DNA from: Flavobacterium sp.
GTDB lineage: Bacteria > Bacteroidota > Bacteroidia > Flavobacteriales > Flavobacteriaceae
Assembly (NCBI GenBank): GCA_020048955.1
Contig: JAIFLT010000016.1
Location: forward strand, 1 to 34,135
Direction: 5' to 3'
Length of the DNA stretch: 34,135 nucleotides
This document shows, in pieces, positions 1 to 34,135 of the stretch. The stretch's first letter is position 1. The number at the start of each line of letters is the position of its first letter. A program made the position numbers and the translations under genes. The notes below the pieces were generated by a model that was not told the origin of the DNA, did not search any database, and was given only the letters and a program-made list of their open reading frames with translations.

Positions 1-850
1 AGGAAGTGTAACCTAAAATGGCTAATGCACCTGGAGCTTTTACAATTTCTTTAAAATAAACACCACTCCAATCAAACATTATTCCTTCACTCGCCATGCA
101 AAGAAAACAAATCAATCCATACCAAATTAAAGTCTTATCTTGAATTTTGAAGAATGAGGTTTTCTCTTTTTCTACTGGTTTTTGAGGTTTGACTTTTACC
201 AAATAATTATAATTAGTTGCAATTAATAGAGTTATAATTAATAAAACTATTAAGAAATGTTGAAAAGGAGATAGTTTTAAAAACAGCATTAATAATGCCA
301 ACAATACACCAGAAAATCCAGCCAAACTCCATGAACCATGAAATGATCCTATGATTGGTTTGTCAAACAATTGCTGGGTAAAAACACCTTGACTGTTCAC
401 TGCAATATTGCAAAAATTACCAAAAAAACCGAAAAGAAATAAACCTAAAGCCAATTGCCAACTTTCTGTTGGTAAACCCAATAAAGTAAGGAAAAAGGCA
501 TAAACAAAAAGTCCTAAAATGGCTATTTTTCTACTACCATATTTTGCTACAACTATTCCAGATAAAGGCATTGCTAACAATTGACCAGCAGGTAAAGGCA
601 TTGCTAACAATTGACCAGCAGGTAAAGCAAATAAAATGGTACCTAAATTGGCTTCGCTTAAATTCAAACTTAGTTTTAAATCAGGAATCCTACTTGCCCA
701 AGTTGCAAAGCAAAAACCCATTCCAAAGAAAAATAACGAAGTGGCTATTCTAATTCGAATTAGATAGGATTGTTTCGCTTTTTGGAACGATTTTTTAATC
801 TTTTTTTCAGGTAAAATTTTGCTTAAAAAAAGGTAATCAATTAATGGCAT
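1..850 (-). CDS. MFS transporter (partial, C-terminus off the left edge)
   Basis: Manual translation of the minus strand from ATG at 850 (MPLIDYLFLSKILPEKKIKKSFQKAKQSYLIRIRIATSLFFFGMGFCFATWASRIPDLKLSLNLSEANLGTILFALPAGQLLAMP...). Hydrophobic MFS-like pattern, open to position 1. Contains a 10-aa tandem duplication. Not listed in the ORF track. Confidence 0.85.
   Translation of the reverse strand, partial: MPLIDYLFLSKILPEKKIKKSFQKAKQSYLIRIRIATSLFFFGMGFCFATWASRIPDLKLSLNLSEANLGTILFALPAGQLLAMPLPAGQLLAMPLSGIVVAKYGSRKIAILGLFVYAFFLTLLGLPTESWQLALGLFLFGFFGNFCNIAVNSQGVFTQQLFDKPIIGSFHGSWSLAGFSGVLLALLMLFLKLSPFQHFLIVLLIITLLIATNYNYLVKVKPQKPVEKEKTSFFKIQDKTLIWYGLICFLCMASEGIMFDWSGVYFKEIVKAPGALAILGYTS
563..622. 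repeat. Exact 30-bp tandem duplication (2 copies) inside the MFS gene
   Basis: taaaggcattgctaacaattgaccagcagg at 563-592 and 593-622, in frame (LPAGQLLAMP x2); TAAAG continues after copy 2. Confidence 0.97.
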
Positions 851-867
851 GTGGTTTTATTAGATTT

Positions 868-901
868 CAAAATTACTTTAAATTTGTTTTTTGCCTTTCA
901 A
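868..901 (-). promoter_or_regulatory. Candidate Bacteroidota promoter for the MFS gene (TAATTTTG at 868-875, TTG at 899-901)
   Basis: Minus-strand TAnnTTTG with an upstream TTG at 23-nt spacing, just upstream of the ATG at 850. Confidence 0.4.
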
Positions 902-1000
902 TTTTTGTAACTAAATCTTCCGAATTATTTAAACTTTAAAAAATTAGCATTTCAATTAATAAATCATTTAAAAACCTACCTTTTTTTTCTGATATTGAAA

Positions 1001-1030
1001 TTGATAAATTCCTTAATTAATTTATCTTTG
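1001..1030 (+). promoter_or_regulatory. Bacteroidota-type promoter upstream of the ABC-F gene
   Basis: TTG (1001-1003) - 19 nt - TAtcTTTG (1023-1030). Confidence 0.7.
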
Positions 1031-1058
1031 CACCTTCAAAAATTTAAGTAGATAGAAG

Positions 1059-1086
1059 CTTCCAACTTCCATCTTCTAACTTCCAA
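1059..1086. repeat. Heptamer array CTTCCAA/CTTCCAT/CTTCTAA/CTTCCAA
   Basis: Four consecutive 7-mers just before the ABC-F start codon. Confidence 0.85.
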
Positions 1087-1096
1087 CATATTAAAA

Positions 1097-2785
1097 ATGA
1101 TTACAGTTAATGACATTGCCGTTGAATTTGGTGGAACAACTCTTTTTAGTGAAGTAACATTTGCTATTAATGAAACTGATAAAATTGCCTTAATGGGTAA
1201 AAATGGAGCAGGAAAATCTACTTTGTTAAAAATTGTTGCCGGAGCAAATAAACCTTCTCGCGGAACTATTTCAGCTCCAAGTGATGCTGTTGTTGCCTAT
1301 TTGCCTCAGCATTTATTAACGGAAGATAATTGTACGGTGATGGAAGAAACATCAAAAGCGTTTGCTGCGGTGTTGAATATGAAAAATACGGTGATGGAAG
1401 AAACATCAAAAGCGTTTGCTGCGGTGTTGAATATGAAAAAAGAAATCGACGAAATCAACGAACAATTGACCATTCGTACCGATTATGAAAGTGATGAGTA
1501 TATGAAATTGATTGAAAGAGTGTCGGAGTTGTCTGAAAAATACTATTCAATTGAAGAAGTAAACTATGAAGCCGAAGTTGAAAAAATATTAAAAGGATTA
1601 GGATTTGAAAGAGAAGATTTCAATCGTCCAACCAAAGAATTTTCTGGTGGTTGGAGAATGCGAATTGAATTAGCAAAAATCTTACTAACAAAACCAGATT
1701 TGATTTTATTAGATGAGCCAACAAACCATTTAGACATGGATAGTATTCAGTGGTTGGAGGATTTTTTAATTAATCAAGCTAAAGCTGTAATGGTAATTTC
1801 GCACGATAGAGCCTTTGTAGATAACATCACAAATAGAACTATAGAAGTAACCATGGGAAGGATTTATGACTACAAAGCCAAATATTCTCATTATTTAGAA
1901 TTACGAAAAGATAGACGTGTTCATCAGCAAAAAGCATACGATGAGCAACAGAAATACATCGCAGATAATCAGGCGTTTATTGATAGATTTCGTGGTACTT
2001 TTTCTAAAACCGATGCGGTGCAATCGCGTGTTAGAATGTTAGAAAAAATTGTTCCTATCGAAGTGGATGAAATTGATAATTCGGCTTTAAAGTTGAAATT
2101 TCCACCATCAATTCGTTCAGGTCAATATCCGGTAATTGTTAAAGACTTAGAAAAATCTTACGGAGATAAACTAATTTTTAAGGATGCTAATTTGGTTATT
2201 GAGCGTGGACAAAAAGTAGCATTTGTTGGAAAAAATGGTGAAGGAAAATCAACTATGATTAAAGCCATCATGAAAGAAATCGAAATCAATAGCGGTTCGG
2301 TTGAGGTTGGTCATAATGCTCAAATTGGATACTTTGCTCAAAATCAAGCGGCATTATTAGACGAAAACGCCACTATTTTTGAAACAATTGATAATATTGC
2401 TGTTGGTGATGTTCGTACGCAAATTAAAAATATTCTTGGAGCTTTTATGTTTCATGGCGATGATACAACCAAAAAAGTAAAAGTGCTTTCTGGTGGCGAA
2501 AAAACGCGTTTGGCAATGATTAAATTATTGTTAGAACCTGTAAATCTATTGATTTTGGATGAGCCATCAAATCACTTAGATATGAAAACCAAAGACATTA
2601 TCAAAGACGCTTTACGTGATTTTGATGGAACTTTAATACTAGTTTCTCACGATAGAGATTTCCTTGACGGATTGGCTACCAAAGTATTTGAATTTGGAAA
2701 CAAACGAGTAAAAGAACATTTTGAAGACATAAAAGGTTTCTTAGCTCACAAGAAAATGGATACTTTGAAAGAGATTGAGAAGTAG
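1097..2785 (+). CDS. ABC-F family ATP-binding cassette protein
   Basis: Two Walker A motifs (GKNGAGKST, GKNGEGKST), two signature motifs (FSGGWRMR, LSGGEKTR) and two Walker B motifs (LILLDEPTNHLDM, LLILDEPSNHLDM). Contains an 18-aa tandem duplication. Confidence 0.95.
   Translation: MITVNDIAVEFGGTTLFSEVTFAINETDKIALMGKNGAGKSTLLKIVAGANKPSRGTISAPSDAVVAYLPQHLLTEDNCTVMEETSKAFAAVLNMKNTVMEETSKAFAAVLNMKKEIDEINEQLTIRTDYESDEYMKLIERVSELSEKYYSIEEVNYEAEVEKILKGLGFEREDFNRPTKEFSGGWRMRIELAKILLTKPDLILLDEPTNHLDMDSIQWLEDFLINQAKAVMVISHDRAFVDNITNRTIEVTMGRIYDYKAKYSHYLELRKDRRVHQQKAYDEQQKYIADNQAFIDRFRGTFSKTDAVQSRVRMLEKIVPIEVDEIDNSALKLKFPPSIRSGQYPVIVKDLEKSYGDKLIFKDANLVIERGQKVAFVGKNGEGKSTMIKAIMKEIEINSGSVEVGHNAQIGYFAQNQAALLDENATIFETIDNIAVGDVRTQIKNILGAFMFHGDDTTKKVKVLSGGEKTRLAMIKLLLEPVNLLILDEPSNHLDMKTKDIIKDALRDFDGTLILVSHDRDFLDGLATKVFEFGNKRVKEHFEDIKGFLAHKKMDTLKEIEK
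1333..1440. repeat. Exact 54-bp tandem duplication (2 copies) inside the ABC-F gene
   Basis: tacggtgatggaagaaacatcaaaagcgtttgctgcggtgttgaatatgaaaaa at 1333-1386 and 1387-1440; 18 codons in frame. Confidence 0.97.
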
Positions 2786-2790
2786 ATTTT

Positions 2791-2825
2791 GGTATTAAGA
2801 TAGGAGTATTAAGTATTAAGACTAT
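2791..2825. repeat. Degenerate heptamer-phased repeat (GGTATTA-N7-AGTATTA-AGTATTA)
   Basis: GTATTA units in 7-bp register directly after the ABC-F stop. Confidence 0.6.
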
Positions 2826-2836
2826 CATTTAAATTT

Positions 2837-2872
2837 AACCCGATAAATTCTAAGAACTTATCGGGTTTTTTA
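2837..2872 (+). terminator. Rho-independent terminator between convergent genes
   Basis: AACCCGATAA (2837-2846) / TTATCGGGTT (2858-2867), 10-bp stem followed by a T-rich tract. Confidence 0.85.
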
Positions 2873-2895
2873 ATTAACCAATTTAACCTAACTAT

Positions 2896-5286
2896 TTATT
2901 TTATTGCTTCAACTAGTCTAATAAATTCAGCTCTGTAGCCTTCTGAATCATTTACCAATCCTTCTTTAGCTAAAGCAGCAATGTCTATTGATGATTTATT
3001 AAGAACTAGTTTTGAGTCTCTTAGTTTTAATCCAAACCATGCTACAGCTACACTAAATTTAAAGTCTGGCGATGCAGTATAAAAGGCATCATGCTTGTTA
3101 GAAATAAGTGCTGTCATTTCTGTACTTTTATCACCATCAGGTTTTTTGTAACGGAATTTAATTGTTGCTAATTCGTTATTGAAATTGGTAGTGGAAGCAT
3201 CTGTTTTAGTATATTTTAAATCAGATGGTTCTTGGTATAATTCATTTTTTATACCTGTTGGAATGATTTCATATAAAGTTGTAACGGTATGACCACTTCC
3301 TAATTCACCAGCATCGATGGCATCATTTTTAAAATCTTCAGGACGCAATTTTCTGTTTTCGTAGCCAATTAATCGATAGGCTTGAACTAAATTCGGATTG
3401 AATTCAATTTGAATTTTGACATCTTTTGCTATAGCAAACATGGAACCTTTAAACTCTTTTCCAAGAAAACGATTAGCTTCTTGAATGTTATCGATATAGG
3501 CATAATTTCCGTTTCCTTTGTCGGCAAGAATTTCCATTTTGCTATCTTTATAATTTCCCATTCCGTATCCCAAACACGTTAAGAAAACACCTGATTTTCT
3601 TTTTTCTTCAATTAAAGTTTGCATATCAGTGTTCGATGATTCTCCAACATTAAAATCGCCATCTGTTGCAAGAATTACTCTGTTATTACCATTTTTAATA
3701 AAGTTTTCTTGAGCAACTTTATAAGCCAATTCAATTCCGGCACCACCAGCTGTGCTTCCACCAGCATTCAGTTTATCTAAAGAGTTTATTATGGTTTCTT
3801 TCTCACTTCCAGATGTAGAAGGCAGAACCAAACCTGCAGCACCAGCATAGACTACAATTGATATTCTATCTTCTTTGCGAAGTTGATTCACCAATATTTT
3901 TAAAGATTGTTTTAGTAATGGCAATTTGTTAGTATCACTCATTGAACCCGATACATCAATAAGAAAAACCAAATTTGAATTAGGTAAATCTTTTGTTTGA
4001 ATATCTTTTCCTTGCAAGCCAATGCGAACAATTTTATTGTTGCTGTTCCAAGGACAATCATTGTAATCTGTATTTATTGAAAATGGATGTTCATTTTGAG
4101 GTTGAGGATAATTATATTTGAAAAAATTAACCATTTCTTCAACTCTTACTGCATCTTTTGGAACTACTTGACCATTGTTTATAAAACGACGAACATTAGT
4201 ATATGAAGCATTATCAACATCAATAGAAAAAGTTGAAAGTGGTGCGGTCTTTGGACTTTCAAATTGATTACGAACATTAGTATATGAAGCATTATCAACA
4301 TCAATAGAAAAAGTTGAAAGTGGTGCGGTCTTTGGACTTTCAAATTGATTCTCGATAAAGTTTTCATATTCTTCTTGATCAACTTCAATTTTGATTGATT
4401 TTGGTTTTACTGGAGTTTTTTCTTCCTCTTCTGTATCATCATATTCTATTGTAGTTTTATTATTATATCCTTTTTTAGTGGTAACTACGATTACTCCATT
4501 AACACCTTGTTCACCATATAACGCAGCACCTTGCGCTCCTTTAATAACATTTATATTATCAACAATATTTGGAGGAAGTTGATTTAATGCTTCAGTTGAT
4601 GAAATAACATTATCAATCACAATTAATGCTTGGTTATTTCCAGTTATTGAGCGATTTCCTCTCAAAACCACTCTTGTTTCTCCGTTAACACCATTACTAA
4701 TAGCATTTACTTGTAAACCAGAAACTTTTCCGTTCAATGATTGTAAAACACTTGGGTTAGAAGCTTGGTTTAATTCTTTATTGTTAATTGTTTTTTGAGA
4801 AGAAACCACTGCATCTTTTGTTCTTTTTATTCCCATTGCTCCAATAACTACTTCTTGTAATACTGTTGATTTTTTACTTTTGTCATACATAAACTCTGAA
4901 ATTTCAGAGTTTATGGGTTTAGATTTTATGTTATTATCATCAGAATAAATTGCATTTCTTCCCGATCCTACAACCACAACTTCTTGTAACTGGCTGGATA
5001 GTTCATTTAAAACAACATTGATGGTATTTGAAGCGCCAACTGTAACGCCTTTTGTTTGGTATCCAATGTAACTAAAAACTAATATGTCACCACTTTTAGC
5101 TTTTATGGCATACTTTCCATAAGTATCTGAAGCAACTCCATTGGTAGTTCCTTTAATAACAATAGATGCGCCTGGTAGTGGACCATTCTTGTCGGTTACA
5201 GTACCAGTGATGTTTTTTTCTTGCCCAAATGTTAGGAAACATATAAGCATAGCAATGGCCGATGAAATAAGTTTTGAACTTTTCAT
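2896..5286 (-). CDS. vWA (YfbK-like) protein with N-terminal CarboxypepD_reg-like and SusC-type plug-like segments
   Basis: Signal peptide, ITGTVTDKNGPLPGASIVIKGT (CarboxypepD_reg), LQEVVVVGSGR and LQEVVIGAMGIKR (SusC TonB-box-like), LNGKVSGLQV...VVLRGNRS...ALIVIDNV...INVIKGAQGAALYGEQGVNGVIVVTTKKG (plug), then TFSIDVDNASYTNVRRFIN and MIDAS DVSGSMS. Confidence 0.88.
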   Translation of the reverse strand: MKSSKLISSAIAMLICFLTFGQEKNITGTVTDKNGPLPGASIVIKGTTNGVASDTYGKYAIKAKSGDILVFSYIGYQTKGVTVGASNTINVVLNELSSQLQEVVVVGSGRNAIYSDDNNIKSKPINSEISEFMYDKSKKSTVLQEVVIGAMGIKRTKDAVVSSQKTINNKELNQASNPSVLQSLNGKVSGLQVNAISNGVNGETRVVLRGNRSITGNNQALIVIDNVISSTEALNQLPPNIVDNINVIKGAQGAALYGEQGVNGVIVVTTKKGYNNKTTIEYDDTEEEEKTPVKPKSIKIEVDQEEYENFIENQFESPKTAPLSTFSIDVDNASYTNVRNQFESPKTAPLSTFSIDVDNASYTNVRRFINNGQVVPKDAVRVEEMVNFFKYNYPQPQNEHPFSINTDYNDCPWNSNNKIVRIGLQGKDIQTKDLPNSNLVFLIDVSGSMSDTNKLPLLKQSLKILVNQLRKEDRISIVVYAGAAGLVLPSTSGSEKETIINSLDKLNAGGSTAGGAGIELAYKVAQENFIKNGNNRVILATDGDFNVGESSNTDMQTLIEEKRKSGVFLTCLGYGMGNYKDSKMEILADKGNGNYAYIDNIQEANRFLGKEFKGSMFAIAKDVKIQIEFNPNLVQAYRLIGYENRKLRPEDFKNDAIDAGELGSGHTVTTLYEIIPTGIKNELYQEPSDLKYTKTDASTTNFNNELATIKFRYKKPDGDKSTEMTALISNKHDAFYTASPDFKFSVAVAWFGLKLRDSKLVLNKSSIDIAALAKEGLVNDSEGYRAEFIRLVEAIK
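4189..4350. repeat. Exact 81-bp tandem duplication (2 copies) inside the vWA gene
   Basis: acgaacattagtatatgaagc...caaattgatt at 4189-4269 and 4270-4350; 27 codons in frame (NQFESPKTAPLSTFSIDVDNASYTNVR x2). Confidence 0.97.
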
Positions 5287-5331
5287 AATATTAAATTTTA
5301 AGGTTAGACTATGTGTGAAGTTTTATTTTAG

Positions 5332-5727
5332 CTACGTTTTTTCAATAGCTTCTTTTGAAATTTTGATTATTTCTGTTTGATTTTTTTGTTTTCTAATGGA
5401 ACTCTCAACCGGATAAGTTTCTTGTAATAAAATGGTATTACTTATTAAAACTATATTTAATTTAGTAGTTCGCTTCTTTATTTTTACTTTTACAGAATCG
5501 TATCCGATAAAGTTAAATAGCAATGTATCACCAACCTTTGCTTTGATTGAAAATTTTCCATCAAAATCGGTGTGAGTAACTGTTTTAGTTCCTTTTATTT
5601 GAACAACTACAAATGGAAGTACTTCGTTTTTGTCAGAAACGGTTCCTATAATTGTTTTTTCTTGGCTAAAACTAAGGAAACAATAAAGCATAGTTAGGGC
5701 TAATGAAATAAGTTTGATATTTTTCAT
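5332..5727 (-). CDS. Small secreted CarboxypepD_reg-like domain protein
   Basis: MKNIKLISLALTMLYCFLSFSQEKTIIGTVSDKNEVLPFVVVQIKGTKTVTHTDFDGKFSIKAKVGDTLLFNFIGYDSVKV; similar to the N-terminus of the adjacent vWA protein. Confidence 0.8.
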   Translation of the reverse strand: MKNIKLISLALTMLYCFLSFSQEKTIIGTVSDKNEVLPFVVVQIKGTKTVTHTDFDGKFSIKAKVGDTLLFNFIGYDSVKVKIKKRTTKLNIVLISNTILLQETYPVESSIRKQKNQTEIIKISKEAIEKT

Positions 5728-5757
5728 GGTTTAGTTTTTTTGATATGTAAATATGGT

Positions 5758-6654
5758 TTATTCCTTTTTAGGCAAAGGTTTTCCGTCTTTTGTTGTGACA
5801 ATTACGATGCCTTTTTTCCCTTTTTCTCCATAAATTGAAATTGCTTTTTCTGGAGGTAAAATAGAAATACTTTCAATTTTTTGCTTATTCAAAGGCGCAT
5901 AAGGACTTGTCGGATTAGGACCAAATAATTCTTGTTCGGTGTAATATATTTTATTAATAATATAGAGTGGGTCAGGTAATTCTAAGATGAATTCAATGTC
6001 TTCATCATTAATATTAGATAATTTTTCTCTCGAAACTTCACCATCTATTACCACAATAGGCTCTTGTTTTTTTACTTCTTTACTCTTTTTTAAATCATCC
6101 TCCTTCTTTTTAGCCTTAACTTCTTCATACGTTACTCCACGTGATTCAAAATTGTTATTACCATACCAAGTGCCATCAGAATTGGAGGAAGCAAAGTTTT
6201 TAATATTTTCTTTTGGTTTAATTGGCTCTAAACTTGTAGCTTCTTCTGCCATTTCTGAACTTGCAACAACATTCGGTTTTGCAACTTGCTCTTTCAAAAT
6301 TTCATCCGCATTTTCTTTAATATTCGGATATTCAATTTCTGTAGAAACTATGGCATTTTGATTTTCTAATGAATCTTGAATTATTGGTTTTTCAGCTTCT
6401 TTTGTTACGATTTCATTATTGGGTGAAACAATTTCTTTTTCGGTTTTTAAAAACTGATAACCAATGGTAACTACTAATAAAATAGAAGCTGCAACTAACA
6501 ATTTCTTCCAGTTGTTATTATGTTTCTTTTCAACTTTGGTATCCAATTTGGCATCGATTCTAGACCATACTTTTTCCATCGAGGGAAAATCTTTGGTTTC
6601 AGCATTTTTAGCCGCCGATTTGATTTTGTTGAATAAATTATCTTGATTGTCCAT
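5758..6654 (-). CDS. Single-pass membrane protein, candidate anti-sigma partner, with C-terminal plug-like signature
   Basis: Cytoplasmic-type N-terminus, TM segment KKLLVAASILLVVTIGYQFL, then IVVIDGEVSREKLSNINDEDIEFI and IESISILPPEKAISIYGEKGKKGIVIVTTKDGK. Immediately downstream of the sigma factor gene. Confidence 0.65.
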   Translation of the reverse strand: MDNQDNLFNKIKSAAKNAETKDFPSMEKVWSRIDAKLDTKVEKKHNNNWKKLLVAASILLVVTIGYQFLKTEKEIVSPNNEIVTKEAEKPIIQDSLENQNAIVSTEIEYPNIKENADEILKEQVAKPNVVASSEMAEEATSLEPIKPKENIKNFASSNSDGTWYGNNNFESRGVTYEEVKAKKKEDDLKKSKEVKKQEPIVVIDGEVSREKLSNINDEDIEFILELPDPLYIINKIYYTEQELFGPNPTSPYAPLNKQKIESISILPPEKAISIYGEKGKKGIVIVTTKDGKPLPKKE

Positions 6655-6657
6655 GAC

Positions 6658-7221
6658 TTATTTTACTTGTTGATAATAATGATTGTTGACTAATTCTTTT
6701 AGTTTGGTTTTAGCCACATTCAATTGTGATTTTGATGTTCCTTCCGATATTTTAAGCATGCTTGCTATTTCTTTATGACCGTAACCTTCAATCACAAAGA
6801 GGTTGAAAATAGTTTTGCATCCTTCTGGAATAAAATTGAGTAAATTCAATAAATCTTCTTCTTCTAAATGGGTTTCCGGTAATGTTTCTGGTTGCAGTTG
6901 AATGCTTGCGTCTTCAATGTAAATATTAAAGTTTACGTTTCTTTTCAATTGATGCAAACATTGATTTACAGTAATTTTTCTAGCCCAAGCTTCAAAAGCG
7001 CCCAATTCTTTCAATTGATCCATTTTGGTAAAAATAGTGTAGAAAGCATCGGCCAATACTTCTTCAATCTCTTCTTCCTTTTTTAAATACCTTTTACAAG
7101 TGCAATACAACTTAGGCGACATCAGTTCGTAAACTTGTCGCTGTGCATCGCGTTGCATTTTTCGGCAGTTAATTAATATCGTTTCGTTTATCACAATTAA
7201 GGTATTTATTATAAAGAGCAC
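6658..7221 (-). CDS. ECF-type RNA polymerase sigma factor (start uncertain; GTG at 7221)
   Basis: Sigma region 2-like ETILINCRKMQRDAQRQVYELMSPKLYCTCKRYLKKEEEIEEVLADAFYTIFTK and region 4-like IPEGCKTIFNLFVIEGYGHKEIASMLKISEGTSKSQLNVAKTKLKEL. Confidence 0.88.
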   Translation of the reverse strand: MLFIINTLIVINETILINCRKMQRDAQRQVYELMSPKLYCTCKRYLKKEEEIEEVLADAFYTIFTKMDQLKELGAFEAWARKITVNQCLHQLKRNVNFNIYIEDASIQLQPETLPETHLEEEDLLNLLNFIPEGCKTIFNLFVIEGYGHKEIASMLKISEGTSKSQLNVAKTKLKELVNNHYYQQVK

Positions 7222-7262
7222 ATTTTTTATAAAAAGGTTGGGAAGGTTATAAAAAAAGTTTT

Positions 7263-7290
7263 CAGTTAACGGTTTTCAGTTTTCTGAAAA
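7263..7290. repeat. Degenerate heptamer array (CAGTTAA CGGTTTT CAGTTTT CTGAAAA)
   Basis: Consecutive 7-mers in the sigma/DUF4304-like intergenic region. Confidence 0.5.
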
Positions 7291-7300
7291 TTGAATTAGT

Positions 7301-8104
7301 TTACGTTTTAGTTGGCAAATTCTCAACTCTCTTTATTTTCAGTTTATTTAATTCTATTTGTTCAATTTTGGATAGTATTTTATCAATTTCAGTCCAACTT
7401 CGTCTTTCAATCAACTCTTTGAGTTTTTTCCAATTGTTTACTATTTCTATATTTTCTAACTTTTCGTGAAGTTCAATTTCATTTTCTATAATTTCGATCA
7501 CATTATTTGCTTTATGTTGTTTAAGTTCTGAAAATAAAATTAGGAATTGAGATTTGAAAATATCATTTCCACCACATTTTGAATATAATGGAAAAATATA
7601 TGGTTGGCTCGTTATTTTTTTTGTTGAATTATATTTTTCAAAGAATGGTAAAGCTTTTGAAATTAATTTTTCGGAAAGATAGTTAGCTAACAATATATAC
7701 TCTTCTGAAATTCTAAAGTGCTTTCTGATTGTATTGTCTATTTCCTCGATTTTTTTTGAACCAATTAAATAGTATTCATTAGTGAGTCCTTCCCAACAGT
7801 ATGGTACTAATCCGATTCGGATTTCAATATCGTCTGTTGCTCCAGTCCAACTTCCACGATTATCAATATCAATAACTTCAAGCAAGTCATTTGTTAGGCG
7901 ATAATGTTTTCTACCTTTTTTTTTAAATCCATATTCTTTAAGGTTTTCACTAATTATTTTATTCAGCTCGTTATAAGCTGTTTTCCATTGCTCTTTCGGT
8001 AAACTCTTAAATACCTTGATTTGCTCGAATTTTGGTTTTTCAGACTTAGAATTCAAACTCTTTTCTTCGGTTTTTTTGAAAATTTTAAATTTTTTCCAAT
8101 TCAT
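7301..8104 (-). CDS. DUF4304-like domain protein
   Basis: LNKIISENLKEYGFKKKGRKHYRLTNDLLEVIDIDNRGSWTGATDDIEIRIGLVP pattern; family assigned from recall. Confidence 0.55.
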   Translation of the reverse strand: MNWKKFKIFKKTEEKSLNSKSEKPKFEQIKVFKSLPKEQWKTAYNELNKIISENLKEYGFKKKGRKHYRLTNDLLEVIDIDNRGSWTGATDDIEIRIGLVPYCWEGLTNEYYLIGSKKIEEIDNTIRKHFRISEEYILLANYLSEKLISKALPFFEKYNSTKKITSQPYIFPLYSKCGGNDIFKSQFLILFSELKQHKANNVIEIIENEIELHEKLENIEIVNNWKKLKELIERRSWTEIDKILSKIEQIELNKLKIKRVENLPTKT

Positions 8105-8148
8105 TTTTAACTTATTACTATTATATGCAGCCTTAGTATGTGAATAGG

Positions 8149-8183
8149 ACTAATCACTAATCACTATTTACTAATCACTAACT
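8149..8183. repeat. Heptamer array ACTAATC x3 plus ACTATTT and ACTAACT
   Basis: Five consecutive 7-mers, running over the stop codon of the 8164..8997 CDS. Confidence 0.85.
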
Positions 8184-8997
8184 TATAAATATTAGATTCC
8201 AAAACTTCGGTATCGTTATCTTCACAAAGTAAAAATTCAATTTCTTTTTCCGATTTTTTGAAAAGAGTAATTCCTTCAAATTTTTGTGTATTGGTTATTT
8301 TCTTTGTAAAATCAATTTTCATTTTCTTTACATCAATTCTTCCTACGATGCTTCCAAGAACTTCACCATCATTATAAGTTGAGTCAGTATTCTCTGCAGT
8401 TGCTAGAAAATAGATTTTGTCGTCAACTAGAATGGCATCAGTAAAACTCGTCCTAATTCCTTTTATTTTTGGCAATTTGTATTCATTTGCTACAATTCTA
8501 AATTCGTTGGCTAAGTTTTTTCCGTCGATTGTGAAAACTACATTTTTATTGGTTTTTCCATTACCTCGGTTGAACAGAAACCAAGTTTCACCATTAAAAA
8601 TAGCGCCTTCTAAATTAAAATCTTCTACAGCTATTTTTCCAAAAGATTGCATTGCCATATATAAATCGGACAAATCTTGCGATTGAATTACACTTTTAGA
8701 TTTAGCATCAACTTGAACCATAATAGTGCGATTTTCGGTTGAACCTGATCCAAAAAGATACAGACTATCTTGATATTTTGTAATGGCTTCAAAATCGGGT
8801 TTCAGTTTTTTAGGAATATTTTCTTCTGAATTTTCGGCTAAGGCATGACGTTCAAGTTTATTGCTATCGATATGATATTCATATAAATAAGAACTGTTAT
8901 CTCCAATAGCTAAAATTTTATTATCTTGATAAATCAATCCAGAAGCAGAACCAAGACCAATGATTTTAAATAGTAGTGTAAGTTGAATTTTTTCCAT
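8164..8997 (-). CDS. Conserved hypothetical, probably beta-propeller-like
   Basis: Long ORF with repeated strand-rich blocks (GLGSASGLIYQDNKILAIGDNSSYLYEYHI; FEAITKYQDSLYLFGSGS). Confidence 0.6.
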   Translation of the reverse strand: MEKIQLTLLFKIIGLGSASGLIYQDNKILAIGDNSSYLYEYHIDSNKLERHALAENSEENIPKKLKPDFEAITKYQDSLYLFGSGSTENRTIMVQVDAKSKSVIQSQDLSDLYMAMQSFGKIAVEDFNLEGAIFNGETWFLFNRGNGKTNKNVVFTIDGKNLANEFRIVANEYKLPKIKGIRTSFTDAILVDDKIYFLATAENTDSTYNDGEVLGSIVGRIDVKKMKIDFTKKITNTQKFEGITLFKKSEKEIEFLLCEDNDTEVLESNIYKLVISK

Positions 8998-9011
8998 AAG
9001 TTAGCAGATAG

Positions 9012-9093
9012 TTTTAGCCCAGATAGCAGCGGCATCCTTTTTCTTTTTTCTTTAAAAAGGAAAAGATAGAGCGAATAGCTGGAAATAGCTCCT
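9012..9093 (+). ncRNA. Candidate structured RNA/repeat element (possibly the Flavo-1 class; not verified)
   Basis: AGCCCAGATAGCAGCGGCATCCTTTTT...AAAAAGGAAAAGATAGAGCGAATAGCTGGAAATAGCTCC; stems CCAG(9019-9022)/CTGG(9079-9082) and TCCTTTTT(9035-9042)/AAAAAGGA(9054-9061). Confidence 0.5.
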
Positions 9094-9131
9094 CAAAAAT
9101 ACTATTTTTACAATAATAAAAACTTAAAATA

Positions 9132-10004
9132 ATGAAATCAATTAATATAGAAGATTTTAAAGTTGTTGGAAACATAAGTTTATCAAAAATCCCAACAAAA
9201 TTAGCTATTGATACCAACAAAGAGCAAGAGGAAGAGGCGTTGGACAAAGTTCAGATGAAGTTGAGTAAAAAGCAAGATGCGATGTATGCTCACAATCGTC
9301 ATGCCTTTTTAATATGCCTGCAAGGAATGGACACCAGCGGAAAAGATAGCTTAATTCGTGAAGTTTTTAAAGAATTTAATCCGCGTGGCGTAGTAGTTCA
9401 TAGTTTTAAAACGCCAAATGCTACCGAGTTGGAACACGATTATTTATGGCGCCATTATTTGGCTTTGCCAGAAAAAGGAAAGTTTGCTGTTTTTAACAGA
9501 ACACATTATGAAAACGTATTGGTAACAAGGGTACATCCAGAATATATTTTGTTTGAAAACTTACCTGGAATTGAAAAAGTAGAAGACATAACGTCACATT
9601 TTTGGGAAAATCGTTTTGAGCAAATCAACAATTTTGAGAAACACATTTCGCAAAACGGAACTAAAATTTTGAAGTTTTATTTTCACATGAGCAAAGAAGA
9701 GCAACGTTTAAGGTTATTAAAACGACTAGAAAATCCAGAAGATAATTGGAAATTTTCGGCTGGCGATTTAAAAGAACGCGAACGATGGGACGATTACATG
9801 AAGTATTATGAAGAAGCAATTAATAAAACCTCGAATGAAATTGCACCTTGGTATATTGTTCCTGCTGATGATAAAGGTGTTGCAAGATATATTGTTGCTC
9901 AAACTATTTGGGAAGAAATGCAAAAATTAACGGATATTAACGAGCCAGAGTTAGATGCAAAAGTTGCTGCAAATATTGAATTTTATAAAAATCAATTGCA
10001 ATAA
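9132..10004 (+). CDS. Polyphosphate kinase 2 (PPK2) family protein
   Basis: Walker A-like GMDTSGKDSLIREVF, plus FNRTHYENVLVTRVHP, WENRFEQINNFEK and EDNWKFSAGDLKERERWDDY. Confidence 0.92.
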   Translation: MKSINIEDFKVVGNISLSKIPTKLAIDTNKEQEEEALDKVQMKLSKKQDAMYAHNRHAFLICLQGMDTSGKDSLIREVFKEFNPRGVVVHSFKTPNATELEHDYLWRHYLALPEKGKFAVFNRTHYENVLVTRVHPEYILFENLPGIEKVEDITSHFWENRFEQINNFEKHISQNGTKILKFYFHMSKEEQRLRLLKRLENPEDNWKFSAGDLKERERWDDYMKYYEEAINKTSNEIAPWYIVPADDKGVARYIVAQTIWEEMQKLTDINEPELDAKVAANIEFYKNQLQ

Positions 10005-10070
10005 CAATTTCAAAAATCAATTTCAATTTTTTTGTACTGATTGATTTTTGAAATTGTTATTGCAATTGAT
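9991..10070. repeat. Perfect 31-bp inverted repeat with 18-nt loop
   Basis: ATCAATTGCAATAACAATTTCAAAAATCAAT (9991-10021) is the exact reverse complement of 10040-10070. Confidence 0.95.
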
Positions 10071-10096
10071 ATTTGAAATTGAATTACCTATTTTTG
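10066..10096 (+). promoter_or_regulatory. Bacteroidota-type promoter upstream of the MATE gene
   Basis: TTG (10066-10068) - 20 nt - TAttTTTG (10089-10096). Confidence 0.65.
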
Positions 10097-10115
10097 CGCA
10101 CTCAAAAAATGCACC

Positions 10116-11522
10116 GTGAATTTATCTCAATATACTAAAGAGTTTCGTTACAATCTGCAATTGGCATATCCTGTAATTTTAGGTATGCTTGGTCATACTT
10201 TAATTGGAATTGTCGATAATATTATGGTTGGAAAATTGGGTTCTACAGAATTGGCTGCAGTTTCACTTGGAAATAGTTTAATTTTTATTGCGATGTCAAT
10301 AGGAATAGGGTTTTCAACAGCGTTAACACCAATTGTGGGAGAAGCAGATGCAGAAAATGATAACAATAAAATTCGCTCGGCTTTTCATCACGGAATGCTT
10401 TTGTGTACTATTTTAGGATTTTCTTTATTTGGATTGGTGGTTTTAGCCAAACCAATTATGGAATTATTACACCAACCAAAAGAAGTGATTCAATTGGCTA
10501 AACCTTATCTTGATTGGGTTGCATTTTCTTTAGTTCCATTAATTATCTATCAAGGATATAAGCAGTTTGCCGATGGACTATCTATGACAAAATATTCGAT
10601 GTATGCCATTGTTGGAGCCAATATCATTCACGTTATTATCAACTATTTACTAATCTACGGAATTTGGATTTTTCCTAAAATGGGAATTATTGGCGCCGCT
10701 CTAGGAACGGTAATTTCTAGAATTGCAATGGTAGTTTTTATGCATTTCATTTTGGCAAAACAAGAACGCTTGAAACGCTATTTTAAAGGCTTTAGTTTTG
10801 ACGAGATTAAGAAAGCGACCATCATTAAAATTGTAAATCTAGGATTGCCATCAGCCATGCAAATGCTGTTTGAAGTAGTTTTGTTTACAGCAGCAATTTG
10901 GCTTTGTGGAAACATCGGAAAAACGAGTCAAGCTGCCAATCAAATTGCTTTGAGTTTGGCTTCAATGACGTTTATGTTTGCTATGGGATTGAGCGTAGTT
11001 TCTATGATTAGAATTAGCAATCAAAAAGGATTACAAGATTATAAAAATTTAGTTGTGGTAGCTCGTTCTATCTTTATATTAGCTATTATTATTGAAGTTT
11101 TTTTTGCTGTTTTATTTGTTGTTTTTCATCAAATATTACCACCATTATTTATGGACATGAAAGATCAAGTTCAACTCGTTGATAATACTGAAGTTGTAAC
11201 TATTGCGGCTAAATTATTATTAGTTGCCGCTATTTTTCAAATATCAGATGGAATTCAAGTGGTGGTTCTAGGTGCTTTACGTGGTTTGCAAGACGTAAAA
11301 ATTCCTATGTATATTACGTTTGTAGCCTATTGGATTATTGGCTTCCCAATATCCTATTATTTGGGTGAATATACTGATTTTAAAGCGGTTGGTGTTTGGT
11401 TGGGGCTTTTAGCAGGATTAACAGCAGCAGCATTATTTTTGTATATTCGCTTTCATTATTTAACAAAATCATTAATTTTAAAAAATAGTTTAAAAATTTT
11501 CCCAGATGATACGACTAAATAG
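10116..11522 (+). CDS. MATE family efflux transporter (GTG start)
   Basis: YPVILGMLGHTLIGIVDNIMVGKLGSTELAAVSLGNSL and 12-TM-like hydrophobicity. Confidence 0.93.
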   Translation: MNLSQYTKEFRYNLQLAYPVILGMLGHTLIGIVDNIMVGKLGSTELAAVSLGNSLIFIAMSIGIGFSTALTPIVGEADAENDNNKIRSAFHHGMLLCTILGFSLFGLVVLAKPIMELLHQPKEVIQLAKPYLDWVAFSLVPLIIYQGYKQFADGLSMTKYSMYAIVGANIIHVIINYLLIYGIWIFPKMGIIGAALGTVISRIAMVVFMHFILAKQERLKRYFKGFSFDEIKKATIIKIVNLGLPSAMQMLFEVVLFTAAIWLCGNIGKTSQAANQIALSLASMTFMFAMGLSVVSMIRISNQKGLQDYKNLVVVARSIFILAIIIEVFFAVLFVVFHQILPPLFMDMKDQVQLVDNTEVVTIAAKLLLVAAIFQISDGIQVVVLGALRGLQDVKIPMYITFVAYWIIGFPISYYLGEYTDFKAVGVWLGLLAGLTAAALFLYIRFHYLTKSLILKNSLKIFPDDTTK

Positions 11523-11529
11523 AGGAGAA

Positions 11530-12084
11530 ATGTTCAAACAAATTAGTATTGAATATCCATTACAAAAAAAATATGCGGTTTCCAATCAAGGAAGAATAAT
11601 TAGTTATACTGATGATTTTTTGAGTGGAAGAGAAATAAAATGTTCTAAAGTAGAAGGTTTTAAGATTTTTAGATATCAAACTAGAGAAAACGGCAAAAGA
11701 AAAGATAAAGGTTTTCTAGTTTATAAATTGGTGGCACAATATTTTATTCCAAATGATAATCCAGAACGAACAATGGTAATTCATTTAGATTTTAGTAAAG
11801 ATAATGATAGAGTTGAAAATTTGAAATGGGCAACAAGAAGAGAACAAATTGATTTTCAATCGAAAAACCCAAACGTAATAGCAAATAAAGCTCGAATAAT
11901 CGAATTTAATAAAAAAGCTGATGGTGCAAAACTTACATCTACTCAAGTAATTAGAATAAAAAAAATGTTGCAACGACCAGATAATAAAACTCGTTTGGTT
12001 ATGATTGCAAAACAGTTCAATATCACAACCCAACAATTATATCGCATTAGAACTGGTGAAAATTGGGGACATATTAAAGTTTAA
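11530..12084 (+). CDS. NUMOD4/HNH-like protein with C-terminal HTH; likely start ATG 11530 after AGAGGAG
   Basis: YAVSNQGRIISY (NUMOD4-like), VYKLVAQYFIPNDNPERTMVIHLDFSKDNDRVENLKWAT (HNH_3-like), GAKLTSTQVIRIKKML...IAKQFNITTQQLYRIRTGENWGHI (HTH). Confidence 0.78.
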   Translation: MFKQISIEYPLQKKYAVSNQGRIISYTDDFLSGREIKCSKVEGFKIFRYQTRENGKRKDKGFLVYKLVAQYFIPNDNPERTMVIHLDFSKDNDRVENLKWATRREQIDFQSKNPNVIANKARIIEFNKKADGAKLTSTQVIRIKKMLQRPDNKTRLVMIAKQFNITTQQLYRIRTGENWGHIKV

Positions 12085-12148
12085 TCAATAATCTGTAACT
12101 ATTACTTCAAGGTTACGTATAATCATTGTATAATATAAAAATTATAAA

Positions 12149-13054
12149 ATGATACTATTAATTATTATTGGGATTATTCTAATTATTGCAGGTTTTTCTT
12201 TAAAAAACAATCAAAATCCACTTTCTAAGTTTGCAAATAGCATTAGGAATGTTGGATTTGTAGTTATTCTTATTGGAGTTTTTTCGTCAATGTTTAAGCA
12301 AATTGATGCCGGAAAAGTAGGAGTGAAGTCACTTTATGGTAACGTGCAATCTGATATTTTAGAAAGCGGTTTGCATATTATAAACCCACTTTTAGACATA
12401 ACCACTTTTGATGTTCAAACGCAAAACTATACCATGTCTGCTATTCATAATGAAGGCGCTCAAGAAGGTGATGACGCCATTAGAGTTTTATCAAATGATG
12501 GATTGGAAGTTGTAATTGATTTAACGGTTTTATATAGAGTTGTGCCTACCGAAGCACCAAAAATTCTTAAAGGAATTGGTGTAAACTATAACGATAAAAT
12601 TGTTCGTCCAGTTACAAGAACTCGTATTCGTGACAATGCAGTTTATTATGACGCAGTGGCATTGTATTCTACAAAAAGAAACGAATTTCAACAACGAATT
12701 TTCAAATCTATTGAAGACGATTTCAAAAAAAGAGGTTTGGTTCTTGAGCAACTTTTAATTAGAAATATTAATCTTCCTGCTTCTGTAAAAACCACAATTG
12801 AAAGTAAAATTAATGCCGAACAAGATGCTCAAAAAATGACTTTCGTACTTCAAAAAGAAAAACAAGAAGCCGAAAGAAAAAGGGTTGAAGCTCAGGGTAT
12901 TGCTGATTATCAAAGAATTATTTCAACAGGTTTGACAGACAAACAATTGCAATATGAACAAATAAAAGCACAAAAAGAAATCGCAACTTCATCTAATACA
13001 AAAATTATTTTCATGGGAAAAGGAAGCGCACCAGTAATTTTGTCTGATAAATAA
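12149..13054 (+). CDS. SPFH/prohibitin family protein
   Basis: N-terminal TM, then IDAGKVGVKSLYGNVQSDILESGLHIINPLLDITTFDVQTQNYTMSA and a C-terminal coiled coil. Confidence 0.9.
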   Translation: MILLIIIGIILIIAGFSLKNNQNPLSKFANSIRNVGFVVILIGVFSSMFKQIDAGKVGVKSLYGNVQSDILESGLHIINPLLDITTFDVQTQNYTMSAIHNEGAQEGDDAIRVLSNDGLEVVIDLTVLYRVVPTEAPKILKGIGVNYNDKIVRPVTRTRIRDNAVYYDAVALYSTKRNEFQQRIFKSIEDDFKKRGLVLEQLLIRNINLPASVKTTIESKINAEQDAQKMTFVLQKEKQEAERKRVEAQGIADYQRIISTGLTDKQLQYEQIKAQKEIATSSNTKIIFMGKGSAPVILSDK

Positions 13055-13107
13055 ACTAATTTTAGATAGTAAATATCAATCCCTATATTTAGCAAGAAAA
13101 AAATATA

Positions 13108-13128
13108 ATTTCAAATTTCAAATATTAA
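13108..13128. repeat. Short heptamer array ATTTCAA ATTTCAA ATATTAA
   Basis: 7-bp-phased repeats upstream of the 13134 CDS. Confidence 0.5.
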
Positions 13129-13133
13129 TAAAA

Positions 13134-13358
13134 ATGCAATTACCAAAATTTGTTCTAGCCGACAACTCCAATTTTCCTGACGATATATTTATTATACATC
13201 TTGATTTTCCTAGATTCATAATCAATTTGAAGGATGATGAAGTAGAGTTTTTAGAAGATTTAGAAGGAGAAGATGAAACCGAATTAGAATCGGAAATGGA
13301 ACATTTAATTACTCTAGCCGGAGAGTTTTATGATAAAGAAATGAGTGAATTTGAGTAA
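13134..13358 (+). CDS. Small acidic conserved hypothetical protein
   Basis: 74-aa ORF rich in D/E, bounded by a strong downstream terminator. Confidence 0.65.
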   Translation: MQLPKFVLADNSNFPDDIFIIHLDFPRFIINLKDDEVEFLEDLEGEDETELESEMEHLITLAGEFYDKEMSEFE

Positions 13359-13365
13359 TATTACT

Positions 13366-13405
13366 AAATAATGCTGTATTTATATTTTACAGCATTATTT
13401 ATTTT
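13366..13405. terminator. Convergent terminator hairpin
   Basis: AAATAATGCTGTA (13366-13378) / TACAGCATTATTT (13388-13400), 13-bp stem, between a + gene and the - hip locus. Confidence 0.85.
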
Positions 13406-14421
13406 AACCCCAATTCCTTATACCTGGTTTCAAGCAAACTCATATACTTCATTTTATATTCATCGCTCACAAAACTTTTTTCTAAAACAGCAAGCATTTC
13501 GGGTTTTGCATAAACAAAAAGTTCTAAGGTATTGTCTAAAACTTTTTTGCTCAAACCACTATTCTCATAAGCGACCAAAAAATCATGGTATTTCAGTTTT
13601 CTTTTTTTTGCATTTAGCGTGAGTGCTAATTCTTCGGTATCAGCTGGGTTTACTAATGCTGTTGGTACTAAATCATAAGCTGGACACAATTGCAACCCTT
13701 GCCCTTCTTTTTCAACTAAAGAAAAGTTTTTTAAGTGCATATCACTGTTTCCTGTAAAATAACTAAACAATACTTGCTCATAAAAGTTACTTACATCTAA
13801 AAGGGGTGCACTAGAATATTTCAAAATTAATTTAGCAACTTGCTCATGACTTCCTTTGTATTTGTCTTCGGTTAATCGTTCACTCAATTGGCACATATCT
13901 TCCATATGTAGTTTTCCTTTTCGAGTTCTGTCTACTCGTTTGGTGATGTAGCAAAGGGTGTTATCTTGTAATTTTACTAAACTATGTGGTACAATATTTA
14001 TACCGCAAACGCCTGCCATGTGCATGGTGGCACTTTCAAGTTCTGGTAATTGTTCATAATGTTCTGATGGGGGCTTCAAGATATAATCACCATAAAGTCC
14101 TACTATGGTTAGTTTTTTTGTTAAATTTTTTTCTTGTTTTCTGTATAAACTTAAGGATACTTTTGCTTGAACTCCTGTAACTGCCATTTGACTTTGGATT
14201 ACTTGTGTGGCCAATTCTTTTAAATTATCTAAGCTATAAGCAAGTTGAGGGGTTTTTAATTGTCCAAAAAAACGTTTGTTGCATGCTTCATGAAAATCAG
14301 AGTCTTTACTAAAAAGAGGTTCATAACAAAATAAGCACCGTTTTCCATAGAATGTACCTTTTTCATGTACTTCCATTAAAACGTCTTTGGGTAAAAAATA
14401 TTTTTTTTTATAGTTTTTCAT
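13399..14421 (-). CDS. hipT-like: HipT-like kinase toxin (HipA core/C-terminal part)
   Basis: CLFC...HEAC N-terminal motif, TGVQAKVSL Gly-rich loop, ELESATMHMAGVCGI, YITKRVDR, GNSDMHLKNFSL catalytic loop and CPAYDLVPT. Confidence 0.87.
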   Translation of the reverse strand: MKNYKKKYFLPKDVLMEVHEKGTFYGKRCLFCYEPLFSKDSDFHEACNKRFFGQLKTPQLAYSLDNLKELATQVIQSQMAVTGVQAKVSLSLYRKQEKNLTKKLTIVGLYGDYILKPPSEHYEQLPELESATMHMAGVCGINIVPHSLVKLQDNTLCYITKRVDRTRKGKLHMEDMCQLSERLTEDKYKGSHEQVAKLILKYSSAPLLDVSNFYEQVLFSYFTGNSDMHLKNFSLVEKEGQGLQLCPAYDLVPTALVNPADTEELALTLNAKKRKLKYHDFLVAYENSGLSKKVLDNTLELFVYAKPEMLAVLEKSFVSDEYKMKYMSLLETRYKELGLK

Positions 14422-14734
14422 TCTTTGTTACGCTTATTGCTCCAATACAATCTTTGCAGCAGGTTAGGAGCAAACCCATTCTATCTTTATAATTTATTTT
14501 CCAATTTTCTTCGGCTATATCTAAAAGCCATCCTTCTGGAATTAATCCATCGAAGAAGGCAAATAATGTTTTGCTTTGGTAGGTTCTATCTGTTAATGGT
14601 AATGTTAGACTTATTGCTTCTGCATGTTCTTTTTTTAAGTAGTCTTTGTTGTATTCAAATGAGTATCCGGCGTCGGTTTCACTAACTACGCCACAAAACA
14701 TATTTTTCATATATACATTCCCACTTCTATTCAT
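14408..14734 (-). CDS. hipS-like: HipS-like protein (HipA N-terminal subdomain)
   Basis: GVVSETDAGYSFEYNKDYLKKEHAEAISLTLPLTDRTYQSKTLFAFFDGLIPEGWLL; overlaps the kinase start by 14 nt. Confidence 0.85.
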   Translation of the reverse strand: MNRSGNVYMKNMFCGVVSETDAGYSFEYNKDYLKKEHAEAISLTLPLTDRTYQSKTLFAFFDGLIPEGWLLDIAEENWKINYKDRMGLLLTCCKDCIGAISVTKNEKL

Positions 14735-14960
14735 TTTTTATCAAGTTTTCTCTATCTAAAGTTACCACTCCTAAAGTTTCTCCAAATAGTCGTAATACAT
14801 CGTTTACTTTATCCATTCGTAATGTGCTTTTTCCTTGTTCTAAATCTCGTACAAATCGTAATCCTACGCTTGCTTTTAAGGCTAGTTCTGGTTGTGTTAG
14901 CTTATTTTGTTTTCGTTTTGTTTTAACGTGAATACTAATATTATTTATTTTTTTCTTCAT
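14727..14960 (-). CDS. hipB-like: HipB-like XRE-family antitoxin/repressor
   Basis: VKTKRKQNKLTQPELALKASVGLRFVRDLEQGKSTLRMDKVNDVLRLFGETLGV, an XRE HTH; first gene of the hip operon. Confidence 0.88.
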   Translation of the reverse strand: MKKKINNISIHVKTKRKQNKLTQPELALKASVGLRFVRDLEQGKSTLRMDKVNDVLRLFGETLGVVTLDRENLIKNE

Positions 14961-14964
14961 TTTT

Positions 14965-15101
14965 ATACCTTTAAAGCTACAAATATATTATTTTTTTATT
15001 ATTTAATACCATAAATGGTATATTTTTTATTTTTATCAATATTTTATACCTTTAATAGTATAAATTTATGTTTTTAGCAATAATTATGCTATATATGGTA
15101 T
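14965..15101. promoter_or_regulatory. Four operator-like sites (ATACC-N6-GGTAT type) spaced 40-41 bp
   Basis: atacctttaaagctac (14965), ataccataaatggtat (15006), atacctttaatagtat (15046), atgctatatatggtat (15086). Confidence 0.6.
14980..14987 (-). promoter_or_regulatory. Candidate -7 element (TATATTTG) of the hip operon
   Basis: Minus-strand TAnnTTTG 20 nt upstream of the HipB-like ATG; no clear -33 TTG. Confidence 0.5.
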
Positions 15102-15112
15102 AAAATTAGAAA

Positions 15113-16246
15113 TTATTTAAAGTAAGTAGAGAGTAATTCTAACGCGGCAGAAAATGGTGTTTTCTTATTGGTAGCTACGGCTAATTTATTGTAGTCAAGT
15201 ATTTTTTTTATCTTTGGATGATTGTAAAAATTAGATTTTAATTGCTCATTTATGGTTTCCATCATCCAAAATTGATTCTGATTTTGACGTTTTTCTTCAA
15301 AATAATGATTGGATTTTACCAATTCAAAATATGCTGAAATCGTTTTCCAAACAGCATCAATTCCTTCTTTGGTATAAGAACTACAAGTTGCAGCAGTTGG
15401 AGTCCAGCCACTTTGTTTTGCAGGGAATAGATGTAATGCTCTATTGAATTCTGTTTTGGCTAATTTAGCTTTAGCAATATTATCACCATCGGCTTTATTG
15501 ATTACTATAGCATCTGCCATTTCCATGATGCCACGTTTTATTCCTTGCAATTCATCACCAGCTCCAGAAATTTTCAATAGTAAAAAGAAATCTACCATAC
15601 TATGTACAGCGGTTTCACTCTGACCAACTCCAACAGTTTCTATGATTATGGTGTCAAATCCGCAGGCTTCACATAAAATTATGGTTTCTCGTGTTTTTCT
15701 GGCAACTCCGCCAAGTGTTTCTCCTGAGGCACTAGGGCGAATAAAAGCGTTTTCATCTTTTACCAATTCTTCCATTCGGGTTTTATCTCCAAGAATACTT
15801 CCGTGAGAAATGGTACTACTTGGGTCAACTGCTAAAACGGCAACTTTTCTTCCAAGTGAAGTTAAATGCTTTCCAAAAGCTTCAATAAAAGTACTTTTTC
15901 CAACTCCTGGAACACCAGTAATTCCAATTCGTATGGATTTATTGGCATGAGGCAAACATGCTTGAATTAGGGTAGTAGCTTTTTCTAAATGTTTGGTATT
16001 GGTGCTTTCTACAAGCGTGATGGCTCTACTTAAAGCCACTTTATCTTTTGCCAAAATTCTCTCAATCAACTCTTGCGCCGAAGGTTGATTTTTTCTTTTT
16101 TGAATCACATTTTGAATTGAAACTTGATTTAAAGTTTCTGGTTGTGGTACGCCTTCTTTTTCATGAAGTGCAGAATTTTGTTTAGGTGTTTTCAAAAGGT
16201 TTCTTACTTTCTGTAAAAATACAAAAAATGTACGAATATAAAACAC
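15113..16246 (-). CDS. meaB: Methylmalonyl-CoA mutase-associated GTPase (start may be internal)
   Basis: RIGITGVPGVGKSTFIEAFG, VLAVDPSSTISHGSILGDKTRM, TIIIETVGVGQSETAVHSMVDFFLLL, IVINKADGDN. Confidence 0.93.
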   Translation of the reverse strand: MFYIRTFFVFLQKVRNLLKTPKQNSALHEKEGVPQPETLNQVSIQNVIQKRKNQPSAQELIERILAKDKVALSRAITLVESTNTKHLEKATTLIQACLPHANKSIRIGITGVPGVGKSTFIEAFGKHLTSLGRKVAVLAVDPSSTISHGSILGDKTRMEELVKDENAFIRPSASGETLGGVARKTRETIILCEACGFDTIIIETVGVGQSETAVHSMVDFFLLLKISGAGDELQGIKRGIMEMADAIVINKADGDNIAKAKLAKTEFNRALHLFPAKQSGWTPTAATCSSYTKEGIDAVWKTISAYFELVKSNHYFEEKRQNQNQFWMMETINEQLKSNFYNHPKIKKILDYNKLAVATNKKTPFSAALELLSTYFK

Positions 16247-16273
16247 TTGAATCTTTTTGTTTAATTACCTTTG
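16247..16273 (+). promoter_or_regulatory. Bacteroidota-type promoter for the AEC permease
   Basis: TAccTTTG at 16266-16273 with TTG at 16247-16249 (16-nt spacing). Confidence 0.55.
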
Positions 16274-16290
16274 CAAGCATAATTCATTAC

Positions 16291-17202
16291 ATGGAAAACA
16301 TAATTCTCTTATTTTTATGCTTATTTCTGGGGATTTTGCTTCAACGAGTACCTCAGTTTCCTTCAAATACGCATCAAAGTTTAAATCAATTTGTTATCTA
16401 TGTTTCGCTTCCTGCACTTGCGTTATATTACATTCCAAAAATAACCATTTCATTAGCGCTTTTGTTTCCAATCGGAATTGCATGGTTGGGTTTTGGTTTG
16501 GCATTTGTCTTTTTTTATAGTATTGGAACATATTTGAAATGGTCTAAAAAACTCATAGGTTGTTTAATATTAACTGGCGGACTTAGTAATACTTCCTTTG
16601 TAGGATTTCCAATTATTGAAGCTCTCTATGGTTCTGAAGGTCTTAAAACTGCTATCATTGTAGATCAACCAGGCTCATTTGTAGTAGTTACAACATTTGG
16701 AATACTTGTAGCTACAACTTTTTCAAAAGGAAATTTAAATAAATCTCAAATTTTAATTAAAATCTTAAAATTCCCTCCATTTATAGCCTTTTCAATTGCC
16801 ATTTTAGCTACTATTTTATCTTTTGAGTTTCCGCTAACTTTGCAAAATGCTTTTCTAAAAATAGGAAACACGGTTACTCCTGTAGCACTTGTAGCTGTTG
16901 GATTGCAACTAAAAATAGATACTAAAAATAGGCATTGGTCGTTTTTAGCTTTGGGTTTGTTTTTTAAATTATTCCTTATGCCAGCCTTCTTTTTTGTGTT
17001 TTACAAACTAATTTTAGGGGCAAAGGGATTAGATATCAATGTTTCAATTTTAGAATCGGCAATGGCTCCAATGATTACGGGTGCAATTTTGGCTTCAAAT
17101 TATGGGCTCAAACCTAAATTAAGTAGTATGATGATAGGAATTGGAATTCCAATTTCATTACTAACCATAACAATTTGGTATTATATTTTAAAAATTTATT
17201 AA
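16291..17202 (+). CDS. AEC (auxin efflux carrier-like) family transporter; probable start 16291 rather than 16186
   Basis: MENIILLFLCLFLGILLQRVPQFPSNTHQSLNQFVIYVSLPALALYYIP; the promoter lies between the ORF-track start and this ATG. Confidence 0.85.
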   Translation: MENIILLFLCLFLGILLQRVPQFPSNTHQSLNQFVIYVSLPALALYYIPKITISLALLFPIGIAWLGFGLAFVFFYSIGTYLKWSKKLIGCLILTGGLSNTSFVGFPIIEALYGSEGLKTAIIVDQPGSFVVVTTFGILVATTFSKGNLNKSQILIKILKFPPFIAFSIAILATILSFEFPLTLQNAFLKIGNTVTPVALVAVGLQLKIDTKNRHWSFLALGLFFKLFLMPAFFFVFYKLILGAKGLDINVSILESAMAPMITGAILASNYGLKPKLSSMMIGIGIPISLLTITIWYYILKIY

Positions 17203-18417
17203 ATGAATACAGTAGTAGAAAGCCCAATAAAATCAAAGGATTTACTTAATAAAACGGTTTATTCTATTTTGTTTTCTATCAGTTTTGCTCATTTGCTCAA
17301 CGATTTAATTCAAGCCATTATTCCATCCATTTATCCAATAATAAAAGAAAGTTACCATCTAACATTTTCTCAAATTGGTTTAATCACTTTTGCTTTTCAA
17401 TTTTCGGCTTCTATTTTTCAACCTTTGGTTGGATATTACACTGATAAAAATCCAAAACCTTTTTCTCAAATTTATGGAATGCTTTTTTCTATGGCAGGAA
17501 TCGTTTCAATTTCTTTTGCCAATAATTTTTATTGGATAATTGCTTCTGTAGTTTTAATAGGAACTGGTTCGTCTATTTTTCATCCTGAATCTGCTCGAAT
17601 TTCTAATTTAGCTTCTGGCGGAAAACGCGGTTTGGCACAATCTATTTTTCAAGTAGGAGGTAACTTCGGAACGGCTTTAGGTCCACTTTTAGTAGCTTTA
17701 ATTGTAGTTCCTAATTCTCAAAAATACATTCTTTGGTTTGTTATTGTTGCTGCTTTAGGACTACTTATTTTGAGTAAAATTGCTTTTTGGTACAAAGAAC
17801 ATCTCGTTTTTAGAAAAAATAAAGTACAACCTTTCATCGATTTACATAATCTGCCTAAAAAGAAAGTTCAAATTTCTATTGCTATATTGTTAATAGTGAT
17901 TTTTTCTAAGTTTTTCTACTCGGCAAGTCTTTCAAGCTACTATCAGTTTTATATCATCGATAAATTTGATTTAACCATAAAACAAGCACAGTTTCACATG
18001 TTTATTTACTTGTTTTCGTATGCGGTTGGAACCATTCTTGGCGGACCTTTAGGCGATAAAATTGGAAGAAAATATGTCATTTGGCTGTCTGTTTTTGGAG
18101 CATTTCCTTTTGCTTTAGCATTACCTTATGTAAATTTATTTTGGACCGATGTTTTAATGGTGGTTATTGGCATTATTATTTCTTCAGCTTTTCCTGCAAT
18201 TTTGGTTTATGCCCAAGAGTTAGTTCCTAAAAAACTCGGAATGGTCTCCGGGTTATTCTATGGTTTTGCTTTCGGAATGGGCGCATTAGGTTCTGCTTTG
18301 TTTGGAATTCTTGCTGACAATAAGTCAATCGAATACGTATATCATGTTGCATCATTTTTGCCATTAATAGGAATCATTTGTTATTTTCTTCCCAATTTGA
18401 AAAAGAAGATAGATTAG
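17203..18417 (+). CDS. MFS transporter (fosmidomycin-resistance-like)
   Basis: ISFAHLLNDLIQAIIPSIYPIIKESYHLTFSQIGLITFAFQFSASIFQPLVGYYTDK. Confidence 0.88.
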   Translation: MNTVVESPIKSKDLLNKTVYSILFSISFAHLLNDLIQAIIPSIYPIIKESYHLTFSQIGLITFAFQFSASIFQPLVGYYTDKNPKPFSQIYGMLFSMAGIVSISFANNFYWIIASVVLIGTGSSIFHPESARISNLASGGKRGLAQSIFQVGGNFGTALGPLLVALIVVPNSQKYILWFVIVAALGLLILSKIAFWYKEHLVFRKNKVQPFIDLHNLPKKKVQISIAILLIVIFSKFFYSASLSSYYQFYIIDKFDLTIKQAQFHMFIYLFSYAVGTILGGPLGDKIGRKYVIWLSVFGAFPFALALPYVNLFWTDVLMVVIGIIISSAFPAILVYAQELVPKKLGMVSGLFYGFAFGMGALGSALFGILADNKSIEYVYHVASFLPLIGIICYFLPNLKKKID

Positions 18418-18478
18418 GGTTCGTTTGTGTTCGCTTTTTACAAATACATTATTTCAAATACAGCCAAGCTGTAAAAAT

Positions 18479-18540
18479 CTATTTTCTTTATTCTATTTTC
18501 TTTTTCTATTTTCTTTTTCTATTTTCTTTTTCTATTTTTA
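18479..18540. repeat. 13-bp tandem repeat (CTATTTTCTTTTT)n
   Basis: Unit starts at 18493, 18506, 18519 and 18532 (13-bp period), plus a 14-bp variant from 18479. Confidence 0.9.
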
Positions 18541-18558
18541 CTTCACAAATTTTACAAA

Positions 18559-19965
18559 ATGCAATTAAGTCCAGAAATACTAAATAAGCTATCTTCTATT
18601 GTTGGAGCGTCTTATATTTTTACCGATATAGAAACTCGAAATCATTATGGTCACGATGAGACCGAAGATTATGTTTTTCCTCCAAATGTTGTTGTAAAAC
18701 CAGCAAATACCAAGGAAATTTCAGAAATCTTGAAAGTTGCCAACGAATATAAAATTCCAACAACGCCAATTGGTGCAAGAACTGGTTTAAGTGGTGGAGC
18801 TTTGTCTATTTATCAAGGAATAGGATTGTCCATGGAACGATTAAATAGAATTATAGAAATTGACGAACAAAACCTTCAAGTTACAGTCGAACCAGCAGTC
18901 ATCACACAAGTTCTGCGTGAAGCAGTTGCAGAAAAAGGTTTGTTCTATCCAATCGATCCGAGTAGTCAAGGAAGTTGCTGGATTGGTGGAAATGTAGCCG
19001 AAAATTCTGGTGGCGCTCGTGCCGTTAAATATGGTGTCACCAAAGATTATGTATTAAATATGGAAGTGGTTTTACCCAACGGCGAAATCATCTGGACGGG
19101 AGCCAATACACTAAAAAATTCTACAGGTTATAATTTAACACAACTAATGGTTGGTAGTGAAGGTACTTTAGGCGTTATTACAAAAATTGTACTCAAACTA
19201 CTTCCACAAAACACCAATAGTATCTTAATGTTGGTTCCGTTTTTCAAAGCTAGCCAAGCATGCGAAGCCGTTTCTGCCATCTTTAGAGCCGGAATTATTC
19301 CAAGTGCTTTAGAATTCATGGAACGCGATGCCATTGATTGGACTTTAAAATACAATGACACTATCAATATCAATGTCAAAGACAATGTTCAAGCACATTT
19401 ACTTATTGAAGTTGATGGAAATTATCCGGAAATTCTTTTTTCTGAAGCTGAGAAGATTATGAATGTAGTAGAACAATTTGAAATCGATGAGGTTTTGTTT
19501 GCTGATACTGAAGACCAAAAAAATGCACTTTGGAAAATGCGCCGTTCTGTTGCTGAAGCGGTTAAATCGAATTCAATTTATAAAGAAGAAGACACTGTTG
19601 TTCCAAGATATGTTTTGCCTGAGTTATTAATCGGAATAAAAAAAATAGGCAATAAATACGGATTCAAATCGGTTTGTTATGGTCATGCAGGTGATGGAAA
19701 TCTTCACGTAAATATCATCAAAGGTGAAATGAGTGATGAAAATTGGCAGAAAGAAGTACCTAAAGGAATTCGCGAAATATTTGAATTAACTGTTGCTCTA
19801 AAAGGAACACTTTCTGGCGAACACGGAATCGGTTTTGTTCAAAAAAACTTTATGGATATTGCTTTTTCAAAAGTTCATTTAGAATTAATGGAACGCATTA
19901 AATATGTCTTTGACCCAAATAATATTTTAAATCCTGGGAAGATATTTCCTGATGAAAATAATTAA
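18559..19965 (+). CDS. FAD-binding oxidase, GlcD/D-lactate dehydrogenase-like
   Basis: VVVKPANTKEISEILKVANEYKIPTTPIGARTGLSGGAL, NSGGARAVKYGVTKDYVL, GHAGDGNLHVN, GEHGIGFVQK, FDPNNILNPGKIF. Confidence 0.92.
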   Translation: MQLSPEILNKLSSIVGASYIFTDIETRNHYGHDETEDYVFPPNVVVKPANTKEISEILKVANEYKIPTTPIGARTGLSGGALSIYQGIGLSMERLNRIIEIDEQNLQVTVEPAVITQVLREAVAEKGLFYPIDPSSQGSCWIGGNVAENSGGARAVKYGVTKDYVLNMEVVLPNGEIIWTGANTLKNSTGYNLTQLMVGSEGTLGVITKIVLKLLPQNTNSILMLVPFFKASQACEAVSAIFRAGIIPSALEFMERDAIDWTLKYNDTININVKDNVQAHLLIEVDGNYPEILFSEAEKIMNVVEQFEIDEVLFADTEDQKNALWKMRRSVAEAVKSNSIYKEEDTVVPRYVLPELLIGIKKIGNKYGFKSVCYGHAGDGNLHVNIIKGEMSDENWQKEVPKGIREIFELTVALKGTLSGEHGIGFVQKNFMDIAFSKVHLELMERIKYVFDPNNILNPGKIFPDENN

Positions 19966-19969
19966 TTCA

Positions 19970-20006
19970 AAAAGGCACAAACTTTAAAATTTGTGCCTTT
20001 TGTTTT
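19970..20006 (+). terminator. Rho-independent terminator
   Basis: AAAAGGCACAAA (19970-19981) / TTTGTGCCTTTT (19990-20001), 12-bp stem with T-rich tail. Confidence 0.9.
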
Positions 20007-20012
20007 TATTAA

Positions 20013-20123
20013 TTAATCTCTTTTCGGAGTGTTTTTCTTAATTCTTTTTTCCTCTTTTTTCTCTTTTGCAGTTTTAAGAGGTTCCTTTTTTACAGTTTTC
20101 TTTGCGTCTTGACTTTTTGCCAT
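20013..20123 (-). CDS. 36-aa lysine-rich small protein (MAKSQDAKKTVKKEPLKTAKEKKEEKRIKKNTPKRD), absent from the ORF track
   Basis: Manual minus-strand translation from ATG (20121-20123) to TAA (20013-20015). Confidence 0.6.
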   Translation of the reverse strand: MAKSQDAKKTVKKEPLKTAKEKKEEKRIKKNTPKRD

Positions 20124-20309
20124 GATTTAGGGTTTTAATATTGCTAATAGGTAAAAGTAATAAATATTTGTAATATTTTCAATTTTATCTGCTTAGATTT
20201 TTGTCTTTTTCATCTTAAATCTTTTTTTAGTTAATCTATTTATAATTTCAGATTTATATCATAACGCAAATCAACATTTTTAATTATTTTAGCCATTCAA
20301 ATTTAGATT

Positions 20310-21170
20310 ATGATTTCAGAAGCACAATTTCTAAACGAACTCCAATTAATTATACAAAATGCCATTCGAGAAGATGTTGGCGATGGTGATCATTCTTCGC
20401 TAGCATGTATTCCGGCTGATGCTCAAGGAAAAGCTAAACTATTAGTAAAAGATAACGGAATTATTGCCGGAGTTGAATTTGCCAAAATGGTTTTTAATTA
20501 TGTTGATGTAAATATGAAATTGGAAACATTCATCAATGATGGTTCAAGTGTACGATATGGCGACGTAGTTTTTCATGTTTCAGGAAGTTCGCAATCAATT
20601 TTAAAAGCAGAACGATTGGTTTTGAATTCCATGCAAAGAATGAGTGCGATTGCAACTAAAACAAGAAAATATGTTGATTTACTAGAAGGAACTAACACTA
20701 AAGTTCTAGACACAAGAAAAACAACGCCAGGTTTTAGAGCTTGCGAAAAGTGGGCGGTAAAAATTGGTGGAGGCGAAAATCACCGATTTGCTTTGTACGA
20801 TATGGTAATGCTAAAAGACAATCACAACGATTTTGCTGGCGGAATTACAAAAGCCATTAATCAAACAAAAGAATATTTAAAAGCCAACAATAAAGATTTG
20901 AAAATTATCGTTGAAGCAAGAAATCTAGATGAAATAAAAGAAATTTTAGAAAGTGAAGGGGTTTTCAGAATTTTAATCGATAATTTCAATTTTGAAGATA
21001 CTAAAAAAGCAGTTGCCTTAATTGGAACAAAATGCCAGACTGAGTCATCAGGAAACATTAATGAAAATACCATTCGTCAATATGCTGAATGTGGAGTGAA
21101 TTACATATCATCTGGTGCTTTGACACATTCTGTTTATAACATGGATTTGAGTTTGAAAGCAATTGATTAG
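20310..21170 (+). CDS. nadC: Nicotinate-nucleotide diphosphorylase (carboxylating)
   Basis: REDVGDGDHSSLACIP, RLVLNSMQRMSAIATKTRKYVDLLEGTNTKVLDTRKTTPGFRACEKWAVKIGGGENHR. Confidence 0.95.
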   Translation: MISEAQFLNELQLIIQNAIREDVGDGDHSSLACIPADAQGKAKLLVKDNGIIAGVEFAKMVFNYVDVNMKLETFINDGSSVRYGDVVFHVSGSSQSILKAERLVLNSMQRMSAIATKTRKYVDLLEGTNTKVLDTRKTTPGFRACEKWAVKIGGGENHRFALYDMVMLKDNHNDFAGGITKAINQTKEYLKANNKDLKIIVEARNLDEIKEILESEGVFRILIDNFNFEDTKKAVALIGTKCQTESSGNINENTIRQYAECGVNYISSGALTHSVYNMDLSLKAID

Positions 21171-21205
21171 GTAGCAGTTTTTATGTAGCAGATAGCAGAT
21201 TTTAG
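21171..21205. repeat. Heptamer array GTAGCAG TTTTTAT GTAGCAG ATAGCAG ATTTTAG
   Basis: 7-bp phase, starting at the nucleotide after the nadC stop. Confidence 0.75.
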
Positions 21206-21221
21206 TTTTAAAAATAGTATT

Positions 21222-21581
21222 ATGAAGTTTCAAGATTTACTAGCTTTTAAAAGATCATTTGAATTGGCAATGTATATATTTAAAATTTCAAAATCATTTC
21301 CAAAAGAAGAACAATATTCATTAACAGATCAAATAAGACGTTCATCAAGAAGTGTTGCAGTAAATATTGCCGAAGCAACCCGAAAAAGACGCTATGAAAA
21401 ACATTTTATTTCAAAGTTGACAGATAGCGATACTGAAAACGCAGAGACACAAGGATGGTTAGAGTTTGCTCATGCGTGTGAATATTTGAAAAAGGATGAA
21501 TTTGATTTTTTAACAGAAAAAAGTAATGAAGTTGGAAAGCTTTTGAATTATATGATGAATAACCCTGACAAGTTTCTATAA
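21222..21581 (+). CDS. Four-helix bundle (S23/IVP-like) protein
   Basis: MKFQDLLAFKRSFELAMYIFKISKSFPKEEQYSLTDQIRRSSRSVAVNIAEATRK. Confidence 0.9.
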   Translation: MKFQDLLAFKRSFELAMYIFKISKSFPKEEQYSLTDQIRRSSRSVAVNIAEATRKRRYEKHFISKLTDSDTENAETQGWLEFAHACEYLKKDEFDFLTEKSNEVGKLLNYMMNNPDKFL

Positions 21582-21586
21582 ATTTG

Positions 21587-21635
21587 AAAACTGCAATCTG
21601 AAAACTGCAATCTGAAAACTGCAATCTGCAATCTG
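21587..21635. repeat. Heptamer array (AAAACTG/CAATCTG alternating, 7 units)
   Basis: AAAACTG CAATCTG x3 followed by CAATCTG, just before the YihY gene. Confidence 0.95.
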
Positions 21636-21641
21636 AACAAC

Positions 21642-22586
21642 ATGACATTAGAAGAAAAAATAAAAGGATTTCCAGTAATTAAGCAACTTATAGCTTTCGG
21701 AGAAAGTATTAAACTACCTTGGCTACATGGTTTGTCGTTGTATGAATTATTAGAATTATACATTTCTGGAGTTATAGAAGGCGCTTTATCCTATCGTGCA
21801 GCTGCAATTGCCTTTAGTTTCTTTATGGCGTTGTTTCCTTTTGCTTTGTTTATTCTTAATTTGATTCCGTATATTCCAATTGAAGGTTTTCAAGAAGATT
21901 TTCTCGGATTTGTTAAAGATGGCGTTCCTCCCACAACGTATGATGCTATTTTCAAAATTATCAATGATATTCTTCACAACAGTCATTCGGGATTGATTTC
22001 TACCGGAGTTATCATGGCGGTATTGTTAATGACTAATGGCGTAAATGCCATTCTTGGAGGTTTTGAAAATTCTAAGCACATTACATTAAAACGAGCTTTC
22101 TTTCGTCAATATTTTGTTGCGCTTGGAATGTCAATTTTACTATCTTTAATATTAATTATAACGGTGGCAACTATTGTAATTTTTGAAGTTTTTATTCAAA
22201 AAACCAAAATTCAAGATGTACTTTCTGAAAGTATTCCAATCATTGAAATGAGCCGTTATATTTTCTTAATGTTGATGATTTTAATAACAACTTCCATACT
22301 TTTTAAATTTGGAATTAAACGAAATGGCAAACGAGCCTTTATCTCTATTGGTTCCGTTTTTACAACCATATTAATCATTTTGTCCTCTTATTTTTTCGGA
22401 ATTTGGGTGGTCAAATTCTCTAAATATAACGAACTTTATGGCTCTATAGGAACACTTTTAGTTGTTATGTTTTACATCTGGATTAATTGCATGATTCTTC
22501 TGTTAGGATTTGAATTGAATGCTTTAATACAAAAACTAAAAAGAGAAAAAGCACTTGAAATTGAAACAGAAAATAGTGTTAATTAA
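21642..22586 (+). CDS. YihY/BrkB family membrane protein
   Basis: ALSYRAAAIAFSFFMALFPFALFILNLIPYIP ... YGSIGTLLVVMFYIWINCMILLLGFELNA. Confidence 0.93.
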   Translation: MTLEEKIKGFPVIKQLIAFGESIKLPWLHGLSLYELLELYISGVIEGALSYRAAAIAFSFFMALFPFALFILNLIPYIPIEGFQEDFLGFVKDGVPPTTYDAIFKIINDILHNSHSGLISTGVIMAVLLMTNGVNAILGGFENSKHITLKRAFFRQYFVALGMSILLSLILIITVATIVIFEVFIQKTKIQDVLSESIPIIEMSRYIFLMLMILITTSILFKFGIKRNGKRAFISIGSVFTTILIILSSYFFGIWVVKFSKYNELYGSIGTLLVVMFYIWINCMILLLGFELNALIQKLKREKALEIETENSVN

Positions 22587-22609
22587 TATTTTAAAAAATA
22601 AATCCAGTT

Positions 22610-23059
22610 ATGAAGAAGTTGAAAATTGTCAAACTCAATAATTGTTTAGTTTTACTTTTTGTTTTGTTTTTTCAAATTGTGCAATGTCAATCTGTTTTAG
22701 GAACATGGAAAACTTTTGACGATGAAACAGGTAAAGAAAAAAGCATTGTTGAGATTTATGAACAAGATGGAAAAATTTATGGAAAAATAATTGAACTCCT
22801 TGAAAAGGAAAATAAAGGAAAAAAATGTATAAAATGTAATGGTGCAGATAAAGATAAACCCATTTTAGGTTTAGTAATTATTAGAGGTTTATCTAAAGAT
22901 GAAGATGAATATAATGGAGGTAAAATTTTAGATCCTAAAAGTGGTAAAATTTACAAATGTAGTTTGAGTCTAGAATCTAAAGATAAATTGACTGTTAGAG
23001 GTTATATTGGAATATCTTTATTAGGAAGAACCCAAAAGTGGATAAGAATTAAAAAATAG
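22610..23059 (+). CDS. DUF2147 domain-containing protein
   Basis: Signal peptide, then VLGTWKTFDDETGKEKSIVEIYEQDGKIYGKIIELL ... GGKILDPKSGKIYKCSLSLE. Confidence 0.85.
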   Translation: MKKLKIVKLNNCLVLLFVLFFQIVQCQSVLGTWKTFDDETGKEKSIVEIYEQDGKIYGKIIELLEKENKGKKCIKCNGADKDKPILGLVIIRGLSKDEDEYNGGKILDPKSGKIYKCSLSLESKDKLTVRGYIGISLLGRTQKWIRIKK

Positions 23060-23064
23060 TTAGT

Positions 23065-25512
23065 TTGTATTTCATCGAAGTAATTTTACCGCTTTCTTTA
23101 CCCAAAACGTTCACTTACATCGTTTCGGAAGCCGAGTACAACTATATTAAAGTTGGAATGCGTGTTGCGGTTCCTTTTGGTAAAAGCAAAATTTATACTG
23201 GAATGGTGTTAGATTTACATCAAATTCCACCAACATTATATGAAGCCAAAGAAATTCATCAAATTTTAGATGAAAAACCTATTGTAAATGAGTTTCAAAT
23301 GCAACATTGGCAATGGATTGCATCGTATTATATGTGTAATCTTGGTGATGTTTTTCGAGGTGCCATGCCATCAGCTTTTATTTTAGAAAGCGAAACCATA
23401 ATTTCTCAAAAAAAAGATTTTGATATAGATAAATCCGAATTATCTGATGATGAGTTTCTAATTTATGAAGCGCTTCAACATCAAAGTTCGTTGAAGGTTG
23501 AAGATATCATTTCAATTTTGAACAAGAAGAATATTTTTCCTATAGTCCAGAAATTGCTAAATAAAAATGTGATTTCGCTTCAAGAAGAAATGCAAGAAGA
23601 ATATAAACCTAAACTAATTCGATATATTCGATTACAGGAAAATTATACTTCAGATGAAAGCTTGATTTCACTTTTAAATTCTTTAAAAGGAGCCAAGCAA
23701 AAAGACATTTTGTTACATTATTTTCAATTGAACGCACAAGAAAAAAAACCAATTTCTGTAAAGCAATTAACTGAAATATCGCAGTCAACATCGGCTACAA
23801 TTAAAGCTTTGATAGATAAAAATATTTTTGAAGAATATTACATTCAAGAAGACAGAGTCAATTTTGATAAAAATAAAACCGATAATAATTTAATTTTAAG
23901 CGAAGCACAACAAAAAGCATTTACAGAAATTAAAGAGAGTTTTCAATCAAAAGACGTTTCGCTTCTTCATGGTGTAACATCATCAGGGAAAACAGAGATT
24001 TATACCAAATTAATAGAGGAATATATTGCTCAAGGCAAACAAGTTTTGTATTTATTGCCCGAAATTGCTTTAACTACACAATTGGTTTCTCGTTTAACAG
24101 CACATTTCGGAAATCAAGTCGCTGTTTTTCACTCTAAATATTCAAATAATGAACGTGTTGAAGTTTGGAATCAAGTTCTTGAAAATTCAGAAAAAGCCAA
24201 AATCGTAATAGGAGCAAGGTCTTCATTGTTTTTGCCTTTCTCTAACTTAGGATTGATAATTATTGATGAGGAACATGAGCAAACTTTTAAACAACAAGAT
24301 CCAGCACCAAGATATCATGCTCGTGATGCGGCAATTGTTTTGGCAAATTCACAAAAAGCTAAAGTTTTATTAGGTTCGGCAACGCCAAGTATTGAAACGT
24401 ATTTCAACGCACAATCTGGAAAATTCGGAATGATTTCAATTTCAGAACGTTTCGGAAAAGCTCCTTTGCCCGAAGTTGAATTGGTTGATTTGAAAGAAAA
24501 TTACTTCAAAAAACGAATGAAAGGTCATTTCAGTTTAACGCTTATTGAAGCTATAACTGAAGCGTTGAGTTTAGGTGAACAAATCATTTTATTTCAAAAT
24601 AGACGTGGTTTTTCTCCAGTTTTAGAATGTATGACTTGTGGACACATTCCGCAATGTACCAGTTGCAATGTAAGTTTGACTTATCATAAATTCAAGAACC
24701 AATTACGTTGTCATTATTGTGGTTATGCTATCGCTAAACCAACCAATTGCCATGCTTGCTCAAGCATAGCTATTTCTGCCAAAGGTTTTGGAACAGAGCA
24801 AATTGAATTAGAATTAGCCGAACTATTTCCGACAAAAAACATCAAGCGAATGGATCAAGATACCACTCGTGGCAAATACAGTTTTGAAAAATTAATTGAC
24901 AGTTTCAAAAATCGTGAGATTGATATTTTAGTTGGAACACAAATGCTTGCTAAAGGTTTAGATTTTGATAATGTTTCGTTAGTTGGAATTATGAATGCTG
25001 ACACCATGTTGTATCATCCCGACTTTAGAGCTTTTGAAAGAAGTTTTCAAATGATGACTCAAGTTTCTGGTCGTGCGGGTCGTTCAGACAAACGCGGAAA
25101 AGTTATTATTCAAACCTATAATGTAAATCATAACATCATTCAGCAAGTAACTCACAATGATTATGTTGGAATGTATAAAGAACAATTGTACGAACGTCAG
25201 ATTTATAAATATCCGCCTTATTTCCGATTGATTAAATTGACTTTAAAACATAAAGATTTTGACAAATTAAAAGAAGGTTCGATGTGGTTGTATCAAGTGA
25301 TGCAGCAACATTTGCAACTACCAGTTTTAGGTCCAGAAGAACCTGGAATTAATAGAATTCGTAATGAATATATTCGAACCATTATGGTTAAAATTCCTCA
25401 AAATGCATCCATTCCAAATACAAAAAAAACCATTCAGAAGATTCTAAATAGTTTCGATGTTATTTCGCAATACAGATCTATAAAAGTTACAGCAAACGTT
25501 GATTTTTACTAA
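23065..25512 (+). CDS. priA: Primosomal protein N' (PriA helicase), TTG start
   Basis: HGVTSSGKTEIY Walker A, DEEHE, zinc-binding cysteines CMTCGHIPQCTSCNVSLTYHKFKNQLRCHYCGYAIAKPTNCHAC. Confidence 0.95.
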   Translation: MYFIEVILPLSLPKTFTYIVSEAEYNYIKVGMRVAVPFGKSKIYTGMVLDLHQIPPTLYEAKEIHQILDEKPIVNEFQMQHWQWIASYYMCNLGDVFRGAMPSAFILESETIISQKKDFDIDKSELSDDEFLIYEALQHQSSLKVEDIISILNKKNIFPIVQKLLNKNVISLQEEMQEEYKPKLIRYIRLQENYTSDESLISLLNSLKGAKQKDILLHYFQLNAQEKKPISVKQLTEISQSTSATIKALIDKNIFEEYYIQEDRVNFDKNKTDNNLILSEAQQKAFTEIKESFQSKDVSLLHGVTSSGKTEIYTKLIEEYIAQGKQVLYLLPEIALTTQLVSRLTAHFGNQVAVFHSKYSNNERVEVWNQVLENSEKAKIVIGARSSLFLPFSNLGLIIIDEEHEQTFKQQDPAPRYHARDAAIVLANSQKAKVLLGSATPSIETYFNAQSGKFGMISISERFGKAPLPEVELVDLKENYFKKRMKGHFSLTLIEAITEALSLGEQIILFQNRRGFSPVLECMTCGHIPQCTSCNVSLTYHKFKNQLRCHYCGYAIAKPTNCHACSSIAISAKGFGTEQIELELAELFPTKNIKRMDQDTTRGKYSFEKLIDSFKNREIDILVGTQMLAKGLDFDNVSLVGIMNADTMLYHPDFRAFERSFQMMTQVSGRAGRSDKRGKVIIQTYNVNHNIIQQVTHNDYVGMYKEQLYERQIYKYPPYFRLIKLTLKHKDFDKLKEGSMWLYQVMQQHLQLPVLGPEEPGINRIRNEYIRTIMVKIPQNASIPNTKKTIQKILNSFDVISQYRSIKVTANVDFY

Positions 25513-26204
25513 GCAATAGCTAAAGCTCTAATTAAATCTTCTTTCTTGTTTCGACTTAATGGGATTTTAGTAACTCCAATTTCGGCAAATTTACTGTTAA
25601 AACTTTCCACTTTATCAATATTTATGATATACGATTTGTGAACTCTAATAAATTTATCTTTAGATAAGTCTTTTTCAAAAGATTTCATGGTAGAAAGCAC
25701 AAGATTGATATCTTCTTCTGTAACTACTTTTACATAATCACCAAAAGCTTCAATCCACTTGATTTTATTAGTAAAAACTTTCAACTTTTTAAGATTACTT
25801 TTAATAAATATGTGTTCACCTTTGTCATCATGATTATCTTGTCGCAGCACAAAATGGTCTAATGCTCTTTTTACAGAAGCATTGAAACGTTGTAGTACAA
25901 TTGGTTTCTGCAAATAATCTGTAGCATTATAATCAAACGCTTTCAAGGCATACTCTGCTTTAGAGGTAATGAAAATTACTTGAGATTTAATTTTTAAACC
26001 ATCAATAAAATCGAAACCGCTTATTAATGGCATCTCTACATCTAAAAAAATTAGATCAACCGTATGCACTGTCATACAATTTTTTGCTTCAATTGCATTA
26101 GAAAAATCACCAACTAATTGTAAATTTGGATGGTTATTAACTAACTTTACAATGACCATTCTCTGAAGAGAACTGTCATCGACTACTACACAATTTAATT
26201 TCAT
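25509..26204 (-). CDS. LytTR-family response regulator
   Basis: Receiver CVVVDDSSLQRMVIVKLV..DLIFLDVEMPLISGFDF.., then LytTR FIKSNLKKLKVFTNKIKWIEAFGDYVKVVTEEDINLVLSTMKSFEKDLSKDKFIRVHKSYIIN. Confidence 0.93.
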   Translation of the reverse strand: MKLNCVVVDDSSLQRMVIVKLVNNHPNLQLVGDFSNAIEAKNCMTVHTVDLIFLDVEMPLISGFDFIDGLKIKSQVIFITSKAEYALKAFDYNATDYLQKPIVLQRFNASVKRALDHFVLRQDNHDDKGEHIFIKSNLKKLKVFTNKIKWIEAFGDYVKVVTEEDINLVLSTMKSFEKDLSKDKFIRVHKSYIINIDKVESFNSKFAEIGVTKIPLSRNKKEDLIRALAIA

Positions 26205-26267
26205 AATTTAGTGTTGTTATAGATTTGGAGGTACAAATATATCACATTTTTGTTTAGAAATATCGTT

Positions 26268-26327
26268 TATCGATTTTTTTTGCTTTTAAGCGGTATTTTT
26301 TGCATATAGACGATATTTTATATTTTT
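26268..26327. promoter_or_regulatory. Three approximately 20-bp direct repeats, candidate LytTR-type operator
   Basis: tatCGatttttttt.. / aagCGgtatttttt.. / agaCGatattttat.. at exact 20-bp phase (26268, 26288, 26308), between the LytTR gene and the rpsF promoter. Confidence 0.35.
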
Positions 26328-26330
26328 GAG

Positions 26331-26360
26331 TTGTGTAACTAATATTTATTTCTACCTTTG
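26331..26360 (+). promoter_or_regulatory. Bacteroidota-type promoter of the rpsF operon
   Basis: TTG (26331-26333) - 19 nt - TAccTTTG (26353-26360). Confidence 0.8.
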
Positions 26361-26394
26361 CACCCAATTTTATATAATTAAAAACATATTTATT

Positions 26395-26736
26395 ATGAAT
26401 CATTACGAAACTGTTTTCATCTTAAATCCCGTTTTATCTGATGTTCAGATAAAGGAAACAGTAAGCAAATTTGAAGATTTTCTTACAAGTAGAGGAGCAA
26501 AGATGGTATCAAAAGAGGATTGGGGCTTAAAAAAACTAGCTTACGAAATCCAAAACAAAAAAAGTGGTTTTTACCATTTATTTGAATTCCAAGTGGCACC
26601 AGAAGTATTAATTGCTTTTGAAACTGAATTTAGACGTGACGAACGTGTTATGCGTTTCTTAACTGTAAGTTTAGACAAACATGCAATTTCATGGGCAGAA
26701 AGAAGAAGAGAAAAACTTAAAGTAGCAAAAGCTTAA
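26395..26736 (+). CDS. rpsF: Ribosomal protein bS6 (start 26395, not 26326)
   Basis: [30 protein letters not shown]; the promoter lies at 26331-26360, inside the longer ORF. Confidence 0.95.
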
Positions 26737-26738
26737 TT

Positions 26739-27035
26739 ATGGCAACATTACAACAATCAGCTTCAGGAAAAAAAGACGGAGATATCAGATATTTAACGCC
26801 TTTGAACATAGAAACTAACAAAACTAAAAAGTATTGTCGTTTCAAAAAATCAGGAATCAAATACATCGACTATAAAGATGCCGATTTCTTATTAAAATTC
26901 GTTAACGAGCAAGGTAAAATTTTACCAAGACGTTTAACAGGAACTTCATTAAAGTATCAAAGAAAAGTGTCAGTAGCTGTAAAAAGAGCGCGACACTTAG
27001 CTTTAATGCCATATGTAGCAGATTTATTAAAATAA
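26739..27035 (+). CDS. rpsR: Ribosomal protein bS18
   Basis: [64 protein letters not shown]. Confidence 0.96.
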
Positions 27036-27049
27036 TTAATTAAAAAGTT

Positions 27050-27073
27050 GTTGCCTCGCCGCGGCGGGCTAAC
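27050..27073 (+). other. GC-rich bulged hairpin between rpsR and rplI
   Basis: GTTGCCTCGCCGCGGCGGGCTAAC: GTT/AAC and GCC/GGC with a symmetric T bulge each side, then CGC/GCG around CGCG; contains palindrome CGCCGCGGCG. Confidence 0.6.
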
Positions 27074-27095
27074 TTCTATAATAAAGGACAACAAC

Positions 27096-27536
27096 ATGGA
27101 ACTTATATTAAAACAAGACGTTCAAAACGTAGGATTTAAAGATGATATTGTAACAGTAAAAGCTGGATACGGTCGTAATTACTTAATTCCACAAGGATTT
27201 GCTACTTTAGCTACACCTTCTGCAAAGAAAGTTTTAGCTGAAAACTTAAAGCAAAAAGCTCACAAAGAAGCTAAAGTTGTTGCTGATGCTACTAAAATTG
27301 CTGATGCATTAAAAGCTTTAGAAATTAAAATCACTTCAAAAGCAGGTGGTGAAAAATTATTTGGTTCTGTAACCAATATTGATATCGCTGCTGCATTAGA
27401 AGCGGCGGGTCAACCAGTTGATAGAAAATTTATTACTAGCGGAACTGTAAAAAGAACAGGAAAATATACCGCCTCTGTAAGATTACACAGAAATGTAGTG
27501 GTTGAATTACCTTATGAAATTGTAGCTGAAGTTTAA
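27096..27536 (+). CDS. rplI: Ribosomal protein bL9 (start 27096, not 27048)
   Basis: MELILKQDVQNVGFKDDIVTVKAGYGRNYLIPQGFATLATPSAKK. Confidence 0.96.
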   Translation: MELILKQDVQNVGFKDDIVTVKAGYGRNYLIPQGFATLATPSAKKVLAENLKQKAHKEAKVVADATKIADALKALEIKITSKAGGEKLFGSVTNIDIAAALEAAGQPVDRKFITSGTVKRTGKYTASVRLHRNVVVELPYEIVAEV

Positions 27537-27561
27537 TATCTCAACTATCATAAATATAAAG

Positions 27562-27590
27562 TCCCGATGTAAGTCGGGATTTTTTTTATT
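27562..27590 (+). terminator. Terminator of the rpsF-rpsR-rplI operon
   Basis: TCCCGA (27562-27567) / TCGGGA (27574-27579), followed by a T run. Confidence 0.85.
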
Positions 27591-27637
27591 TTGCAACTAA
27601 TTCGCACAAAGGTTTTTAATAAATTTAATATTTTCAT

Positions 27638-27662
27638 ACTATCCCGAATTTTCGGGACTAGT
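27638..27662. other. Second TCCCGA/TCGGGA hairpin without a T-tract
   Basis: ACTATCCCGAATTTTCGGGACTAGT, nearly perfect inverted repeat with one bulge. Confidence 0.7.
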
Positions 27663-27803
27663 AATAAGCATTATACCATAATTTTTTGGACTATTTTATA
27701 AATAGTATTGGTATTAATTGATTCTTGATGTTTTTGCTATATTAGATGTAAAAAATTAAAAAAAAAAGATTTTAGTCACTTTGAGCCTTCTTGGCAAATA
27801 ATT

Positions 27804-28277
27804 ATGAAATACAAAAGACTAACCAAAGAACAATTTGAATCCTTGCATCAAGAATTTGCAAATTTTCTTGCGTCTCAATCAATAGATAAAAAAGAATGGG
27901 ACGAAATTAAAGCTAACAAACCCGAAATTGCCGAACAAGAATTGGACGTTTTTTCTGATTTAATTTGGGAAGGAGTATTGTCTAATTCTCAATTTTTGGA
28001 ACATTTTTCTAAAAATCATATTTTCCTTTTTCATTGTCAAGAAGACTTTATCGACTCTATGGTGATAAAATCATTAGTGGTAGATGTTGACTTTCTTACT
28101 AAAGAGGGCTTGCAATGGCTCAGTGAAAATCTATTCACTGATGTAGTTGAAATTCATGTTGGAAAAAAGAATTATGATGCTGAAAGAAAAGAAACAATAT
28201 TTGATTTAATTACTCAAGGTGCAATTTTGAGTGACGGACAACTATATGTTCAAATTAATACCATAATTCAATCATAA
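27804..28277 (+). CDS. Conserved flavobacterial hypothetical (DUF6495-like, from recall)
   Basis: MKYKRLTKEQFESLHQEFANFLASQSIDKKEWDEIK...ELDVFSDLIWEGVL. Confidence 0.7.
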   Translation: MKYKRLTKEQFESLHQEFANFLASQSIDKKEWDEIKANKPEIAEQELDVFSDLIWEGVLSNSQFLEHFSKNHIFLFHCQEDFIDSMVIKSLVVDVDFLTKEGLQWLSENLFTDVVEIHVGKKNYDAERKETIFDLITQGAILSDGQLYVQINTIIQS

Positions 28278-28313
28278 TTTCCTTAATTTTGAAATATTTA
28301 CCTACTTTAGTGA

Positions 28314-30332
<2,019 letters not shown>

Positions 30333-30506
30333 TGAAATTCCTTTAATAGGATAGCTAATTTTAAGTACTGTTTCTATTTTTGCAAATGCTTTCGTATAGT
30401 ATGAGTTAAAGTTGTTTTCCAAATCTATGATAATTTTTTTTTGTTTTTAGCCACTCAAAAAGTACTAAAAAATTAAAAATAGACATTTGATATAAAAGTA
30501 AAGTAC

Positions 30507-30535
30507 CCCATTCCTAAAAAGAATGGGTTTCTATT
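30507..30535. terminator. Terminator hairpin between convergent ligA and fic
   Basis: CCCATTC (30507-30513) / GAATGGG (30521-30527), followed by TTT. Confidence 0.7.
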
Positions 30536-31580
30536 TGCTAATTATGTTTATGTAACGCTCTAAACATTCTTTTTCAACATGTGCAATGAAAACCAAAAAA
30601 TCTTCTTTTTTGTTTAAAGTTTGCGCTGTTTCAAGCGTTTTATAATAGTTCATTCTAGTTTCATAATCTCCTTTTATATTGGCAATTACATATCCGTTTT
30701 GTAAAAGAATAAGATTCATTATCAATCGAGAAGTTCTACCATTTCCATCTATAAACGGATGAATAGTTACTAGTCTTTCATGCATTTCTGCAGCTAAAAT
30801 AACTGGGTGCATCTTGCTTCTGTTTTCTTCATACCAAATGAAATAATCTTCCATTTCTTTTGCAACAATAAAAGGTTGCGGAGGCATGTGGCTACTCCCT
30901 TTTATCATGACTTGAACACGACGATAACGACCCGCATCCTCAGGAATAATGCCTCTTAAAATTAAATTATGAACCGATAGTAATTCTCTTTCATTTAAAG
31001 GAAAATTGCGTTCCATTAATTGTTTAATATAAGTAATGGCTTCAACATGATTTATAGCTTCCAAATGTTCTCGCATACTTTTTCCAGAAATAGTCAATCC
31101 TTCATTGATAACTAAGTCGGTTTCTCGCAAGGTAAGGGTGTTGCCCTCAATTCTATTACTTTCAAAAGTGTATTCTAATTCTAATGCTTGTGCAATTCTA
31201 AAACTATCAAATTGACGAAATTGGTTTAGTTTTGCTTTTAGGCTATCAATTTCATCTAAAATAGTTTGTAAATTTTTTGAAATTGATTTACTAACAAAAC
31301 TTACATTATATTTTATTTGTTCTTCCGCAAGCATCATCGCTTTTAAAGCTAATTCATCGGTACCAATTTCATACAAAATACGCTCTTTTAACCAAGCAAT
31401 CATCAAAGTTTCATAATCTAAATCTAAAACTTGTGCTAATTTGGCAACTTGTTCTTTTGTTGGTTTTCTTGATCCGCTTTCAAATTTACTAATCAATGCC
31501 TGATCAATTCCTAAAAGTTGAGCTAACTCTCTGGTTTTTATTCCTTTTTCTTCTCTTGCATTTTTTAATAAAGTTTTCAT
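30531..31580 (-). CDS. XRE-type HTH fused to a Fic-domain protein
   Basis: MKTLLKNAREEKGIKTRELAQLLGIDQALISKFESGSRKPTKEQVAKLAQVLDL (HTH); SNRIEGN inhibitory-type motif; HPFIDGNGRTSR Fic motif. Confidence 0.93.
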   Translation of the reverse strand: MKTLLKNAREEKGIKTRELAQLLGIDQALISKFESGSRKPTKEQVAKLAQVLDLDYETLMIAWLKERILYEIGTDELALKAMMLAEEQIKYNVSFVSKSISKNLQTILDEIDSLKAKLNQFRQFDSFRIAQALELEYTFESNRIEGNTLTLRETDLVINEGLTISGKSMREHLEAINHVEAITYIKQLMERNFPLNERELLSVHNLILRGIIPEDAGRYRRVQVMIKGSSHMPPQPFIVAKEMEDYFIWYEENRSKMHPVILAAEMHERLVTIHPFIDGNGRTSRLIMNLILLQNGYVIANIKGDYETRMNYYKTLETAQTLNKKEDFLVFIAHVEKECLERYINIISK

Positions 31581-31583
31581 TAT

Positions 31584-31616
31584 AATAAAATGTTTTATTT
31601 TGTCTTGACAAATTTA
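31584..31616 (-). promoter_or_regulatory. Adjacent palindromes overlapping the fic -7 element
   Basis: AATAAAA-TG-TTTTATT (31584-31599), TTGTC-TT-GACAA (31600-31611), minus-strand TAAATTTG (31609-31616). Confidence 0.5.
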
Positions 31617-31663
31617 GTCATTTTTTTCAATAAAAAAAAACAACTTGCGCCATTTTTTAAAAC

Positions 31664-32119
31664 TTAAAATGATTTTTTAATTCGGTCAATATCTCGTTTG
31701 GTATCTTGTTCTTTAAGTGATTCACGTTTGTCGTAGGTTTTCTTTCCTCTACAAAGACCTATTTCTAGTTTGGCTAATCCTTTTTCGTTAGTAAATAAAC
31801 GCAACGGAATTATCGTTAAACCTTTGGTAGCAACACTTTTTTCTAATGATTTGAGCTCTCTTCTATTAAGTAGAAGTTTTCTTTGGCTTCGCGCTTTATG
31901 ATTAAACTGATTGCCAAAAGAATATTCCTCAATTGATGTATTGATAGCAAAAAGTTCACAGGTATCATTAAACTCACAAAAGCTTTCCGTGATGTTGGCT
32001 TTTCCTAATCTAATAGATTTGATTTCAGTTCCGGTCAAAACGATTCCAGCCGAATAAGTTTCGATTATCTCATAATCAAATCGGGCTCTCTTATTAAGTA
32101 TGTTGGCTGTTTTTATCAT
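31664..32119 (-). CDS. smpB: SsrA-binding protein
   Basis: NKRARFDYEIIETYSAGIVLTGTEIKSIRLGKANITESF..NHKARSQRKLLLNRREL..GLCRGKKTYDKRESLKEQDTKRDIDR. Confidence 0.97.
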   Translation of the reverse strand: MIKTANILNKRARFDYEIIETYSAGIVLTGTEIKSIRLGKANITESFCEFNDTCELFAINTSIEEYSFGNQFNHKARSQRKLLLNRRELKSLEKSVATKGLTIIPLRLFTNEKGLAKLEIGLCRGKKTYDKRESLKEQDTKRDIDRIKKSF

Positions 32120-32126
32120 TGTGAGG

Positions 32127-32134
32127 CAAATGTA
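32127..32134 (-). promoter_or_regulatory. -7 element (TACATTTG) of smpB
   Basis: Minus-strand TAnnTTTG ending 7 nt before the smpB ATG. Confidence 0.5.
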
Positions 32135-32230
32135 CTAACTAAATAGTGAAAAATAAAAGTAAAATTATTTAGCATCAAAAAAAAATTTCAAACTATGATT
32201 TATATCAGTTTTTATAAGAAAACTTGACAA

Positions 32231-32238
32231 TAAATTTG
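32231..32238 (+). promoter_or_regulatory. -7 element (TAaaTTTG) of the outer membrane protein gene
   Basis: TAAATTTG 27 nt before the ATG at 32266; no clear -33 TTG. Confidence 0.45.
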
Positions 32239-32265
32239 CCCTATAATTTTAAAACTAAAAACAAA

Positions 32266-32931
32266 ATGAAAAAAATTTTATTAGTTGCAGCGATAGCATT
32301 ATTTGGTTTAACTGCAAATGCACAGGATTTCAAAGCTAAAGCAGGAGACGTGACTGTTGATTTATCTGTTGCAGGAGGGTTAGGAAATACTACAGTAAAT
32401 TTAGCAGATCAAGGTTTTGGTAACGGAGCTATGATAAGAGGTCGTTATTTTAAAACTGAAAAACTTGCATATAGAGGTTTAGTATTTTTAGCAGCAGGTA
32501 GTTCTACTGATAAATCAGTTAATAATACTGAAAGAAAAAGTTCTAATACAGGAATTGGACTTGGATTTGGTGTTGAAAAACATTTCACAGGAACAGATAG
32601 ACTAGCAACTTATCTTGGTTTTGACGGAATTTTAGCATTTAATTCAACGAAAGATGAAACTACATTAACTGCCGGTGGGACAACATTTACTAGCGAAGTA
32701 AAAGGACCAAATGATTTCAGAATTGGTGTTAGAGGTGTTTTTGGAGCAGATTATTATTTTGTAAAAAGAGCTTACATTGGTGTTGAAGCTGGCTTAGGTC
32801 TATATTATAAAAGCATAGGAAAAAGAACTACTTCTTCTACAGGTTCACCAGATGTGGAAGTTGATGGAAGTTCTTCATTCAACATTTCTCCTTCAATCGT
32901 TACGGGGTTTAGATTAGGTTACGCTTTCTAA
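32266..32931 (+). CDS. Outer membrane beta-barrel protein (start 32266, not 32224)
   Basis: MKKILLVAAIALFGLTANAQ signal peptide; alternating glycine/aromatic strands; terminal ...FRLGYAF. Confidence 0.88.
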   Translation: MKKILLVAAIALFGLTANAQDFKAKAGDVTVDLSVAGGLGNTTVNLADQGFGNGAMIRGRYFKTEKLAYRGLVFLAAGSSTDKSVNNTERKSSNTGIGLGFGVEKHFTGTDRLATYLGFDGILAFNSTKDETTLTAGGTTFTSEVKGPNDFRIGVRGVFGADYYFVKRAYIGVEAGLGLYYKSIGKRTTSSTGSPDVEVDGSSSFNISPSIVTGFRLGYAF

Positions 32932-32977
32932 AAAGCAACAATTTATTGGTTAGTCCCGATTTAGTTCGGACGGAAAG

Positions 32978-33006
32978 GTCATCATTTTTTTAATGATGAC
33001 TTTTTT
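32978..33006 (+). terminator. Rho-independent terminator
   Basis: GTCATCATT (32978-32986) / AATGATGAC (32992-33000), followed by TTTTTT. Confidence 0.85.
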
Positions 33007-33012
33007 AATATG

Positions 33013-33020
33013 TATCTTTG
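33013..33020 (+). promoter_or_regulatory. -7 element (TAtcTTTG) of the VF530-like gene
   Basis: TATCTTTG 4 nt before the ATG at 33025. Confidence 0.5.
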
Positions 33021-33024
33021 GCAA

Positions 33025-33258
33025 ATGAAAAACAGCCAATCAAAAGACCCTCTTCACGGTATAACATTGCAAAAAATAGTAGAGCAGCTAGTAGATTTTT
33101 ATGGTTTTGATACCTTGGCAGAATTGATTACAATTAAATGTTTTTCAGATAATCCGAGTGTAAAATCTAGTCTTACCTTTCTTAGAAAAACAGACTGGGC
33201 AAGAAAAAAAGTAGAAGCGCTTTATAGTAGCACTTTGCCAAAATTAAAAACCCTTTAA
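33025..33258 (+). CDS. VF530 (DUF2132) family protein; start 33025
   Basis: KDPLHGITLQKIVEQLVDFYGFDTLAELITIKCFSDNPSVKSSLTFLRKTDWARKKVEALY. Confidence 0.9.
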   Translation: MKNSQSKDPLHGITLQKIVEQLVDFYGFDTLAELITIKCFSDNPSVKSSLTFLRKTDWARKKVEALYSSTLPKLKTL

Positions 33259-33277
33259 AAATTAAATTAAAGGGTTT
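33248..33277. terminator. Convergent terminator hairpin
   Basis: AAACCCTTTAA (33248-33258) / TTAAAGGGTTT (33267-33277), 11-bp stem overlapping the stop codon. Confidence 0.75.
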
Positions 33278-33283
33278 AAATTA

Positions 33284-34135
33284 TTAGTTTTCGGCAATGC
33301 CACGCCATTGTTTTATTTTTCTTGAAAAGAATACCATCATTAAGAAAATAAAAAATACGTTAAACCATACCATTTCAAAGGCATACTCTTTTAAAAATGT
33401 AATGAATGGGAATTTCTCATTTCGCAAACCAATATCAATGATGTCATAATAATTTGAAGTGCTTTTGGCTAATTCTAACACAATAGCATATAATATTGGA
33501 CCAAAAGAAGGTAACAACCATAGCGTTGCATTTAAGGTAATTCCAGAAATTCCCTTCCCTTTTTTTCTATGTATTACTAGTAAAAAATAAACAAAAAGAA
33601 TAATGGTAAGAAGTAATAACGCAGTCAAATAAAAATATCCAGTTGATAGTATTGCTGTCAAGATTCCTATTAAAATATTTACTACTCCAAGAGCCACAAT
33701 GGCAATTAAGAAACTTCTTCCAGAGGTTACTCTAAATGAAAATAATACTATAGAAAAGCCTATGGAAATATACAACAACAACAAAAATGTTTCAAGGCTT
33801 ACACTTGGTTTTGTCCAACAATTAGAAATGGTTTCATAAGAGTGTTTTAAAGAATTTTCAGGAACATAATATTTATTAAATAAATAGTAAGTGTCTTTCA
33901 CTTTCTTTACATATTGCTCTGAGGTATCTATTTGATTTCTTTTTATTTCATTTTCATAATCGTAGGATACTTCAAATTCTTCGGCTCCAATGTTTTTATA
34001 TTTCTCAAATTTTGGAAAATCATAAACCAATTCGGTCCATTTTTCTTCATCGATATTTGCTTTTAATTTGTGCTCTTTAACAATAGCTAAGTAATTTTTG
34101 AATAAAGATTTTACCGAATCTTTTTTGTTGTAAAA
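33284..34135 (-). CDS. Multi-pass membrane protein (partial, N-terminus off the right edge)
   Basis: Minus-strand frame stays open from 34030 to the window edge (FYNKKDSVKSLFKNYLAIVKEHKLKANIDEEKWTELVYDFPKF...), so the TTG start in the ORF track is probably artificial. Several TM segments. Confidence 0.7.
   Translation of the reverse strand, partial: FYNKKDSVKSLFKNYLAIVKEHKLKANIDEEKWTELVYDFPKFEKYKNIGAEEFEVSYDYENEIKRNQIDTSEQYVKKVKDTYYLFNKYYVPENSLKHSYETISNCWTKPSVSLETFLLLLYISIGFSIVLFSFRVTSGRSFLIAIVALGVVNILIGILTAILSTGYFYLTALLLLTIILFVYFLLVIHRKKGKGISGITLNATLWLLPSFGPILYAIVLELAKSTSNYYDIIDIGLRNEKFPFITFLKEYAFEMVWFNVFFIFLMMVFFSRKIKQWRGIAEN

What the first reader, a model, noticed from the sequence alone, without database searches (positions are those of the whole stretch)
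14965..15101. Four operator-like sites at 40-41-bp spacing upstream of the hip operon
Sites start at 14965, 15006, 15046 and 15086 (steps 41, 40, 40): atacctttaaagctac, ATACCATaaATGGTAT (perfect inverted repeat), atacctttaatagtat and atgctatATATGGTAT. The first overlaps the -7 element (TATATTTG, 14980-14987) and the second covers the expected -33 position. About four helical turns between sites puts all on one DNA face, consistent with cooperative binding and looping by HipB-like dimers, as for the multiple operators of E. coli hipBA.
Basis: partly seen in the sequence, partly recalled or inferred. Interest (0 to 1): 0.6.

Follow-up and report, generated by a model that had tools for sequence, protein, structure and literature searches.

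The report
Helically spaced hipBST operator array
The four mirrored DNA sites in front of this Flavobacterium toxin-antitoxin operon are real and are kept about 41 bases apart in relatives across the phylum Bacteroidota; related operons use other site sequences about 61 or 71 bases apart, which points to an ordered, multi-site self-repression switch.

Summary
Four 18-bp dyads (TATACCn6GGTATA-like) lie at 14964-14981, 15005-15022, 15045-15062 and 15085-15102, with steps of 41, 40 and 40. In the 2.93-Mb genome, the only pairs of such sites 40 or 41 bp apart are these three.

The operon is hipBST (hipB-hipS-hipT), not hipBA. Relatives across Bacteroidota keep 3-4 such sites: 131 loci, 298 steps, mean 40.7 bp, sd 0.65. 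Site arms are conserved more than linkers, and the array persists when the upstream gene differs. Site 1 abuts the -7 box and covers the predicted transcription start; site 2 covers the -33 position.

Motif and period follow HipB phylogeny and the HipT glycine-rich loop. The three periods share one helical phase (about 4, 6 and 7 turns), but three classes are few.

Best explanation: a HipB autorepression array supporting higher-order HipB(ST)-DNA complexes. Binding, cooperativity and looping are not shown. At 10.5 bp/turn the sites are not strictly on one face.

The parts
14964..14981 (.). Operator site 1 (18 bp; on the hipB strand TGTAGCTTTAAAGGTATA), just downstream of the -7 box, over the predicted transcription start, ending 3 bp before the hipB start codon
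   Evidence: 2 mismatches to TATACCn6GGTATA; conserved in relatives
15005..15022 (.). Operator site 2 (TATACCATTTATGGTATT on the hipB strand), over the expected -33 position; its 16-bp core is a perfect dyad
15045..15062 (.). Operator site 3 (TATACTATTAAAGGTATA on the hipB strand)
15085..15102 (.). Operator site 4 (TATACCATATATAGCATA on the hipB strand), the distal site; one arm is lost in several relatives
14980..14987 (-). -7 promoter box TATATTTG (flavobacterial sigma-A consensus TAnnTTTG)
   Evidence: sequence; consensus in PMC9723704; TAnnTTT conserved at this place in 131 aligned loci
14727..14960 (-). hipB: 77-aa helix-turn-helix repressor, presumed binder of the array
   Evidence: TIGR03070 74.8 bits, above its cut-off; HTH_3
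14408..14734 (-). hipS: 108-aa HipA N-terminal-domain protein (presumed antitoxin), overlaps hipB by 8 bp
   Evidence: Couple_hipA 1.9e-25
13399..14421 (-). hipT: 340-aa HipA_C kinase toxin, overlaps hipS by 14 bp; motifs GNSDMHLKNFSL and AYDLVPT kept
   Evidence: HipA_C 3e-43; PDB HipT of Legionella about 1e-48

Best explanation
The four sites are the operator array through which HipB, alone or within the HipB-HipS-HipT complex, represses its own hipBST operon. A HipB dimer binds each 18-bp dyad. Site 1 (just downstream of the -7 box, over the transcription start) and site 2 (over the -33 position) block RNA polymerase; sites 3 and 4 raise occupancy and stabilise the complex. The fixed spacing of about four helical turns lets neighbouring complexes touch or be bridged through HipS/HipT and, if each bends DNA as E. 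coli HipA-HipB does, lets the bends add up to a curved or wrapped assembly. Shown by sequence: the sites, their place on the promoter, their uniqueness in the genome, phylum-wide conservation of the spacing, and change of the motif together with the HipB clade. Inferred: binding by HipB, cooperativity, bridging or wrapping, and response to the toxin:antitoxin ratio. My confidence is about 0.9 that this is a HipB operator array and about 0.6 that the sites work together through contacts between bound complexes.
For: Only array of its kind in the genome. 164 adjacent distances of 40-42 bp in the window and 80 relatives, every other distance seen once, and no 40/41 pair in shuffles. 131 loci with chains of at least 3 sites, 298 steps, mean 40.7 bp, sd 0.65. 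In 17 in-register sequences site arms are 78-86% identical against 51-70% for linkers and 42% for the upstream flank. Kept both with and without meaB upstream. -7 box and site 1 abut in the alignment of 131 loci. Palindrome sequence changes with HipB clade while even spacing stays. Relatives: Legionella HipB binds evenly spaced hipBST operators in vitro (PMC10653801); E. coli O127 HipB represses the hipBST promoter, at lower expression when HipT or HipS+HipT are present (PMC10627512); E. coli K-12 HipB binds its operators cooperatively and HipA-HipB bends the operator by 70 degrees (PMC3376134).
Against: No binding data for this HipB. Legionella operators were described as showing possible intermediate occupancy, in contrast to E. 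coli cooperativity. At 10.5 bp/turn the four sites rotate progressively to 189 degrees. Linker 2 is fairly conserved (70%), so not all the signal is in the sites. The distal site is degenerate in several relatives.
Confidence: 0.8

Rival explanations
1. Independent sites: each dyad binds HipB on its own, without contacts between bound complexes. Several sites only raise local occupancy or titrate HipB, and the spacing is kept by promoter geometry (sites 1-2) and by descent.
For: Legionella HipB gave gel shifts compatible with intermediate occupancy (PMC10653801). Sites 1-2 alone could be fixed by the distance between -33 and -7.
Against: Steps 2-3 and 3-4, which are upstream of the promoter elements, are as tightly kept as step 1-2, although linkers 2 and 3 diverge to 70 and 51% identity. 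Other clades with other palindromes keep their own even period.
Confidence: 0.25
2. The sites are bound by another regulator (a global or stress factor), not by HipB.
For: HipB binding was not measured here; one other intergenic perfect core exists in the genome (L003).
Against: The spaced array occurs once per genome here, at hipB, it moves with hipBST into other gene contexts and onto plasmids, and its palindrome changes with the HipB clade.
Confidence: 0.05
3. Chance similarity in very AT-rich DNA.
For: Single sites of this kind are no commoner than the control in the genome.
Against: Spaced pairs are unique to this locus and conserved far above shuffled controls across the phylum.
Confidence: 0.01

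Closest known systems
Legionella pneumophila hipBST operators O1-O3 (PMC10653801)
   Same: Three-gene hipBST operon; several 18-bp inverted-repeat operators at even spacing, first one over the promoter, distal ones more variable; conserved across a genus; HipB binds them in vitro.
   Different: 53-bp gaps, i.e. a 71-bp period by my addition, against 40-41 bp here; reported three sites against four; HipT loop SVQ against AVT here. The 71-bp period matches another Bacteroidota hipBST clade found here (TTACYGn6CRGTAA).
E. coli K-12 hipBA operators O1-O4 (TATCCn8GGATA)
   Same: Four 18-bp dyads with similar outer arms upstream of a HipB-type antitoxin gene; cooperative HipB repression reported (PMC3376134).
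   Different: Uneven steps of 28, 39 and 28 bp against 41, 40, 40; two-gene operon with full-length HipA.
E. coli O127:H6 hipBST (PMC6581861, PMC10627512)
   Same: Overlapping hipB-hipS-hipT genes; HipB represses the promoter.
   Different: HipT loop SIS, here AVT; operators not described in the text read, and the Legionella motif is reported absent there. Its SIS loop is that of the 61-bp class here, which predicts such a period; not tested.

Membership tests
hipBST tripartite toxin-antitoxin system | HTH protein (HipB), separate HipA N-subdomain-1 protein (HipS) and separate HipA kinase core (HipT), in this order in one operon | tested here: met
   same order in nearly all relatives
hipBST tripartite toxin-antitoxin system | HipT resembles known HipT in sequence, with kinase catalytic motifs | tested here: met
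   best solved relatives are Legionella HipT, about 1e-48; GNSDMHLKNFSL and AYDL motifs aligned
hipBST tripartite toxin-antitoxin system | HipS, not HipB, neutralises HipT; HipB is the transcriptional repressor | not testable with these tools
   needs expression and growth assays
hipBA two-gene system | Full-length HipA with N- and C-terminal parts in one protein | tested here: not met
   Couple_hipA and HipA_C are in separate overlapping genes
HipB operator array | Several dyads of about 18 bp upstream of hipB, overlapping the promoter | tested here: met
HipB operator array | Constant spacing kept in homologues | tested here: met
HipB operator array | Specific HipB binding to each dyad | not testable with these tools
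   needs EMSA or footprinting
HipB operator array | All sites on one face of B-DNA (helical phasing) | tested here: inconclusive
   approximate at 10.2 bp/turn, not at 10.5; three period classes share one phase, but random triples do so about 4% of the time

The most novel reading that the evidence does not exclude
hipBST modules carry operator arrays whose period is a whole number of helical turns fixed per subfamily (about 4, 6 or 7 turns) and co-evolving with the HipB palindrome and the HipT loop (4-turn: mostly A/S-V-T or TVP; 6-turn: SIS; 7-turn: mostly SIQ, Legionella SVQ), because the whole B-S-T complex, not HipB alone, assembles into a periodic bridged or wrapped nucleoprotein structure with subfamily-specific geometry.
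Probability: 0.4. Interest if true: 0.72.

Novelty: new variant of a known kind. Interest (0 to 1): 0.55.

Why it matters
How HipB-type antitoxins turn the toxin:antitoxin ratio into a repression switch is open, and Legionella hipBST has been described as differing from E. coli hipBA in operator structure and possibly cooperativity. A natural series of arrays at about 41, 61 and 71 bp, each tied to a HipB/HipT subfamily and including Legionella's period, makes the question directly testable: change spacing by half or whole turns, or swap HipB/HipST between classes. Motif plus period is also a usable signature for annotating and subclassifying hipBST operons, which are common in Bacteroidota.

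Tried and rejected
Chance in AT-rich DNA: rejected. A genome-wide HipB regulon: three other perfect 16-bp cores exist, but two lie inside coding ORFs and none is paired at 40/41 bp. The hipBA reading: rejected, the toxin parts are separate genes. Strict 'same face' at 10.5 bp/turn: not supported. A strong statistical claim for helical quantisation: weakened, since with three period classes random triples do as well about 4% of the time; an earlier estimate of 0.1% with rounded means is too optimistic. A fixed-motif scan of the TATAT..ATATA clade was noisy; its 40-bp spacing rests. Bipartite hipBA examples outside the phylum (steps 26/27/27 and 40/50) and an Aliivibrio hipBST in which I saw no clear array were too few to use. 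Three further genome searches for the other clades mostly returned loci already held. Structure prediction was not used: a monomer model would not bear on spacing or cooperativity.

Full report
What is there. In the 152-bp gap between meaB (15113-16246, minus strand) and hipB (14727-14960, minus strand), four dyads start at 14965, 15006, 15046 and 15086 (16-bp cores), as stated. Widened to 18 bp they fit TATACCn6GGTATA with 2, 1, 1 and 2 mismatches. Single sites of this kind are not significant by themselves in this genome (84 against 81 control matches at one mismatch). The spacing is: pairs exactly 40 or 41 bp apart with up to 3 mismatches occur only at this locus in 2.93 Mb, and the reversed control gives none.

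The operon. The genes downstream are HipB (TIGR03070, above its cut-off), a separate HipA N-terminal-domain protein (HipS) and a separate HipA_C kinase (HipT) whose closest solved relatives are HipT structures including that of Legionella. The genes overlap by 8 and 14 bp. This is hipBST, not hipBA.

Conservation of spacing. Eighty relatives of HipB were fetched. In them and the window, adjacent sites are 40, 41 or 42 bp apart in 164 cases and every other distance occurs once; dinucleotide-shuffled upstream regions give 0.25 sites per locus and no 40/41 pair. With loci from genomes drawn across the phylum, 131 loci have chains of at least three sites: 298 steps, mean 40.7 bp, sd 0.65. Some loci from the two sources may be the same species; the tree was built on 170 distinct HipB regions. 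Relatives include Flavobacteriales, Prevotellaceae, Sphingobacterium, Cyclobacterium, Chitinophagaceae, Saprospiraceae and plasmids of Runella and Persicobacter. Four sites are typical of the Flavobacteriales; three are usual elsewhere.

Footprint. In 17 in-register Flavobacteriales sequences the site arms are 78-86% identical, linkers 51-70% and the upstream flank 42%; the middle linker, at 70%, gives the weakest contrast. The array is kept in loci with meaB upstream and in those without. The distal site has lost one arm in several meaB-linked loci.

Promoter. The -7 box TATATTTG (14980-14987) fits the flavobacterial TAnnTTTG consensus (PMC9723704). In 131 aligned loci TAnnTTT is conserved immediately upstream of site 1, and the first arm of site 1 reads TRTACC, with G or A where box and operator overlap. 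Site 1 therefore covers the expected start of transcription, and site 2 the expected -33 region (the -33/-7 distance is from general knowledge of Bacteroidota promoters).

Other clades. More distant hipBST operons of the same phylum lack this motif but have their own evenly spaced arrays: ATCACATTATAATGTGAT at 61-62 bp (12 loci, 24 of 24 steps); TGCA..TGCA at 60-61; AGTGC..GCACT at 61-62; TTACYG..CRGTAA at 69-73 (27 steps, mean 71.1); and TATAT..ATATA at 40. A search that assumes no motif agrees: 143 of 218 upstream regions beat the 99th percentile of shuffles, 122 of these are evenly spaced, and their periods are 40-42, 60-62 or 70-73 bp with one exception at 27. Many of the uneven ones are of the 40+81 kind, that is, one site skipped. 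On the HipB tree all 6- and 7-turn loci fall on one side of the midpoint split and all 4-turn loci on the other, though that fork is weakly supported and few columns were available. The HipT glycine-rich loop follows: 6-turn SIS in 10 of 10, 7-turn mostly SIQ, 4-turn mostly A/S-V-T or TVP. Legionella hipBST, with 18-bp operators and 53-bp gaps (PMC10653801), has a 71-bp period and an SVQ loop, as expected of the 7-turn class.

Helical phase. The three class means (40.7, 60.9 and 71.1 bp) share a common phase within 0.12 bp for some helical repeat between 10.2 and 10.6, but random triples do nearly as well about 4% of the time; this is suggestive only. In the window the sites lie at 0, 326, 257 and 189 degrees at 10.5 bp/turn, and at 0, 7, 339 and 311 degrees at 10.2. 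'One face' is thus approximate; a small regular rotation would suit a superhelical arrangement.

Mechanism. Most likely HipB dimers, alone or with HipS/HipT, fill the array and repress the promoter. Published work supports the ingredients in relatives: repression by E. coli O127 HipB, at lower expression levels when HipT is present (PMC10627512); binding of evenly spaced operators by Legionella HipB; cooperative binding and a 70-degree bend in E. coli hipBA (PMC3376134). For this locus, binding, cooperativity and any wrapping or bridging are inferred.

Comparison. E. coli K-12 hipBA has four operators with steps of 28, 39 and 28 bp: similar arms, different arrangement. The closest known arrangement is that of Legionella hipBST. 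I found no paper in the held library that describes hipBST operators in Bacteroidota, which does not prove that none exists. I class the finding as a new variant of a known kind.

Noticed in passing
window 13399-14421 (hipT): The glycine-rich loop reads AVTGVQ: the first phosphorylatable serine of the SIS motif is alanine and the third position threonine. Across loci the loop type tracks the operator period (SIS with 61 bp, SIQ with 71 bp, A/S-V-T or TVP with 41 bp).
   Followed up: partly
L003 1501-1516 (G000:C203:9560-9575): A perfect ATACCn6GGTAT core lies in a gap between two ORFs elsewhere in the genome, single and unpaired; a possible second HipB target.
   Followed up: partly
L313 and L314 (Persicobacter and Runella rosea plasmids): hipBST-like plasmid loci in which the 61-bp-class motif was not found at the tolerance used; the array may be lost or diverged. 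In L314 the hipS and hipT frames are also annotated shorter than usual.
   Followed up: no
L317 and L319 (Pseudosulfitobacter and Devosia plasmids): Two-gene hipBA loci outside the phylum with operator-like dyads at steps 26/27/27 and 40/50; two-gene systems may use other spacings.
   Followed up: no
L144 and L151: Four-site versions of the 61-bp array (steps 61/61/62 and 61/62/61), so four sites are not confined to the 41-bp class.
   Followed up: no
L193: Two identical perfect dyads GCGCAAAATATTGCGC 71 bp apart upstream of a HipB relative with yet another motif.
   Followed up: no
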